From Arthrobacter hankyongi (GTDB lineage Bacteria > Actinomycetota > Actinomycetes > Actinomycetales > Micrococcaceae), in assembly GCF_022012395.1 (NCBI RefSeq), contig NZ_JAKLTQ010000019.1, positions 1-64,000 on the forward strand: a stretch of DNA of 64,000 nt. Reading direction: 5' to 3'. Position numbers and translations under genes: made by a program. This document shows, in pieces, positions 1-64,000 of the stretch. The notes beneath the pieces are model-generated. The model was given only the letters and a program-made list of their open reading frames with translations, searched no databases and had not been told where the DNA came from. How positions within the stretch are numbered: the stretch's first letter is position 1; every line of letters begins with the position of its first letter.

Positions 1-25
1 TTGCCTTAGGATGGATTAGGCTTAT

Positions 26-40
26 TGTTATTCATTCTCA
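26..40. promoter_or_regulatory. Zur-box-like operator before znuA
   Basis: Read on the minus strand this is TGAGAATGAATAACA, which matches 12 of 15 positions of the TGATAATGATTATCA core recognised by zinc-sensing Fur-family repressors (Zur). It lies 21 bp before the znuA ATG, where a bound repressor would block transcription. The Zur-like regulator encoded about 3 kb downstream is the obvious partner. The motif match is seen; the regulation is inferred. Confidence 0.6.
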
Positions 41-61
41 TTGAGAGCAGATAGAGGTTCC

Positions 62-1060
62 ATGCGGAGTTCCCGCTTCCCGTCCCTGGTTCCGGGGTTC
101 CCCGGCGTTGCCGGCGCTGCCCTGCTGTCCCTGCTGCTGGCCGGCTGCGCATCGTCCGGTACCGGGCCGGGTTCGGACACCGCCTCCGGCGGCGCCGACG
201 GCAGGATCAGCATCGTCGCGTCCACCAATGTGTACGGTGACATCGCCGCGGCCATCGGCGGAGACTCCGTCGAGGTCACCTCGCTGATCCAGTCGCCGGC
301 CCAGGATCCGCATTCCTACGAGGCCTCGGCACGGGACAAACTCGCCGTGTCGCAGGCGGACCTGGTCATCGAAAACGGCGGCGGCTATGACGCCTTTATG
401 CCCGCCCTGGTGGACGGCACCGGAAAGGATCCTGCCGCGGTCATCAGCGCCGTCGAAATTTCCGGCCTCGACCCGGACGGCGGTCAAGCCTCCGGGCACA
501 CGGACGGCGCCGCAGACCACACGCACACCGGCTTCAACGAGCATGTCTGGTATGACCTGGCCACCGCGGGCAAGGTCGCGGACACGGTGGCGAACAAGCT
601 GGCGGCGCTGGATCCCGGACAGGCGGCCGGTTTCGAGCGCAATGCCGCGGCGTTCCACAAGCAGCTGGCCGGCCTCGAGGCTGACAGCGCGGCGCTGGCC
701 AAGCAGGTGTCCGGCGAGGCGGTGGCCGCCACGGACCCGGTGCCGCTCCATTTGTTCGAGAAGCTGGGGCTTCGGAACCTCACCCCGGAGGACTTCCTGG
801 AGGCTGCCGAGGAAGGCAGCGATGCGGCACCGGCCGCGCTGAAGCAGACCGAGGAACTGGCCACCTCGAAGTCGGTGCGGTTCCTCGCCTACAACGAGCA
901 GACCGAAGGCGCGCAGACCCGCCAGGTCCGGGAGGCCGCGCAAAAGGCAGGAACCCCCGTGGTCAATTTCGCCGAGACGCTGCCCGAAGGAACCCACTAC
1001 GCGGACTGGATGAAGTCGAACCTGCAGAACATCGCCGCAGCCACCGGAAGCACCAAGTGA
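62..1060 (+). CDS. znuA: Zinc/metal ABC transporter substrate-binding lipoprotein
   Basis: Extracellular lipoprotein that captures a divalent metal, very likely zinc, for the membrane permease (cluster A-I/TroA family, 332 aa). It has a signal peptide with lipobox LLAGC, lipidated Cys29. Candidate metal ligands are His84 in DPHSYEAS and His161 in EHVWYD, with a His-rich loop (His146, His153, His155) between them, as in ZnuA proteins. I chose ATG 62, preceded by AGAGG, over the in-frame TTG at 41. It overlaps the ATPase gene by 4 bp (GTGA) and sits behind a Zur-like operator, which favours zinc over manganese. Confidence 0.9.
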   Translation: MRSSRFPSLVPGFPGVAGAALLSLLLAGCASSGTGPGSDTASGGADGRISIVASTNVYGDIAAAIGGDSVEVTSLIQSPAQDPHSYEASARDKLAVSQADLVIENGGGYDAFMPALVDGTGKDPAAVISAVEISGLDPDGGQASGHTDGAADHTHTGFNEHVWYDLATAGKVADTVANKLAALDPGQAAGFERNAAAFHKQLAGLEADSAALAKQVSGEAVAATDPVPLHLFEKLGLRNLTPEDFLEAAEEGSDAAPAALKQTEELATSKSVRFLAYNEQTEGAQTRQVREAAQKAGTPVVNFAETLPEGTHYADWMKSNLQNIAAATGSTK

Positions 1061-1863
1061 GCACGCCGGCGGCCAGCCTGGAAGGCGCCTCGCTGTCCTT
1101 CGGCCGGCGTGTGCTCTGGCAGGACCTGGACTTGCAGATCAACCCGGGGGAGTTCTTCGCTGTGCTCGGTCCCAACGGCTCCGGCAAAACCAGCCTGATG
1201 CGGGTGCTGCTGGGGCTGCAGCCGCTGACCAGCGGAATAGCAAGGGTCAACGGCAGGCCGGTCGCCCGCGGCAGCCGCGATATCGGCTATATTCCCCAGC
1301 AGAAGTCCTTCGCGAACCACACCCCGCTGCGGGCGCGCGACCTGGTCGGGCTCGGCCTGGACGGCCACCGCTGGGGCGTGCGGCTGGGACGGCGCGGCTT
1401 CCGCCGCCGGGTGGACGAACTGCTGGAGCAGGTCGGGGCCTCCTCCTATGCGGACGCTCCGGTCGGCAGGCTCTCCGGCGGTGAGCAGCAGCGGCTGCGC
1501 GCCGCCCAGGCACTGGCCTCGGACCCGAAGGTGCTGCTCTGCGACGAGCCGCTGCTGTCCCTGGACCTGCATCATCAGCAGGCCATCAGCTCGCTGATCA
1601 ACCGCCAGTGCCACGTCAACGGCAGCGCCGTGGTCTTCGTGACGCACGAGATCAATCCGATCATCGAATATGTGGACCGTGTGCTCTACCTGGCCGGCGG
1701 GCAGTTCCGGGTCGGGACCCCGGAAGAGGTGATGACCACCGAGGTGCTCTCCTCGATGTACGACAGCCACGTGGAGGTCATCCACAACGAGGGACGCATT
1801 GTGGTGGTCGGGCTGCCCGATGCCACCCACCATTACGGTGACGAGCAGGACGAGGAAGCGTAG
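1057..1863 (+). CDS. znuC: Zinc ABC transporter ATP-binding protein
   Basis: Cytoplasmic ATPase that powers the ZnuABC importer (268 aa). Visible motifs are Walker A GPNGSGKT (residues 38-45), the signature LSGGEQQ, Walker B VLLCDEP and the switch-loop histidine in FVTHE. Its GTG start overlaps the end of znuA by 4 bp, and the permease gene begins 2 bp after its stop, so the three genes form one translationally coupled operon. The 268-aa length is normal for the family. Confidence 0.9.
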   Translation: MSTPAASLEGASLSFGRRVLWQDLDLQINPGEFFAVLGPNGSGKTSLMRVLLGLQPLTSGIARVNGRPVARGSRDIGYIPQQKSFANHTPLRARDLVGLGLDGHRWGVRLGRRGFRRRVDELLEQVGASSYADAPVGRLSGGEQQRLRAAQALASDPKVLLCDEPLLSLDLHHQQAISSLINRQCHVNGSAVVFVTHEINPIIEYVDRVLYLAGGQFRVGTPEEVMTTEVLSSMYDSHVEVIHNEGRIVVVGLPDATHHYGDEQDEEA

Positions 1864-1865
1864 CC

Positions 1866-2825
1866 ATGGACTTCAACGAATTGTGGAGCGCAGTCTTCAA
1901 CTTCCAGGACTACGCCCAGCTGCTGCCGCTGGTGCGCAATTCCCTGATTGCCGGGGCCGTCCTGGGCCTGGTCGGCGGGATGGTCGGGGTCTTCGTGATG
2001 ATGCGGGACCTGGCCTTTGCCGTCCACGGCGTCGCCGAGCTCTCCTTCGCGGGAGCTGCCTTCGCCCTGCTGATCGGTGCCAACGTAGTCTTCGGGTCGC
2101 TTGCCGGCTCGATCATCGCCGCCGTGATCATCGGGCTGCTCGGTACGCGCGCCCGGGACCGGAACTCGATCATCGGGGTGGTGATGCCGTTCGGACTCGG
2201 CCTGGGCATCCTGTTCCTGTCCCTCTACCAAGGCCGCAGCGCCAACAAGTTCGGCCTGCTGACCGGCCAGATCGTCTCCGTGGATACGGTCCAGCTGAAC
2301 CTGCTGACCGGCTGCTCGGTTTTCGTCATCGTGGCACTGCTGGCCATCTGGCGGCCGCTGACTTTCGCCAGCGCGGACCCGGAGGTGGCCGAGGCACGCG
2401 GCGTCCCGGTGGCCAAGCTCGGCATTGCCTTCATGTTCCTGCTGGGCCTGGCCGTGGCCCTGTCCATCCAGGTGGTCGGCGCGCTGCTGGTCCTGGCCCT
2501 GGTGATCACTCCCGCGGCCGCCGCCCTGCGGGTGGCCGCCTCGCCGCGGCTGGTGGTGCTGCTCAGCGTGGTGTTCGCCATGGCCTCGGTGGTGGGCGGC
2601 ATCCTGCTGGCCCTGGGCGGACGGATCCCGATCAGCCCCTACGTGACCACCATTTCGTTCCTGATCTACGTCGTCTGCCGCGTCATCGGGGGGCGCCGCG
2701 ACCGGCGCGGCGCGGACCGGAGGACCGGACACCGGCTGCCGGCCACCGTGGCAGCTACCGGCCCGGCGGCAGTGTCTGCCGCCCCGGTGCAGGCCCGGAC
2801 CCTGCCGCGGGTGCCGAAGGGCTAA
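1866..2825 (+). CDS. znuB: Zinc ABC transporter permease
   Basis: Integral membrane permease of the ABC-3 family (319 aa) with about eight hydrophobic helices, forming the metal channel with ZnuC. The central AEARGVPVAKL stretch is the cytoplasmic coupling loop typical of ZnuB/MntB. The C-terminal 50 residues are polar and Arg/Ala-rich. Last gene of the znuACB operon. Its stop overlaps the 3' end of the convergent Zur-like gene by 4 bp, so the two transcripts have complementary ends. Confidence 0.9.
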   Translation: MDFNELWSAVFNFQDYAQLLPLVRNSLIAGAVLGLVGGMVGVFVMMRDLAFAVHGVAELSFAGAAFALLIGANVVFGSLAGSIIAAVIIGLLGTRARDRNSIIGVVMPFGLGLGILFLSLYQGRSANKFGLLTGQIVSVDTVQLNLLTGCSVFVIVALLAIWRPLTFASADPEVAEARGVPVAKLGIAFMFLLGLAVALSIQVVGALLVLALVITPAAAALRVAASPRLVVLLSVVFAMASVVGGILLALGGRIPISPYVTTISFLIYVVCRVIGGRRDRRGADRRTGHRLPATVAATGPAAVSAAPVQARTLPRVPKG

Positions 2826-3286
2826 CTCTGCGGATGGCCGTTCCCGGCTGCCTGCGCCGCGGCGCTGCACTCCGGGCACAGCCCGAACATTTCCACCGTG
2901 TGGGCTACTTCGGTGAAGCCGTGTTCCTGCGCCACGCGGGCGGCCCAGCGTTCCACCGCCGGTGCCTCGATCTCCACGGTCTTGCCGCAGTTGCGGCAGA
3001 GCAGATGATGGTGATGGTGTTCGACGGCGCAGCGCCGGTACACGGCCTCGCCGTCGCCGCTGCGCAGCACGTCCACCTGCCCCTCGTCGGCCATCGACTG
3101 CAGGATGCGGTAGGTGGTGGCCAGCGAGACCGAATCTCCGCGCTCATGCAGCAGCCGGTAGAGCTCCTGGGTGCTGACAAAATCGTCGAGGCTGTCCAGG
3201 GCATTGCCCACGGCCAGCCGCTGGCGGGTCATCCGCTGTTCGGGACCGCGGCGGGGAGTCCGGGAATGTGCGGACGGAGCAGGCAT
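2822..3286 (-). CDS. zur: Fur-family zinc-responsive regulator (Zur-like)
   Basis: Dimeric metal-sensing repressor (154 aa). The N-terminal winged helix has recognition segment SLATTYR (residues 54-60). The C-terminal half has the structural-zinc cysteine pairs CRNC (97-100) and CPEC (137-140) and a His run at 90-94. Start ATG 3286 is chosen, with GGGAG just upstream; the frame stays open upstream but the extra residues are low-complexity Arg/Gly/Ala. Convergent with znuB and next to a Zur-box-like site, so zinc is the likeliest effector. A peroxide- or iron-sensing Fur cannot be excluded from sequence alone. Confidence 0.82.
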   Translation of the reverse strand: MPAPSAHSRTPRRGPEQRMTRQRLAVGNALDSLDDFVSTQELYRLLHERGDSVSLATTYRILQSMADEGQVDVLRSGDGEAVYRRCAVEHHHHHLLCRNCGKTVEIEAPAVERWAARVAQEHGFTEVAHTVEMFGLCPECSAAAQAAGNGHPQS

Positions 3287-3364
3287 GTCTCCCAGATTAC
3301 CAGCCGGGTTTTCCCCGGCCCTGCCCCCGGCCCTGCCTGCGGCCCGCCGGGTGGACCGGCCGCG

Positions 3365-3370
3365 TACGCT
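3365..3370 (+). promoter_or_regulatory. -10 element of a leaderless promoter
   Basis: TACGCT lies 6 nt before the ATG at 3377, so transcription would begin at or next to the start codon. No clear Shine-Dalgarno is needed in this arrangement. No convincing -35 is seen. Confidence 0.5.
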
Positions 3371-3376
3371 GGAACC

Positions 3377-4033
3377 ATGCTGCTGACAAAGTACACGCAC
3401 GCCTGCGTGCGGCTGGAAAACGACGGCGAAGTGCTGGTCATCGACCCCGGATCATTCTCCGAGGTCGATCAGGCCCTGCAGGGAGCCGGTACCGTGCTGG
3501 TCACCCACGAGCATGCGGACCACGTGGACCTGGAGCGGCTGCCAGCCATCCTCGCGGCATCGGCCTCGATCCAGGTCTATGCACCTGCGGTGGTGGCCGA
3601 ACAGCTGCGCGGATGGGACCACGCCGCAGCGGAGCGGATCCATACCGTCGAACCGGGGGAGGCCTTCGAAGTGCCCGGCTTCAGGATCCGGACCTTCGGC
3701 GGCCAGCATGCGCTGATCCACCCGCTGATCCCGATGGTGGCCAACGTCGGCTATCTGGTCAACGAGACCGTCTACCACCCCGGGGATTCCTTTATTGTTC
3801 CGGACGGGCTGACCGCCCCCGTGGTGCTGGTGCCGATCCACGCGCCGTGGAACAAGGTGTCCGAGGTCATCGACTTCATCACCGCGATGCGCGCCGGACG
3901 AGCCTTTCCCATCCACGACGGGCTGCTCAACGAGACCGGCCGAGGCCTGGTGGAGAAGCATCTGGCCAGCTTCGGGGCCCGGTACGGCACCCGCTACGAG
4001 CGGCTGGACCCGCTCCAAAGCGTGGAGTTGTAA
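3377..4033 (+). CDS. MBL-fold metal-dependent hydrolase (UlaG-like)
   Basis: 218-aa protein of the metallo-beta-lactamase superfamily. The dinuclear-metal signature HEHADH (His44, His46, Asp48, His49) is intact, with later ligands in HPGDS and PIHDG. The compact layout resembles UlaG-like and YtkL-type hydrolases, but the substrate is unknown. ATG 3377 is used because the protein begins with the standard LTKYTHACVRL strand and a -10 hexamer sits 6 nt upstream. The stop codon abuts the sulfurtransferase ATG, so the two are co-transcribed. Confidence 0.85.
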   Translation: MLLTKYTHACVRLENDGEVLVIDPGSFSEVDQALQGAGTVLVTHEHADHVDLERLPAILAASASIQVYAPAVVAEQLRGWDHAAAERIHTVEPGEAFEVPGFRIRTFGGQHALIHPLIPMVANVGYLVNETVYHPGDSFIVPDGLTAPVVLVPIHAPWNKVSEVIDFITAMRAGRAFPIHDGLLNETGRGLVEKHLASFGARYGTRYERLDPLQSVEL

Positions 4034-4966
4034 ATGGGCGCAGAGACGGGTCCGGCGGCCGGCCCGGTCCTGATCGACGTGCCGACGTTGCAGGAGCGGC
4101 TGGCATCGGGGGCGCGGACGCTCCTGCTGGACGTGCGCTGGGCCCTGGGGGACCCGCACGGCCGGGAGCACTACCTGGCCGGCCACCTGCCCGGTGCCGT
4201 CTATGTGGACCTCGAAAGCCAGTTGGCGGCTCCGGCCTCCGCCGCGTCCGGGCGCCACCCGCTGCCCGATCCGGCAGCATTCGCGCAGGCGGCGCGCGGC
4301 TGGGGCATTAACGACGGCGATCTGGTGGTCGCCTACGACGCGACCGGCGGCCTGGCCGCGGCACGGCTGTGGTGGCTGCTGCGCGACGGCGGCATCGCCG
4401 GCTGCCGTCTGCTCGACGGCGGACTGGGAGCCTGGCAGGCCGCCGGCCTGGCCCTCGAAGCCGGGGATGTGCGGCCGGCCCCCGGCACGGTCCGGCTGGC
4501 ACCCGGACAGTGGCCGGTACTGGAACTGGCCGAGGTCGCGGACTTTGCCCGGAACGGGCTGCTGCTCGACGCCCGCGCCGCGGAGCGCTACCGCGGCGAG
4601 TCCGAGCCGGTGGACCCCAGGACGGGACACATCCCCGGCGCCGTCAGCGCGCCCACCACGGCGAATCTGCAGGCCGACGGCAGGTTCCTGCCCGCCGACA
4701 GGCTCGCGGAGCGGTTCGGGCGCCTTGGCGCCGGGCCGGGCAAGTCCCGGAAGGTGGCGGTGTACTGCGGTTCCGGGATCACGGCGGCGCATGAAATTGC
4801 GGCCTTGGCGCACGCCGGCATCGAGGCGGCCCTGTACCCGGGCTCGTGGTCCCAATGGTCCCAGCATCCGGACCTGCCGGCAGCCACCGGCGACGAGCCG
4901 GGCAATGCACAATCCGGAACTATCCAGTGGCACGCCCGCGGTGGAGCGGGTAGCGTCGGATCATGA
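4034..4966 (+). CDS. sseA: Sulfurtransferase, 3-mercaptopyruvate type (tandem rhodanese)
   Basis: 310-aa enzyme with two rhodanese domains (about 12-145 and 165-295). Only the C-terminal domain carries the active cysteine, Cys245 in CGSGIT. That loop matches 3-mercaptopyruvate sulfurtransferases (CGSGVT in SseA) rather than thiosulfate-specific rhodaneses (CRKGVT), so it probably moves sulfur from 3-mercaptopyruvate to cyanide or a thiol acceptor. It starts directly after the stop of the MBL-fold gene and overlaps the dehydrogenase gene by 4 bp (ATGA). Confidence 0.88.
   Translation: MGAETGPAAGPVLIDVPTLQERLASGARTLLLDVRWALGDPHGREHYLAGHLPGAVYVDLESQLAAPASAASGRHPLPDPAAFAQAARGWGINDGDLVVAYDATGGLAAARLWWLLRDGGIAGCRLLDGGLGAWQAAGLALEAGDVRPAPGTVRLAPGQWPVLELAEVADFARNGLLLDARAAERYRGESEPVDPRTGHIPGAVSAPTTANLQADGRFLPADRLAERFGRLGAGPGKSRKVAVYCGSGITAAHEIAALAHAGIEAALYPGSWSQWSQHPDLPAATGDEPGNAQSGTIQWHARGGAGSVGS
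4951..4956 (+). promoter_or_regulatory. Internal -10 element before the dehydrogenase
   Basis: TAGCGT lies 6 nt before ATG 4963, inside the 3' end of the sulfurtransferase gene. It could give a leaderless transcript of the dehydrogenase-HIT pair in addition to read-through from upstream. Confidence 0.4.
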
Positions 4967-6159
4967 CTCTCGGCCGCCCCGTCCCGCCGCCCTTGGGCGC
5001 GAAAGCAACTCTGCCGGACGCCCGGACCGGACGGCCGGCCCGGACCGGGGCCACGGTCCGGGCCTATGGTGCCGCCTCTGCCTCCTCTGGTCTGGCACCG
5101 CTGGATATCAAGCGGCGCGAGCCGGAGCCGCACGACGTCGAAATCAGCATTGCCTTCTGCGGGCTGTGCCATTCGGACGTGCACGCCGTTCGGGGCGAAT
5201 GGCGTGACCAGCACTATCCGCTGGTGCCCGGACACGAGATCGTCGGCCGCGTCACCCGCACCGGCGAGGACGTGAGCATGTTCTCGGTGGGGGACCTGGT
5301 GGGCGTCGGCTGCCTGGTCGATTCCTGCCGGACCTGCGACAGCTGCAGCGAAGGGTTGGAGCAGTACTGCGAAAACGGTGCGGTCGGCACCTACGGTGCG
5401 CTGGACCAGCGCCACGGCGGGGAGGTCACGCAGGGCGGGTACGCCACCGCCATCGTGGTGGATGAGAAGTATGTGCTGCGGATGCCCGAAAGCCTGGACC
5501 CGGCCGAGGCGGCGCCGCTGCTCTGCGCCGGGATCACTGTTTTCTCCCCCATGCAGTACTTCGGCGTGGAGGAATCGGACGCGGTCGGCGTCGTGGGGCT
5601 GGGCGGACTGGGCCATTTGGCCGTCAAGATCGCCAAAGCCCTCGGCGCCGAGGTGACCGTCTTCACGTCCTCCCCGGGCAAGGTCGAGGCCGCCCGGGGG
5701 CTGGGCGCCGACCGCGTGGTGCTCTCCACGGACGACGAGGCCATGGCGGCGGCCCGGCGCAGTATCGACCTCATCATTGACACCGTCTCCGCCCGACACG
5801 AACTGGGGCCCTATCTGCGGACCATCCGGCGGGACGGGGCCCTGATCCAGGTGAGCCTGCCGCCGGGCCAGATGCCGCCGGTCCCGGTCGGCGTGCTGGC
5901 CGGCCGCCGGATCGCCTACGGCGGCTCGATGATCGGCGGCATTGCCGAGACACAGGAGCTGCTGGACTTCTGTGCCGCCCATGACATTGCCGCCGACGTG
6001 GAACTGGTGGCGGCGGATAGGCTGAACGAAGCCTGGGACCGGATGGTGGCCGGGGACGTGAAGTACCGCTTCGTGCTGGACGTCGAGTCGCTGAATCCGG
6101 CCCAAGACCCGGACGGCGGCCGGGCCGGCACATTGAACTTGCAGGAAAGGAACGCATGA
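4963..6159 (+). CDS. Zinc-dependent alcohol dehydrogenase (CAD/YahK type)
   Basis: 398-aa medium-chain dehydrogenase/reductase. Catalytic zinc site: Cys69 in CGLCHSD and the GHE at 90-92. Structural zinc site: Cys122, Cys125, Cys128 and Cys136. The Rossmann motif is GLGGLGHLAV. The pattern fits the cinnamyl-alcohol/YahK group of NADP(H)-dependent aldehyde reductases; the substrate is not predictable. About 30 extra residues precede the catalytic domain and about 20 follow it, so an internal start is possible. It overlaps the genes on both sides by 4 bp. Confidence 0.87.
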   Translation: MTLGRPVPPPLGAKATLPDARTGRPARTGATVRAYGAASASSGLAPLDIKRREPEPHDVEISIAFCGLCHSDVHAVRGEWRDQHYPLVPGHEIVGRVTRTGEDVSMFSVGDLVGVGCLVDSCRTCDSCSEGLEQYCENGAVGTYGALDQRHGGEVTQGGYATAIVVDEKYVLRMPESLDPAEAAPLLCAGITVFSPMQYFGVEESDAVGVVGLGGLGHLAVKIAKALGAEVTVFTSSPGKVEAARGLGADRVVLSTDDEAMAAARRSIDLIIDTVSARHELGPYLRTIRRDGALIQVSLPPGQMPPVPVGVLAGRRIAYGGSMIGGIAETQELLDFCAAHDIAADVELVAADRLNEAWDRMVAGDVKYRFVLDVESLNPAQDPDGGRAGTLNLQERNA

Positions 6160-6584
6160 GCACGCTGTTCACCAAGATCATCGAGGGCGAAATCCCCGGC
6201 CGCTTCGTCTGGAAGGACCCGGAGGTCGTCGCCTTCCTGAGCATTGGCCCGCTTGCGGACGGCCACACGCTGGTGGTGCCCCGGCAGGAGGTGGACCGCT
6301 GGACGGATGCGCCCGCGGACCTGCTGGCGAAGCTGACGGCGGTGGCCCAGACCATCGGCAAGGCGCAGGTGGAGGCCTTCGGTGCGGCACGCGCCGGGAT
6401 GATCATCGCCGGGTTCGAGATCAACCATCTGCACCTGCACGTCTGGCCCTCCAACTCCGAGGCCGAGTATGACTTCAAGCGGGCCCAGCACAACCCGGAT
6501 CCGGCCGTGATGGATGCCAGCGCAGAAAAGATCCGGGCCGCCCTGCGCGATGCCGGCCAGGGGGAATTCGTCCCCGAGGCCTGA
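6156..6584 (+). CDS. HIT-family nucleotide hydrolase
   Basis: 142-aa histidine-triad protein; the triad HLHLHV (His91, His93, His95) is intact. HIT proteins hydrolyse phosphoramidate or anhydride bonds of nucleotides such as AMP-lysine or dinucleoside polyphosphates. The FTKIIEGEIPGRFVWKD beginning is typical of the bacterial HinT/Hit group. It overlaps the dehydrogenase gene by 4 bp, ends the four-gene operon, and is followed by a strong hairpin. Confidence 0.9.
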   Translation: MSTLFTKIIEGEIPGRFVWKDPEVVAFLSIGPLADGHTLVVPRQEVDRWTDAPADLLAKLTAVAQTIGKAQVEAFGAARAGMIIAGFEINHLHLHVWPSNSEAEYDFKRAQHNPDPAVMDASAEKIRAALRDAGQGEFVPEA

Positions 6585-6591
6585 GCCGGCA

Positions 6592-6629
6592 GCGGACAGG
6601 TGCCGGTCCGCGGGCCGGCACCTGTCCGC
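6592..6629. terminator. Bidirectional hairpin terminator
   Basis: Perfect 15-bp stem (6592-6606 with 6615-6629) and 8-nt loop between the convergent HIT and hrpA genes. No U-tract on either side, as is common for actinobacterial terminators. Confidence 0.75.
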
Positions 6630-6631
6630 GC

Positions 6632-9600
6632 TCAGGCCGCCAAGGCTTCGTGCAGCGCGGTACGGACGCGTTTTTCGGAGACCGAATAGGCGGTGCCCAG
6701 TTCCTGCGCGAAGAAGCTCACGCGCAGTTCCTCGAGCATCCACCGCACCCGCTGCAGGCCCGCCCCCGGACGGGAGCCGGGCAGCAGGGCCGCCACGGCG
6801 TCGTCGTACTCATCCTCGAGCCGCTGCACCACGGCCATCTGCGCACCGTCCCGGGCCACATTGGTTGGCAGCTTCTCCAGCCGGCGCTCGACCGCGGCCA
6901 GGTAGCGGGGCAGCTGGCTCAGCTGCGCATATCCGGTGCGCGCGACGAAGCCCGGGTAGACCAGCTGCTCGAGCTGGGCCTTGATGTCGTTGAGCGCGCT
7001 GATCAGGGCCAGGCTGGTACTGGACTTGAGCGCCTTCTGGATCCGGCGTGTGCTGGAGAGGATCTTTTCCACCGTTGCGGTGACGGCGAAGACCGTGTCG
7101 ATCAGTTCGGCCCGCACCGTCTCGTACAGTTCCTCGAACTCGGCGGCGGTGAAGGGCAGCTGCGCCGGGACCAGCTTGTCGATGGCGGCCAGCGTGCAAT
7201 CGTCGATCAGCGACCCGACCGAACCATGCGGATTCTGGCTGAAGGTGAGTTTCTCGGTGTTGTTCAGGTGTTCGAGCACATAGCGCTGCGGCGAAGGGAT
7301 CCGCAGCGCGAGCAGCCGGATGACGCCCGAGCGCATGGCCGGCTCCTGTTCGGCCCGGGTCTGGTAGATCCGCAGCCCGACGGCCCCACCCTCATCGACG
7401 AACGCGGGGTAGCCGGTGACGGTGTGTCCGGCTACCAGGCGCGAGACCTGCCGCGGCAGCACCGACGGCGCGAAGCCCTTCAGCCCCGACCGTTCGGCGA
7501 GCACGTCGCCGTTGGCCAGCACCATGGACTCGGCACGGTCCCCGGTGGCGGCGGACAACCGTGTCTTGGTTCCCACGCCCGCGGCCCGTTCGGTGGCGCG
7601 TACGCCGCGGGGCCCGGAGCCCGGCACGGGTTTGACCGTCTGCGGGGTGGCACCCAAAGACTCGGCGATCGCCCGGCGGGTGGCCGGGGCCAGCTCCTCC
7701 TGCAGCTGGGCCAGGTCCTTGCCGTCGCCCAGGATCCTGCCCTTGCCGTCCACCACCTGGAAGGTCATCCTCAGGTGCGGTGGGACCGCCGCCCAGCTCC
7801 AGGAGCCGGGCGGGATGATGTGGCCTTTCAGCCGGCGCAGCGCCAGCTCCAAGGAAGGTTCCAGCTCGTCCGTGGCCGGGTCGAACTCCGCGGCGAGCGC
7901 CTGGGCCGCGGCCCGGGCCACGTCCGGGGCCGGCACGAAGTTCTTGCGGACCTGCTTGGGCAGGGACTTGATCAGGGCGGTGATCAGTTCCGCCCGCAGG
8001 CCGGGAATCTGCCAGCGGAACGGGGCCGGTTCCAGCTGGTTCAGGAACAGCACCGGGATCCGCACGGTGACCCCGTCCGAGGCGTTCGGCATCGCTCCGG
8101 GGGCGGTGGGCGAGAATTCGTAGCTCAGCGGCAACTCGAAGGTTCCCTGGTGCCACGTCTTCGGGAACGCGGACTCGTCCAGGTCCTCGGCTTCCTCGGT
8201 AAGCAGGGCATCCGGATCGAAGTCCAGCAGCGAGGGATTCTCCTGCCGGGCGGCCTTCCACCACTTGTCGAAGTGCCGCTCGGAGACCACGTCGGCGCCG
8301 ATCCGCTGGTCGTAGAACTCAAACAGCGACTCGTCGTCCACGCGCAGGCCGCGGCGGCGGGTCCTCGCCTCCAGTTCCTCGACCTCGGCCAGCAGTTGCC
8401 GGTTCCGCTGGAAGAACTTGTGGTGCGTTTTCCAGTCGCCTTCCACCAGCGCGTGGCGGATGAACAACTCGCGGCTCAGCTCGCGGTCGATCCGTCCGTA
8501 CTGGATCCGGCGCTGCGGCACGATCGGTACCCCGTACAGCGTGACCTTTTCGTAGGCCATGACCGAACCCATCCGGCGGGACCAATGCGGTTCGGAGTAG
8601 CTGCGCTTGAGAAGCTGCGGGGCGATTTCTTCGGCCCAAAGCGGATCGAACCGGGCCGCCACGCGGGCCCAAAGCCGGGACGTTTCCACCAGTTCGGCGG
8701 CCATCACCCAGTCCGGCGACTTCTTGAACAGGGCAGAGCCGGGGAAGATGGCGAAGCGGGTGCCGCGGGCACCGGCATACTCGCGCTTGCGTTCGTCGTA
8801 CACGCCGATGTGGCTCAGCAGCCCGGCCAGCAGGGACTTGTGGATGTCGTCATGCTTGCCGGCCGGATCCACCTCGCTGCCGGTGCTCAGCGTGATGCCC
8901 AGCGGCTTGGCCAGCTGGCGCAGCTGGGCGAACAGGTCCTGCCATTCACGGACGCGCAGGTAATTGATGAACTCGTCGCGGCAGAGCCGGCGGAAGGCAC
9001 TGGAAGAGAGCTCCTTCTGCTTCTCCTGCAGGTAGCTCCAGAGGTTCAGCATGCCGGCGAAGTCCGAGTTCTCGTCCACGAAGCGCTTGTGCTTCTCGGT
9101 GGCCTGCTGATGCCGGGCGGCGTCGTCCCGCTGCGGACGTTCGCGCGGATCCTGGATGGTCAGCGCCGCGGCCAGGACCATCACTTCGCGGACGCAGCCG
9201 CGCCGGCCGGCCTCGACGATCATCCGGCCCAGCCGCGGATCCACCGGCAGCTGGGCCAGCTGCCGGCCGACGGCGGTCAGGCCGGAGCGCTCGTGGGCCT
9301 CCCCGGGTCCCGCCAGGGCGCCGAGTTCGCGCAGCAGGTTGACGCCGTCGGTGATCGCCCTGGTCTCCGGCGGCTCGACGAACGGGAAGGATTCGATGTC
9401 CTTGGGGCTGCGGGCCACCCCCATCGCGGTCATCTGCAGGATGACGGCGGCCAGGTTCGTGCGCAGGATCTCCGGGTCGGTGAATTCCCGGCGGGCGGCG
9501 AAATCTTCCTCGGAGTACAGCCGGATGGCGATGCCGTCGCTGACCCGGCCGCAGCGGCCGGAGCGCTGGTTCGCCGAGGCCTGGGAGATCCGTTCGATCG

Positions 9601-10612
9601 GCAGCCGCTGGACCTTGGTGCGGTGCGAGTAGCGCGAAATCCTGGCGGTGCCCGTGTCGATCACGTACTTGATGCCCGGCACCGTCAGGGAGGTTTCGGC
9701 CACGTTGGTGGCCAGCACGATCCGGCGCCTGCCGCCGGGGGTGAAGACCCGGTGCTGTTCGGCCAGCGAGAGCCGGGCGAACAACGGCAGGATTTCGGCT
9801 CCGGCGAGCCGTCGGTTGGTCTGCACCCGGGGCCGCAGCGCCTCGGCGGCGTCGCGGATTTCCCGTTCACCGGAGAAGAAAACCAGGATGTCGCCGGGAG
9901 CCTCGCGGGAGAGTTCGTCTACGGCGTCGCACACGGCATCCAGCGGATCCCGGTCCTCTTCGAGTTCGGCCAAATCGTCGTCCGGGTCGATCGGCCCGGC
10001 GGGCAGGTTCAGCGGCCGGTAGCGCAGTTCCACCGGGTAGGTACGCCCGGAGACCTCGATCACCGGCGCCGGCTCTTCATCCGTGCCGAAGTGGCGCGCG
10101 AAGCGTTCCGGATCGATGGTGGCGGAGGTGATAATCACCTTCAGGTCCGGACGTTTGGGCAGGATGCGCTTGAGGTAGCCCAGGATGAAGTCGATGTTCA
10201 GGCTGCGTTCGTGCGCCTCGTCGATGATGATGGTGCTGTACTTCTTCAGCAGCTTGTCGCGCTGGATCTCGGCCAGCAGGATGCCGTCAGTCATCAGCTT
10301 GATCCGCGTGGACTTGCCCACCTCGCCGGTGAAACGGACCTGGAAGCCCACCTCCTCGCCGAGTTTGACGTCCAGTTCCTCGGCGATGCGCTCGGCCACG
10401 GTGCGCGCCGCGAGCCGGCGCGGCTGGGTGTGGCCGATCAGGCCATGCTCGCCCAGTCCGAGTTCCAGGCACATCTTGGGGATCTGGGTGGTCTTGCCGG
10501 AGCCGGTTTCGCCGGCAATGACGGTGACTTGGTTGGCCGCGATCGTGGCCATGATGTCTTCTCGCCGTTCGGAAACCGGCAGGGCCGCGGGGTAGGAGAT
10601 TGTCAAAGGCAT
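6632..10612 (-). CDS. hrpA: ATP-dependent RNA helicase HrpA
   Basis: Very large DEAH-box RNA helicase (1326 aa), matching the roughly 1300-aa HrpA family. N-terminal motor: Walker A GETGSGKT (34-41), IIIDEAHERS (motif II), ITSATID (motif III) and the QRSGRCGRV motif VI. These are followed by the HA2/OB region and a long C-terminal DUF3418-type domain. In E. coli HrpA acts in mRNA processing and rescue of stalled ribosomes. ATG 10612 is preferred to the in-frame GTG 10621; a TAAACT hexamer ends 10 nt before the ATG, so the leader would be only a few nucleotides. Monocistronic. Confidence 0.92.
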   Translation of the reverse strand: MPLTISYPAALPVSERREDIMATIAANQVTVIAGETGSGKTTQIPKMCLELGLGEHGLIGHTQPRRLAARTVAERIAEELDVKLGEEVGFQVRFTGEVGKSTRIKLMTDGILLAEIQRDKLLKKYSTIIIDEAHERSLNIDFILGYLKRILPKRPDLKVIITSATIDPERFARHFGTDEEPAPVIEVSGRTYPVELRYRPLNLPAGPIDPDDDLAELEEDRDPLDAVCDAVDELSREAPGDILVFFSGEREIRDAAEALRPRVQTNRRLAGAEILPLFARLSLAEQHRVFTPGGRRRIVLATNVAETSLTVPGIKYVIDTGTARISRYSHRTKVQRLPIERISQASANQRSGRCGRVSDGIAIRLYSEEDFAARREFTDPEILRTNLAAVILQMTAMGVARSPKDIESFPFVEPPETRAITDGVNLLRELGALAGPGEAHERSGLTAVGRQLAQLPVDPRLGRMIVEAGRRGCVREVMVLAAALTIQDPRERPQRDDAARHQQATEKHKRFVDENSDFAGMLNLWSYLQEKQKELSSSAFRRLCRDEFINYLRVREWQDLFAQLRQLAKPLGITLSTGSEVDPAGKHDDIHKSLLAGLLSHIGVYDERKREYAGARGTRFAIFPGSALFKKSPDWVMAAELVETSRLWARVAARFDPLWAEEIAPQLLKRSYSEPHWSRRMGSVMAYEKVTLYGVPIVPQRRIQYGRIDRELSRELFIRHALVEGDWKTHHKFFQRNRQLLAEVEELEARTRRRGLRVDDESLFEFYDQRIGADVVSERHFDKWWKAARQENPSLLDFDPDALLTEEAEDLDESAFPKTWHQGTFELPLSYEFSPTAPGAMPNASDGVTVRIPVLFLNQLEPAPFRWQIPGLRAELITALIKSLPKQVRKNFVPAPDVARAAAQALAAEFDPATDELEPSLELALRRLKGHIIPPGSWSWAAVPPHLRMTFQVVDGKGRILGDGKDLAQLQEELAPATRRAIAESLGATPQTVKPVPGSGPRGVRATERAAGVGTKTRLSAATGDRAESMVLANGDVLAERSGLKGFAPSVLPRQVSRLVAGHTVTGYPAFVDEGGAVGLRIYQTRAEQEPAMRSGVIRLLALRIPSPQRYVLEHLNNTEKLTFSQNPHGSVGSLIDDCTLAAIDKLVPAQLPFTAAEFEELYETVRAELIDTVFAVTATVEKILSSTRRIQKALKSSTSLALISALNDIKAQLEQLVYPGFVARTGYAQLSQLPRYLAAVERRLEKLPTNVARDGAQMAVVQRLEDEYDDAVAALLPGSRPGAGLQRVRWMLEELRVSFFAQELGTAYSVSEKRVRTALHEALAA

Positions 10613-10786
10613 GATTGGCACCAGTTTATCCGGCGGGCCAAAATCCGCCGCCGCAGTCCTGCCGGCTTCCGATCCGCGGCGGCCGTGGACAAATCGACTA
10701 CGCCGGAGGGCCTATCAGCTGTTATGTCCAGTCAACGTTCCGCTTTCGTCTATGGTTGTCCTGACAATGGGCTGCCGATTGGACAT

Positions 10787-10802
10787 TGTGACGTGGTTCA
10801 CA
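10787..10802. promoter_or_regulatory. Crp/GlxR-type operator
   Basis: Perfect TGTGA-N6-TCACA palindrome, the consensus of cAMP-receptor proteins, including actinobacterial GlxR and Rv3676. It ends 2 bp before the -10 candidate TAGTAT (10805-10810), overlapping the promoter spacer, a position that usually gives repression. Confidence 0.65.
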
Positions 10803-10804
10803 GG

Positions 10805-10810
10805 TAGTAT
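10805..10810 (+). promoter_or_regulatory. -10 candidate for the trpX-like operon
   Basis: TAGTAT fits TANNNT. No good -35 at 16-18 bp is seen. Predicted transcription start is near 10817, giving a leader of about 130 nt. Confidence 0.4.
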
Positions 10811-10949
10811 CGGTGGGGATGTTCCGCAGGGACGAGGTCCCTCTTGCCCGCACGCAACGATGCTGCGGCGCGCTGCCACAGGGCCGCGGCGGACCACTGC
10901 CGGACGGCCCCGGCGCCCGAGTACCGCGGCCGTATTGAAAGGAATTTGC

Positions 10950-11966
10950 ATGAAGCGTTCGAGAATGGCTGTCCTGGGTGCCGGCCTGCTGGCCACCACC
11001 TTGCTGGCCACGGCCTGCGGCAGCAGCGGCGGCTCGGCCAGCCCGTCCGGCGCCGCAGCCGGCGGGGACACCGTCGACATCGGCATCACCCAGATCGTTT
11101 CCCACCCGTCGCTGGATGCGGCCCGCGAAGGGTTCAAGAAGGCGCTCGCGGACAACGGCTACACCGCGGGCAAGAACGTCAATTACGACGAGCAGAACGC
11201 GCAGGGGGACCAGGGCACCGCCGCGAACATCGCCGGCAAGTTCAACACGGACCAGAAGGATCTGGTCCTGGCTATCGCCACGCCGACCGCGCAATCCGCG
11301 GTCCAGGCCATCGCCAACGCGCCCATCCTGTTCACCGCCGTGACGGATCCGGTCAAGGCCGAACTGGTGGACAGCCTGGAGAAGCCCGGCGGGAATGCCA
11401 CGGGCACGTCCGACGGTCTCCCGGATGACGTTGTCACCAAGCAGTTGGAGCTCATCAAGCAGCTCAAGCCCGGCGCCAAGACCGTGGGCATCGTCTACAG
11501 CTCCGGCGAGGTCAATTCCCAGGTCCAGGTGGATGCCGTGAAGAAGGCCGCCAAGGGACTTGATCTCGAAATCAAGGAAGCCACGGTGAGCAACTCCGGC
11601 GAGGTGCAGCAGGCCGCCCAGTCGCTCGACGTCGATTCCTTCTATGTGCCGACGGACAACAACGTCGTCTCCGCACTGGGTTCCCTGATCCAGGTCGCTG
11701 AGGCCAAGAAGGTCCCGGTGATTGCGGCCGAGGGCGATTCCGTCCGCAATGGCGCCGTCGCCACGTACGGCATCGATTACGACAAGCTCGGCTACCAGAC
11801 GGGTGAAATGGCCGTGAAGATCCTCAAGGGCGAGGCCAAGCCGGAATCCATGCCGGTCGAAACCCAGACCGACCTCGGCCTGTATATCAACGAGGCCGCG
11901 GCCAAGCGCATGGGCGTTGAGATCCCGGCTGAATTGCTCAAGTCCGCCCAGACCGTCGGCAACTAG
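10950..11966 (+). CDS. ABC transporter substrate-binding lipoprotein (TrpX/DUF534 family)
   Basis: Secreted lipoprotein of 338 aa: signal peptide, then lipobox LATAC with lipidated Cys23. The remainder is a periplasmic-binding-protein fold of the PF04392 type, with VDIGITQIVSHPSLD at the start of lobe 1 and the ITAPTD-like segment FYVPTDNNVV. Relatives bind tryptophan or other small amphipathic ligands, so the ligand is uncertain. ATG 10950 follows GAAAGGAA. First gene of a three-gene importer with the permease and ATPase downstream. Confidence 0.85.
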   Translation: MKRSRMAVLGAGLLATTLLATACGSSGGSASPSGAAAGGDTVDIGITQIVSHPSLDAAREGFKKALADNGYTAGKNVNYDEQNAQGDQGTAANIAGKFNTDQKDLVLAIATPTAQSAVQAIANAPILFTAVTDPVKAELVDSLEKPGGNATGTSDGLPDDVVTKQLELIKQLKPGAKTVGIVYSSGEVNSQVQVDAVKKAAKGLDLEIKEATVSNSGEVQQAAQSLDVDSFYVPTDNNVVSALGSLIQVAEAKKVPVIAAEGDSVRNGAVATYGIDYDKLGYQTGEMAVKILKGEAKPESMPVETQTDLGLYINEAAAKRMGVEIPAELLKSAQTVGN

Positions 11967-12015
11967 CCGGCTACACGCAACCACCTGACGAGAACCACAG
12001 CTAGGAACCCGGCGC

Positions 12016-12933
12016 ATGATTGTTGCGGTTGAACTCGGCCTGATCTACGCGGTCATGGCCCTGGGGGTGTACCTCACCTTCCGAATCCTGAATTTCCCCG
12101 ACCTGACGGTGGATGGCAGCTTCACCACCGGTGCCGCCGTCGCGGCCGTGGGAATCATCAACGGAGTGCCGCCGCTTGTCGCCACCCTCGCGGCCTTTGC
12201 CGCGGGGATGGCGGCAGGGTGGGTGACCGGCATCCTGCATACCAAGGGCAAGATCAACGGGCTGCTCGCAGGCATCCTGACCATGATTGCGCTCTATTCG
12301 ATCAACCTGCGGATCATGGGCAAGGCGAACCTGCCGCTGCTGCGGCAGGACACGCTGCTGACGCCGCTGCGTGATGCCGGGCTGCTCGGGTCCGCCGTCG
12401 GCATCCTGGTCTTCGCCATCATCGCCCTGGCCATCAAGCTAGTCATCGACTGGTTCCTGCACACGGACCTCGGTCTGTCCCTGCAGGCAACCGGCGACAA
12501 CGAGCAGATGATCCGCAGCTTCGGCGTCAGCACGGACCGGACCAAGATCCTCGGCCTGGCGCTGTCCAACGGCCTCGTCGCACTGTGTGGTGCCATGATC
12601 GCCCAGTACCAGGGCTTCGCCGACATCGGCATGGGCATCGGCCTGATCCTGGCCGGGCTGGCCTCGGTCATTATCGGCCAGGCGATCTTCGGGTCGCGGA
12701 TCATCTTCGTGGCCACGCTGGCCGTGGTGCTCGGCTCCGTGCTCTACCGTGTGGTCATCCAGCTGGCGCTGCAGGCGGGCCTGAACCCGAACGACATGAA
12801 GCTGATCTCGGCCGTGCTGGTGATCATTGCACTGGTGCTGCCGCAACTGAAGGTCTTCCGGAAGGTCCAGGGCCTGTCCAAGATGAAGAAATCCCTGATG
12901 GCACCAAGCGAACCGGCGGGGGCGAAGGTCTGA
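12016..12933 (+). CDS. ABC transporter permease (TrpY-like)
   Basis: 305-aa membrane protein of the BPD_transp_2 type, with eight to ten hydrophobic segments. The early motif FRILNFPDLTVDGSF is diagnostic of the TrpY/YtmR-linked permease group. It is predicted to form the transmembrane channel for the ligand delivered by the preceding lipoprotein. It begins 49 bp after the lipoprotein gene, and the ATPase gene follows after 2 bp. Confidence 0.85.
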   Translation: MIVAVELGLIYAVMALGVYLTFRILNFPDLTVDGSFTTGAAVAAVGIINGVPPLVATLAAFAAGMAAGWVTGILHTKGKINGLLAGILTMIALYSINLRIMGKANLPLLRQDTLLTPLRDAGLLGSAVGILVFAIIALAIKLVIDWFLHTDLGLSLQATGDNEQMIRSFGVSTDRTKILGLALSNGLVALCGAMIAQYQGFADIGMGIGLILAGLASVIIGQAIFGSRIIFVATLAVVLGSVLYRVVIQLALQAGLNPNDMKLISAVLVIIALVLPQLKVFRKVQGLSKMKKSLMAPSEPAGAKV

Positions 12934-12935
12934 TC

Positions 12936-13727
12936 ATGCTGGAAATCAAGAACGTACACAAAACCTTCTTTGCGGGCACCGTCAACGAGCGGGTGGCGCT
13001 GCAGGAGATCAACCTAACGCTCGGCGAGGGCGAGTTCGTCACCGTCATCGGCAGCAACGGTGCCGGCAAGTCGACCATCCTGAACATCACTTCCGGCAAG
13101 CTGCGCCCGGATACCGGCAGCGTCGTGATCGACGGGCAGGACGTCACCCGGCTGGCCGACTTCCAGCGGGCCAAGTACATTGGCCGGGTCTTCCAGGACC
13201 CGATGGCCGGCACCTCGCCGGAAATGACCATCGAGCAGAACATGGCTATTGCCTTTGAGCGAGGCAAGCGGCGCGGCCTGGCTCCGGGGGTGACCCGGAA
13301 GAAGCGGGACTTCTTCCGGGAGGAGCTCAAGTCCCTGGAACTGGGACTGGAAAACCGGCTCAAGGCCAAGGTGGGCCTGCTCTCCGGCGGGCAGCGTCAG
13401 GCGCTGTCCCTGCTGATGGCCACCTTCAGCAGCCCGAACATCCTGCTGCTGGACGAACACACGGCCGCGCTGGATCCGCAGCGCGCCGCACTGGTCAGCC
13501 GGCTGACGGCCGAGGTGGTCCAGCGCCACCACCTGACCACGCTGATGGTCACGCACAACATGGAACAGGCGCTGCAGCTGGGCACGCGGCTGATCATGAT
13601 GCACGAGGGCCGGATCATCCTGGACCTGGACCAGGCGCAGAAGAGCCGGATGACGGTGCCGGACCTGCTGCATGAATTCGAGAAGATCAAGGGCGCCGCG
13701 GTGGACGACCGCACCATGCTCCAGTAG
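12936..13727 (+). CDS. ABC transporter ATP-binding protein (TrpZ-like)
   Basis: 263-aa ATPase energising the TrpX-like importer. Walker A is GSNGAGKST (39-47), signature LSGGQRQ, and Walker B LLLDEHTAALDP, where His replaces the usual Pro after DE, as is common in this subfamily. The switch histidine is in MVTHNME. ATG 12936 is used; the longer in-frame extension upstream lies inside the permease gene. The inverted repeat at 13740-13811 may end the transcript. Confidence 0.87.
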   Translation: MLEIKNVHKTFFAGTVNERVALQEINLTLGEGEFVTVIGSNGAGKSTILNITSGKLRPDTGSVVIDGQDVTRLADFQRAKYIGRVFQDPMAGTSPEMTIEQNMAIAFERGKRRGLAPGVTRKKRDFFREELKSLELGLENRLKAKVGLLSGGQRQALSLLMATFSSPNILLLDEHTAALDPQRAALVSRLTAEVVQRHHLTTLMVTHNMEQALQLGTRLIMMHEGRIILDLDQAQKSRMTVPDLLHEFEKIKGAAVDDRTMLQ

Positions 13728-13739
13728 TTCCCTTGAGGT

Positions 13740-13811
13740 CCCGGGCGCCGCTGGGCAAACCGTGCCGCTGCCGCCATGATGGAGGCAGGCGCGGCCGGTG
13801 CGGCGCCCGGG
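13740..13811. repeat. Long interrupted inverted repeat, possible terminator
   Basis: 12-bp perfect arms (13740-13751 and 13800-13811), CCCGGGCGCCGC and its complement, enclose a 48-nt segment that can itself fold. It lies between the importer operon and the DinB-family gene. Its 3' arm runs into the GGAAGGGAAG ribosome-binding site of the latter, so it may terminate one transcript and shape initiation on the next. Confidence 0.5.
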
Positions 13812-13822
13812 AAGGGAAGACG

Positions 13823-14380
13823 ATGGCGTTGGACGTCGGAATGGAACTGCTGGACCAGCTGGCCTGGCACTGGGACCATCAGGCGCGGCCGCGGCTGGAC
13901 GGGCTGACGGATGCGGAATACTTCTGGGAACCGGCCGAAGGCTGCTGGAATGTCCGGCACCGCGGCACCAGCCATGCGCCCATGGCCGTAGGGTCCGGGG
14001 CCTTCACCATCGACTTCGCCCGGCCGGAGCCCTCACCGGCCCCGGTGACAACCATTGCCTGGCGGCTCGGGCATCTCCTGGTCGGCGTTCTCGGGGCCCG
14101 CAATGCCGCGCACTTCGGCGCTCCGCCGGTCACCTACCAGGAATTCGACTACCCGGGCACCGCCGACGGCGCCCTGGACCTGCTGGACGAATACTACGCC
14201 CGGTGGATCCGGGGCGTCCGCTCACTGGGAGGTGCGGGACTGGACCGGGCCTGCGGGCCGGCCGAAGGTCCCTACTCCGAGCGGACGATGGCGGCGCTGG
14301 TCCTGCACATCAACCGGGAAATGATCCACCATTTGGCCGAAGTGGCGCTGTTGCGCGACCTGTTTGCGCACCGGCAGTAG
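13823..14380 (+). CDS. DinB-superfamily protein
   Basis: 185-aa protein of the DinB/DUF664-like four-helix bundle superfamily, whose members are often metal- and thiol-dependent enzymes or damage-induced proteins of unknown reaction. Recognisable parts are the YFWEPAEGCWNVR segment near residue 35, TIAWRLGHL (about residue 77) and the C-terminal HINREMIHHLAEV with possible metal-binding histidines. ATG 13823 follows a strong GGAAGGGAAG site. No partner gene is evident. Confidence 0.8.
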   Translation: MALDVGMELLDQLAWHWDHQARPRLDGLTDAEYFWEPAEGCWNVRHRGTSHAPMAVGSGAFTIDFARPEPSPAPVTTIAWRLGHLLVGVLGARNAAHFGAPPVTYQEFDYPGTADGALDLLDEYYARWIRGVRSLGGAGLDRACGPAEGPYSERTMAALVLHINREMIHHLAEVALLRDLFAHRQ

Positions 14381-14388
14381 GCCCTTGT

Positions 14389-14424
14389 CCAGTAACGGAC
14401 CAGTAACGACGTGCTCATTATTAT
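14389..14424 (+). promoter_or_regulatory. Direct repeats and -10 element
   Basis: Two copies of CCAGTAACG at 14389-14397 and 14400-14408 have an 11-bp period, about one helical turn. They are followed by a TATTAT -10 candidate at 14419-14424. This looks like a regulator site in the -35 region of the next gene. Confidence 0.45.
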
Positions 14425-14463
14425 TCGGATCACCGGGGGACACGTCGGAGTTTGGAGCCCGAA

Positions 14464-14943
14464 ATGGATTTGATGAGCAACTTCTGGAATTTCTTCTGGA
14501 CCATGTTCTGGATCTTCGCTTTTGTTGCGTACCTGTTCGTTCTGTTCGGCATCATCGGCGATCTGTTCCGTGACCGCGGCACCAACGGCTGGCTCAAAGC
14601 CGTCTGGATGGTCTTCCTGATCTTCCTGCCGTTCCTGACCGCCCTCGTGTACCTGATCGCCCGCGGCCGCGGGATGGCGGAACGGCAGGCGGAGGCCGCG
14701 AGGCAGGCCCAGGAGGCTGCCGACAGCTACATCAGGGGAGTTGCCGGGTCCAGCGGTGCGGAGGAAATTGCCAAGGCCAATGCCCTGCGCGAGTCCGGAG
14801 CCATCACCCAGCAGGAATTCGAACTGCTCAAGGCGAGGGCTCTCGCGGGCCAGTCGGCAGCAGCGGACGCCGGCACGGTGCAGGATACGGGCCGGGCAGC
14901 GGGCATGGGTCCGGTCGGCAATGTCGGGATGGCTCCGGGATAA
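14464..14943 (+). CDS. Small membrane protein with PLDc_N and SHOCT regions
   Basis: 159 aa. Two transmembrane helices (about 12-33 and 43-62) form a phospholipase D N-terminal-like (PLDc_N) membrane region ending in RGR. An Ala/Glu-rich helical linker follows, and then a SHOCT motif (roughly 100-128, ALRESGAITQQEFELLK). No catalytic domain is present, so it is not a cardiolipin synthase itself. SHOCT proteins are often small envelope or oligomerisation factors of unknown role. The ATG at 14464 is chosen over an in-frame TTG 12 nt upstream. It is followed by a strong terminator. Confidence 0.78.
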   Translation: MDLMSNFWNFFWTMFWIFAFVAYLFVLFGIIGDLFRDRGTNGWLKAVWMVFLIFLPFLTALVYLIARGRGMAERQAEAARQAQEAADSYIRGVAGSSGAEEIAKANALRESGAITQQEFELLKARALAGQSAAADAGTVQDTGRAAGMGPVGNVGMAPG

Positions 14944-14959
14944 CCTGGCCGAACCAGTA

Positions 14960-14996
14960 CAGGAGCCCGGTCCCGCATTGCGGGGCCGGGCTCCTG
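14960..14996 (+). terminator. Hairpin terminator after the SHOCT gene
   Basis: 17-bp stem including one G-U pair, closing a 3-nt loop (ATT), 17 bp after the stop codon. TTG-TT follows but there is no long U-tract. Confidence 0.75.
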
Positions 14997-15123
14997 CTTG
15001 TTCCGCAGCAGCCGGGGCGCCGGGAGCGGCCCGCGGTCTATTGACTGTGCGCAGGACCCGTGATTCGGCGCTCAAGCGTGGGCGTGGTGCGCACTCGGCG
15101 TGGGCTGGGGCAGCTGTGCTGGC

Positions 15124-15291
15124 TCAGCGGAACCGGGCCAGGTCCACGTACGCGGTGCTGGGCAGGGAGCCCGCGGCCCAGTCCGCGTGCGAGCGTTCGG
15201 TCGGAGCATGGCCGAAACCGTCGCTGCGGACGGCCCGGACGGTGCGGACGACGACGATGGTGATGATTGCCAGTGCCAGGAGGAGTTCCAT
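15124..15291 (-). CDS. Small single-span membrane protein, 55 aa
   Basis: One N-terminal transmembrane helix (MELLLALAIITIVVV) is followed by a polar tail ending DWAAGSLPSTAYVDLARFR. Hydrophobicity and the absence of Arg/Pro shadow composition suggest a real gene. I recall similar tails ending in SHxDWxxGxLPS in Arthrobacter hypothetical proteins, but cannot confirm it here. It is divergent from the GlxA-type regulator and shares an 81-bp promoter region with it. Function unknown. Confidence 0.62.
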   Translation of the reverse strand: MELLLALAIITIVVVRTVRAVRSDGFGHAPTERSHADWAAGSLPSTAYVDLARFR

Positions 15292-15320
15292 ACCGCCATA
15301 GTGCGCCCGCAGGAAGCGAA

Positions 15321-15362
15321 AAAAGAGTGGCAGAAAAGACTCTTTTAGGCAAAAAACTGCCA
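15321..15362. promoter_or_regulatory. Interleaved inverted repeats between divergent genes
   Basis: AAAAGAG/CTCTTTT (15321-15327 and 15340-15346) interlocks with TGGCAG/CTGCCA (15328-15333 and 15357-15362). The second pair abuts the -10 element of the regulator gene. A likely autoregulatory operator for the GlxA-type protein. Confidence 0.5.
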
Positions 15363-15366
15363 TACT
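15361..15366 (+). promoter_or_regulatory. -10 element of a leaderless promoter (regulator gene)
   Basis: CATACT lies 6 nt before ATG 15373, within the interleaved repeats. Confidence 0.45.
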
Positions 15367-15372
15367 GGAACC

Positions 15373-16353
15373 ATGTTGAAAAAGGTGGCGGTGGTAGTGC
15401 TCCCGGGGACCTCTCCGTTCGAATTCGGCGTGGTCTGCGAGGTCTTCGGCATCGACCGCTCGGACCGCGGGACCGGGGTTCCAGCCTTCGACTTCACCGT
15501 ATGTACGCCGCAGCCGGGAGTCATCGGGACCAAGACGGGATTTACCATCAACGTTGCCCGCGGCCTCGACGCGGCGGACGAAGCCGACCTGGTGGTGGTC
15601 GCCCCCTACACGGATTCGGACCCGCTGCCGCCCAGCGTCGTGCACGCCCTGCGGCGGGCCCATGCCCGCGGCGCCTGGGTGATGTCCGTCTGTTCCGGCG
15701 CGTTCGTGCTGGCCGAGGCCGGACTGCTGGACGGCCGGCGCGCCACCACGCACTGGCAGTACTCCCGCCGGCTGGCCGAGGAATACCCGCTCGTGGAGGT
15801 GGACGAGAACGTCCTTTACGTCCAGGACGGCAAAATCATCACCAGCGCCGGCACCGCCGCGGGCATTGATGCCTGCCTGCATCTGGTGCGGACCGAGCTC
15901 GGCGCATCGGTGGCGACGGCGATTGCCCGGGACATGGTGGTGCCACCGCACCGCGACGGCGGGCAGGCGCAGTACATCGACCGGCCGATGTCCCTGGCCG
16001 GCTGCGACACGCTCAAGGACCTGTTGGTCTGGCTGAGCGAAAACCTCGGCCAGGAGGTCAGCGTCGCGGAACTGGCCAACCGGGTGCACATGTCCGGACG
16101 CACCTTTGCCCGGCGCTTCCGGGCCGAGACCGGGGCGACGCCGGCCGCGTGGCTGAACTCGCAGCGGGTGCTCCGGGCCCAGGAGTTGCTGGAGGAATCA
16201 GATCTGGGGATCGAGGAGATTGCGCGGGCCTGCGGCTTCGGCCAGGCCGTGCTGCTGCGGCACCATTTCACCAAGGCGCTGGGGGTCAGCCCGGCAGCGT
16301 ACCGGCGCACCTTCCGGGGGGCAGCGCACGCGGACTCGCTGCAGCCGGCCTGA
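15373..16353 (+). CDS. GlxA-type transcriptional regulator (DJ-1/PfpI plus AraC HTH)
   Basis: 326 aa. The N-terminal DJ-1/PfpI-like domain (about 3-190) keeps the nucleophile-elbow cysteine (Cys107 in SVCSGAF) and the TTHW segment. Two AraC-type helix-turn-helices follow in the C-terminal 100 residues (SVAELANRVHMSGRTFARRF, then the IEEIARACGF motif). Such proteins activate or repress amine, amidase or stress genes; the effector is unknown. Divergent from the 55-aa membrane gene, so that gene or glxA itself is the nearest candidate target. The start is probably leaderless. Confidence 0.88.
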   Translation: MLKKVAVVVLPGTSPFEFGVVCEVFGIDRSDRGTGVPAFDFTVCTPQPGVIGTKTGFTINVARGLDAADEADLVVVAPYTDSDPLPPSVVHALRRAHARGAWVMSVCSGAFVLAEAGLLDGRRATTHWQYSRRLAEEYPLVEVDENVLYVQDGKIITSAGTAAGIDACLHLVRTELGASVATAIARDMVVPPHRDGGQAQYIDRPMSLAGCDTLKDLLVWLSENLGQEVSVAELANRVHMSGRTFARRFRAETGATPAAWLNSQRVLRAQELLEESDLGIEEIARACGFGQAVLLRHHFTKALGVSPAAYRRTFRGAAHADSLQPA

Positions 16354-16398
16354 CCCCGGGACGGACCGGCAGGCGCCGGCAGAAGCAGCACAGACAAA

Positions 16399-16436
16399 GC
16401 AGAAGGTCCGGAGCCTTGCGGCCCCGGACCTTCTGC
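16399..16436. terminator. Bidirectional hairpin terminator
   Basis: Perfect 13-bp stem (16399-16411 with 16424-16436), 12-nt loop, between the regulator gene and the convergent tRNA gene. It can serve both. Confidence 0.75.
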
Positions 16437-16445
16437 GTTCCTGTG

Positions 16446-16518
16446 TGCCCTCGATAGGATTCGAACCTACGGCCTTCTGCTCCGGAGGCAGACGCTCTAT
16501 CCCCTGAGCTACGAGGGC
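16446..16518 (-). tRNA. tRNA-Arg (anticodon CCG)
   Basis: 73-nt cloverleaf on the minus strand. Acceptor stem GCCCTCG/CGAGGGC is perfect, the anticodon stem is TCTGC/GCAGA around loop CTCCGGA, and the T arm has TTCGAAT. Anticodon CCG reads CGG arginine codons, which are common in this high-GC genome. Discriminator base is A. The CCA end is not encoded (CAC follows). A hairpin terminator lies 10 bp beyond its 3' end. Confidence 0.95.
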
Positions 16519-16650
16519 GTGGCTCCGACCGGTGCAGGTTTCCGCGAGGGAAGCCGTGCACTGATCTTCAGGACTCATAGAGCTTATCAGGTCAGCGGCC
16601 GTGACACGAAAACGGGAGACACGAAGCAGGAAACCCAGTGCCCGATTGTT

Positions 16651-18168
16651 TCAATAACCCAGGAAGGCGTCGGTCCGGATGCTCCTGGCTCCGGCCCGGC
16701 GCAGTTCCCGCCGGGTGGCGGCGACGAACCCGGGCGACCCGGAGACATAGACGGCACGCCGGGCCAGGTCCGGTACTGCTGCACGCAGTTGTTCGGCAGT
16801 GAGCGGTCCCCGGTGGTGCCGCCAGCCGTGCGGCAGCCCGGGTGCGTCGGGCGAGAACACCGTGACCGGCACCTCCAGCCCGGCCAATTCGTCCCGGTAG
16901 GCCACGTCGTCCGCTCCGCGGACTGCGTAGACCAGCCGGATGTCCCGGTCCGGACCGCCGCCCTGGCTGCGCAGCTGGCTGATGAAGGGCGTCAGGCCGA
17001 TGCCTCCGGCCACCAGCAGGACCGGCCGGGACGGGTCCGCCGGCAGGACGAAATCCCCGGCGACATGCGTGGCGTCCAGACGTTGTCCCGGCTGCAGCTG
17101 CAGCAGTCCGCGTTTGAAGCTACTGGACGGTTCGGCCAGGCGCAGACCGAAAGTCAGCTCGGGGTCCCCGGGGGCCGACGTCATGCTGAAGACCCGCCGC
17201 GGACCGCGCGAGTCAGGGTTCGGGTGCGGCAGGTTCAGTTCCATGTACTGGCCCGGGCGGAAGGATACCTGCCGGACCGGTACGAAGCTGAACTCCTCGC
17301 TGGTATCCGTCAGCCTCCGCCTGCCGGTGAAGGTCAGCAGAATCCGTCCGCGCTGGCCGGCGAGGAAGGCCAGCGTATTGCCGGCGAGCAAAGCCAGCTC
17401 GGGCGCGTTGAAGAGCGGCCCGGCCTGGAACGGCACGAACGCCAGCAGTGCGACGACGGCGGCGCACGCCAGCTGCTGCCAGCGCCGCGGCGGCAGCGTC
17501 AGCGGTTCGCTGAGCATAAAGCCGGCCAGGAAAACCACCGGATAGGACGCCACGGAAGTCCACACTGCGTCGGCCGGGCCCGTGCCGGCCGCGGTCAGCC
17601 GGATGCTGATGACCGCGACGCTGACCAGGACGGCCACCGCGCCGAGGGCCAGCTTGCGGCTGCGGTAGAGCACCAGGAAGGCGCCGAGCGCCACCACCGG
17701 CAGCAGCGCAGGGGTCGCTGCCCACCAGGTGGCCGCGTTGGCCGCCATTAAGGGCATGAACCCGCTGAGCTGGGCCACCAGGACGGCAGAGACCGCTGCC
17801 GGGTTGAATACGTGCCGGCCGCGTACCGCCAACAGGAACTTGCTGGCACTGGCTGCCACCCCGGCGAAGGCCAGGGACACGAGCATGCCGGGCTGGGCGT
17901 CAGGGAAGAACAGGAAGAACAGCAGCAGCGCGGTGATCACCGACGAATCCAGATGGGCGCGGACCTTGGCCAGCCGGGCGAACAGCCAGCCGCTGCCCAG
18001 CGTGGCCGCGAGCAGCACGGTAAGGCTGGCAGCCATGTCCCAGAGGGTGAAGAAGAAGGCGCCGAAGGCCGCCAGCACCAGCGACTCGGCCAGCAACGCC
18101 AGCAGTGCCAGGATCACCAACCGGTACATGGTGGTGCGGCCCAGGAAGGAATCAAGCCTGGCCTTCAT
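16651..18168 (-). CDS. NqrB/RnfD-like membrane domain fused to FAD/NAD(P)H reductase
   Basis: 505 aa. Residues 1 to about 275 form roughly nine transmembrane helices like NqrB/RnfD, including the FNPAAVSAVL segment at the position of the flavinylated helix. The C-terminal 230 residues are a cytoplasmic ferredoxin-NADP reductase fold with FAD motifs RPGQYMEL and RRVFSMTS, the NAD(P)-binding GGIGLTP, and the terminal SGSPGF. It should carry electrons from NAD(P)H through FAD and membrane flavin to the cell exterior. Its ATG overlaps the apbE stop by 4 bp, so translation is coupled to the flavin transferase. Confidence 0.85.
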   Translation of the reverse strand: MKARLDSFLGRTTMYRLVILALLALLAESLVLAAFGAFFFTLWDMAASLTVLLAATLGSGWLFARLAKVRAHLDSSVITALLLFFLFFPDAQPGMLVSLAFAGVAASASKFLLAVRGRHVFNPAAVSAVLVAQLSGFMPLMAANAATWWAATPALLPVVALGAFLVLYRSRKLALGAVAVLVSVAVISIRLTAAGTGPADAVWTSVASYPVVFLAGFMLSEPLTLPPRRWQQLACAAVVALLAFVPFQAGPLFNAPELALLAGNTLAFLAGQRGRILLTFTGRRRLTDTSEEFSFVPVRQVSFRPGQYMELNLPHPNPDSRGPRRVFSMTSAPGDPELTFGLRLAEPSSSFKRGLLQLQPGQRLDATHVAGDFVLPADPSRPVLLVAGGIGLTPFISQLRSQGGGPDRDIRLVYAVRGADDVAYRDELAGLEVPVTVFSPDAPGLPHGWRHHRGPLTAEQLRAAVPDLARRAVYVSGSPGFVAATRRELRRAGARSIRTDAFLGY

Positions 18169-19052
18169 ACGAACAGTTCCCCTTTCAATGTTCCCCAGTA
18201 CTCGGCACGCCCGTCGGAAAACATCCGCACGCAGGAAAAACCCGCCAGGCAGGATTCTGCCGCCAGCCGGGCGGGGGAGGCGAAGAACAGCCCGGTGGCC
18301 ACGCCGTCGGCGACCAGGGTCGACTCGGCCACCGCCCAGGTGGCCGCCACGCTGTCCACCGGCACCCCGGTCCGGGCGTCGAGTACATGGTGCAGTCCCT
18401 CACCCCAGGCCCGGCGGTTGGCGGCGGAGGCACAGATGGCCTGGCCCTCCACCACCAGGCTGCCGATGGCGCGGGTCGCGTCGTAGGGATGTTCCAGTGC
18501 CACCTCCACCGGACCGCCTGCATCCACGAGCATGTCTCCGCCGGCATCCACGAGGCAGCGCGCGAATCCCCGGGCCCGCAGTACCCCGGCGACCAGGTCC
18601 ACCAGCTGGCCCTTGCCGGCCGCGCCGACGTCGAGCAGCAGCGGCGCCGCGGTGGCCAGCTCCGGCCCGTTCCAGGCCAAGACGCCGTCCACATTGTCCC
18701 AGGCGGGCGCCGGCAGGGGATCGCCGGCGGGCGTCAGCGAATAACCGGCGTCGTAGCCCAGGCGTTCCAGCGAGCTGCCCACCAGTGGGGAGACCTGGCC
18801 GCCGGTGGCCCGGTGCAGGGCGGCATAGACCTCGGCCAGCCCGGCCGCGTGCGCCGGCAGCCGGTGGGATCCGGGCTGCCCGGCCAGCCGGGCCACCAGC
18901 GAATCCTCCCGGAACCGGGACCAGAGCAGGCTGTAGTCCTCGATGCAGGCTGCGACGGCGGCGCGGGCCGGCGCATCCAGCGGCTGGCCGGTGGCGATCG
19001 ACCACCGGGTCCCGATGGCGTCGAAGGCGAATTCGTGGGCTAGAGCGGCCAT
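18165..19052 (-). CDS. apbE: FAD:protein FMN transferase
   Basis: 295-aa ApbE-family enzyme that transfers FMN from FAD to a Thr/Ser of flavoproteins. Conserved features are IGTRWSI near the start, DVGAAGKGQLVD (the LGGIGKG-like substrate loop, here GAAGKG) and VDAGGDML with metal-site residues. No signal peptide or lipobox is visible, so it appears cytoplasmic or non-classically exported, unlike many ApbE lipoproteins. Neighbours supply two likely substrates, the FMN-binding lipoprotein upstream and the membrane domain downstream. ATG 19052 lies 5 bp after the upstream stop. Confidence 0.85.
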   Translation of the reverse strand: MAALAHEFAFDAIGTRWSIATGQPLDAPARAAVAACIEDYSLLWSRFREDSLVARLAGQPGSHRLPAHAAGLAEVYAALHRATGGQVSPLVGSSLERLGYDAGYSLTPAGDPLPAPAWDNVDGVLAWNGPELATAAPLLLDVGAAGKGQLVDLVAGVLRARGFARCLVDAGGDMLVDAGGPVEVALEHPYDATRAIGSLVVEGQAICASAANRRAWGEGLHHVLDARTGVPVDSVAATWAVAESTLVADGVATGLFFASPARLAAESCLAGFSCVRMFSDGRAEYWGTLKGELFV

Positions 19053-19057
19053 GGCCG

Positions 19058-19546
19058 CTACCGGGAAGCCTCGGCCTTGATCTTCTCGACGGCATCCTTG
19101 AAGCCGCCGCTGGTCAGCGAGGAACCGGCGACCTTGGACACATTGAGCTCGTCCAGCTTCTTCCCGACCACCTGGCCCGCGATGCCGCTGGCGAACTCGC
19201 CCTGGAAGCGGCGCGTGTTGGGGTTCGAAGGGCGGGTCTGCGCCTGCACATCGGTCACGGTGCCGGACTGAAGTGTCATGGTGATGCCGATGGTTTCGGT
19301 CCCGCCGGGGGACTGGTACTGCCCGTCCGCCGAGTAGGTTCCGTCGGCGTAGCCCGAGGCGCCGCCGGAGGCCTGGGGCTGCTGTCCCTGCGCGGCCGGG
19401 GCGGTAGTGGCCGGTTCGGCGGCGGAACCGGCGCCGGTTCCGCCGGACGAACAGCCGGCGGCGCCGAGCAGGGCCACCCCTGCTGCGGCGGCGATGACGT
19501 AGTTTCCTGTCCTGGTCCTGGCGGCTTCCGTCACGGGCCTGGGCAT
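19058..19546 (-). CDS. FMN-binding domain lipoprotein
   Basis: 162 aa. Signal peptide with lipobox GAAGC (lipidated Cys32), a Ser/Thr/Ala/Gln-rich linker to about residue 68, then an FMN_bind domain with ADGTYSADGQY and the C-terminal AGSSLTSGGF. Thr145 in that motif is the expected site of covalent FMN attachment by ApbE. The gene is first in the three-gene cluster and is preceded by AGGAG. It would sit outside the membrane and pass electrons to an extracellular acceptor not identified here. Confidence 0.85.
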   Translation of the reverse strand: MPRPVTEAARTRTGNYVIAAAAGVALLGAAGCSSGGTGAGSAAEPATTAPAAQGQQPQASGGASGYADGTYSADGQYQSPGGTETIGITMTLQSGTVTDVQAQTRPSNPNTRRFQGEFASGIAGQVVGKKLDELNVSKVAGSSLTSGGFKDAVEKIKAEASR

Positions 19547-19721
19547 AATCGGTACTCCTGCTGGTCGGGGGCGGTGGGTACTGCTCCACCATACGGTCCG
19601 GCAGTTGCGGAAAACCTGTGCTTTGCTGTGAACCGCCTGTTGGATCCGGCACATGCGGCCGGAGCCGGCACCCCTGGCCGGCGCCCCCTCCGGGGCGGAA
19701 TCCGGACTTGGTGCTGGCATT

Positions 19722-19727
19722 TATGCT
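19722..19727 (+). promoter_or_regulatory. -10 element of a leaderless argS promoter
   Basis: TATGCT lies 6 nt before the GTG start at 19734. No ribosome-binding site is visible. Confidence 0.5.
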
Positions 19728-19733
19728 TAATGG

Positions 19734-21374
19734 GTGACTCCAGAAGAACTTTCCGCTGCCATTACCGTCTGCCTCCAGGAAGCCGTCGACGCCGGCGAAT
19801 TCGCCATCGAGATGCCTGGCGAGGTCCGGGTGGAGCGGCCGAAGAGCCGAGAGCACGGGGACTGGGCCACGAATGTGGCGATGCAGCTGGGCAAGAAGGC
19901 CGGCATGAACCCCCGCCGGTTTGCCGAAATCCTCGGCGCCCGGCTGGAACAGATCGACGGCGTGGCCAAGGTGGAGATCGCCGGTCCCGGCTTCCTGAAC
20001 ATCACCGTCGACGCCGCCGCCGCCGGCTCGCTGGCCCGCACCATCGTCGAGGCCGGACCGGCCTACGGCACTAACGACGCCCTGGCCGGACACGTGGTCA
20101 ACATGGAGTTCGTCTCGGCCAACCCCACCGGGCCGCTGCACATCGGCCACACCCGCTGGGCCGCGCTCGGGGACGCGATTGCCCGGGTGCTGCGCGCCAG
20201 CGGAGCGGAGGTCACCGCCGAGTACTACATCAACGACGCCGGCAACCAGATGAACAAGTTCGCCGAATCCGTGCTGGCCGCCATCCACGGCCGGCCGACG
20301 CCGGAAGGCGGCTACCCGGGCGCCTACATCGCGGACCTGGGCCGCGAGGTGCTCGCCGCGCACCCGGACATCAAGTCGCTCACCGACGCGGCGGCGCTGC
20401 CGGTGGTCCGCCACACCGCCTACGAGGCGCAGATGGAGGATATCCGCAAGACGCTGCACGAATTCGGCGTGCACTTCGATGTCTACTTCTCCGAACAGCA
20501 GCTGCACGGCAGCGGCGCCATCGGTGCCGCCGTCGAACGCCTGCGCGCGCAGGGCCACATCTTCGACGAGGACGGTGCGGTCTGGCTGCGCACCACCGAC
20601 TTCGGCGACGATAAGGACCGGGTGCTCATCCGGGCCAACGGCGAACCCACCTACTTCGCCGCCGATGCCGCCTACTACCTGTCCAAGAAGGACCGCGGGT
20701 TCGTGGAGAAGATCTACCTGCTGGGTGCGGACCACCACGGCTACGTCAACCGGCTGAAGGCCATCGCCGCCTGCGCCGGGGACGATCCGGAAAGGAACAT
20801 CCAGGTCCTGATCGGCCAGCTCATCTCGGTCAACGGTGCCCGGCTGTCCAAGCGCGCCGGCAACATTATCGAGCTGCGGGACCTGGTCGAATGGCTGGGC
20901 AAGGATGCCCTCCGCTACTCGCTGGCGCGTATTCCGGCGGATTCGCCGATGGCCATCGACCCGGAGGTGCTGAAGAAGAACAGCAACGACAATCCGGTCT
21001 TCTACGTCCAGTACGCCCACGCCCGCACCTGCGCGGTGGCACGCAACGCCGTCGCTGCCGGCGTGGACCGCAGTGCCTTCGACGCCTCCCTGCTGCAGCA
21101 CCCGACCGAGAACGAACTGCTGGCCAAACTGGGCGGGTACCCCTCGGTGGTGGCCACCGCGGCGAAGTTCCGCGAACCGCACCGGATTGCCCGCCATTTG
21201 GAAGAGATCGCCGGGGCCTACCACCGCTGGTACGACTCCTGCCGGGTCACACCCATGGGCGAGGAACCGGTGGAAGACGTGAACCGCACCCGCCTGTGGC
21301 TCAACGACGCCACCACCCAGGTCCTGGCCAACGGCCTGGAACTGCTCGGCGTCAGCGCCCCGGAACGGATGTAG
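19734..21374 (+). CDS. argS: Arginyl-tRNA synthetase
   Basis: 546-aa class I synthetase that charges tRNA-Arg. It has the HIGH motif (His136-His139 in GPLHIGHTRW), a KMSKS-equivalent RLSKRAGN, the N-terminal Arg-tRNA-synthetase additional domain and a C-terminal DALR anticodon-binding domain. It opens the conserved argS-lysA-hom-thrC-thrB-rho block also found in mycobacteria. The start is GTG, probably leaderless. lysA begins 4 bp after its stop. Confidence 0.95.
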   Translation: MTPEELSAAITVCLQEAVDAGEFAIEMPGEVRVERPKSREHGDWATNVAMQLGKKAGMNPRRFAEILGARLEQIDGVAKVEIAGPGFLNITVDAAAAGSLARTIVEAGPAYGTNDALAGHVVNMEFVSANPTGPLHIGHTRWAALGDAIARVLRASGAEVTAEYYINDAGNQMNKFAESVLAAIHGRPTPEGGYPGAYIADLGREVLAAHPDIKSLTDAAALPVVRHTAYEAQMEDIRKTLHEFGVHFDVYFSEQQLHGSGAIGAAVERLRAQGHIFDEDGAVWLRTTDFGDDKDRVLIRANGEPTYFAADAAYYLSKKDRGFVEKIYLLGADHHGYVNRLKAIAACAGDDPERNIQVLIGQLISVNGARLSKRAGNIIELRDLVEWLGKDALRYSLARIPADSPMAIDPEVLKKNSNDNPVFYVQYAHARTCAVARNAVAAGVDRSAFDASLLQHPTENELLAKLGGYPSVVATAAKFREPHRIARHLEEIAGAYHRWYDSCRVTPMGEEPVEDVNRTRLWLNDATTQVLANGLELLGVSAPERM

Positions 21375-21378
21375 CATC

Positions 21379-22833
21379 ATGGTTTCCACCTCTGCCCAGG
21401 CCTCCCCGCTGGCTCCGGCCTGGCTCAGCCGTCCCGACGACGTCAACGAACTGCGGCCACAGCTGTGGGCGCGCGATGTCCGTCGCTCGGCGGACGGCGA
21501 GCTGACCATCGGGGGCATCGGCGTCGCCGAGCTCAAGGCACAGTTCGGCACCCCGCTGTTCGTGCTCTCGGAGGCGGACTTCCGCGCCCGTGCCCGCGAA
21601 TTCAAGGACTCCTTCGACGCGGCATTTGCCGATCTGTGCGGGGGAGTGGACGTCTACTATGCCGGCAAGTCCTTCCTCTGCACCGAGGTCGCCCGCTGGG
21701 TGGACCAGGAGGGCCTGCGCCTGGACACCTGCTCCGGCGGCGAACTCGCCGTGGCCGCCCGTGCCGGCCTGTCCGGGCAGAAGCTCGGGCTGCACGGCAA
21801 CAACAAGTCCGACGCTGAGCTGAACCGCGCCCTGGACATGGGTCTGGGCCGGATCGTGGTGGACAGCCTGGACGAACTGTCCCGGCTGGCGGACCTGGCT
21901 GCCGCACGCGGAGACCGGGCCAACGTGATGCTGCGGCTGACCCCGGGTGTGCACGCGCACACACACGAATTCATCGCCACCGCCCATGAGGACCAGAAAT
22001 TCGGCCTCTCCATGGCGGCCCCGGACCAGGGCACGGCCGGGGCCCAGGCCGAACGCTCGCCGGCCGCCGAGGCGGTGGCCCACGCGCTTGCCGCCCCGTC
22101 CATCAAGCTGCTGGGTCTGCACTGCCACATTGGTTCGCAGATCTTCGAGCCGGAAGGCTTCGCGCTCGCGGCGGAACGTCTGCTGGGCTTCCTGGCCGAA
22201 ATCCGGCAGGAGCACGGCGTGGACCTGCCGGAACTGGACCTGGGCGGCGGCTACGGCATCGCCTACACCGAAGAGGACACCCCGCGTCCGCCGGCGGAGC
22301 TGGCCCGCGCGATGGCCGGCGTGGTCGGCGCGACCTGCGCACGCCTGGGCATCCCGGTCCCGCGGATCTCGATCGAGCCCGGCCGGGCCATCGTTGGCCC
22401 GACGACGTTCACGCTCTACGAGGCCGGGACCCGCAAGACGGTGAACGTGGACCGCGCCGACGGCGGCACCAGCCCGCGCCGCTACGTCTCCGTGGACGGC
22501 GGCATGAGCGACAACGCCCGTCCGGTGCTCTATGACGCGGACTATTCGGCCGTGCTGGCATCGCGTGTGACGGCGGCGGAACCGATTATTTCCCGCGTGG
22601 TTGGCAAACACTGCGAGAGCGGTGACATTGTGGTGCGGGATGTTTATCTGCCCGAGGACGTTTCCGCGGGGGACCTGCTCGCCGTACCGGCCACCGGCGC
22701 CTATTGCTGGGCCCTGTCCAGCAACTACAACTACGTGCCCCGGCCGCCCGTGGTTGCCGTCCGGGACGGCCAGGCGCGCCTGGTGGTCCGCGGCGAGACC
22801 GAGTCGGACCTGCTGGCCCGGGACTTGGGCTGA
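21379..22833 (+). CDS. lysA: Diaminopimelate decarboxylase
   Basis: Last enzyme of lysine biosynthesis: meso-diaminopimelate to L-lysine plus CO2. 484-aa PLP enzyme of fold type III. Schiff-base Lys97 is in YYAGKSFLC, HCHIGSQI follows near residue 250, and the ACESGD-like active-site cysteine is in GKHCESGD. It is longer than most LysA (about 420-450 aa): there is an N-terminal 30-residue extension and an Ala/Gly/Glu-rich insertion near residues 215-235. Positioned directly after argS, as in other Actinobacteria. Confidence 0.95.
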   Translation: MVSTSAQASPLAPAWLSRPDDVNELRPQLWARDVRRSADGELTIGGIGVAELKAQFGTPLFVLSEADFRARAREFKDSFDAAFADLCGGVDVYYAGKSFLCTEVARWVDQEGLRLDTCSGGELAVAARAGLSGQKLGLHGNNKSDAELNRALDMGLGRIVVDSLDELSRLADLAAARGDRANVMLRLTPGVHAHTHEFIATAHEDQKFGLSMAAPDQGTAGAQAERSPAAEAVAHALAAPSIKLLGLHCHIGSQIFEPEGFALAAERLLGFLAEIRQEHGVDLPELDLGGGYGIAYTEEDTPRPPAELARAMAGVVGATCARLGIPVPRISIEPGRAIVGPTTFTLYEAGTRKTVNVDRADGGTSPRRYVSVDGGMSDNARPVLYDADYSAVLASRVTAAEPIISRVVGKHCESGDIVVRDVYLPEDVSAGDLLAVPATGAYCWALSSNYNYVPRPPVVAVRDGQARLVVRGETESDLLARDLG

Positions 22834-22854
22834 TTTGGACCTGCGTCTAAGCGA

Positions 22855-22913
22855 GCGCCGAGGGTCCCACCGTGAGCTTGCGAACGGTGGGCAGGCGCGA
22901 AGTGGCGACGTGA
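22855..22913. repeat. REP-like intergenic hairpin element, copy A
   Basis: CCGAGGG is followed by an 8-bp hairpin CCCACCGT/ACGGTGGG (22866-22873 and 22884-22891), an outer 5-bp pair GCGCC/GGCGC (22855-22859 and 22894-22898) and GTGA at 22910. It shares this layout with the element before murI at 62177-62234. Could be a dispersed repeat or a leader structure of hom. Confidence 0.5.
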
Positions 22914-22940
22914 TATTTACTGATTGGAAGTTGGAGCGGC

Positions 22941-24254
22941 ATGGACACGCTGAAAGTGGCACTCTTGGGTTGCGGCAACGTCGGTTCCCAGGTAGCCCGC
23001 ATTCTGCTTGAGGACGCGGACGACCTCGCGGCCCGGGTGGGCGCGAAGCTGGAGCTGGCAGGAATCGCGGTGCGCAACGTCGACGCGCCCCGCGACGTTG
23101 AATTGCCGCGCGAGCTGTTCACCACCGATGCGGAGACGCTGGTGAAGGACAAGGACATCGTCATCGAACTGCTCGGCGGCATTGAGCCGGCCCGCAGCCT
23201 GATCCTGCGCGCGATCGACAGCGGTGCCACCGTCGTGACTGGCAACAAGGCGCTGATTGCCACCAACGGGCAGCAGCTCTACGCGAAGGCCCACGAGGCC
23301 GGGGTGCGCCTGGCCTACGAGGCTGCCGTGGCCGGCGCCATTCCGATCCTGCGCCCGATCCGCGAAAGCCTGTCCGGGGACCGGATCACCCGGGTGCTCG
23401 GCATCGTCAACGGCACCACCAACTACATCCTGGACCAGATGGATTCCACCGGCGCGCAGTTCGCCGACGCGCTGAAGGCCGCGCAGGACCTCGGGTACGC
23501 CGAGGCCGATCCGACGGCCGACATCGAGGGCCTGGACGCGGCGGCCAAGGGAGCGATCCTGGCCTCGCTGTCCTTCCACACCGATTTCAACCTGGACGAC
23601 GTCTACTGCGAAGGCATCACCAAGGTCACCGCTGACGACATTGCCGCGGCGAAGGATGCGCAGCTGGTGATCAAGCTGCTGGCCATCGCCGAAAAGCTCA
23701 TCGCCGAAGACGGGACCGAGGGCATCTCGGTCCGCGTGCATCCGACCCTCCTGCCGCGCACGCACCCGCTGGCCGCGGTGCACGGGGCGTTCAACGCCGT
23801 CTTCGTCGAGGCCGACAATGCCGGACAGCTGATGTTCTATGGCCAGGGTGCCGGCGGTGCCCCGACGGCGTCCGCGGTGCTGGGCGATGTGGTCAGCGCC
23901 GCGCGCGCGCTGGTGGCCGGCGGCCCGTGGCGGGTCGAGGCGACCAAGCGCCAGATTGCCGCGCTGCCGCTGAGCGCGGTGACCACCAGCTACTGCATCG
24001 GTCTCGACGTCGCGGACCAGCCCGGCGTGCTGGCCAAGATCGCGCAGATTTTCGCCACCCACGGTGTGTCCATCGAAACGATGCGCCAGACCATCCACAC
24101 CGAGACCGCGGCAGCCGGGGAGAAGCCGGCCGCCGAACTGCGCATCGTCACCCACCGCGGCCCCGAGTCCGCGCTGGCGGCCACGGTGGCGGATATCCGG
24201 GCGCTCGACGTCGTCAATTCTGTTATTTCCGTCCTGCGAGTAGAAGGAGTCTAA
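22941..24254 (+). CDS. hom: Homoserine dehydrogenase
   Basis: Reduces aspartate semialdehyde to homoserine, the branch point towards threonine and methionine. 437 aa. N-terminal NAD(P)-binding GCGNVGSQV (about 10-18), VVTGNKALIA, and the catalytic-domain signature GIVNGTTNYIL. A C-terminal ACT domain (about 350-437, DVADQPGVLAKIAQIF) predicts threonine feedback inhibition. ATG 22941 follows TTGGAG. Start of the hom-thrC-thrB operon; thrC begins immediately after its stop. Confidence 0.95.
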   Translation: MDTLKVALLGCGNVGSQVARILLEDADDLAARVGAKLELAGIAVRNVDAPRDVELPRELFTTDAETLVKDKDIVIELLGGIEPARSLILRAIDSGATVVTGNKALIATNGQQLYAKAHEAGVRLAYEAAVAGAIPILRPIRESLSGDRITRVLGIVNGTTNYILDQMDSTGAQFADALKAAQDLGYAEADPTADIEGLDAAAKGAILASLSFHTDFNLDDVYCEGITKVTADDIAAAKDAQLVIKLLAIAEKLIAEDGTEGISVRVHPTLLPRTHPLAAVHGAFNAVFVEADNAGQLMFYGQGAGGAPTASAVLGDVVSAARALVAGGPWRVEATKRQIAALPLSAVTTSYCIGLDVADQPGVLAKIAQIFATHGVSIETMRQTIHTETAAAGEKPAAELRIVTHRGPESALAATVADIRALDVVNSVISVLRVEGV

Positions 24255-25355
24255 GTGGCTCACCAATGGCGCGGTGTCATCCGCGAGTATGCCGACCGTC
24301 TGCCGGTTACCGAGCAGACCGAGATCATCACGCTGGGTGAAGGCGGCACACCGCTGGTCCACGCCAAGGCGCTCTCCGAGCTCACCGGCTCCACCGTCTA
24401 CCTCAAGGTCGAGGGCATGAACCCCACCGGATCCTTCAAGGACCGCGGGATGACGATGGCGATGACCGCCGCCGTCGAAGCCGGCGCCAAGGCAGTGGTC
24501 TGCGCCTCGACCGGTAACACGTCCGCCTCGGCGGCCGCCTACGCCACCCAGGCCGGCCTCAAGTGCGCCGTGCTGGTGCCCACCGGCAAGATCGCCATGG
24601 GCAAGATGAGCCAGGCGATCGCGCACGGGGCCGAAATCATCCAGATCAACGGCAACTTCGACAACTGCCTCGAGGTGGCGCGCAAGCTGTCCGAAGCCTA
24701 CCCGGTGTTCCTGGTCAATTCGGTGAATCCGGCGCGCATCCAGGGCCAGAAGACGGCGGCCTTCGAAACCGTGGACTTCCTGGGCGATGCTCCGGACATC
24801 CACGTACTGCCGGTGGGTAATGCCGGGAACATCACCGCGTATTGGAAGGGCTACCAGGAATACGCTGCCGAATACGTCTCCGCGACCGCGGGCACGCTGC
24901 CGGCCGTCTCCACCAAGACCCCGCAGATGTGGGGCTTCCAGGCCGCCGGCGCCGCCCCGCTGGTGCTCGGACATCCGGTTACCGAACCCGAGACCATTGC
25001 CACGGCGATCCGGATCGGCAATCCCGCTTCCTGGGACGGCGCCATCGCTGCCCGGGACGAGTCCGGCGGCCTGATCGATTTGGTGACCGACGGCGAAATC
25101 CTCGCCGCGCACCGCTGGCTCTCCGCCAAGGAGGGCGTCTTCGTCGAGCCCGGTTCGGCCGCAGGCGTGGCCGGATTGATCAAGAAGCACGCGGCCGGCG
25201 AAGTACCCGCGGGCAAGACGATCGTCATTACCGTCACCGGCCACGGGCTGAAGGATCCGCAGTGGGCTCTGCGCACCGAGGACGGGACCGAGGTTTCGCC
25301 GGTTAAGGTCGATTTCGACGTCGTCAGCGTGGCAGCAGCCCTCGGCCTGGAGTAG
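24255..25355 (+). CDS. thrC: Threonine synthase
   Basis: PLP enzyme that converts O-phosphohomoserine to threonine. 366 aa, the short class II form typical of Actinobacteria. Schiff-base Lys62 is in [10 protein letters not shown], and the phosphate-binding loop is GNAGN. GTG 24255 is adjacent to the hom stop and follows GAAGGAG. It works with the flanking hom and thrB products to complete the threonine branch. Confidence 0.95.
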
Positions 25356-25362
25356 GGAAGTC

Positions 25363-26325
25363 TTGAGGATTTTGGAACGCACCGTGGTCAAATCCGGGCA
25401 GCGCGTCAGCGTCCGGGTGCCGGCGACCAGCGCCAATCTCGGTCCGGGATTCGACAGCCTGGGCCTGGCCCTGGGCCTGCATGATTCGGTGACCCTGGAA
25501 ACCACCGACGACGGCATTTTCCGCGCGAACGTCACCGGTGAGGGAGCCTCCACGCTGCCCACCGATGAAACCCACCTGATCATCAGGACGGTGCGCGAAA
25601 CCCTCGAAGCGGCCGGGTTCAGTGCCGCCGGGCTGCGGCTGCGGGCCGAGAACGTGATCCCGCACGGCCGGGGGCTGGGTTCCTCGGCAGCGGCCATCGT
25701 CTCGGCCGTCCTGGCCGCGAACGCGCTGCTGCCCGCCGAGGCGCAGCTCGGCGCGGCGCAGATCCTGCAGCGTTGTTCCGAGCTGGAGGGCCATCCGGAC
25801 AACGTCGCGCCCGCGCTGGCCGGCCGGCTGGCCATTTCCTGGGAGGACGACGGCGCCTACCGCAGTACCGCGGTGGATATCGATCCGCACATCGTCCCGG
25901 TGGTGGCCATCCCGGCCTACGAGCTCTCCACCGAGCTGGCCCGGGACCTGCTGCCCGGTGCGGTGCCGCACGCGGCGGCGGCTGCCAACTCCGGCCGCGC
26001 CGCGCTGCTGGTGCAGGCGCTGACCCGGGATCCCGCGCTGCTGCTGCCCGGCACCGTCGATGCCCTGCACCAGGCCCACCGTGCGCCGGCGATGCGGCCC
26101 AGTGCGGACTTGATCCACGCCCTGCGTGCGGCCGGCCATGCGGCAGTCGTCTCCGGGGCCGGACCGACGGTGATGACGCTGGCAGCTAACCAGGACCAGG
26201 CCGCGGCGGTGGAAGCACTGATCGCCGAACACCTGAAGTACTCCGAATTGCCCGACGGCTGGCGCGTCCTCAGGCTCGCAGTTGACATGGAAGGTGCTAA
26301 AGTAAGTATGCACCCCCGGAATTAA
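25363..26325 (+). CDS. thrB: Homoserine kinase
   Basis: GHMP kinase that phosphorylates homoserine for threonine synthase. 320 aa, with ATP-binding loop PHGRGLGSSAAAI near residue 105, substrate motif PATSANLGPGFDS near residue 22 and C-terminal GAGPTVM. The start is uncertain: TTG 25363, TTG 25372 and GTG 25384 are all in frame before the first conserved residue. The 3' end overlaps a good -35 hexamer that probably serves rho. Confidence 0.93.
   Translation: MRILERTVVKSGQRVSVRVPATSANLGPGFDSLGLALGLHDSVTLETTDDGIFRANVTGEGASTLPTDETHLIIRTVRETLEAAGFSAAGLRLRAENVIPHGRGLGSSAAAIVSAVLAANALLPAEAQLGAAQILQRCSELEGHPDNVAPALAGRLAISWEDDGAYRSTAVDIDPHIVPVVAIPAYELSTELARDLLPGAVPHAAAAANSGRAALLVQALTRDPALLLPGTVDALHQAHRAPAMRPSADLIHALRAAGHAAVVSGAGPTVMTLAANQDQAAAVEALIAEHLKYSELPDGWRVLRLAVDMEGAKVSMHPRN
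26282..26309 (+). promoter_or_regulatory. Candidate rho promoter inside the thrB end
   Basis: A perfect TTGACA -35 (26282-26287) and AAGTAT (26304-26309) are separated by 16 bp. The start would be near 26316, giving a leader of about 400 nt. Confidence 0.38.
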
Positions 26326-26352
26326 CCGGCCGAAACAAGCCGGCACGGTTAA
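26322..26352 (+). terminator. Hairpin after thrB or at the rho leader start
   Basis: TTAACCG pairs with CGGTTAA and GCC with GGC across one bulged A. Either attenuates read-through from the threonine operon or caps the rho leader. Confidence 0.4.
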
Positions 26353-26723
26353 CCGGCACGGGAAGCTTCCGATCGGCCACAGCCTGATCAATCGCGTATT
26401 GGTCCGGTACGGTATTGATTCCCATCAGTATTGAATGCACCAGCACGGACGCATTTGTGGATCGAGACGTGGTTAACCGATGTATCGGTGCAGCCTTCCA
26501 GGACCCGCCACGCGTTCCGCAGGTGTCCGTACCGCCACTGGCACAACGGCACACCCGGGCCCGGGCGAATGGTCCCGCCAGGCTCTATCTATCACTCGGC
26601 TTTGCTCGGTCCAAGCCGAAAGCAAACCCGAACCCGGCCGGGCTTCTGATGCACCGGACGGGAGCAAAAACGAACGCGGTCCTGTTCCCATCGGGACCGC
26701 CCGACGAGGGGGAAGGAACCTTC
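26326..26723 (+). other. Long leader region upstream of rho
   Basis: 398 bp without a credible gene. After the hairpin the sequence is less GC-rich than its surroundings (26380-26480), then C-rich. The rho ribosome-binding site GGAAGGA is at 26711-26717. Rho genes in several bacteria autoregulate by Rho-dependent attenuation in such leaders, so this may be an autoregulatory rut region; that is inference. Confidence 0.45.
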
Positions 26724-28811
26724 GTGACAGAAACCACTGACCTGATTACGGGTGTGGAAGAAAAAGCAGACTCTGCTGCGCCCAAGAGCGCAGGTCTTGC
26801 CGGTCTTAAGCTTGCGCAGCTTCAGGTCCTGGCCGGCCAGCTGGGAATCACCGGCGGTTCGCGGATGCGCAAGGGCGACCTGGTCGCTGCCATCGCGGAC
26901 CACCAGCGCGGTTCGGCCGTTGCCGACCGTCCGGTCCGGCGCGCCACCAAGGCCGCTGAGCAGGAAACGGCGCAGCCGGCAGCCGCCGCCGGCACCACGG
27001 TGAACGAGGCCCCGGCCGAACCGGCCGCCGAGCCCAGGAAGGACGGCGGCGATCCGGTCAAGGCTGCCGAGCGCGTCAGCCGCACCCGCAACCGCAACCG
27101 CCGCGCAACCTCGGATGGCACTGTCGCCCCGGCCGAGGCGAAGACCGGGACCGCCGCTGAGCACGGCGCGCCGGTTGAAACCGCCCCGGTTGAAGCCGGG
27201 ACTGAAGCCCAGGCCGCCGCACCGGGCACCGAGGCCAGGACCGAAGCGGAAGCCGGCAGCGGCCGCCGCAGCCGCAGCCGTTCGCGCCGGGCAGAGGCAC
27301 CGGCCGAAGCCCCGCAGTCCGAGGCGCCGGCCGAAGCTGCCCAGCCGGAGGCCCAGGCCCAGCCCGAGGCTCAGACCGAGTCCGGCCAGGACCGCCGCAC
27401 CGAGCGTCGCGAGCGTAGCCGCAACCGCAACGAGCAGCGCGACGGCGGCCGCGAGGGCGGTCGCGACAATGCCGAGCGCAGCCACGAGGACGGCGAGGAC
27501 GGCGGCCGCAACCGCCGCAACCGCCGTGACCGCAGCCGCGGCCGGGACGGTCGGGACAACGAGCCCGGCAGCCGCTTCCGGGACCGTAATGACCGCCGCC
27601 GCGGCCGCAACCAGGGCCCGGAGGTCGACGACACGGAGATCAGCGAGGACGATGTCCTGCTGCCGGTGGCCGGCATTCTCGATGTGCTGGACAACTACGC
27701 CTTCGTGCGCACTTCGGGCTACCTGCCCGGCCCCAACGACGTCTACGTCTCGCTGGCCCAGGTGAAGAAGTACCACCTGCGCAAGGGCGACGCCGTCGTC
27801 GGTGCCATCCGCGCTCCGCGCGACGGCGAGAATCCGGGCCATAACAGCCGCCAGAAGTTCAACGCCCTGGTCCGCCTGACCTCCGTCAACGGCAAGCCCG
27901 CCGAGGACAACAAGGACCGCGTCGAGTTCAACAAGCTCGTGCCGCTCTACCCGTCCCAGCGCCTGCGCCTGGAGACCGAGCCGAAGAAGATCGGCCCGCG
28001 TGTCATCGACCTGGTGGCCCCGATCGGCAAGGGCCAGCGCGGCCTGATCGTCTCCCCGCCGAAGGCCGGCAAGACGCTGATCCTGCAGTCCATCGCCAAC
28101 GCGATCACCATCAACAACCCCGAGGTCCACCTCATGATGGTGCTGGTCGACGAGCGTCCGGAAGAAGTCACGGACATGCAGCGCACGGTCAAGGGCGAGG
28201 TTATCGCCTCGACCTTCGACCGCCCGGCGGACGACCACACCACCGTGGCCGAGCTGGCGATCGAGCGTGCGAAGCGCCTGGTCGAAATGGGCATGGACGT
28301 GGTGGTGCTGCTCGACTCGATGACCCGTCTGGGCCGTGCCTACAACCTGAGCGCACCGGCCTCGGGCCGTATCCTCTCCGGCGGTGTGGATTCCTCTGCG
28401 CTGTACCCGCCGAAGCGCTTCTTTGGTGCCGCCCGCAACATCGAGAACGGCGGCTCGCTGACCATCCTGGCTACCGCGCTGGTCGAGACCGGCTCCAAGA
28501 TGGACGAAGTGATCTTCGAGGAGTTCAAGGGCACCGGCAACATGGAGCTGCGGCTGTCGCGCCAGCTGGCCGACAAGCGCATCTTCCCGGCGGTGGACGT
28601 CAACGCGTCCGGCACCCGCCGTGAGGAGAACCTGCTTTCGCCGGAGGAAGTCAAGATCATGTGGAAGCTGCGCCGGGTGCTTTCGGGCCTGGATACGCAG
28701 CAGGCGCTGGAACTGCTGACCGGCAAGATCCGGGAGACTCAGTCCAACGTCGAGTTCCTGATGCAGGTGCAGAAGACGACGCTGGGCTCGAAGTCCGACG
28801 ACGACAAGTAG
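26724..28811 (+). CDS. rho: Transcription termination factor Rho
   Basis: Hexameric RNA-dependent ATPase that ends transcription. 695 aa, far longer than the 419-aa E. coli protein. The Rho_N helical domain (about 25-65) and cold-shock RNA-binding domain (about 310-375) are separated by some 240 residues, first Ala/Glu/Pro-rich, then rich in Arg, Asn, Asp and Gly. The motor follows: Walker A PPKAGKT (around 444-451), Walker [15 protein letters not shown] and the Q/R-loop region. Such insertions are typical of high-GC Actinobacteria. GTG 26724 is chosen for its ribosome-binding site; the frame is open far upstream. Confidence 0.95.
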
Positions 28812-28821
28812 CTGCGTTTAC

Positions 28822-28878
28822 GCCGTCCAGAATTTTTCCGGCCCCGCCTCCCGCCGGGCCGGAAAAATTCTGGACGGC
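28822..28878 (+). terminator. Very long hairpin terminator after rho
   Basis: Perfect 23-bp stem (28822-28844 with 28856-28878) around an 11-nt loop, 10 bp after the rho stop. The AT-rich middle of the stem (AATTTTT/AAAAATT) is unusual here. A GCGTTTA direct repeat flanks the structure. Confidence 0.8.
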
Positions 28879-28963
28879 TTTGCGTTTAAGTCACCGTGAG
28901 TCGCCGACTGCGGTTGGCGCCGTCGTTATCTAGACTTAATAAAGAGTCGAAAGAGGTTTGAAG

Positions 28964-30043
28964 ATGTTTGAGTCCGTGCAGGGCTTGTTGGACGAGCATG
29001 CTCAGCTGCAGCAGCAGTTGAGCGATCCGGCGGTGTATGCCGATCAGTCGCTGGCCCGGAAGCTGGGACGGCGCTCGGCCCAGCTGAACGGCATCGTCGA
29101 GGCCCACAAGCGCTGGTCGCAGCTGAGCGGCGACCTCGAAGCCGCGCGCGAAATGGCGGACGAAGACCCGGAGTTCGCTGCCGAGGTGCCGAAGCTGGAG
29201 GAGGACCTGGCCGTGGCGCAGGAGAGGCTGCGCCGGCTGCTGATCCCGCGCGACCCGGACGATGCGCGCAATGTGATCATCGAGGTCAAGGGCGGTGAAG
29301 GCGGCGACGAGGCCGCGCTGTTCGCCGGAGACCTGCTGCGGATGTACACCCGGTACGCCGAATCCAAGGGCTGGAAGACCGAGATCCTCTCCTCCACCGA
29401 GTCCGATCTGGGCGGCTACAAGGACGTGCAGGTGGCGATCAAGGGCAGCTCGAACGATCCGGCCGAGGGCGTCTACGCGCACCTGAAGTTCGAAGGCGGC
29501 GTGCACCGGGTCCAGCGCGTGCCCGTCACCGAGTCCCAGGGCCGGATCCATACCTCGGCCGCCGGTGTGCTGGTTTTCCCGGAAGTGGATGAGCCCGAAG
29601 AGATCGAGATCAACCAGAACGACCTGAAGATCGATGTCTACCGTTCGTCGGGTCCGGGCGGACAGTCCGTGAACACCACCGACTCGGCCGTGCGCATCAC
29701 CCACCTGCCCACCGGCATCGTGGTGGCCATGCAGAATGAAAAGTCACAGCTGCAGAACCGCGAGGCGGCAATGCGTGTGCTGCGTTCGCGCCTGCTGGCC
29801 CACCAGCAGGAGCAGATCGACGCCGAGAACGCGGACCTGCGCAAGTCCCAGGTCCGCACCATGGACCGGTCGGAGCGGATCCGCACCTACAACTATCCGG
29901 AAAACCGGATTGCGGACCACCGCACCGGCTACAAGGCCTACAACCTGGACGCCGTGATGAACGGGGAACTGGAGCCGGTGATCCAGTCCGCAATCGAGAT
30001 GGACGAACAGCACCGGCTGGACGCCATCGGCGGGGACCACTAG
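28964..30043 (+). CDS. prfA: Peptide chain release factor 1
   Basis: Releases finished polypeptides at UAA and UAG. 359 aa, with the catalytic GGQ at 232-234 ([10 protein letters not shown]) and stop-codon recognition region around [15 protein letters not shown] 28964 is used because AAGAGG lies 7 nt upstream; the in-frame TTG at 28958 lies too close to that site. The next gene, prmC, encodes the methyltransferase that modifies the GGQ glutamine. Confidence 0.95.
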
Positions 30044-30049
30044 CCGGCG

Positions 30050-30895
30050 GTGGAGAGCCAGGATCTTGCCGCCGCGCTGAGGGCCGCGGCGGCAGTGCTT
30101 GCCGAGGCCGGAGTACCGAGCCCGAGGGTGGACGCCGAACTGCTGGCTGCCCACCTGCTGGGCGAGAGCGTGGGCCGGGTCCGTGCCTTGGCCCTGGCCG
30201 GTGCTCCGGCACCGGAGGGACTGGACGGCCTGGTGGCCGAGCGCGCCCAGCGGGTGCCGCTGCAGCACATCACCGGCCGGGCCCAGTTCCGCTACCTCGA
30301 GCTGCAGGTGGGGCCGGGAGTCTTCGTGCCCCGGCCGGAAACCGAAATCGTGGTCCAGCATGCCATCGACCATGCCCACGGCCTGGCCAGGCCGAAGATG
30401 GCGGACCTGGGCACCGGCTCCGGCGCCATTGCCGGCGCGCTGGCCACCGAAGTGCCCGGCTCCCGCGTGTACGCGGTGGAACTGAGCGAACTGGCGCATG
30501 CCTGGGCCGAACGCAACCTGGCACCGCTCGGCGTCGAGCTGGTGCTGGGGGACCTGCGGACGGCCCTGGCCGAACATGACGGAACGTTCGACGTCGTGGT
30601 TTCCAACCCGCCGTACATTCCCGCCGAGGCCGTGCCGCGCGAGCCCGAGGTAGCCGAACATGATCCTCAGCTGGCGCTCTACGGCGGGGGAGCCGATGGC
30701 CTGGAACTGCCGGCGGCAGCGGCCGCTGCGGCTGCCCGGCTGCTCAAGCCCGGCGGTTATTTCATCATGGAACACGCCGAGGTCCAGGCCGCTGCCGTGG
30801 CCCGGCTGCTCGAAGCTTCGGGCCGGTGGCGGGATGTCGCCACGGTCCTGGACCTGACCGGACGCGAGCGCGCTACGTCGGCGCTGCTGCGCTGA
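30050..30895 (+). CDS. prmC: Release factor glutamine methyltransferase
   Basis: SAM-dependent N5-glutamine methyltransferase of RF1/RF2 (HemK family), 281 aa. It has the SAM motif DLGTGSGAIAGAL and the catalytic NPPY at 186-189. An N-terminal helical substrate-binding domain precedes them. The GTG start lies 6 bp after the prfA stop, so enzyme and substrate are made together. Confidence 0.94.
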   Translation: MESQDLAAALRAAAAVLAEAGVPSPRVDAELLAAHLLGESVGRVRALALAGAPAPEGLDGLVAERAQRVPLQHITGRAQFRYLELQVGPGVFVPRPETEIVVQHAIDHAHGLARPKMADLGTGSGAIAGALATEVPGSRVYAVELSELAHAWAERNLAPLGVELVLGDLRTALAEHDGTFDVVVSNPPYIPAEAVPREPEVAEHDPQLALYGGGADGLELPAAAAAAAARLLKPGGYFIMEHAEVQAAAVARLLEASGRWRDVATVLDLTGRERATSALLR

Positions 30896-30921
30896 ACGAC
30901 CGGTCCTGATCGCAAGAATGA

Positions 30922-30927
30922 AAGAAT
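30922..30927 (+). promoter_or_regulatory. -10 element of a leaderless promoter (tsaC-like gene)
   Basis: AAGAAT lies 6 nt before GTG 30934; A at position 2 and T at position 6 are kept. Weaker than the other cases. Confidence 0.35.
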
Positions 30928-30933
30928 GAACCT

Positions 30934-31710
30934 GTGACCACCACCTTCAATTGCACGGATGACGTCCAGCGAAGCGAGGGAATCGCCGCTGCCCAATCGG
31001 CCATCGCCGCCAGGCAGTGCGTGGTGATGCCGACGGACACCGTCTATGGCATTGCCGCGGATGCTTTTTCGCCGCAGGCGGTTGCCACCCTGCTGGCCGC
31101 CAAGGGACGCGGCCGCAACATGCCGCCGCCGGTGCTGATCCCGCGGCCGCAGACCATGGACGGACTGGCTACCGGCGTGAGTGCCGAGGCCCGCGCCCTG
31201 GCCGATACCTTCTGGCCCGGTGGACTGACCCTGATCCTGCATGCCCAGCCCTCGCTGACCTGGGACCTTGGGGAAACCAGGGGTACGGTGGCCGTGCGGA
31301 TGCCCGACGACCGGCTGGCCCTGGACCTGCTGGCCCTGACCGGTCCGCTGGCCGTGTCCTCGGCGAACCGCAGCGGCCAGCCGGCCGCGCGGACTGCCGC
31401 CGAGGCGCTGGAACAGTTGGCCGAGGCGGTCGAGGTCTACCTTGAGGACGGCCCGCGTCCGGGCGCAAATGCGGCCGTAAACGCCGCCGAAAATACCGAC
31501 GATGCCCCCGGGGCGGACGGTGCGCAGTCCCTGCCGTCCACCATTGTGGACTGCACCAGCGCACCTTTCCGCGTGGTGCGCCAGGGCACCATCAGCCTGG
31601 CGGCGCTGCGCGAGGTGGTCCCCGGGATCATGGGTGCCGGGCCGGAAGGCAGCGAGGAAAGCGGGCCGGCGGCCGCGCCGGCCACCGACGCGGCGGAAGG
31701 TAACAAATGA
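30934..31710 (+). CDS. tsaC: L-threonylcarbamoyladenylate synthase
   Basis: YrdC/Sua5-fold enzyme that makes threonylcarbamoyl-AMP for the t6A modification of tRNA. 258 aa. The core (about 10-190) has MPTDTVYGIAADA, TFWPGGLTLIL, VAVRMPDD and SSANRSGQPA; RQGTISLAALR closes it. An extra Ala/Asp-rich loop near 175-200 and a Gly/Ala-rich tail explain the length. It lacks the separate C-terminal Sua5 domain. The GTG start may be leaderless. It overlaps the next gene by 4 bp. Confidence 0.9.
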   Translation: MTTTFNCTDDVQRSEGIAAAQSAIAARQCVVMPTDTVYGIAADAFSPQAVATLLAAKGRGRNMPPPVLIPRPQTMDGLATGVSAEARALADTFWPGGLTLILHAQPSLTWDLGETRGTVAVRMPDDRLALDLLALTGPLAVSSANRSGQPAARTAAEALEQLAEAVEVYLEDGPRPGANAAVNAAENTDDAPGADGAQSLPSTIVDCTSAPFRVVRQGTISLAALREVVPGIMGAGPEGSEESGPAAAPATDAAEGNK

Positions 31711-33608
31711 TTTCCGGCGCCAGGCCCGAGTTGACCAGGACGGCCAGCAGCGACCGGACCATGTGGCTGTGGTCCCAGGTGCTGCTGGACGCCTTCGCCT
31801 GGATCGTGGCCATTGTGCTGGCCATGGTGCTGCGTTACGAGGTTACCTTCGACATCGCCAAGCTGCCCGGGGTCATCGCCATCTGCGCCCTGGCCATCGC
31901 GGCGCAGATCGCCGTCGGGTCGGCCCTGGCCCTATACCGGGGCCGATACAGTTTCGGCAGCTTCCATGAGGCGAAGCTGCTGGTGATCGTCACCGTCTCG
32001 GTATCGGTCATCCTGACCGTGGCCCTGCTGTTCTTCGGCATCCCGATGGGCATCGCCCGCGGTGTCGGGCTGATCGCCTTCCCGTTTGCCTGCCTGTTCA
32101 TGGCGGCGATCCGCTACCTGAAGCGGATGTATGTGGAGAGCAAAGCCAAGCCCGGCGACACCGCCGAACGGACGCTGATCTACGGCGCAGGCTTTGTCGG
32201 CAAGTCCATCGTGACCCGGATGAGCAATGACCGGCTCTCGCCGTGGCTGCCGGTGGGCCTGATCGATGACGATCCGGCCAAGAAGCATCTGCGCATTTCC
32301 AGCGTTCCGGTGCTGGGCACCGTTGAGGACCTGCCGGAGGTGGTCCGCCGCACCGGTGCCACGGTGCTGGTGATCGCCATCGCCAACGTGGACGCCAAGC
32401 ATGTGCGGCGCATCTCGGACACGGTGTCGGGGCTGAACATGAAGGTGCTGGTGGTCCCGCCGCTGAAGAAGATGCTCACGGCGGGCTCGAACTTCTCCTT
32501 CCGCGAAGTGGCCATCGAGGACCTGATCGGCCGCCAGCCGGTGGACATCCATGTGGACGCGATCGCCCACTACGTGACCGGCAAGCGGGTGCTGGTCACC
32601 GGGGCCGGCGGCTCCATCGGTTCCGAGCTGTGCCGGCAGATCCACGAGTTCGCCCCGAGCGAGCTGATCATGCTGGACCGGGACGAAAGCGGCCTGCAGG
32701 CCACCCAGATCTCGATCACCGGGCAGGGGCTGCTCTCCGGCAAGGACACGGTGCTGGCGGATATCCGCGACCCGCACGTGGTCTCCGAAATCTTCCGCGA
32801 CCGGCGGCCCGAAGTGGTCTTCCACGCGGCGGCGCTGAAGCACGTGTCGCTACTGGAGCAGTACCCGGAAGAGGCCTGGAAAACCAATGTCCTGGGCAGC
32901 CTGAACGTCCTCAACGCGGCCCGTGAGGCCGGTGTCCAGACCTTCGTGAACATCTCCACCGACAAGGCGGCCAACCCCACCACGGTGCTGGGGCACTCCA
33001 AGCGGGTGGCGGAAAAACTTACCGCCTGGATTGCCCGCCGGACCGGACGCAAGTACGTGTCGGTGCGGTTCGGCAATGTCCTGGGCAGCAGGGGCTCGGT
33101 GCTGCCGCTGTTCACCGAACAGATCCGCAAGGGCGGGCCGGTCACGGTGACGGATCCGGAGGCCACGCGGTTCTTCATGACCATTCCCGAAGCCTGCCAG
33201 CTGGTGATCCAGGCCGGGGCCATCGGCCGCGGCGGCGAGGTGCTGATCCTGGACATGGGCGAGCCGGTGCGCATCCTGGACGTGGCCCAGCGCATGATCG
33301 AGCTGTCCGGCAAGGACATCGACATCGTCTTTACGGGTCTGCGCCAGGGCGAGAAGCTGCATGAGGACCTGATCGGCGAGGGTGAGGACGATTCGCGGCC
33401 GCTGCACCCGAAGATTTCGCATGCCAGCATTGATCCGCTCAATCCTGCGGACATGAGCCTGGCCGAATGGAAGGACCGCCAGCACCTGCCCGCCGCGCCC
33501 GCGCAGCCCGCCGCGACCGCGCAGCCCGCTGCCCCGGCGCAGGCCGCCGCGCCTGCCCAGCCCGCCGCGCCGGAGCCGAGCGCTCCGGCGTCGGAAGTGC
33601 TGCCGTGA
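31707..33608 (+). CDS. Membrane nucleoside-diphosphate-sugar epimerase/dehydratase (CapD/PglF-like)
   Basis: 633 aa. Four N-terminal transmembrane helices (first 115 residues) precede a CoA-binding-like Rossmann domain (GAGFVGKSI) and then a SDR domain with VTGAGGSIGSE near residue 300. The catalytic segment is STDKAANPTTVLGHSKR, where Leu428 replaces the tyrosine of classical SDRs, as in WbpM/PglF-type 4,6-dehydratases where that residue is non-Tyr. It probably makes a modified UDP-sugar for surface glycans. The last 40 residues are an Ala/Pro/Gln low-complexity tail. Coupled by 4-bp overlaps to both neighbours. Confidence 0.87.
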   Translation: MISGARPELTRTASSDRTMWLWSQVLLDAFAWIVAIVLAMVLRYEVTFDIAKLPGVIAICALAIAAQIAVGSALALYRGRYSFGSFHEAKLLVIVTVSVSVILTVALLFFGIPMGIARGVGLIAFPFACLFMAAIRYLKRMYVESKAKPGDTAERTLIYGAGFVGKSIVTRMSNDRLSPWLPVGLIDDDPAKKHLRISSVPVLGTVEDLPEVVRRTGATVLVIAIANVDAKHVRRISDTVSGLNMKVLVVPPLKKMLTAGSNFSFREVAIEDLIGRQPVDIHVDAIAHYVTGKRVLVTGAGGSIGSELCRQIHEFAPSELIMLDRDESGLQATQISITGQGLLSGKDTVLADIRDPHVVSEIFRDRRPEVVFHAAALKHVSLLEQYPEEAWKTNVLGSLNVLNAAREAGVQTFVNISTDKAANPTTVLGHSKRVAEKLTAWIARRTGRKYVSVRFGNVLGSRGSVLPLFTEQIRKGGPVTVTDPEATRFFMTIPEACQLVIQAGAIGRGGEVLILDMGEPVRILDVAQRMIELSGKDIDIVFTGLRQGEKLHEDLIGEGEDDSRPLHPKISHASIDPLNPADMSLAEWKDRQHLPAAPAQPAATAQPAAPAQAAAPAQPAAPEPSAPASEVLP

Positions 33609-34606
33609 TCTTCGCGTTCGCGGCCGTGGCCGCAGCCTTCCTGTTGAGCCTGCTGCTGCCGTTCGGACTCAAGCCGCTGCTGGTCCGGCTCGGCGTCCTG
33701 GATGTACCGAACGAGCGGTCCTCACACAGCACCGTCACGGTCCGCGGGGTGGGCCTGACGGTGGCCACCGGCCTGCTGGCCGGATTGCTGCTGGCCCTGC
33801 CGGCGGTGGAGCCCGAGGAGCGGCCGCTGCTCGGCACCGTGGCGGCCGTCGCCGCGGCGTCCGCCCTGCTGGGCTGGCTCGAGGATTACCGCGGCGTCTC
33901 GGTCCGGGTACGTGCCCTGCTCCAGTGCCTGATCGGCGCGGGCGGCACCGCCCTGGTGGTCTACCTGACCGATACCTCCTGGTGGTGGGTTCCGGTGGGA
34001 ACCCTGGCCGTTGCCGGCTATATCAACGCCACCAATTTCATGGACGGGATCAACGGCATCTCCGGCCTGCACGGGCTGAGCGTCGGGCTGCTCTTTGCCG
34101 CGGCGGGTGCGGTCTACGACGAACGCTGGCTGTTGCTGGCCGGCCTGGTCGTGGCAGCCGCCTTCGCGGCCTTCCTGCCGTGGAACCTTGGCCGGGACAA
34201 TGTCTTCCTGGGCGATGTCGGCAGCTACCTGCTCGGCGGCAGCCTGGCGGTGCTCGGCGTGGCCGGTTTCCTGGCCGGAGTGCCAGCCGAAGCCCTCCTC
34301 GGTCCGGTCACCATCTACCTGGCGGACACCGCGGCCACCTTGCTGCGCCGGATCGGCGCGGGGGAGCAGTGGTATGCCCCGCACCGCCAGCATGTCTACC
34401 AGCGCCTGACCGACGTCGGCTTCAGCCACCTGAAGTCGGCGCTGTTTGTGACCGGCTGCTCCGTGCTGACCGGGTTGTGCGGCTTCCTCGCGGCCCAGAG
34501 CGGACTCGCCGGGAAGCTGTCAGCACTCTTCGCCGCCGCCGCCGTCGTCGCGTTCTACCTGCGTTCACCGGCAATCTTCGGCCGCCGCCGGGCAGACGTC
34601 CGCTGA
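33605..34606 (+). CDS. Polyprenyl-phosphate sugar-1-phosphate transferase (WecA/MraY family)
   Basis: 333-aa multi-pass enzyme that links a sugar-phosphate to undecaprenyl (or decaprenyl) phosphate. About ten transmembrane helices. Conserved cytoplasmic motifs: DVPNERSSH, NATNFMDGING with the catalytic aspartate, FLGDVGSYLLGG, and the APHRQHVYQRL loop. It is the positional equivalent of Rv1302 (rfe/wecA), so it probably starts cell-wall linkage-unit or teichoic acid-type glycans. GTG start overlaps the epimerase stop by 4 bp. Confidence 0.86.
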   Translation: MIFAFAAVAAAFLLSLLLPFGLKPLLVRLGVLDVPNERSSHSTVTVRGVGLTVATGLLAGLLLALPAVEPEERPLLGTVAAVAAASALLGWLEDYRGVSVRVRALLQCLIGAGGTALVVYLTDTSWWWVPVGTLAVAGYINATNFMDGINGISGLHGLSVGLLFAAAGAVYDERWLLLAGLVVAAAFAAFLPWNLGRDNVFLGDVGSYLLGGSLAVLGVAGFLAGVPAEALLGPVTIYLADTAATLLRRIGAGEQWYAPHRQHVYQRLTDVGFSHLKSALFVTGCSVLTGLCGFLAAQSGLAGKLSALFAAAAVVAFYLRSPAIFGRRRADVR

Positions 34607-34641
34607 CCGGCGCCTGGTCGCGCAGCGTCTTCTATCTCATG

Positions 34642-34647
34642 TAGAAT
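34642..34647 (+). promoter_or_regulatory. -10 candidate for the ATP synthase operon
   Basis: TAGAAT is a good TANNNT match 79 bp before the atpI ATG. No convincing -35 at normal spacing. Confidence 0.4.
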
Positions 34648-34726
34648 TTATCTGGCCGTGCCGAGCGGCCAACCATCGTACTGCCCAGGCCGCCGTGCCT
34701 CGCGCGCCCGACCCGAACGGACAGCC

Positions 34727-35206
34727 ATGAATGCTTCACGCCCACGCCGCAGCAGTGCTGCACCGGCGGTGGCGGCGGCAGGTCCGACAAGCTCTCCCTG
34801 GCTGAAGATCCTGGCCAGGAGTGCGGCCGCTGCCGGAGTCTGTTCGCTGCTGGTCATCCTCGCAGCGTTCCTTCTGGCCGGGGCCGCTGGCGCTGCCAGC
34901 GCCGTACTCGGTGCCGGGCTGGTCATCGTCTTCTTCGGTATCAGCCTGCTGATCGGGCACTTCGTGGGCCGCAGCAATCCGTCCGGCGCCATCGGCGCTT
35001 TCCTGGCCGCGTACGTCATCAAGGTCGTGGGCTTCGGCGCCATGGTGTTCATTCTTGGCGCCCCCGCCTGGCTGGACCGCGTGTGGTTCTTTGTGGCCGC
35101 GGTTGCCGGCGTCGTGGTCTGGCAGGGGGCGGAACTTTTCGCTTTCTCCCGGATCCGTCACCAAATCTATGCGGACCCGGCCGACGACGGCGGGAAAGGG
35201 CGCTAA
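34727..35206 (+). CDS. atpI: ATP synthase operon membrane protein AtpI
   Basis: 159 aa with four transmembrane helices after a 25-residue polar N-terminus, ending in HQIYADPADD. AtpI-family proteins assist c-ring assembly or ion supply but are not part of the final enzyme. Assigned by topology and its position at the head of the atp operon, equivalent to Rv1303. Low sequence conservation in this family limits certainty. Confidence 0.75.
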   Translation: MNASRPRRSSAAPAVAAAGPTSSPWLKILARSAAAAGVCSLLVILAAFLLAGAAGAASAVLGAGLVIVFFGISLLIGHFVGRSNPSGAIGAFLAAYVIKVVGFGAMVFILGAPAWLDRVWFFVAAVAGVVVWQGAELFAFSRIRHQIYADPADDGGKGR

Positions 35207-35212
35207 CGGGAC

Positions 35213-35479
35213 ATGGGTACCGACAGTCCCGGCCAAGGGCCGGAGCAGGATTCAGGCGGAGCCGGCTATACCGGCGGAAACACCGTCATGACCTATGTCA
35301 TTGGCGGGATCCTCGCCTGGGGTTTGATAGGGTGGGGGTTGGACAGTCTGTTGTCTACCCGCTGGCTCTGGATCGCCGGTGCCATTCTCGGTGCCGGAGG
35401 CGGATACTATCTGGCCCGCCAACACAAGCTCACCCGCCCAAGGCGCAACCGTGGGCGCGGCCCGGGGGACAACACATAA
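35213..35479 (+). CDS. AtpZ-like small membrane protein
   Basis: 88 aa. A Gly-rich polar N-terminus is followed by two transmembrane helices (about 24-45 and 50-66) joined by a short loop, then a basic tail KLTRPRRNRGRG. Layout and glycine-rich second helix (AGAILGAGGGYYLA) match AtpZ/AtpI-like proteins (PF09527) encoded next to atpB. It starts 6 bp after atpI and is probably an assembly helper. Confidence 0.72.
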   Translation: MGTDSPGQGPEQDSGGAGYTGGNTVMTYVIGGILAWGLIGWGLDSLLSTRWLWIAGAILGAGGGYYLARQHKLTRPRRNRGRGPGDNT

Positions 35480-35564
35480 TGCCTGACAACTTCATAGGAC
35501 GGCCTGCCGCACCGGCGGGCCATCCTGAAACGCCCACTGATGGACACTGCAGAGAGGAAACGCG

Positions 35565-36365
35565 TTGATCGCGCTTGCGCTTCCGGCGGCCGCTAATGAA
35601 GGTGGCTTCGTTCCACCAACCCTCGAAGACATGCACCTGCCGGCGATTATCCCGTGGGGCGCACCGGAGGGCTTTGGCAAGCAGATGCTGCTCATCCTCC
35701 TCTCCGTGCTGCTGATCTCGTGGTTCTTCGTCGCAGCTGCCCGCCGCGGCCAGATGGTCCCGGGCAAGCTGCAGTTCCTGGGCGAGATGAGCTACAACTT
35801 CGTGCGCAACTCGGTGGGCAAGGACATCATCGGTGAACGAGATTTCCGGCCCTACGTGCCGCTGCTGTTCGCCTTGTTCTTCTTCATCCTGGTGAACAAC
35901 TTCTACGGTTCCATTCCGCTGATCCAGTTGCCGACCACCTCGCACGTGGGCACCGCCTACGCGCTGGCCGGCATCGTCTATGTCACCTGGATCGTGCTGG
36001 GCCTCAAGAAGCACGGCATCGGCTACTTCAAGCTCGCCGTGGTCCCCTCGGGCGTGCCGAAGGCCATCCTGCCCCTGGTTGTGGTCATCGAGATCATCTC
36101 GACCTTCCTGGTCCGCCCGGTCACCCACAGCCTCCGACTCTTCGCGACCATGCTCGCCGGCCACCTGATCATCATGCTCGCCGCGGCGGGTTCCGAGTTC
36201 CTGCTGACCCAGGACCAGTGGCTGCTCAAGCCGCTGGGTCTGCTCACCCTCGCCGGCGGCGTCGGCATGTACCTGTTCGAAGTCCTGATCCAGGTCCTGC
36301 AGGCCTACGTGTTCACCCTGCTGACCGCGATCTACATCCAAGGCTCCCTGGCCGAGGAACACTAG
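35565..36365 (+). CDS. atpB: ATP synthase F0 subunit a
   Basis: Proton-channel stator subunit, 266 aa, five to six transmembrane helices. The essential arginine is Arg191 in [16 protein letters not shown] 35565 is the start best supported by the GAGAGGAAA site and by homologous length, though no earlier ATG is available to compare. Interacts with the c-ring encoded next. Confidence 0.93.
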
Positions 36366-36433
36366 ATTTCCCCGCTGGGGAGAATCCTGAACCAAACAAC
36401 CTGCCCGCCACAGGGCATCTTGAAAGGAAAACA

Positions 36434-36637
36434 ATGGAAGGCAATATCAACCTCGTAGGTTACGGTCTCTCCGCTATCGGCGGTGCCATCGGTGTGGGCC
36501 TGGTCTTCGCCGCCTACATCAACGGTGTTGCGCGTCAGCCCGAGGCACAGCGCGTGCTGCAGCCCATCGCCTTCTTGGGCCTGGCCCTGACCGAAGCGCT
36601 CGCCATCCTCGGTCTGGTGTTCGCGTTCGTCCTCTAA
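36434..36637 (+). CDS. atpE: ATP synthase F0 subunit c
   Basis: 67-aa hairpin of two transmembrane helices that forms the rotor ring. Proton-binding carboxylate Glu54 is in LTEALAIL, and the polar loop RQPE lies at 34-37. The glycine-rich first helix is typical. A Glu rather than Asp is usual in Actinobacteria, where this subunit is the bedaquiline target in mycobacteria. Strong site GAAAGGAAA before ATG. Confidence 0.95.
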
Positions 36638-36694
36638 GCAGCTGCTTGGAGATCACGAGCTCAATCCAAACCGAGTAGATAGGACGGGTGAGAT

Positions 36695-37243
36695 ATGAAT
36701 CAGACAGTTATCCTCGCCGCCACAGCGGGTGCCAACCCGCTGATCCCTAACGTCTGGGAAATCCTAGTCACGCTGCTTGGCTTTGCCGTACTGATGTTCA
36801 TCGTCGTCAAGTTCGTCTCCCCGGCGTTCGAGAAGACGTTTGCGGAGCGTACCGAGGCCATCGAGGGTGGTATCGCCAAGGCCGAGGCCGCCCAGGCCGA
36901 GGCCAGCGCCGCCCTGGACGAATACAAGCAGCAGCTGCTGGACGCGCGCACCGAGGCCAACCGCATCCGCGAGGATGCCCGCGCCGAAGGCGCCCAGATC
37001 CTGGCGGAGCTCAAGGAAAAGGCCCAGGCCGAAGCCGCCCGCATCAGCGAGCAGGCCCAGGCCCAGATCGCAGCCGAGCGCCAGGCTGCCGTGACCTCGC
37101 TGCGCAGCGAGGTCGGCACGCTGGCCACCGAACTGGCCGGCAAGATCGTCGGCGAGTCGCTCAATGACGATGCCCGTGCGGCCCGCGTCGTTGACCGGTT
37201 CCTGGCGGATCTGGAAACCCAGAGTGCAGGTGCTGCTAAGTAA
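36695..37243 (+). CDS. atpF: ATP synthase F0 subunit b
   Basis: Peripheral stalk subunit, 182 aa: one transmembrane helix (about 20-40), then a long Ala/Glu/Arg-rich coiled coil that reaches the delta subunit. Its stop codon shares one base with the atpH start (TAATG), so the two stalk subunits are translationally coupled. Confidence 0.94.
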   Translation: MNQTVILAATAGANPLIPNVWEILVTLLGFAVLMFIVVKFVSPAFEKTFAERTEAIEGGIAKAEAAQAEASAALDEYKQQLLDARTEANRIREDARAEGAQILAELKEKAQAEAARISEQAQAQIAAERQAAVTSLRSEVGTLATELAGKIVGESLNDDARAARVVDRFLADLETQSAGAAK

Positions 37244-38052
37244 TGGCAGGTGTATCGAGCGAGTCACTGAAAGCGGCACAGCAGGCACTGGAAGCCAAGC
37301 TTCCGACGGCCCCGCTGTCCCTGGCAGAGGAACTCTTTGGAATTCTGGGCCTGCTGGACAGCAACGCCGGCCTGCGCCGCGCCCTGACCGACCCGGCCCG
37401 CGAAGGCGGCGATAAGGCGACGCTGATCGCCAAGCTGCTCGGGCCCACGGTCTCGCCTGATGCCAAGGCCGTGGCCGAGGCCCTGGCCGCGTCCCGCTGG
37501 GCCCAGCCGCGCGACATCGGCGATGCGCTGGAGACCCTCGCGGCCACCGTGGCCATTGGCGTTGCCGAGAGCAAGGGCATTGACGGACTCGAAGGTCTGG
37601 AACGGGACCTGTTCAGGTTCATCCGGGTAGTGGAGGCAGACCATGCTCTGCAGCGCGCCCTGGTGGAGCCGCAGGCACCGGCCGAGGCCAAAACGGCACT
37701 GGCTCTCCGGCTTGTACCGAATGCCGGCCCCGAGGCGCAGGTCCTGATCCGCCAGGCGGTGTCCGCCCCGCGCGGACACAAGCCGGTGGCGCTGGTCCGG
37801 CGCTTCGTGGAACTGGTGGCCAAGCGCCAGCAGCGTTGGATTGCCAGCGTCAGCGTTACCCGTCCGCTGACGCAGGAGCAGATCCAGCGCCTGCAGGCCG
37901 GGCTCAACGCCCTGTACGGCCGCGGGCTCAGGATCAACGTCAATGTTGACCCTTCACTGGTTGGCGGTGTGCGGGTCCAGGTGGGCGACGAGGTCGTCGA
38001 TTCGACAGTGGCCGCCCGTGTGGCCGAACTCCGCCGGAAGCTGGCGGTCTAG
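37243..38052 (+). CDS. atpH: ATP synthase F1 subunit delta
   Basis: 269 aa, about 90 residues longer than E. coli delta because the actinobacterial protein has an extra N-terminal region before the OSCP fold. The C-terminal signature DPSLVGGVRVQVGDEVVDST is clear. Joins the peripheral stalk to the F1 head. Unlike mycobacteria, it is not fused to subunit b. Confidence 0.93.
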   Translation: MAGVSSESLKAAQQALEAKLPTAPLSLAEELFGILGLLDSNAGLRRALTDPAREGGDKATLIAKLLGPTVSPDAKAVAEALAASRWAQPRDIGDALETLAATVAIGVAESKGIDGLEGLERDLFRFIRVVEADHALQRALVEPQAPAEAKTALALRLVPNAGPEAQVLIRQAVSAPRGHKPVALVRRFVELVAKRQQRWIASVSVTRPLTQEQIQRLQAGLNALYGRGLRINVNVDPSLVGGVRVQVGDEVVDSTVAARVAELRRKLAV

Positions 38053-38159
38053 CGCTGCCCCCACGGGGAAGCAGCCGGTGCCGTAAGCCTTAGAACAGAC
38101 TGAAACATACACAGGTCACCGCATGCGGTGATCGCAATAAAGGAGAGCAGGGACTGCAG

Positions 38160-39797
38160 ATGGCCGAATTGACCATCAACGCCGACGACGTCCGTAATGC
38201 GTTGAACGAGTTCGCGGCGTCCTACGAACCCGGCAGCGCCGAGCGCGTTGAAGTTGGCCGCGTATCCACCGCCAGCGATGGCATTGCCCGTGTCGAGGGT
38301 CTTCCCTCGGCCATGGCGAACGAACTGCTGCGGTTCGAGAACGGCATCCTGGGCCTGGCCCAGAACCTGGACACCCGCGAGATCGGCGTCGTCGTCCTGG
38401 GCGACTTCACCGGCATCGAAGAAGGCATGGAAGTCCACCGCACCGGCGAGATCCTCTCGGTGCCGGTCGGCGACGCCTTCCTGGGCCGTGTGGTGGACCC
38501 GCTGGGCGAGCCGATCGACGATCTGGGCCCGATCGAATCCGAGGGCCGCCGCGCCCTGGAATTGCAGGCTCCGGGCGTCACCCAGCGCAAGTCGGTGCAC
38601 GAGCCGCTGCAGACCGGCCTCAAGGCCATTGACGCGATGATTCCGATCGGCCGCGGCCAGCGCCAGCTGATCATCGGCGACCGCCAGACCGGCAAGACCG
38701 CCATCGCCGTGGACACCATCATCAACCAGAAGGCCAACTGGGACTCCGGCGACGTCAACAGGCAGGTGCGCTGCGTCTACGTGGCCATCGGCCAGAAGGC
38801 CTCCACCATCGCCGCCGTGCGGCAGACGCTGGAGGAGAAGGGCGCGATGGAGTACACCACCATCGTGGCCTCCCCGGCGTCCGATCCGGCCGGCTTCAAG
38901 TACCTGGCACCATACGCCGGTTCGGCCATCGGCCAGCACTGGATGTACGGCGGCAAGCACGTCCTGATCGTGTTCGACGACCTCTCCAAGCAGGCCGAGG
39001 CCTACCGTGCCGTGTCGCTGCTGCTGCGCCGTCCGCCGGGACGCGAGGCCTACCCGGGCGACGTGTTCTACCTGCACTCCCGCCTGCTGGAGCGTTGTGC
39101 CAAGCTTTCCGACGATCTCGGCGCCGGTTCGATGACCGGCCTGCCGATCATCGAAACCAAGGCGAACGACGTCTCGGCCTACATCCCGACCAACGTCATC
39201 TCCATCACCGACGGCCAGATCTTCCTGCAGTCGGACCTGTTCAACGCCAACCAGCGTCCGGCCGTGGACGTGGGCATTTCCGTGTCCCGCGTCGGTGGTT
39301 CCGCCCAGATCAAGGCCATGAAGAAGGTCTCCGGTACGTTGAAGCTGGAGCTGGCCCAGTACCGCGACATGCAGGCGTTCGCGATGTTCGCCTCGGACCT
39401 TGATGCCGCCTCCCGGCAGCAGCTGGCCCGCGGTGCCCGCCTGACCGAGCTGCTCAAGCAGGGCCAGTACTCGCCGTACGCGGTCGAGGACCAGGTTGTC
39501 TCCATCTGGGCCGGCACCAACGGCTTCCTGGACGATGTCCCGGTCGAGGATGTGCAGCGCTTCGAGCAGGGCTTCATCGAGCACCTGCGCCACCGCACCG
39601 CGGTGCTGACCACGATCGGTCAGACCAAGCAGCTCGAGGACTCCACCGTCGACGAGCTCAAGGCCCAGATTGCTGACTTCAAGCAGGGATTCTTCGGCGA
39701 AGGGGACAGCCACCTGGTTGCCCCGGGCCGCGAAGAGCATGACCCGCTGGCCGAGGAAGCGGTCGATCAGGAACAGATCGTCAAGCAGAAGCGCTAA
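38160..39797 (+). CDS. atpA: ATP synthase F1 subunit alpha
   Basis: 545-aa regulatory nucleotide-binding subunit. Walker A is GDRQTGKT (near residue 177), followed by [22 protein letters not shown] and the alpha signature [28 protein letters not shown] upstream gives good initiation. Length is at the upper end of the family because of a charged C-terminal tail. Confidence 0.96.
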
Positions 39798-39878
39798 TTC
39801 GTTTTCGATGACGGGGCGGTGCCGCCGGCATGGCCAGGCCGGTGCCGCCCCGTCAGCGAGGATTAGGAAAGGAAAAGT

Positions 39879-40772
39879 ATGGGAGCCCAGATTCGGGTCT
39901 ATCGCCAGAAGATCGCATCGACGACGGCGATGCGCAAGATCTTCAAGGCGATGGAACTGATCGCCGCCTCGCGGATTGGAAAGGCCCGCAGCCGGGTGGC
40001 TGCGTCGCTGCCTTACGCGAACGCGCTCACCCGTGCCGTTTCTGCTGTGGCCTCACAGTCTGAGATCGACCATCCGCTGACCACCGAACCGGAGCAGATC
40101 CGGCGCGCGGCAGTCCTGGTTATGACCTCCGACCGCGGCCTTGCAGGATCGTACTCCGCCTCCGTGCTCAAGCAGGCCCAGTCGTTGACTGAACTGCTGC
40201 GCGGAGAAGGCAAGGAAGTCCGCCACTACCTGGTCGGACGCAAGGCCCAGGCCTATTTCGACTTCCGCAGCATTCCGTACCAGCGGGTGTGGACCGGCGG
40301 AACGGACGCGCCGGCATTCGAAACGGCCCGCGAGATCGGCGACGCTGTCCTCGCTGACTTCAGCACTCCCTTCGAGGACGGCGGCGTGGACGAGATCCAT
40401 GTCGTCTACACCCGGTTCAAGTCCATGGTCACCCAGGAGCCCGCGGTTATCCGCCTGCTTCCGCTGGAGGTCGTGGAGGAGGAAGCGGCCAACGAGTCGG
40501 AGCTGCTGCCGCTGTACGAATACGAGCCCGAACCGGCCCAGGTGCTCGATGCGCTGCTGCCGCGGTACATCGAGTCCCGGATCTTCGCAGCCCTGCTGCA
40601 GGCTGCGGCCAGCGAGCTGGCGGCCCGCCAGCGCGCCATGAAGTCCGCCGGGGACAATGCGAATGAGCTCATCAAGAAGTACACCCGGCTGCGCAACAAT
40701 GCCCGCCAGGCCGAGATCACGCAGGAGCTCACCGAGATTGTGGGCGGTGCGGACGCCCTTAGCGCGTCCTGA
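39879..40772 (+). CDS. atpG: ATP synthase F1 subunit gamma
   Basis: Central rotor shaft, 297 aa. The N-terminal [20 protein letters not shown]-type helix and the C-terminal [17 protein letters not shown] helix form the antiparallel coiled coil. The [10 protein letters not shown] segment is conserved. Start ATG 39879 has AGGAAAGGAAA upstream. Confidence 0.95.
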
Positions 40773-40832
40773 CCCCCGCAGCCGAAGCGCCAGCAACGCT
40801 GCACACCGTAAACCTATCCCCACGCCATCTAA

Positions 40833-42314
<1,482 letters not shown>

Positions 42315-42319
42315 GGCCA

Positions 42320-42616
42320 GTGGCTGACAATTCTGCTGAACTGCAAGTTGAGATTGTTGCGGCGGACCACTTCGTGTGGTCCGGCGGAGCAAGTATGGTG
42401 AAGGCGCGCACCGCCGACGGCGAGATCGGGATCCTTCCGGGTCACACGCCGGTGATTGCCATCCTGGCTCCCGGTGAGCTGGCCATCGAGCCGGTCTCCG
42501 GCCAGCGGATGGCCTTCACCGTCGACGGCGGTTTCTTCTCCGTTGACCGCAACCGGGTAGTGATCGTGGCCGACAACGCCACTGCTCAAGGCCCGGCGAC
42601 GGCAGGCACCCGCTAG
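42320..42616 (+). CDS. atpC: ATP synthase F1 subunit epsilon
   Basis: 98-aa subunit with the N-terminal beta-sandwich only (ARTADGEIGILPGHTPVIAIL, FTVDGGFFSVDRNRVVIVAD). The C-terminal helical hairpin that inhibits the enzyme in E. coli (about 135 aa) is almost entirely missing; only a 10-residue Ala/Thr/Gly tail remains. GTG 42320 lies 5 bp after the atpD stop. Confidence 0.92.
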   Translation: MADNSAELQVEIVAADHFVWSGGASMVKARTADGEIGILPGHTPVIAILAPGELAIEPVSGQRMAFTVDGGFFSVDRNRVVIVADNATAQGPATAGTR

Positions 42617-42624
42617 CCTCGCGA

Positions 42625-43056
42625 GTGGACGCGTTCGGTTTCCCGGTGGCAGCATTGACGGCAGTCCTGCTGCTGCTCTTGCTGTCCCTGGTTGCCCTGG
42701 GGGTGCGCCGCTATCAACTGCGGCGCACCCTGGGCACCTTCGATGCTTCGCTCTGCCATGCCCCCGGCAAATGGGAGCTGGGCATTGGACGGTATGCCGA
42801 CAAGCACCTGGAGTGGATGCGGCTCCTCTCGCTCAGCCCCCGCCCGCGCCGCAGGTACCTGCGCAGTTCCCTGGAACTGAAGGGTTGGCGGCAGCCCACC
42901 GAGCAGGAAAGCACGAAGGTCCAGCCCGGAACCGTGGTGGCGATGCTCTCCTACGAGGGCCAGGACCTGCAGCTGGCCTTGAGCTTCGAGGTCTACGCGG
43001 GGCTGTCCGCATGGCTCGAGGCCGGTCCCGTGATCGGCATCGGTACCTGGCGCTGA
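42625..43056 (+). CDS. DUF2550 family membrane protein
   Basis: 143 aa. One N-terminal transmembrane helix (about 8-27), then a basic cytoplasmic region (RYQLRRTLGTF, RPRRRYLRSSLELKGW) and a small beta-rich domain. Family found after atpC throughout Actinobacteria (Rv1312 in M. tuberculosis), function unknown. Starts 8 bp after atpC and is probably its transcriptional extension. Confidence 0.83.
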   Translation: MDAFGFPVAALTAVLLLLLLSLVALGVRRYQLRRTLGTFDASLCHAPGKWELGIGRYADKHLEWMRLLSLSPRPRRRYLRSSLELKGWRQPTEQESTKVQPGTVVAMLSYEGQDLQLALSFEVYAGLSAWLEAGPVIGIGTWR

Positions 43057-43180
43057 ACTGCCCGCACCGGACGGCTCCGGCACTGCCGCGCGGCTCCCGT
43101 CAAGGGATGCCGCGCTTTGTGCTTAACCGGCCGTCCTCCGCCCCTAAGACAGGGGCACGCCAATCTCAAGGATGGACACT

Positions 43181-44455
43181 ATGGAAGACGTCATTCTGGT
43201 CACCGGGCCCTGCACGCTGTCCGGACACGTGGAGGTCACCGGCGCCAAGAACAGCGTGCTGAAGCTGATGGCCGCTGTCCTGCTGGCCGAAGGCAGGTCA
43301 TCGATTTCCAATGTGCCGAACATCCAGGACGTCTGGATCATGGCGGAACTGCTCCGCCGGCTCGGCTGCACCGTCGACTACGATGTCGACGCGGCCACGG
43401 TGCACATCGAAGTGCCGGCCGTCCCCGGCCACCAGGCCGACTATGACCTGGTGCGGGCCATGCGGGCTTCGATCTCCGTGCTTGGGCCGTTGGTGGCCCG
43501 CTGCCGCGGCGCCGAGGTGGCCCTGCCCGGCGGAGACGCAATCGGTTCGCGCGGACTGGATATGCACCGCGGGGGACTGGAACTCATGGGCGCCGACATC
43601 ACTATCGACCACGGCTACCTGGTAGCCCGCGCTCCCGACGGTCTGCGGGGAGCGCACCACAACCTGCCGTTCCCCTCGGTAGGAGCGACCGAGAACCTCA
43701 TGATGGCGGCGACCCTTGCCCGTGGTACCACCATCATCGAGAACGCTGCCCGTGAACCGGAAATCGTGGACATTGCCAACCTGCTCTCCGCGATGGGGGC
43801 GAGTATCGAAGGGGCGGGCACACCTACCGTGGTGGTGCATGGCGTGGAGTCGCTGCGGCCGGTGACGCACCGGACCGTGCCGGACCGTATTGCCGCGGGC
43901 ACCTGGGCCTTCGCCGCCGCCATCAGCGGCGGCACCGTCGATGTCCGCCACGCCGATCCCCGGCACCTGGCGGTGGTGCTGGACAAGCTGACCCAGGCAG
44001 GCTGCCGGATTGAGGCCCGCGACGACGGGTTTACGGTGGCCGGGCCGCAGCGGCCGCAGCCGATCAACGTCTCCACCTTGCCGTATCCCGGATTTCCCAC
44101 CGACCTGCAGCCGTTCGTGGTGGCCCTGAACGCGGTGGCTGAGGGGAACGGCATGGTCACGGAGAACGTTTTCGAGGCCCGCTGGGGCTTCACCTCGGAA
44201 CTGGCACGGCTCGGTGCGGTGGTGCGGCTGGACGGCCACCACGCGCTGATCAAGGGCGTCTCCCGGCTCTCCGGTGCACCGGTGGAAGCCCACGATATCC
44301 GGGCCGGCGCAGCCTTGGTCATCGCCGGGCTGGTGGCGGACGGCGTTACGGAGGTCCGCGGCGTCGGCCATATCGACCGCGGCTACGAACGGTTCGACGA
44401 CCAGCTGCGTGGACTCGGTGCCCAGGTGCAGCGGCACCGGACCGACGGTGCTTGA
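43181..44455 (+). CDS. murA: UDP-N-acetylglucosamine 1-carboxyvinyltransferase, Asp type
   Basis: First committed enzyme of peptidoglycan synthesis: enolpyruvyl transfer from PEP to UDP-GlcNAc. 424-aa EPT-fold protein with Lys23-Asn24 in [15 protein letters not shown] and the flexible loop [10 protein letters not shown]. Asp119 stands where E. coli has the fosfomycin-alkylated Cys115, as in mycobacterial MurA. ATG 43181 has AAGGA at optimal spacing; ATG 43172 overlaps that site. Followed by a very strong terminator. A neighbouring paralogue cannot be excluded elsewhere in the genome. Confidence 0.9.
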
Positions 44456-44466
44456 CAATCGTGAGG

Positions 44467-44517
44467 TGACAATGCAGTGGCCCCGCAAGCTGTGCCTGCG
44501 GGGCCACTGCATTGTCA
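44467..44517. terminator. Long bidirectional hairpin terminator
   Basis: Perfect 21-bp stem (44467-44487 with 44497-44517) and 9-nt loop between convergent murA and cspA. The stem contains GGCCCC and no U-tract follows on the plus strand. Confidence 0.8.
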
Positions 44518-44553
44518 TATCCTGCGGCGTCGCAGGACTGGTGCGGCTGGGCG

Positions 44554-44757
44554 CTAGATAAGGGTGACGCCGGTGGCCTGCGGGCCCTTGGCGCCCTGGC
44601 CGATCTCGAAGCTCACACGCTGGTTCTCATCCAGGGTCCGGAATCCGTTGGTCTGGATCTCGGAGTAGTGGACGAAAACGTCGCCTTCGGCGTCATCCGG
44701 AGTGATGAAGCCGAAGCCCTTTTCAGCGTTAAACCACTTGACGGTCCCCTGTGCCAT
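44554..44757 (-). CDS. cspA: Cold-shock domain protein
   Basis: 67-aa single cold-shock domain that binds single-stranded RNA and DNA as an RNA chaperone. RNP1 KGFGFI and RNP2 VFVHY are intact, with KWFNAEKG at the start. Preceded by AGGAG and a leader of about 160 nt, the layout of CspA-type genes whose leaders respond to temperature. Convergent with murA. Confidence 0.95.
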
Positions 44758-44927
44758 TTATTTCTCCTCATAATGGTACTTTTTCTCAGAGCAGCACACC
44801 TCGTACCGCTCCGGTTACTCCGCGGAAGCCACCTGCATTTTCCGGCCTGACGGCGGAGCTGAGGAGCTTCACACTCGCAACAACGTCCTGCGAGTATGAA
44901 TAACACATCTACACAAAGACTGGCTTA

Positions 44928-44956
44928 AGCATCACACAGGGTCCGGGACAGGTCAA
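44928..44956 (-). promoter_or_regulatory. Candidate cspA promoter
   Basis: On the minus strand, TTGACC (44956-44951) and GATGCT (44933-44928) are separated by exactly 17 bp. Predicted start near 44921 gives a 5' leader of about 160 nt before the ATG at 44757. Confidence 0.45.
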
Positions 44957-45040
44957 CGACTCCAAGCGGCCGAAATGCATTGTTAAGAAATTATTATCCA
45001 ACGGATTGAAATACTGCTTTGGGAACCATATCGGCGCAGG

Positions 45041-46267
45041 TCATTGCCTAAGTTCCGGAAGCCACTGGCCCTGCCGCAGGACTGCCACCAGCTCCAGTCC
45101 GGAGGTCGCCACCAGCACATCGGCGCTGTACCCCGGATGCAGGCTTCCGACCTCGTCCATCAGCGCCAGCAGGGATGCCGGGACGGTGGTTGCCGCCGTC
45201 ACTGCATCGGCCAGGGGTACCCCTGCGGCCACCGTGCGGCGCAGCACATCCAGCAGCGTCGAGGTCCCGCCGGCCAGCACGCCGTCCACGGTGGCGACGC
45301 CGTCCGCCACGGTGACCTCGCTTCCACCCAGCGTGTAGCGTCCGTCCGGGCTGCCGGTGGCCGCGCAGGAATCGGAGACAAGCGCCACGTTCTCCGCGCC
45401 AATCAGGTCGAAGACGGTCAGCACCGTCTGCGGGTCAAGGTGGACGCCGTCGGAAATCAATTCCACCACGGCCTGGCCGGCCTTGGCGGCCCGCAGGCTG
45501 GCAGCGGCGGGGCCGGGGGAGCGGTGGTGGGACGGCGGCATGGCATTAAACAGATGCGTGACCGTTGGCCGGCTGCTGTAGCCGTCGAAGCCGGCCGGGG
45601 CCAGGCCTTCGGCGGCCCGGGCCAGCGCCGCGGCGGCGGTGGCGGCATCGCAGTCGGTGTGGCCCAGTGATGGGTTGATGCCGCGGGCGGTCAGCAGGTC
45701 CACCAGCTCCTCGGCCCCGGCCAGTTCCGGCGCATAGGTCATGGAGCGCAGCTGGCCCTGACTGGCGTTGAGCAATTCGTCCACCAGTCCCGGGTCCGGC
45801 GCGGCCAGGTGTCCGCGCTGATGCGCGCCGCTGCGGACGGGGGACAGGAAGGGGCCCTCGGCATGGATTCCGGCTATCAGGCCCTCCTGCGCCAGGGGCG
45901 CGAGCCGTTCCATGGCATCGATCAGTTCGTCGCGCGGAGCGGTGACGGTGCTGGCCAGCAGGGTGGTGGTGCCGCTGCGGTGGAGGAAGTCGACGGCGGT
46001 GCGGATGGCTTCGTTGCTGCCGGAGGTGAAATCCCCGCCGCGGGCGCCGTGGCAGTGCAGATCGATCAGTCCCGGCAGCAGGATGGCGCCGGCGGGCAGC
46101 TCGCGCTCCGCCCATCCGGTGGTGTCGAAACCGGTGGCCGGGCCTGCATAGACGATCCGCTCGCCGGCATAGGCCAGCAGCCCGTCCTCAATGACCTGTC
46201 CGTCGGTCACGATGCGCCCGCGGAAATATCCGCCGGACTGCGCCGTGGGCTGCGCGCTGGCTCTCAT
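45041..46267 (-). CDS. nagA: N-acetylglucosamine-6-phosphate deacetylase
   Basis: 408-aa amidohydrolase that deacetylates GlcNAc-6-phosphate, linking wall recycling or chitin use to glycolysis and UDP-GlcNAc supply. Metal and active-site motifs are DLHCHG, HAEGPFLSP, SLGHTDCD, THLFNAM and the catalytic aspartate in LVSDSCAA. The protein stands alone; no nagB or sugar transporter is nearby. ATG 46267 probably begins a leaderless mRNA. Confidence 0.92.
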   Translation of the reverse strand: MRASAQPTAQSGGYFRGRIVTDGQVIEDGLLAYAGERIVYAGPATGFDTTGWAERELPAGAILLPGLIDLHCHGARGGDFTSGSNEAIRTAVDFLHRSGTTTLLASTVTAPRDELIDAMERLAPLAQEGLIAGIHAEGPFLSPVRSGAHQRGHLAAPDPGLVDELLNASQGQLRSMTYAPELAGAEELVDLLTARGINPSLGHTDCDAATAAAALARAAEGLAPAGFDGYSSRPTVTHLFNAMPPSHHRSPGPAAASLRAAKAGQAVVELISDGVHLDPQTVLTVFDLIGAENVALVSDSCAATGSPDGRYTLGGSEVTVADGVATVDGVLAGGTSTLLDVLRRTVAAGVPLADAVTAATTVPASLLALMDEVGSLHPGYSADVLVATSGLELVAVLRQGQWLPELRQ

Positions 46268-46273
46268 AGTCAG

Positions 46274-46279
46274 ATTCTA
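46274..46279 (-). promoter_or_regulatory. -10 element of a leaderless nagA promoter
   Basis: TAGAAT on the minus strand lies 6 nt before ATG 46267. Confidence 0.55.
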
Positions 46280-46313
46280 GGGGCAGGTCCGCCCGGGCGC
46301 AGCGGACGGCAGG

Positions 46314-47009
46314 TCAGAACAGCCGCGACTCGATGTCGTCCACGCCGCGCATGGCGTCGTAGTCCAGGGACAGGCACTCGATGCCGCGGTCGGTGGCCAG
46401 CACGCGTGCCTGCGGCTTGATCTGCTGGGCTGCGAACACGCCCCGGACCGGAGCCAGCAGCGGGTCGCGGTTGAGCAGTTCCAGGTAGCGGGTGAGCTGT
46501 TCGACGCCGTCGATGTCGCCGCGGCGCTTGAGTTCGACGGCGACGGTGCGGCCCGCGGCGTCCCGGGCCAGGATGTCGACCGGGCCGATGGCGGTCATGT
46601 ACTCGCGCCGGATCAGCGTGCAGCCCTGGCCCAGCAGGTGGATCTGTTCGGCCAGCAGGCGCTGCAGGTCCGCCTCGACCCCGTCCTTGACCAGCCCCGG
46701 GTCGGCGCCCAGGTCGTGGCTCAGCTCGTGGAGATGTTCGTGGATGCTGATGACCAGGCGGTCGTCGCTCTTGGCATGCTGCACGTTCCAGATCTCGGCC
46801 ACGCCGGCTTCGTTGTCGTCCTCGTCCGGCTCCGTCACATGCAAAGTGGCCGGTGGGCTCATCCAGTTCAGCGGCTTGTAGGAGCCCCCGTCGGAATGGA
46901 TGAGGACGGAACCGTCGGCCTTGACCATCAGCAGCCGGGTGGCCAGGGGCAGATGGGCGCGGAGGCGGCCGATGTAGTCGACGGAGCAGCGGGCAATAAC
47001 TAGACGCAC
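46314..47009 (-). CDS. nucS: Mismatch-specific endonuclease NucS (EndoMS)
   Basis: 231-aa nuclease of the non-canonical mismatch-repair pathway that replaces MutS/MutL in many Actinobacteria; it cuts both strands at G-T, G-G and T-T mismatches. N-terminal DNA-binding/dimer domain begins [14 protein letters not shown]. The C-terminal PD-(D/E)XK nuclease has Asp145, Glu159 and Lys161 (DILARD, VELK). The C-terminus ends SRLF, like the sliding-clamp-binding tail of NucS proteins. GTG 47009 agrees with family starts, and TAGACT lies 8 nt upstream. Confidence 0.93.
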
Positions 47010-47017
47010 AGTAGGCC

Positions 47018-47023
47018 AGTCTA
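47018..47023 (-). promoter_or_regulatory. -10 element of a near-leaderless nucS promoter
   Basis: TAGACT on the minus strand lies 8 nt before GTG 47009. Confidence 0.4.
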
Positions 47024-47159
47024 GACGCCGGAATGCTCCGCCTTCGAAACGGGATCCTGCTGTAGTCCGGAACGTGGGCAGAATCCCGTTTCGCAGTGGA
47101 ACCACCGTGGAGTGGCAGCGCGGACCGGACCCGGTTTGGCAGCGCGGCCGGCAGCTGGG

Positions 47160-47165
47160 CAGAAT
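47160..47165 (+). promoter_or_regulatory. -10 element of a leaderless promoter
   Basis: CAGAAT lies 6 nt before ATG 47172. Confidence 0.4.
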
Positions 47166-47171
47166 TGGCGT

Positions 47172-47522
47172 ATGCCCCGCTCCAACCGTCCCCGCCGCCC
47201 CACCGGCCATGGTGCAAGGAAGGGCGCCGGGAACAAGTGGACGCGGGCTGCGGAGCCGGACGCGGATTTGGACCGTACGCGGTTCGGGCTGGCGGAGCGG
47301 CAGAGTGCTCCGGACGGGGAATGGAACATCCGGCGGATTTCGCCGTCCCGGGCGGCCAAGGACTACACCTGTCCCGGCTGTTCGCTGGTGATCAAGCCTG
47401 GCATGGAGCATCTGGTCGCCTGGCGCGAGGACTCGCTGTTCGGCGCGGAGGCTGCCCTGTCCGAGCGGCGGCACTGGCACCAGCACTGCTGGAACACCCG
47501 GAACTACCGCTACCGCGCCTAA
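47172..47522 (+). CDS. Small Cys/His protein of unknown function
   Basis: 116 aa. A basic N-terminus ([15 protein letters not shown]) resembles a nucleic-acid-binding arm. Later come TCPGC (Cys67, Cys70), His80 and HWHQHCW (His101-Cys106), which could bind one zinc ion. Homologues in Actinobacteria are often labelled ATP/GTP-binding, but I see no P-loop. Divergent from nucS with 162 bp between starts, and convergent with the AI-2E-family gene. Probably leaderless. Confidence 0.75.
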
Positions 47523-47538
47523 CTGCAGGCGCGCTGCG

Positions 47539-48825
47539 CTAGTTCTTGTCCTGCCGGGTGATGAACACTTCCTTCAGCAGCAGCATGACCGCGGCTGCCG
47601 CCGGAATGGCCATCAGTGCCCCGAGCACCCCCATCAGCGAGCCGCCGGCAATCACCGCGATGACGGCCACCGCGCCCGGGACCGCCACCGCCCGCTGCAT
47701 GATGCGCGGCGAGACGAAGTAAGCCTCGATCTGCAGGTAGGCGAAATACAGCACCGCGAACAGCACCGCCGTCTGCCAGCCCACGGTCAGCGCGACCAGC
47801 GACACCATGATCCCGGCGATCATGCCGCCCACCAGCGGGATAAAGGCCAGCAGCCCCACCAGGAACGTCAGCAGTGCGGTGAAGGGAACCTGCGCGATGG
47901 TCATCGCGATGAAGGCGACGGTCGCATTGATCACCGCTACGCAGGCCTGGCCGATCACGTAGCTGCCCACGCTGTCGGTGATCTCTTCGGCCAGTACCTG
48001 TACCCGCTGCCGCCGCGAACGCGGGGCCAGACGGTAGGCCCAGATTTTCAGGGCCGGCAGGGAGGACAGGAAATACAGGGTCAGCACCAGCACGATCAGC
48101 GCGCCGAAAGCCCCGTTGGCAACAGCCGAGCCGACGCCGAGCACACCACCGAAGATCCCGGTCACCGCTTCGGAATTGGCCAGGAACTTCGCCACCTCTT
48201 CCTCGATCCGGGCCCGGACCTGGAACTGCCGGTCGATCGATTGGAAGAACGCCGAATTCAGGAAATCGGTGGTGTAGCGCGGCACATTGGCCACAATCTG
48301 GGTGGTCTGGGTAACGATGGTCGGGATCAGCACGGCGATGAAGCCCATCAGCAGGACCCCGAACACCACCACGACGGCGACGACTCCCGCCGGCCGCGGC
48401 AGCCCCTTGCGTCCCAGCCAGCGCACCACCGGGTCCAGGCCGAGGGCGATGAACATCGCGGCGGCAATCCAGCCGAGCAACTGGCCCACGTTGGACAGAA
48501 TGAAGTAGACCAGCAGGGCCAGCCCCACGCCCACCGTTGCCATGAACCCGAAGTAGATGGGGTGCCTGGCGGATCCGGTACCCGGCTCGGTGCGGATGCC
48601 TGTTGGGTCCGGAACCGGCCCGACGGTCTGTTCCTCCCGCGGCTCTGCCTCCGGCGGCAGGGTGAAGCGCGGCCGGGGCTGGGCACGCGGAATTGAGGCG
48701 GCGATCCGTCCCAGCTTGGAAACCACGGATTGCTTCCGCTCGGCGCTGGCCGGCCGTGTCCGGTCCGCAGCGTCCACTGCGCTTTGCGGCAGGCCGCCGT
48801 CGCGGCCTTCCTCGTTCACGGTCAC
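47539..48825 (-). CDS. AI-2E family transporter
   Basis: 428-aa membrane protein of the AI-2E/PerM permease family. A polar, Pro/Arg/Glu-rich N-terminus of about 85 residues precedes seven to eight transmembrane helices, and the signature [14 protein letters not shown] lies in the C-terminal half. Members export or import small molecules or act in ion homeostasis; AI-2 transport should not be assumed. GTG start at 48825. Confidence 0.86.
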
Positions 48826-49079
48826 TCAGGATCCTGCCTTAGGTGCATCTGGGAGACTGCCATTTTTCCGGGCCTCGTCTGGCTCTGAGCGACACAGTAC
48901 CAGCCGGCGGACCGGGTGCACCGGAGGCAGCGGCACGGACCCGCGAGCGGGTCCGTGAGCGGCCGGCGGGCCGGTTTCGTTATCATAGGGTTACCAAGTC
49001 CGGCCGACGACGGCGGCAACTCGAGCATCTACTGATGTGGCTCGAGCACCCACTCAAGCAACAACTGATAGGTATTTGC

Positions 49080-50768
49080 GTGCGACTGAAGATAGCTGTT
49101 GGCCTCATCGTGGCGGGCCTGCTGGCCGTGGTCTGGGGCATCGGCCTGAAGACCATCTGGGCTCCGCCGGAGACGGTGACGGCGAGCTATTCCAGCGATG
49201 CCGCGGCGCCGCTGACCGTCATCGAGCCGGCCGTCCTGAAGCAGAGCCCCGACAACGTCGACATCAAGGTTGAGGGCGACGGGGAGTTCCTGTTGGCCGT
49301 CGGCCGGTCCGACGATGTGAAGGCCTGGGTGGGTTCGGCCGCCCACACCACGATCAGCGGCGCCGACGACGGCGCCCTGCAGGGCAGCCGTACCGACGGC
49401 GACGCGAAGGTGCCCAACCCGGCCGGTTCCGATCTTTGGGTCAGCGAGGAAACCGCCGACTCGGCGATCGATTACAGCTGGACCGACCCGGCACCGGGGC
49501 AGTGGTCCATTCTGCTGGCCGCCGACGGTACCAAGCCGGCCCCCACCAAGGTCACCGTGAGCTGGCCGAACGATACCGCCACCCCATGGGCGCTGGCACT
49601 GATCATCGTCGGTGCGCTGGCCGCGGTACTGGGCGGTGCGCTGGCCGTCGTCGCCGGCAAGCGCAGCGTTCCGCCGGCCCCGCCCGCTGCGGGCCGGCCC
49701 GGCGGCGGACGCCGCGTGGCCACCGAACCGTCGAGCCCGGTGGGCGGCTGGACCCCGGACCGGGAATCCGGCCGGGCCCGGTTCGCGGCCGGGGCACTGG
49801 CAGCGCTGGCGCTGGCCGCCGGCCCGGCCCTGCCCGCCCAGGCCGCGGTCCCGGCTGCCGAGGCAGCCGGCGCGGGAACCGAGCAGGCTGCCGCGCACCC
49901 GGTCCTGCTGCCCGGCCAGCTGACCCGCATCATGGACGCGGTCGGCGCCGCAGTTTCCGCCGGCGACTCGGCCAAGGACGCCAAGAAACTCCAGGACCGC
50001 GTGACCGGCCCCGCGCTGACCATGCGTTCGGCGAACTACCGGGTCCGTGCGGGCAAGGGCAAGGTCGAGGCGCCGGTGCCTGTTTCCGCAGGACCGGTCC
50101 TGACCTCGATGATCAGTTCGACGCCGGAATGGCCGCGCACTGCCGTGGCCGTGACCAAGGGCAAGAACAATCCTGTCCCGCAGGTGATCGTGCTTTCGCA
50201 GGCCGAGGCCCGCGAAAACTACAAGATGATCGGCGCCGTACAGATGCTGCCCGGCACCAAGTTCCCGCAGGTCTCCACCGAGGAGGGCGGCACCGCAGCG
50301 GTGGCGCCCGCGGATAAGGACGGGCTGGCCTATTCGCCGCAGCAGGCTCTGGAGCTGCTTTCCGGCTACCTGACCTCGGGCAGGAACAGCAATGCCGTGG
50401 CCAAGAACACCTTTGCGGACCAAATCCGGTCCTTCCAGAAGGACCAGCAGACCTCGAACAAGAACGCCAAAATCACCTTCAGCCGCTCCATCGACAAGGG
50501 CTCCGTCCGCACATTGCGCACGGCCGACGGCGGTGCGGTGGTTTACGGGACCTTGCGCAGCCTGATGCGCAGCCTGCCCTCCGAGTCCGGCGCCGTCGTG
50601 GAGCTGTCGCCTGAGTTCGCGGCGCTGGCCGGGGCCGACTCGACCACCAAGGGTGCCGATGTGACCTACGCCGAGGCGGTGTTCCTGCAGGTGCCGCCGG
50701 CCGGGTCCAACGACAAGGTCTCCGTGGTCGGCGTGGCCCAGGACCTGGTCGCCGCGAAGCTGAAGTAG
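49080..50768 (+). CDS. Large membrane protein of unknown function
   Basis: 562 aa, not recognised. An N-terminal transmembrane helix (about 5-24) is followed by a beta-rich extracellular domain (about 28-165), a second helix (169-193), and a Pro/Gly/Arg-rich linker. A third hydrophobic stretch (235-256) ends ALPAQA and looks like a signal peptide. The remaining 300 residues are an Ala/Lys/Ser-rich domain with several LTS/VTG strands. GTG 49080 puts the first helix at the N-terminus; ATG 49035 is the alternative. Precedes the thioredoxin-like gene but with 67 bp and its own -10, so not certainly co-transcribed. Confidence 0.7.
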   Translation: MRLKIAVGLIVAGLLAVVWGIGLKTIWAPPETVTASYSSDAAAPLTVIEPAVLKQSPDNVDIKVEGDGEFLLAVGRSDDVKAWVGSAAHTTISGADDGALQGSRTDGDAKVPNPAGSDLWVSEETADSAIDYSWTDPAPGQWSILLAADGTKPAPTKVTVSWPNDTATPWALALIIVGALAAVLGGALAVVAGKRSVPPAPPAAGRPGGGRRVATEPSSPVGGWTPDRESGRARFAAGALAALALAAGPALPAQAAVPAAEAAGAGTEQAAAHPVLLPGQLTRIMDAVGAAVSAGDSAKDAKKLQDRVTGPALTMRSANYRVRAGKGKVEAPVPVSAGPVLTSMISSTPEWPRTAVAVTKGKNNPVPQVIVLSQAEARENYKMIGAVQMLPGTKFPQVSTEEGGTAAVAPADKDGLAYSPQQALELLSGYLTSGRNSNAVAKNTFADQIRSFQKDQQTSNKNAKITFSRSIDKGSVRTLRTADGGAVVYGTLRSLMRSLPSESGAVVELSPEFAALAGADSTTKGADVTYAEAVFLQVPPAGSNDKVSVVGVAQDLVAAKLK

Positions 50769-50823
50769 GCCGGCAGTCGAAGAATCCTCCACCAACCGCA
50801 CTGCAGGGTCCGCCTGCTCGTAT

Positions 50824-50829
50824 TAGGGT
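50824..50829 (+). promoter_or_regulatory. -10 element of a leaderless promoter (thioredoxin-like gene)
   Basis: TAGGGT lies 6 nt before ATG 50836. Confidence 0.4.
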
Positions 50830-50835
50830 GTTGCC

Positions 50836-51774
50836 ATGACCACTCCTACCCCAGGACAAGGCCCTGCGCCGCTTTCCGCCAACCTGCGCGGCGCCGTTGA
50901 TCTGTCCGCGCTGGCGCGCCCCCGGGCGCAGGCTCCGGCGGCCGGCGGGTCCGAACCGGCCGCCGCCACCGACGGTTACATCGTCGAAGCCAACCAGGAA
51001 AGTTTCTCCGCGCTGATCCAGCTCTCGGGCCAGGTGCCCGTGATCGTGGAGCTGACCGCCGGCTGGAGCGACATCGCCACCCAGCTGTCGCCGGTGATGG
51101 AAAAGGTGGCCCGGGAATTTGCCGGCCGCTTTGTCCTGGCCCGGGTCGACGTGGATGCCAGCCCCGGCATCGCCCAGGCCTTCCAGCTGCAGAGCGTGCC
51201 GGCGGCGGTGGCGCTGCTCAAGGGCCAGCCCATCCCGCTCTTCCAAGGTCTGGCCAGCGAGGACGAGCTGCGGTCCTTTGTGAATGAGCTGCTCAAGGTG
51301 GCCCAGGCCAACGGAGTCACCGGCCAGACCGGAGCCGAGGGCGAGCCGGCCGAGCTGCCGCTGCCGCCGCTGCACCAGGAGGCCTTCGACGCAATCGAGG
51401 CCGGGGACTATGCGGCCGCTGCTGCGGCTTACCGCAAGGCCCTGGCCGAGCAGCCCGGCGACAACGAAGCCCGGGCCGGACTGGCCCAGGTTGAGCTGAT
51501 GCAGCGGCTGGAGTCCGCGGATGCCAACGCCATCCGCGCCGCTGCGGCCGAAAGCCAGGACGACCTGGAGGCCCAGCTGGCGGTGGCGGACCTGGACGTC
51601 GCAGGCGGCCATGTGGAGGACGCCTTCGCCCGGCTGGTGCGGTTCGTCGGCCGCAGCACGGGGGACGAGCGTGAGACCGCGCGCGCCCGGCTGGTCGAGC
51701 TGTTCGACATCGTCGGCGCTTCCGATCCCCGGGTGGCCAAGGCGCGCCAGGCCCTGGCCCGGGCCCTCTTCTAG
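50836..51774 (+). CDS. CXXC-less thioredoxin/TPR protein (YbbN/CnoX-like)
   Basis: 312 aa. A thioredoxin fold (about 47-155) with the VIVELTAGWSDI segment where the active site should be: Gly76-Trp77-Ser78-Asp79 replaces WCGPC, so it cannot do dithiol chemistry. Two TPR-like helical repeats follow (about 170-312, AGDYAAAAAAYRKALAEQP). This matches YbbN/CnoX co-chaperones, and Rv1324 occupies the same region in M. tuberculosis. A 45-residue Ala/Pro/Gly N-terminus precedes the fold. Confidence 0.87.
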   Translation: MTTPTPGQGPAPLSANLRGAVDLSALARPRAQAPAAGGSEPAAATDGYIVEANQESFSALIQLSGQVPVIVELTAGWSDIATQLSPVMEKVAREFAGRFVLARVDVDASPGIAQAFQLQSVPAAVALLKGQPIPLFQGLASEDELRSFVNELLKVAQANGVTGQTGAEGEPAELPLPPLHQEAFDAIEAGDYAAAAAAYRKALAEQPGDNEARAGLAQVELMQRLESADANAIRAAAAESQDDLEAQLAVADLDVAGGHVEDAFARLVRFVGRSTGDERETARARLVELFDIVGASDPRVAKARQALARALF

Positions 51775-51797
51775 GACGGCAGCAGGGCCCGCTGCCG

Positions 51798-52901
51798 ATG
51801 GCTGCCCCCGGACTGTTCGACCCGCTGGAGCTGCGCGGACTGCCCCTGGCGCACCGCGGCTGGGTGGCCCCGATGTGCCAGTATTCGGTGGACCCTGCCG
51901 CCGGCGCCGGCGTGCCCAATGACTGGCACCTGATGCATCTGGGACAGTTCGCCGCCGGCGGCGCGGCACTGATCCTGACCGAGGCGACGGCGGTCAGCGC
52001 CGAGGGGCGTATCAGCCCGCGGGACACCGGGCTGTGGACGGACGGGCAGGCCCAGGCCTGGAGCCGGATCGTCGGTTTTGTGCACCGGCATGGGCCCGTT
52101 GGGACCAGAATCGGCGTCCAGCTGGCCCATGCCGGCCGCAAGGCCTCCACCTACTGGCCGTTCGCGGCCGAGCGCGGCAGCGTCGCCCCGGCCGACGGCG
52201 GCTGGCAGACGGTCGGGCCGACCACGGAGCCCTTCGGCGATTACGCTGCTCCGGCGGCGCTGGACGAGGCAGGCCTCCTGGCCGTGGTCGCGGACTTCCG
52301 CGCGGCGGCGGAACGTGCGGTGCAGGCCGGTTTCGATGCCGTGGAAATCCACGCGGCCCACGGCTATCTCCTGCATCAGTTCCTCAGCCCGCTGGTCAAC
52401 ACCCGGCGGGATGGCTGGGGCGGCACCGCGGCCAACCGCTCGCGCCTCGTGCTGGCCGTGGTGGCCGCGGTGCGGTCGGCCATCCCGGACGCCATGCCGC
52501 TGCTATTGCGCGTGTCCGCCTCCGACTGGGTGCCGGGCGGGCTGGAACCGGCGGATCTGGCCGGACTGGCCGTGCGCGCGCGGGACGCCGGGGTGGACCT
52601 GATCGATGTGTCCAGCGGCGGGGCGGTGGCCGGTGCGCAGATTCCGCTCGGCCCGGGCTACCAGGTGCCCTTCGCGGCCGAAATCCGCCGCGAATCCGGG
52701 CTGCCGGTGGGCGCCGTCGGGCTGATCTCCCGGCCCGCGCACGCCCAGCGGATCATTGCCGAAGGATCCGCGGACGCAGTGCTGATTGCCCGGGCGGCCC
52801 TGCGGGACCCGCATTGGTGGCTGCGCGCCGGCGTCGACCTCGGCGCCAAGGTGCCGTGGCCGCCGCAGTACGAACGCGCGGCAGTGACCGAGGATTATTA
52901 G
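51798..52901 (+). CDS. Old Yellow Enzyme family NADH:flavin oxidoreductase (YqjM-like)
   Basis: 367-aa FMN-dependent ene-reductase that reduces activated C=C bonds. Cys27 and Tyr29 in APMCQYS match the redox-tuning residues of YqjM-type (class II) enzymes. The substrate-anchoring histidine pair is in EIHAAHGYLLHQFLSP. Lies 23 bp after the thioredoxin-like gene, probably in the same transcript. Physiological substrate unknown. Confidence 0.9.
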   Translation: MAAPGLFDPLELRGLPLAHRGWVAPMCQYSVDPAAGAGVPNDWHLMHLGQFAAGGAALILTEATAVSAEGRISPRDTGLWTDGQAQAWSRIVGFVHRHGPVGTRIGVQLAHAGRKASTYWPFAAERGSVAPADGGWQTVGPTTEPFGDYAAPAALDEAGLLAVVADFRAAAERAVQAGFDAVEIHAAHGYLLHQFLSPLVNTRRDGWGGTAANRSRLVLAVVAAVRSAIPDAMPLLLRVSASDWVPGGLEPADLAGLAVRARDAGVDLIDVSSGGAVAGAQIPLGPGYQVPFAAEIRRESGLPVGAVGLISRPAHAQRIIAEGSADAVLIARAALRDPHWWLRAGVDLGAKVPWPPQYERAAVTEDY

Positions 52902-52946
52902 GATTTTTAATCCCTTCGGATGACCCTCGCGCCGCGCGGGCGTTGC

Positions 52947-52952
52947 TAGCGT
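52947..52952 (+). promoter_or_regulatory. -10 element of a leaderless ABC exporter promoter
   Basis: TAGCGT lies 6 nt before ATG 52959. Confidence 0.45.
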
Positions 52953-52958
52953 GGCGGT

Positions 52959-53786
52959 ATGACTTCGCCCGCACCTGAGAGTTCCCCGGATCCGGCGGCC
53001 ACGCGGTTCCCGGACCGGCCCGTGGCGGCCCACGAGCCCGCCCTGTCCATCCGCGGCCTGGCCAAGGCCTTCGGCGGCAAGATTGCCGTCAACGGCGTCA
53101 GCCTCGATGTTCCGGCCGGCTCGTTCTACGGCCTCGTGGGCCCGAACGGAGCCGGCAAGACCACCACCTTGTCGATGGCCACCGGACTGCTGCGTCCGGA
53201 CTATGGCCAGGTCGTGGTGCACGGAGTGGACGTCTGGTCCCAGCCGCTGCAGGCCAAGCGCCTGATGGGCATCCTGCCGGACGGGGTGCGCCTCTTCGAC
53301 CGGCTCACCGGCGAGCAGCTGGTCACCTACGCCGGCCTGCTGCGCGGCATGGACCGCCAGACGGTGGCCGGGCGCGTGGCGGACCTGCTCCGGGCCCTGG
53401 ATTTGGCCAAGGACGCCGGCACGCTGGTGGTGGACTACTCCGCCGGCATGACCAAGAAGATCGCCCTGGCCTCGGCGCTGATCCATGCGCCCCGGCTGCT
53501 GGTCCTGGACGAACCGTTCGAGTCGGTGGATCCGGTTTCGGCGGCCAACATCCGCGACATCCTGCACAATTACGTGGATTCCGGCGGCACCGTGATCGTC
53601 TCCAGCCATGTCATGGACCTGGTGCAGCGGATGTGCGACCACGTGGCAGTCATCGCCGGGGGCCATGTGCTGGCTGCGGGCACCGTGGATGAAGTCCGCG
53701 CCGGCGAAAGCCTCGAGGACCGGTTCGTGGAACTGGTCGGCGGACGCAACCAGGCGGAGGGGCTCGAGTGGTTGCGCACCTCGTAA
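52959..53786 (+). CDS. ABC exporter ATP-binding protein
   Basis: 275-aa ATPase of the ABC-2 (drug or lipid export) group. Walker A GPNGAGKTT, Walker B LLVLDEPFESVD, switch motif VIVSSHVMD. The signature is degenerate: YSAGMTKKI stands where LSGGQ is normal. An N-terminal Pro/Ala extension of about 30 residues precedes the domain. The 3' end overlaps the permease gene by 19 bp. Exported substrate unknown. Confidence 0.86.
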   Translation: MTSPAPESSPDPAATRFPDRPVAAHEPALSIRGLAKAFGGKIAVNGVSLDVPAGSFYGLVGPNGAGKTTTLSMATGLLRPDYGQVVVHGVDVWSQPLQAKRLMGILPDGVRLFDRLTGEQLVTYAGLLRGMDRQTVAGRVADLLRALDLAKDAGTLVVDYSAGMTKKIALASALIHAPRLLVLDEPFESVDPVSAANIRDILHNYVDSGGTVIVSSHVMDLVQRMCDHVAVIAGGHVLAAGTVDEVRAGESLEDRFVELVGGRNQAEGLEWLRTS

Positions 53787-55339
53787 GGCTCAAGCTGACC
53801 CTGCTGCGCAACGGCTTCCGGCGCAGTCCCTGGCAGCTGGTGGGGGTGATCCTCGGCGGGCTGTATGCGCTCGGCCTGCTGGCCATGCTGATTACCGGCC
53901 TGTTCTTCCTCAGCTACACCGACCCGGCCACCGCCCGCACCGCGGTGATCCTCGGCGGGGCCGCGGCCTTCGTGGGCTGGGCCCTGATCCCGCTGGTGGC
54001 CTTTGGCGTGGACATGACGCTGGATCCGGCGCGGTTCGTCACCTTCGCCGTGCCCATGCCGCAGCTGCTGGCCGGGCTGGCGGTCGGCGGCGTCCTGGGC
54101 ATTCCCGGTATCATCACCCTGCTGGCGGCGCTGGGTCAGGCCGCCGCCTGGTGGCAGCACCCGGCAGCGATGATCGCCGCGGTGCCGTGCGCCGTGCTGG
54201 CCGTGCTCACCGCGGTCGTCCTCTCGCGGCTGACCACCTCGGCGACCACGGCACTGGCCAGCTCGCGCCGGTTCAAGGATGCTTCCGGTGTCATCGCCAT
54301 CGTGCCGCTGGTGCTGCTGGGGCCGATCAGCTTCGGGATCATGGAGGGGCTGCGCAGCTCGCAGGATTTCCTGCCGGTGCTGGCCGATACGCTGTCCTGG
54401 ACCCCGCTGGGCAGCATCTGGGCCGTGCCCGGGGACCTGGCCACGGGCAGCTGGGGTGCCGCCGCGGCCAAGCTGGCCATCAGCCTGCTGGCGCTGGCCG
54501 TGCTGGCCTGGCTGTGGAAACTGAGCCTGGCCCGGGCATTGGTCACGCCGGCACACAACGCCGTGGCCAGCCGCAAGGCCGGGAACCTGGGCCTGTTTGC
54601 GCGGGTCCCCGCCACCCCGGCCGGGGCCGTGGCGGCCCGGGCACTGACCTACTGGCTGAAGGATCCCCGCTACGGCGCGTCCCTGATCGTGGTTCCGCTG
54701 ATCCCGGTGGTGATGTTCTTCGGCGTGAGCCAGGCCGGCGACCTTACCCCGATGCTGTGGCTGGGCCCGATCCTGGCCTTCCTGCTGGCGTTCTCCATTT
54801 CGGCCGACATTTCCTACGACAACACCGCCTTCGCCCTGCACCTGGCGGCCGGCGTCAGCGGCCTGGCCGACCGCACCGGGCGCGCGGCTGCCTGCGCTCT
54901 GTTCGCCCTTCCGGCCACCGTGCTGGCCGCGGTCATTCCGGTTGCGCTGATGGGCCGGTGGGAGCTGCTGCCCGCCGTGCTGGGGCTCTCCCTGGGCACG
55001 CTGCTGAGCGGGCTGGGCCTCTCCAGCGTGGTGTCGGCCCGCTACACCTACAACGTGCCGCTGCCGGGCGAGAGCCCGTTCAAGACCCCGCCCGGCTCGG
55101 GCGTGCGGATGATGGTGGTGCAGTGCCTGGGCATGGTTGCCCTGGTCCTGCTGGTGCTGCCCGAAGGATTGCTGGCGCTGGCGTTTGTGTTGACCGGCCA
55201 GCCGCTGTGGGGATGGCTGGCGCTGGCGGTGGGCGTGGTGCTGGGCTCGGTCCTGCTGGCCGCAGGCCTGCGGATCGGCGGCCGCTGGTACGACCGCCGC
55301 GGGCCGGAACTGCTGCAGGCCGTGTCGGTCAACAAATAG
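53768..55339 (+). CDS. ABC-2 type export permease
   Basis: 523-aa multi-pass membrane protein, about twelve hydrophobic helices, paired with the preceding ATPase. A GTG start at 53768 overlaps that gene by 19 bp; the protein begins MVAHLVRLKLTLLRNGFRRS, a typical amphipathic lead-in. Length suggests a fused double half-transporter. No resistance or lipid partner genes are adjacent, so the cargo cannot be inferred. Confidence 0.82.
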   Translation: MVAHLVRLKLTLLRNGFRRSPWQLVGVILGGLYALGLLAMLITGLFFLSYTDPATARTAVILGGAAAFVGWALIPLVAFGVDMTLDPARFVTFAVPMPQLLAGLAVGGVLGIPGIITLLAALGQAAAWWQHPAAMIAAVPCAVLAVLTAVVLSRLTTSATTALASSRRFKDASGVIAIVPLVLLGPISFGIMEGLRSSQDFLPVLADTLSWTPLGSIWAVPGDLATGSWGAAAAKLAISLLALAVLAWLWKLSLARALVTPAHNAVASRKAGNLGLFARVPATPAGAVAARALTYWLKDPRYGASLIVVPLIPVVMFFGVSQAGDLTPMLWLGPILAFLLAFSISADISYDNTAFALHLAAGVSGLADRTGRAAACALFALPATVLAAVIPVALMGRWELLPAVLGLSLGTLLSGLGLSSVVSARYTYNVPLPGESPFKTPPGSGVRMMVVQCLGMVALVLLVLPEGLLALAFVLTGQPLWGWLALAVGVVLGSVLLAAGLRIGGRWYDRRGPELLQAVSVNK

Positions 55340-55513
55340 CCGGCAGCGGCCCCCCGGGGACCGGCGGCCCGGCCTCCGGTGTCCGGTTCTGGGCCGGTGC
55401 GGCGTGCCGGTGCCGTTGCGGGACGGCAGCCGGGCCAATGCCGGACACGGCGGCACACCGGCCGCGGCAGCCGTGACCGGCCCGCCGCGCCCGGAAGGAC
55501 CCGGGCCCGGGGC

Positions 55514-55519
55514 TAAGAT
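55514..55519 (+). promoter_or_regulatory. -10 element of a leaderless promoter (DUF3039)
   Basis: TAAGAT lies 7 nt before ATG 55527. Confidence 0.4.
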
Positions 55520-55526
55520 GGATGAC

Positions 55527-55820
55527 ATGAGTTTGCCTCCAGACCCCTTCGAAAACGACCCGTTCCGGCCGTCGGGCCCGGGTGGATCGACCTCCACCAT
55601 CGAGCGCGAGGAACTGCGCGAGGAACTCGAACCGGGTGACCGCGACCGATTTGCGCACTACGTGCGCAAGGAAAAGATCATGGAGTCCGCCCTGTCCGGG
55701 GAACCGGTCATCGCGCTCTGCGGCAAGGTCTGGGTACCGGGCCGCGATCCGAACAAGTTCCCGGTGTGCCCCGACTGCAAGAAGATCTACGACGGGCTCC
55801 GCCCCGGCGGCAAGGAATAA
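55527..55820 (+). CDS. DUF3039 domain protein
   Basis: 97-aa conserved actinobacterial protein of unknown function. An acidic first half (EREELREELEPGDRD) precedes HYVRKEKIMESAL, and the C-terminal half has three cysteines, ALCGKVW and FPVCPDC, likely a zinc site. ATG 55518 is also in frame; 55527 is preferred because the -10 element would give a leaderless message there. Followed by a hairpin. Confidence 0.83.
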   Translation: MSLPPDPFENDPFRPSGPGGSTSTIEREELREELEPGDRDRFAHYVRKEKIMESALSGEPVIALCGKVWVPGRDPNKFPVCPDCKKIYDGLRPGGKE

Positions 55821-55845
55821 ACCCCGCGCCGTGTCCTGATCCCTC

Positions 55846-55880
55846 CGGGCCGGCCGCAGCCCGGTTGCCGGGCCGGCCCG
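55846..55880 (+). terminator. Hairpin terminator after DUF3039
   Basis: Perfect 10-bp GC stem (55846-55855 with 55871-55880), 15-nt loop, 25 bp after the stop. Confidence 0.6.
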
Positions 55881-55923
55881 CCGGACGCTGCCCGGCCGCG
55901 AGAAAGTTAGTGCCGATTCCCTT

Positions 55924-57351
55924 ATGACCGAGCCGCCTGCCTCCAAAGCATCCGGGGCAATGGCGGCTACCTACCGGCCGCCGACCATCGGGCTGCTGGC
56001 CATCATCACCATCTTCGCCTTCGAGGCGATGGCCGTCGCCACGGCCATGCCGGTGGTGTCCCGGGAGCTGGACGGCCGGTCCGCCTACGGGCTGGCCTTC
56101 TCCATGTTCCTGACGGCCTCGCTGCTGGGCTCGGTGCTGGGCGGGCTCTGGTGCGATGCGCGCGGGCCCCGGCCCGCCGTCGGCACCGGCATGGGCCTGG
56201 CCGTGGCGGGGCTGGTGCTTTCCGGTCTGGCCGGGGAATTCTGGCTCTTCACCGCAGGCCGTGCCGTTGCCGGACTCGGCGGCGGATTCATGATCGTGGC
56301 CGTCTACGTGGTCATCGGCCAGGCCTACCCGCAGAAGCTGCAGCCGGTCATCTTCGGCTGGATGGCGGCCGCGTGGGTGGTGCCCTCGCTGCTGGGCCCG
56401 CTCGCGGCCGGGCTGCTGACCCAATATGTGTCCTGGCGGCTGGTCTTCTACGGCGTCGCCCCGCTGGTGCTCACCGCCGTGCTGGCGATCTGGCCCAGGC
56501 TCCGGCAGCTGGGCGTGCCGCAGGAAGCAGCGGTGCCGGCACCGGACCGGCGCAGCGGCCGGAGCCGGGCGCTGCGCGGGCTGCTGCTGGCCGGGGGAGT
56601 CCTGCTGGCGCAGTGGGCGGCGTACGAAGCGGCTGCCGGCGGAACAGCCGTGCTGTACCCGGTGGCAGCGGCCGGCGCGGTGCTGGCCCTGCTCGTCCTG
56701 CCAGGACTCATGCCGCCGGGGATCCTGCGGCTGCGGCGTGGCCTGCCCAGCGTCATCCTGACCCGCGGTACCCTGAACATCGCGTTCTTCGGAGCCGAGG
56801 CGTTCATCCCGCTGATGCTGGTCGCCTCCCACGGAATCGAGCCGGCCACCGCGGGGCTGACGCTGACTTCGGGGGCGCTGGGCTGGACCATCGGCTCCTT
56901 CATCCAGGCCAAGGTGGGCAGCCGGCGGCACCGGCTGCTGGTGGCAGGTTCGGGGCTGCTGGCCGTCTGCCTGGCCCTGCTGCCGCTGGTGTCCGGTCCG
57001 CAGGTGCCGCTGTGGCTCCTGATGGCCGCGTGGACGGCGGCCGGTCTCGCGATGGGACTGGCCTTGTCCACCACCTCGGTGCTGATCCTGGAACTGTCTC
57101 CGCCAGCGGAACAGGGCCGGAACTCGTCGTCGCTGCAGCTGGCCGACCAGCTCGGCGGCGTCGTCGGCACCGCCGGCGCGGGTGCACTGTTCACGGTGCT
57201 GCACCAGCCCGGCGCAGCGGGGGACAGCGGCTCCTACACCGTGATCTGGCTCGCCCTGGCAGTCTTTGCCGCCGCGGGCCTGTACACTGGCTGGCGCAGT
57301 TCACCGCGCAAGCCCACAACTGCAACCAAGGAGGAGATCAGGAGCGTATGA
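55924..57351 (+). CDS. MFS transporter
   Basis: 475-aa major-facilitator protein with about fourteen hydrophobic segments in the EmrB/QacA style. Early motif MAVATAMPVVSRELDG and the loop CDARGPRPAVGTG match drug:proton antiporters. The substrate is unknown. Its stop overlaps the helicase ATG by 4 bp, an odd pairing that suggests only co-transcription. ATG at 55924. Confidence 0.85.
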   Translation: MTEPPASKASGAMAATYRPPTIGLLAIITIFAFEAMAVATAMPVVSRELDGRSAYGLAFSMFLTASLLGSVLGGLWCDARGPRPAVGTGMGLAVAGLVLSGLAGEFWLFTAGRAVAGLGGGFMIVAVYVVIGQAYPQKLQPVIFGWMAAAWVVPSLLGPLAAGLLTQYVSWRLVFYGVAPLVLTAVLAIWPRLRQLGVPQEAAVPAPDRRSGRSRALRGLLLAGGVLLAQWAAYEAAAGGTAVLYPVAAAGAVLALLVLPGLMPPGILRLRRGLPSVILTRGTLNIAFFGAEAFIPLMLVASHGIEPATAGLTLTSGALGWTIGSFIQAKVGSRRHRLLVAGSGLLAVCLALLPLVSGPQVPLWLLMAAWTAAGLAMGLALSTTSVLILELSPPAEQGRNSSSLQLADQLGGVVGTAGAGALFTVLHQPGAAGDSGSYTVIWLALAVFAAAGLYTGWRSSPRKPTTATKEEIRSV

Positions 57352-59129
57352 GCAATGACACGCTCTTCGGCGCCGGACCGGCGCTGCCGCCGGCCTACCC
57401 GGAACGCGCAGCCTGGGGTACTGCCCCGAAGCTGCGCCAATGGCAGGCCGAGGCGCTCCAGCAGTACTTCGAGATGGCGCCCCAGGACTTCCTGGCCGTG
57501 GCCACCCCTGGGGCCGGCAAGACAACCTTCGCGCTGCGGGTGGCCACCGAACTGGTGGGCCGCGGCACGGTCAACCGGATCGTCGTCGTCGCCCCCACCG
57601 ACCACCTCAAGCGCCAGTGGGCGGATGCGGCAGCCCGGGTGGGGCTGTCCATCGACCCGAACTTCAAGAATTCCGACGGCGCGCACGGCCGGGATTTCAT
57701 CGGCGTCGCCGTGACCTACGCCCAGGTGGCGATGAAGCCGATGCTGCACCGGGCCAAGACGGAGGCGGCCCGGACCCTGGTGATCCTGGACGAGATCCAC
57801 CACGGCGGCGACGCCCTGTCCTGGGGCGACGGCATCCGCGAAGCCTTCGACCCGGCGGCGCGGCGGCTGGCCCTGACCGGAACCCCGTTCCGCTCCGACA
57901 CCGCCGCGATCCCGTTCGTGGAGTACGTCGAGGACAAGGACGGGATCCGCCGCTCCCGCGCCGACTACACCTACGGCTACGGCAATGCCCTGCGCGACCA
58001 TGTGGTGCGTCCGGTGATTTTCATGGCCTACTCCGGCCAGATGCGCTGGCGCACCAGCGCCGGGGATGAAATGGCCGCGTCCCTGGGCGAGGCAGCGGTC
58101 ACCAAGGATGTCACCGCCCAAGCCTGGCGCACCGCCCTGAACCCGCAGGGCCAGTGGATCCCATCGGTCCTGGCGGCGGCGGACAAGCGCCTGACCGAGG
58201 TCCGCCGTGCCGTGCCGGATGCCGGCGGCCTGGTCATCGCCACGGACCACGACGACGCCCGGGCGTATGCCGGCCAGCTGAAGAAGATCACCGGCGAATC
58301 GCCCACCGTGATCCTCTCCGACGACGCCGGCGCCTCGGAAAAGATCGAGTCGTTCTCGGCCGGGGATTCGCGCTGGATGGTTGCGGTGCGCATGGTCTCC
58401 GAAGGCGTGGACGTGCCGCGGCTGGCCGTCGGCGTCTATGCCACCTCGACCGCGACCCCGCTGTTCTTCGCCCAGGCCATCGGCCGCTTCGTGCGCGCCC
58501 GCAAGCGCGGGGAGACCGCCTCGGTCTTCCTGCCCTCGGTGCCGAACCTGATGGCGCTGGCCAGCCAGATGGAGGTGGAGCGGGACCACGCCCTGGACCG
58601 GCCGGACAAGGACAACGACGAGGGCCACATTCCCGAAGAGGACCTGATGGAGGCGGCCAACCGCGAGGAGAAGGCCTCCGATTCGCTGACCAAGGGCAAG
58701 TACGAGGCTCTCGAATCCCAGGCGGCCTTCGACCGGGTGTTGTTCGACGGCGGCGAATTTGGTACCGGCGGCGAACTGGGCTCCGAAGAAGAGCTGGACT
58801 TCCTGGGCATCCCCGGTCTGCTGGATGCGGACCAGGTGGGCGTGCTGCTGCGCCAGCGCCAGCAGGAACAGCAGTCGCGCAAGCGTGGCCGGGCCTCCGC
58901 CGTGCCGGAGGCCGAGGTGCAGGTGGTGGACCACCGGCAACTGACGGAGCTGCGCAGCCAACTGGCCAAGAACGTCTCGGCCTGGTCGGCGCGCTCGGGC
59001 ATGCCGCACGGCGTGGTCCACTCCGAACTGAGGCGCATCTGCGGCGGACCCGCCGTGGCCCAGGCCAACGAGGAACAGTTGAGCAAACGGCTGAAGAAAC
59101 TCCAGGACTGGTTCATCGGCCGCAAGTGA
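57348..59129 (+). CDS. SF2 DEAD/DEAH-type helicase
   Basis: 593-aa helicase with a RecA-like pair: Walker A TPGAGKTTFA near residue 55, motif II LDEIHHG, motif III LTGTPFRSD, and motif VI QAIGRFVRARK. The second half ends with a polar, Glu/Lys-rich region. It resembles the actinobacterial type-III restriction/UvsW-like helicase group, but without a nuclease partner nearby; the target nucleic acid is unknown. ATG 57348 follows GGAGG and overlaps the MFS stop. Confidence 0.87.
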   Translation: MSNDTLFGAGPALPPAYPERAAWGTAPKLRQWQAEALQQYFEMAPQDFLAVATPGAGKTTFALRVATELVGRGTVNRIVVVAPTDHLKRQWADAAARVGLSIDPNFKNSDGAHGRDFIGVAVTYAQVAMKPMLHRAKTEAARTLVILDEIHHGGDALSWGDGIREAFDPAARRLALTGTPFRSDTAAIPFVEYVEDKDGIRRSRADYTYGYGNALRDHVVRPVIFMAYSGQMRWRTSAGDEMAASLGEAAVTKDVTAQAWRTALNPQGQWIPSVLAAADKRLTEVRRAVPDAGGLVIATDHDDARAYAGQLKKITGESPTVILSDDAGASEKIESFSAGDSRWMVAVRMVSEGVDVPRLAVGVYATSTATPLFFAQAIGRFVRARKRGETASVFLPSVPNLMALASQMEVERDHALDRPDKDNDEGHIPEEDLMEAANREEKASDSLTKGKYEALESQAAFDRVLFDGGEFGTGGELGSEEELDFLGIPGLLDADQVGVLLRQRQQEQQSRKRGRASAVPEAEVQVVDHRQLTELRSQLAKNVSAWSARSGMPHGVVHSELRRICGGPAVAQANEEQLSKRLKKLQDWFIGRK

Positions 59130-59130
59130 C

Positions 59131-59178
59131 CCCGCCGGCCAGTTCACCTGACCACGCTGGCGGAGGTCCGCCGGCGGG
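59131..59178. terminator. Bidirectional hairpin between helicase and pncA
   Basis: 9-bp perfect stem CCCGCCGGC/GCCGGCGGG (59131-59139 with 59170-59178) with a 30-nt loop between convergent genes. Confidence 0.5.
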
Positions 59179-59802
59179 TCAGGCGGTGCGCAGGACCTCG
59201 ATGCCGTTGTCCTCGAACTCGGCGAGGGTTTCCTCCACCCGGACCTGGTTGATGCCGGCGGTCAGCGGCAGCAGCACCGACGTGGTGTAGCCGGCCTGCG
59301 CCGCATCCAGCGCGGTGGCACGCACGCAGTAGTCGGTGGCAAGCCCGGCGACCACCACCTCGTCCACCTCGTTCTGGCGAAGCCAGTCGTCCAGGGTGAC
59401 CAGGTCCGCGTCCTCGGCCTCTTCGTCTTCGTCGCGCTCGCCGCTGGCCACCTCGTCCTCCGGCGCGAGCACGCCCTCGAACCCCGAGTAGGCGGCCTCG
59501 TAGGCGCCCTTGCGGAAATATGCGTCGATCGGGTCCGTGTCCAGATCCGGGTGCAGCCGGGCACCCTTGGTACCGGCCACGCAGTGCGCCGGCCAGCTGT
59601 CTTTGTAGTCCGGCTCGTCGGAGAAATGGCTGCCGGGCTCAATGTGCCAGTCCTGGGTGGCCACCACGAAATCGTAGCGTTCGGGCTGGTTCTCCAGATG
59701 TTCGCTGATATCCGAAGCCACCTGCGCCCCGCCGGCCACCCCCAGCGATCCGCCCTCGCAGAAGTCGTTCTGCACGTCAACGATAATCAGGGCCCGGGTC
59801 AT
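59179..59802 (-). CDS. pncA: Nicotinamidase
   Basis: 207-aa isochorismatase-fold amidase that converts nicotinamide to nicotinate. Catalytic Asp9, Lys98 and Cys159 (ATDYCVRA) and metal ligands Asp51, His53 and His59 (DWHIEPGSHF) are intact. An acidic insertion, residues 115-133 (EDEVASGERDEDEEAED), precedes the last strand. ATG 59802 is used, with AGGAG 5 nt upstream and 2 bp after the pncB stop; GTG 59805 is the alternative. The pair feeds NAD salvage. Confidence 0.9.
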   Translation of the reverse strand: MTRALIIVDVQNDFCEGGSLGVAGGAQVASDISEHLENQPERYDFVVATQDWHIEPGSHFSDEPDYKDSWPAHCVAGTKGARLHPDLDTDPIDAYFRKGAYEAAYSGFEGVLAPEDEVASGERDEDEEAEDADLVTLDDWLRQNEVDEVVVAGLATDYCVRATALDAAQAGYTTSVLLPLTAGINQVRVEETLAEFEDNGIEVLRTA

Positions 59803-59804
59803 CA

Positions 59805-61130
59805 CTACTCCTCGAATACTGTGGGGATTGCGGCTTCGCCGCGCTGCAGCCGGTACACCGTCCGGGGCATCTCCGCCATCGAAGCCGCGTGGCGTTCGAT
59901 GCCGCGCATGACGCCCGCAGCCCCGGTCCAGCCGTCGAACAGTTCGCCGTTCTTGACGAACTGCTGCAGCAGCGGCCTGTCATTGCCGTCGTCGGCCGGG
60001 CGGTGGCCGACGCCGAGGATCTCGGCGGTGGCGGTGCCGTCCTCGTCCAGCCGCCGCAGGGCGTACTTGCGTCCGCCCAGCGATACCTTGTCCTTGGCCT
60101 TCTTCGCCACCGGGACCTGCACCCCCCGGCCGTCCTCGCGGCTGACCAGTTTGTAGACCATGCTGGCGGTCGGTGCCCCGGAACCGGTCACCAGTTCGGT
60201 GCCTACGCCGTAGGCGTCCACCGGTGCCGAGGCCAGGGCGGCGATGGCGTATTCGTCCAGGTCCGAGGTCACCGTGATCCGGGTGTGGTGGTTGCCCAGG
60301 TCGTCCAGCAATTTGCGCACCCACTGGGCCTGGGCGATCAAGTCTCCGGAGTCCAGCCGGACCCCGCCCAGCGCAGGTCCGGCCAGTTCGACGGCGGTGC
60401 GGACGGCGGTTTCGACGTCGTAGGTATCGGCCAGCAGCGTGGTGCCCGGACCCATCGAGGCAAGCTGCGCCTCGAAGGCCTCGCGCTCGCTATCGTGCAG
60501 CAGCGTGAACGAGTGGGCGGCGGTGCCCACCGTCTTCAGTCCATAGCGGAAACCCGCCTCCAGGTTCGAGGTGCTGCCGAAGCCGGCGATGACGGCCGCG
60601 CGCGCGGCGGCGACGGCGGATTCCTCGTGCGTGCGGCGCGAGCCCATCTCGATGCACGGCCGGCCGCCCGCGGCACCGGTCATCCGGGACGCCGCCGAGG
60701 CGATGGCGCTGTCATGGTTCAGGACCGACAGGACGAAGGTCTCCAGCACGCACGCCTCGGCGAAGCTGGATTCGACGATCAGGACCGGGGAATAGGGCAG
60801 GTACACCTCGCCCTCGGCATAGCCGTAGATGTCCCCGGTGAAGCGGAACCCCGCCAGGTAGTCGATGGTTTTCTGGTTGATCACCTTGGTCCGGGACAGG
60901 AACTGCAGCTGTTCGTCGGAGAAGGTAAAGTTCCGGATGCCCTCGAGGATCCTGCCGGTCCCGGCCACAATGCCGTAGCGGCGGCCGTCGGGCAGCCGGC
61001 GTGCGAAGGCCTCGAAGACCGAACGCCGGTGGGCGGTTCCGGAATGCAGCGCGGCCTGCAGCATGGTCAGCTCGTAGTGGTCGGTGAACAGTGAAGTGCT
61101 GGGGTGGTCCCAGCCGGCAGCGGTGGTCAC
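59805..61130 (-). CDS. pncB: Nicotinate phosphoribosyltransferase
   Basis: 441-aa enzyme that makes nicotinate mononucleotide from nicotinate and PRPP, the step after PncA. Key segments: [12 protein letters not shown] near the start, the [11 protein letters not shown] region, [11 protein letters not shown] and [11 protein letters not shown] 61130 is probably leaderless. Divergent from clpS. Same relative order as Rv1330c-Rv1331. Confidence 0.93.
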
Positions 61131-61137
61131 GTTTCAA

Positions 61138-61143
61138 ACTTTA
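61138..61143 (-). promoter_or_regulatory. -10 element of a leaderless pncB promoter
   Basis: TAAAGT on the minus strand lies 7 nt before GTG 61130. Confidence 0.5.
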
Positions 61144-61195
61144 GTCTGCCGTTCGCCGTCCGAGTACCGGTCCCGGCCCTGCAGGCGGTCACGCC

Positions 61196-61201
61196 TAGAA
61201 T
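61196..61201 (+). promoter_or_regulatory. -10 element of a leaderless clpS promoter
   Basis: TAGAAT lies 7 nt before ATG 61209. Confidence 0.5.
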
Positions 61202-61208
61202 GGAAACC

Positions 61209-61571
61209 ATGACTTCTGCCATCCTGCCGGCCGCCGGCGCCGGGACCGCCTGTGCGCCCACAGCCGTACTGTCCACCGTCCTGGACGCGGATACCGAGGC
61301 AGGCACCAGGACCGAAGCGTGGCAGGCCACCGCCACGGACGTGCCATGGGTGGTCATCGTCTGGAACGATCCGGTGAACCTGATGAGCTACGTCAGCTAC
61401 GTGTTCCAGAGCTACTTCGGCTATTCCGAGACCAAGGCCAACAAGCTCATGCTGGAAGTCCACCAGCTCGGCAAGTCGGTAGTGGCCAGCGGCAGCCGGG
61501 AGAAGGCGGAACAGGACACCGTGGCCATGCATTCCTTCGGCCTCTGGGCCACCTGCCAGAAGGCCGAGTAG
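61209..61571 (+). CDS. clpS: ATP-dependent Clp protease adaptor ClpS
   Basis: 120-aa adaptor that brings N-degron substrates to ClpAP/ClpCP. The core (about 45-120) has [29 protein letters not shown] and the C-terminal strand. The first 40 residues are an Ala/Thr-rich extension. ATG 61209 is chosen over ATG 61200, which overlaps the -10 element. Followed after 10 bp by the DUF2017 gene. Confidence 0.92.
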
Positions 61572-61581
61572 AGGAGCACCC

Positions 61582-62157
61582 ATGGCCAGAGCATTCAAGA
61601 ACACACGCAAGGGCATCACCGGGCACCTGGAGCCGGGTGAGCGCCAGCTGATCCGCCGCCTGTTCGAGGACATCATCGGCATGCTCGAACCCGAACCTTC
61701 GGCTGCGGAGGATCCGCTGGCGGCCTTGGTCGGGCTGGACCAGTATGCGGTCCGGCCCCAGGACAGCGCGTTGCTGCGCCTGCTGCCGGATGCGGTGCGC
61801 GGAGACGATGACGCCGCCCTGGAGTTCCGCCGGCTGACCGAGCGTTCGCTGCGCGAGCAGAAGCTGGCGGCGCTGCGTGCCAGCGCGCTGCTGCTGGACC
61901 ACAGCCCGCTGCAGCTGAACGAGGAGCAGGCCCGGCTCTTTGCCCGGGCCGTCAACGACGTGCGCCTGGTCCTCGCGGACCGGCTGGATATCAAGACGGA
62001 CGAGGACGCGCAGGCGCTGCACGACGTGGACGACTGGTCCCAGGCCGAAGACCTGGACACCTATCTGGCCCTGGTGTACAACTTCCTGACCTGGCTGCAG
62101 GAAGCGCTGATGCAGGCCCTGCTGGACGGTCTGGGCCGTACCCGTGAATCTGAATAG
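61582..62157 (+). CDS. DUF2017 family protein
   Basis: 191-aa, mostly helical protein of unknown function that follows clpS in Actinobacteria (Rv1332 position). RLFEDIIGMLEP near residue 26 and the C-terminal DLDTYLALVYNFLTWLQEALM are recognisable family segments. Co-transcribed with clpS (10-bp gap, AGAGGAG site), suggesting a link to protein turnover that has not been shown. Confidence 0.85.
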   Translation: MARAFKNTRKGITGHLEPGERQLIRRLFEDIIGMLEPEPSAAEDPLAALVGLDQYAVRPQDSALLRLLPDAVRGDDDAALEFRRLTERSLREQKLAALRASALLLDHSPLQLNEEQARLFARAVNDVRLVLADRLDIKTDEDAQALHDVDDWSQAEDLDTYLALVYNFLTWLQEALMQALLDGLGRTRESE

Positions 62158-62176
62158 GACCGCCCTGGAGTGGGTT

Positions 62177-62234
62177 CCGAGGGCCCCAGCGTGGCGACGA
62201 AGTCGACACGCTGGGAGCGCTCCAATCGCTGTGA
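62177..62234. repeat. REP-like intergenic hairpin element, copy B
   Basis: CCGAGGG, then a 9-bp hairpin CCCAGCGTG/CACGCTGGG (62185-62193 with 62207-62215) and GTGA at 62231. It shares the layout of the element at 22855-22913; the centres of the arms differ by compensating changes (C-G versus G-C). Confidence 0.5.
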
Positions 62235-62299
62235 GATGCCTAACATGTTCGGAGCTGAACTTCAATGATTCCCGGGCCAGGACTTATCCTCGGTAGATT

Positions 62300-63292
62300 A
62301 TGAGTCCGGACGCCAGTTCCCTTTCCCCTGCCATCGCGCCCACGGCGCCGATCGGCATCTTCGACTCCGGCGTGGGGGGCCTGACCGTCGCCCGGGCAGT
62401 GATCGACCAGCTCCCCAACGAGGCCGTCCTCTATGTGGGTGACACCGCCAACGGACCCTACGGCCCGCTGCCGATCGCCGAAGTCCGTGCGAACGCGCTC
62501 GGCGTGATGGACGAACTGGTGGATTCCGGCGTCAAGGTCCTGGTCATCGCCTGCAACTCGGCCTCCGCGGCGGTGCTGCGGGATGCGCGCGAGCGCTACA
62601 CCGCCCGCTACGGTATCCCGGTCATCGAGGTGATCCAGCCGGCTGTCCGGCGCGCCGTCGCCTCCACCCGTACCGGGCGCATTGGTGTCATCGGCACCTC
62701 TGCGACGGTGGGTTCGCGCGCCTACGAGGATACCTTTGCGGCCGCCCCGCATCTGGAGATCACCTCGGTGGCCTGCCCGCGCTTCGTCGAATACGTCGAG
62801 GCCGGGGTGACCGCAGGCCAGGAACTGCTGTCCACAGCGGAGGAGTACCTTGCGCCGCTTCAGGACGCCGGCGTGGACACCCTGGTGCTTGGCTGCACGC
62901 ATTACCCGCTGCTCACCGGCGTCATTTCCTACGTCATGGGCGACGAGGTCACCTTGGTCTCGAGCGCGGAGGAGACCGCCAAGGACGTCTACCGGGCCCT
63001 GATGCGCCACGGACTGCTGCGCGAGGAGCAGAGCGAGCCGCGGCACCATTTCGTGGCCACCGGGGATGCGGCCCAGTTCGAGGTGCTGGCCCGGCGCTTC
63101 CTCGGTCCCGAGGTGCTCGCCGTCGAGCACGTGGACCACGTGGCCGCGCACTATCCGACCGGCAGCATGGCCCGGATCACCCCGGAAATGGTCGCCGCGG
63201 CGCGGGCCGGCCGGACCGCCACAGGCCAGCGCCTGCGATCCGCGTTCGTGGAACCGTCCGCCGTCGCGAACGAGGGGGGAGTCCGGGCATGA
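62300..63292 (+). CDS. murI: Glutamate racemase
   Basis: Supplies D-glutamate for peptidoglycan. 330 aa; catalytic cysteines Cys85 (ACNSASA) and Cys199 (GCTHYP), with Asp22 in FDSGVGG. The 15-residue N-terminal and 40-residue C-terminal extensions are polar. ATG 62300 has a TATCCT -10 nine nt upstream. Its stop overlaps the next gene by 4 bp, as in the Rv1338-Rv1339 pair. Confidence 0.94.
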
Positions 63293-64000
63293 ACCTGACC
63301 ATCGTTGGCTGCACCGGCTCGTTCCCCGGTCCGCTGTCCCCGGCCTCCTGCTACCTGGTGACTGCCCACGACGGCGAGCGGACCTGGCGGATCCTGCTCG
63401 ACCTGGGCAATGGTGCTCTGGGTACCGCCCAGCGCTACCTGGGCCTGGAGGATATCGACGCCGTCTTCCTCAGCCATCTGCATCCGGACCACTGCATGGA
63501 CCTGTGCGGGCTGCATGTGGCGGTGCGCTGGCACCCGGATGGCTGGCCCAAGGGCCGCATTCCCGTCTGGGGGCCGGCCGATACCGCGGACCGGATCGCC
63601 ATTGCCTACGGCATGGATGTGGACCCCGGCATGCACACGGAGTTTGAGTTCCACCACTGGAATGACGGCGAGGTGGTCAAGTTCGGTCCCTTCAACATCA
63701 CCCCGTACGGCGTGCGCCATCCGGTGGACGAGGCGTACGCGATGCGCGTGGAGGCCACCGAGCCCGGCCCGGATGGACCGGTGACGCGGGTGCTGGCGTA
63801 TTCCGGGGACACGGACAGCTGCCCTGGCCTGATCGAAGCGGCCCAGGGGGCGGACATGTTCCTCTGCGAAGCCGCCTACCATGAGGGCCGCGACGACGCC
63901 ATCGAAGGAGTCCACCTCACCGGCAAGCGGGCCGGTGCCGCGGCCAGCGAGGCCAAGGTGCGCCGGCTGCTGCTGACACACCTGCCGGTCTGGAACGATT
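63289..64000 (+). CDS. MBL-fold hydrolase, Rv1339-like (partial, runs off the window)
   Basis: 237 complete codons are present before the window end; the 3' end is missing. The metal motif HLHPDH (His63, His65, Asp67, His68) and a later [10 protein letters not shown] fit the metallo-beta-lactamase fold. Position after murI and overall pattern correspond to Rv1339, reported as an atypical class II cAMP phosphodiesterase in mycobacteria. The assignment by orthology is inferred. Start ATG overlaps the murI stop by 4 bp. Confidence 0.85.

Follow-up and report, generated by a model that had tools for sequence, protein, structure and literature searches.

A three-gene NQR/RNF-like flavin cassette of Arthrobacter hankyongi in which a signal-less ApbE may flavinylate a lipoprotein before its export

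Analysis of a 64,000-nucleotide stretch of the Arthrobacter hankyongi genome (contig NZ_JAKLTQ010000019.1, hereafter the window) identified a cassette of three genes that is a member of the known NQR/RNF-like class of flavinylation systems. It encodes an FMN_bind lipoprotein, an ApbE flavin transferase without an N-terminal export segment and a membrane protein fused to a reductase. The favoured reading, held with rather more confidence than doubt, is that the cassette is a flavin-only exporter of the NQR/RNF-like type, the lipoprotein precursor of which is flavinylated by a cytosolic ApbE before or during export. The absence of a signal suggests that the dedicated ApbE stays in the cytosol, where it would attach FMN to the precursor near its C-terminus while the chain is still awaiting or undergoing export.

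The three genes are located next to each other on the minus strand in the following order: the lipoprotein (162 aa, positions 19058..19546), the ApbE (295 aa, 18165..19052) and the membrane-reductase fusion (505 aa, 16651..18168). All are intact and operon-like in arrangement, and the gaps between them, 5 bp for lipoprotein/ApbE and -4 bp for ApbE/fusion, bear out the single operon proposed in the initial annotation. A promoter scan with the sigma-70 consensus, a poor tool for a GC-rich genome, found none. The slot occupied by the cassette is bounded by a tRNA-Arg(CCG) gene (16445..16518, minus strand) and by argS (19734-21374, plus strand), which are 3215 bp apart in the window. The same distance is 170-245 bp in all six sampled genomes of the genus that lack the fusion, and there the tRNA-Arg/argS pair adjoins a relative of the regulator gene that the window carries at 15373-16353. 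The ArgS of the window shares 66-67% identity with congeners and up to 79% with other genera; for LysA and the regulator, the identities (78-81%) accord with the genus. In the trees, the LysA of the window joins the congeners with a support of 0.95, and its ArgS falls into the other half with a support of only 0.515. Joint replacement of argS and the cassette is plausible.

The fusion was detected in 36 of 149 genomes of the family (E<=1e-20) and in 51 of 396 genomes of the order (E<=1e-50); the closest cassette, in genome G038, has a fusion 80-81% identical to that of the window. The analysis covered 85 loci, namely the window, L040-L074, L075-L103 and L145-L164, the last group representing 20 of the 32 order matches outside the family; Arthrobacter mobilis is counted twice (L046, L075), and L104, a partial match, was left out. 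A search for the same layout in relatives, suggested at the outset, returned the order lipoprotein–ApbE–fusion on a single strand in 81 of the 85 loci, Micrococcaceae included. Departures and irregularities comprise (i) L061, where the fusion stands alone and an apparent transporter gene replaces the lipoprotein and ApbE genes; (ii) L089 and L099, with the ApbE about 4.5 kb away on the opposite strand; (iii) L159, with the ApbE last in order; and (iv) L149, L163 and L164, in which about 600 bases separate the ApbE and fusion domains. A fused ApbE-membrane protein at L081, one open frame of 1044 aa, was rejected as a likely frameshift, since the N-terminal piece of the membrane protein lies there in another frame.

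The predicted fusion of an RnfD-like membrane domain to a reductase was upheld by profile, by alignment and, among the matches listed, by fold comparison. Residues 1 to about 272 are RnfD-like, and residues from about 273 to 505 are of the FNR/NqrF type, with PF00175 scoring 36.9 bits against a Pfam cut-off of 22. The fusion of the window taken alone gave no match to PF03116 in the Pfam copy used, so that the published rule (PF03116 plus PF00175) would miss this protein with that copy. In the alignment to RnfD, residues 143-219 of RnfD, situated between two aligned stretches, have no counterpart in the fusion, and the flavinylation site and flavin loop of NqrB/RnfD are absent from its membrane domain. 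The fusion of the window contains one cysteine, and no cysteine column is common to more than 12 of the 54 aligned fusion sequences. Of the histidines, His119 (53/54) and His315 (46/54) alone form well-conserved columns. This pattern makes Fe-S and paired-histidine haem wiring unlikely, and the lack of a conserved cysteine suggests that electrons probably move through flavins only. NqrDE/RnfAE (PF02508) was found in none of 25 genomes, the A. hankyongi genome included, the same search finding it in 4 of 14 control genomes.

Homology supports the complete route that the initial annotation drew between NAD(P)H and an external flavin, and the path that remains would comprise NAD(P)H, FAD, a membrane flavin and the FMN of the lipoprotein. 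To judge by its family, the cytosolic FNR-type half would have its FAD reduced by NAD(P)H, and electrons would then move on to a flavin bound non-covalently by the RnfD-like membrane half. The next carrier would be an FMN attached covalently to the surface lipoprotein at Ser143, a site proposed by alignment; this FMN would hand the electrons to an acceptor not encoded beside these genes.

Such an architecture is not new, as it fits the NQR/RNF-like systems published by Meheust 2021 (PMC8238504) and Huang 2024 (PMC11334425). As described in the passages available from these two papers, the published systems share with the window the fusion of an NqrB/RnfD-like membrane domain and an NAD-binding reductase, the external FMN_bind partner and the ApbE, and a membrane domain without a flavin site; they occur, as here, in Actinobacteria and the candidate phyla radiation. 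The same passages propose that electrons from NAD(P)H reach an acceptor outside the cytosol, which they leave unnamed, and are silent on a signal-less ApbE and on a GSS motif, both of which are features of the window. The electron-transfer architecture is therefore known, without an experimental characterisation found in this literature. The NQR and RNF complexes themselves (NqrB/NqrC/NqrF, RnfD/RnfG) share the RnfD-like, NqrC/RnfG-type FMN_bind and NqrF-type domains with the window. In contrast to them, the window has neither NqrDE/RnfAE nor Fe-S cysteines nor a second path back to the cytosol, and thus no semicircular ion-pumping route.

The identity of the cassette ApbE is supported by a Pfam ApbE match of 111 bits, by phmmer matches to solved ApbEs and by four residues, Ser209, Arg214, His221 and Asp249, that are invariant across 50 aligned sequences. 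Compared with FmnB, using the residue spacings given in the consulted part of a review (PMC12052999), the His-Asp (28) and Ser-Arg (5) spacings are equal, while Ser-His is 12 vs 16. The N-terminus of the enzyme, MAALAHEFAFDAIGT, has no export segment, in agreement with the earlier observation that a signal is missing, and none of the 84 cassette ApbEs possesses one. The criterion was a Kyte-Doolittle mean of at least 1.6 over 15 residues ahead of the ApbE domain, which is a measure of hydrophobicity and not a SignalP prediction; the ApbE of the window was judged in this count from its N-terminus read directly. Among the 30 best-scoring ApbEs of the phylum outside the cassette, 26 have a hydrophobic N-terminal segment. 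The A. hankyongi genome encodes two more ApbEs (C4 and C20), both also starting without a hydrophobic segment, and the C20 enzyme is without a known partner. The cassette enzyme is the sole ApbE found in 20 of the 36 Micrococcaceae genomes with the fusion (not in A. hankyongi itself, 3/6 and 17/29 in two genome sets); the other 16 hold another ApbE or, in G028, no cassette ApbE, and so depart from the pattern of one ApbE per genome. It is likewise the sole ApbE found in 14 of 15 Patescibacteria-type genomes, 10 of which bear Patescibacteria-type names, and each genome of this set yielded one FMN_bind match and, bar one genome, one ApbE match.

The place of flavinylation may be considered against two published schemes. 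According to the portion of PMC9973259 available, proteins loaded in the cytosol leave by Tat and Sec substrates need their cofactor outside, and Listeria exports FAD for Sec substrates that are loaded there. The Listeria electron-transfer system (FmnB, PplA, EetB) resembles the window in its ApbE-type enzyme, flavinylated lipoprotein and external acceptor; its ApbE (FmnB) and FAD are outside, the FAD being exported by an ECF transporter with EetB (PMC9973259, same portion). Unlike Listeria, the window encodes an ApbE without a signal, and none of 41 cassette genomes yielded a member of the EetB family, against 8 of 10 genomes whose ApbEs bear a signal. The cytosolic ApbE of Klebsiella pneumoniae also lacks a signal peptide, but its target is a soluble fumarate reductase that stays in the cytosol (PMC12052999, in the part consulted), whereas the target is a lipoprotein in the window and a lipoprotein or membrane-anchored external protein in the relatives. 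A full-text literature search returned, in the passages it covered, no description of an ApbE that lacks a signal and modifies an exported protein.

The cassette thus fits neither published half well, as no enzyme or FAD route was found outside and a Tat signal is mostly missing. This favours a scheme in which the lipoprotein receives its flavin in the cytosol and is exported afterwards, in many cases without the help of Tat and contrary to the usual rule; the cell could then do without an exported ApbE and without an EetB-type FAD exporter. In 84 of 84 lipoproteins, counting back from the C-terminus, the proposed site falls at residues 18 to 23, in the last part of the chain to leave. A tag of seven residues is reported to be enough for ApbE (PMC12052999, in the section seen), so that an unfolded chain could be a substrate.

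An alternative that we regard as unlikely is an NQR/RNF-like system of the ordinary kind, whose lipoprotein would receive its flavin in the cytosol, fold and exit by Tat, the signals without a twin arginine being degenerate Tat signals. It is in line with the finding of TatC in all six Micrococcaceae, all three Microbacteriaceae-type genomes and the Ktedonobacteraceae genome tested, and with Tat-like RRxF/L signals in L152, L158 and L160. A twin arginine occurs moreover in 7 of 43 other actinobacterial N-termini and in 9 of 20 further ones, two of the latter ahead of the likely start, so that some lineages may use Tat. However, the lipoprotein signal of the window, ARTRTGNYVIAAAAG, like most others, has no twin arginine ahead of its hydrophobic stretch, only 3 of 20 Micrococcaceae with a single ApbE have the pair, and of the 15 Patescibacteria-type genomes that carry the same cassette one yielded a TatC and 14 did not. 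Tat as the family-wide route was rejected on these observations. A failure to find TatC, EetB or a second ApbE carries little weight in assembled genomes. Export can hardly be Tat in the Patescibacteria-type relatives, where Sec would consequently carry the modified chain, and we infer from this the passage through Sec of a chain with FMN attached.

The lipoprotein of the window carries a lipobox (Cys32), a feature found by pattern in 42 of 43 actinobacterial lipoproteins, and those Patescibacteria-type partners whose start is complete have a hydrophobic anchor at the N-terminus. Its FMN_bind domain scores 16.6 in Pfam, below the cut-off, and is seen by profile and fold among the matches listed. 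In the profile alignment with 8p2a, Ser143 (codon 19118..19120, minus strand) stands opposite the final threonine of SGAT, to which FMN is attached according to the part of PMC12052999 consulted. All 21 Patescibacteria-type and Ktedonobacteraceae relatives have SGAT (15), SGAS (5) or TGAT (1) at this place, and alignment to them points to Ser143 as the candidate flavinylation site. Thr145, originally proposed, was rejected on the same alignment; position 145 is a second conserved Thr/Ser, occupied by threonine in 62 of the 63 actinobacterial sequences and in 17 of the 21 other relatives. The motif in the 63 actinobacterial members is AGSS (42), SGSS (16), ASSS (2), GGSS (2) or SGAS (1). The window reads S-K-V-A-G-S-S and agrees with the consensus D-x-x-[S/T]-G-A-[S/T] only at the glycine and the final serine; the leading aspartate, a serine here, is kept in 24 of the 63 members. 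Serine is also reported as a poorer ApbE target than threonine in published assays (PMC12052999, as excerpted).

These deviations give some ground to a reading that we consider quite unlikely, namely that the lipoprotein, with its divergent GSS, is not flavinylated or binds flavin non-covalently, and that the ApbE modifies another, cytosolic protein, as the Klebsiella enzyme does (PMC12052999, consulted in part). The replacement of the motif alanine by serine in 62 of 63 actinobacterial members and the FMN_bind score under the Pfam cut-off are consistent with it. It is opposed by the gene order, as in nearly all loci the ApbE lies between its two partner genes or adjoins them, by the genomes in which only one ApbE and one FMN_bind match were found, and by the motif itself, as SGAT is kept in relatives of the same layout and the Ser/Thr and Gly positions are retained.

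As to the acceptor, the neighbours were clustered in 65 and 20 loci, and no gene beside the cassette is conserved across lineages; no neighbour was therefore taken as the acceptor. The iron, quinone or humic acceptors suggested in the initial annotation find no genomic support. The argS-lysA-hom side, common in Micrococcaceae, reflects conserved gene order rather than a functional link. A MacAB-like ABC exporter lies near the cassette in four loci of Micrococcaceae (L051, L055, L057, L067) and five of the Patescibacteria type (L093, L098, L099, L100, L103), without conservation across lineages, and a two-component pair recurs in five loci of other families (L145, L151, L161, L162, L163). P-type ATPases, which 9 of the 84 loci show in the surrounding sequence retrieved, together with VIT1 in 6 of Meheust's 127 clusters (PMC8238504, passages only), could suggest a metal (iron or copper) reductase feeding a transporter, but these pumps are of mixed type (a CPC or CPH motif in 2 of 9), none is conserved, and the Micrococcaceae loci have only the argS-side housekeeping genes in common, which leaves this role improbable. 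It concerns the acceptor and is compatible with cytosolic flavinylation of the lipoprotein. Extracytosolic flavinylation as in Listeria, with the ApbE exiting without a recognisable signal or another route supplying FMN, follows the published rule for exported targets (PMC9973259, PMC12052999, both in part) but is very unlikely given the 84 ApbEs without an export segment and the 41 genomes without an EetB-type FAD exporter.

The most rewarding point of the initial annotation is its question about maturation. The place of flavinylation by a signal-less ApbE is undiscussed in the passages of the literature found; the question is a conserved puzzle, sharp and directly testable. A flavinylated G-S-S motif would widen the known target code of ApbE. 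It is conceivable, if somewhat doubtful on balance, that phylum-spanning flavinylated surface proteins receive FMN from a non-exported ApbE in the cytosol and are then moved FMN-laden through Sec. If this is true, the usual pairings of cytosolic loading with Tat and of Sec export with outside loading would be broken, FAD export would no longer be needed for such surface proteins, and both the prediction of external flavoproteins and the place of FAD supply would change.

The genome of Arthrobacter hankyongi carries two further ApbE genes outside the window. One belongs to a second flavinylation cluster on contig C4 (locus L038, 3614-6212), which comprises its own ApbE, an FMN_bind protein and an MsrQ-like membrane reductase. 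The motif of this FMN_bind protein is the canonical SGAT, and the export segment is absent from the ApbE of this cluster too, as in the ApbE of the cassette. The third ApbE, on contig C20 (locus L039), gives the top score in the genome (159 bits); it has no evident signal, and a search for an FMN_bind match nearby found none.

Among the cassette loci fetched from other genomes, L061 (7480-10494) holds the fusion gene without its partners; the lipoprotein and ApbE genes beside it have been lost, and their place is occupied by a putative transporter gene on the opposite strand. Two loci contain seemingly disrupted frames, an apparent frameshift close to the fusion start in L081 (4239-7371) and an internal stop within ApbE in L082 (5229-6000), which may reflect decay or assembly error. 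Four loci from Micrococcaceae (L051, L055, L057 and L067) and five of the Patescibacteria type (L093, L098, L099, L100 and L103) have a MacAB-like ABC exporter near the cassette, as plain co-occurrence in the fetched stretches. Immediately upstream of the lipoprotein gene, on the same strand, L151, L161, L163 and L164 encode P-type ATPases; the metal CPC/CPH motif is absent from these proteins.

In the window the cassette lies in the slot between tRNA-Arg(CCG) and argS, two genes that together with the slot span 16445-21374. The same slot is without an insert, at 170-245 bp, in all six sampled congeners that lack the fusion. The ArgS lineage in the window appears to differ from that of these congeners, although LysA and the regulator, which flank it, show an affinity to their own genus.
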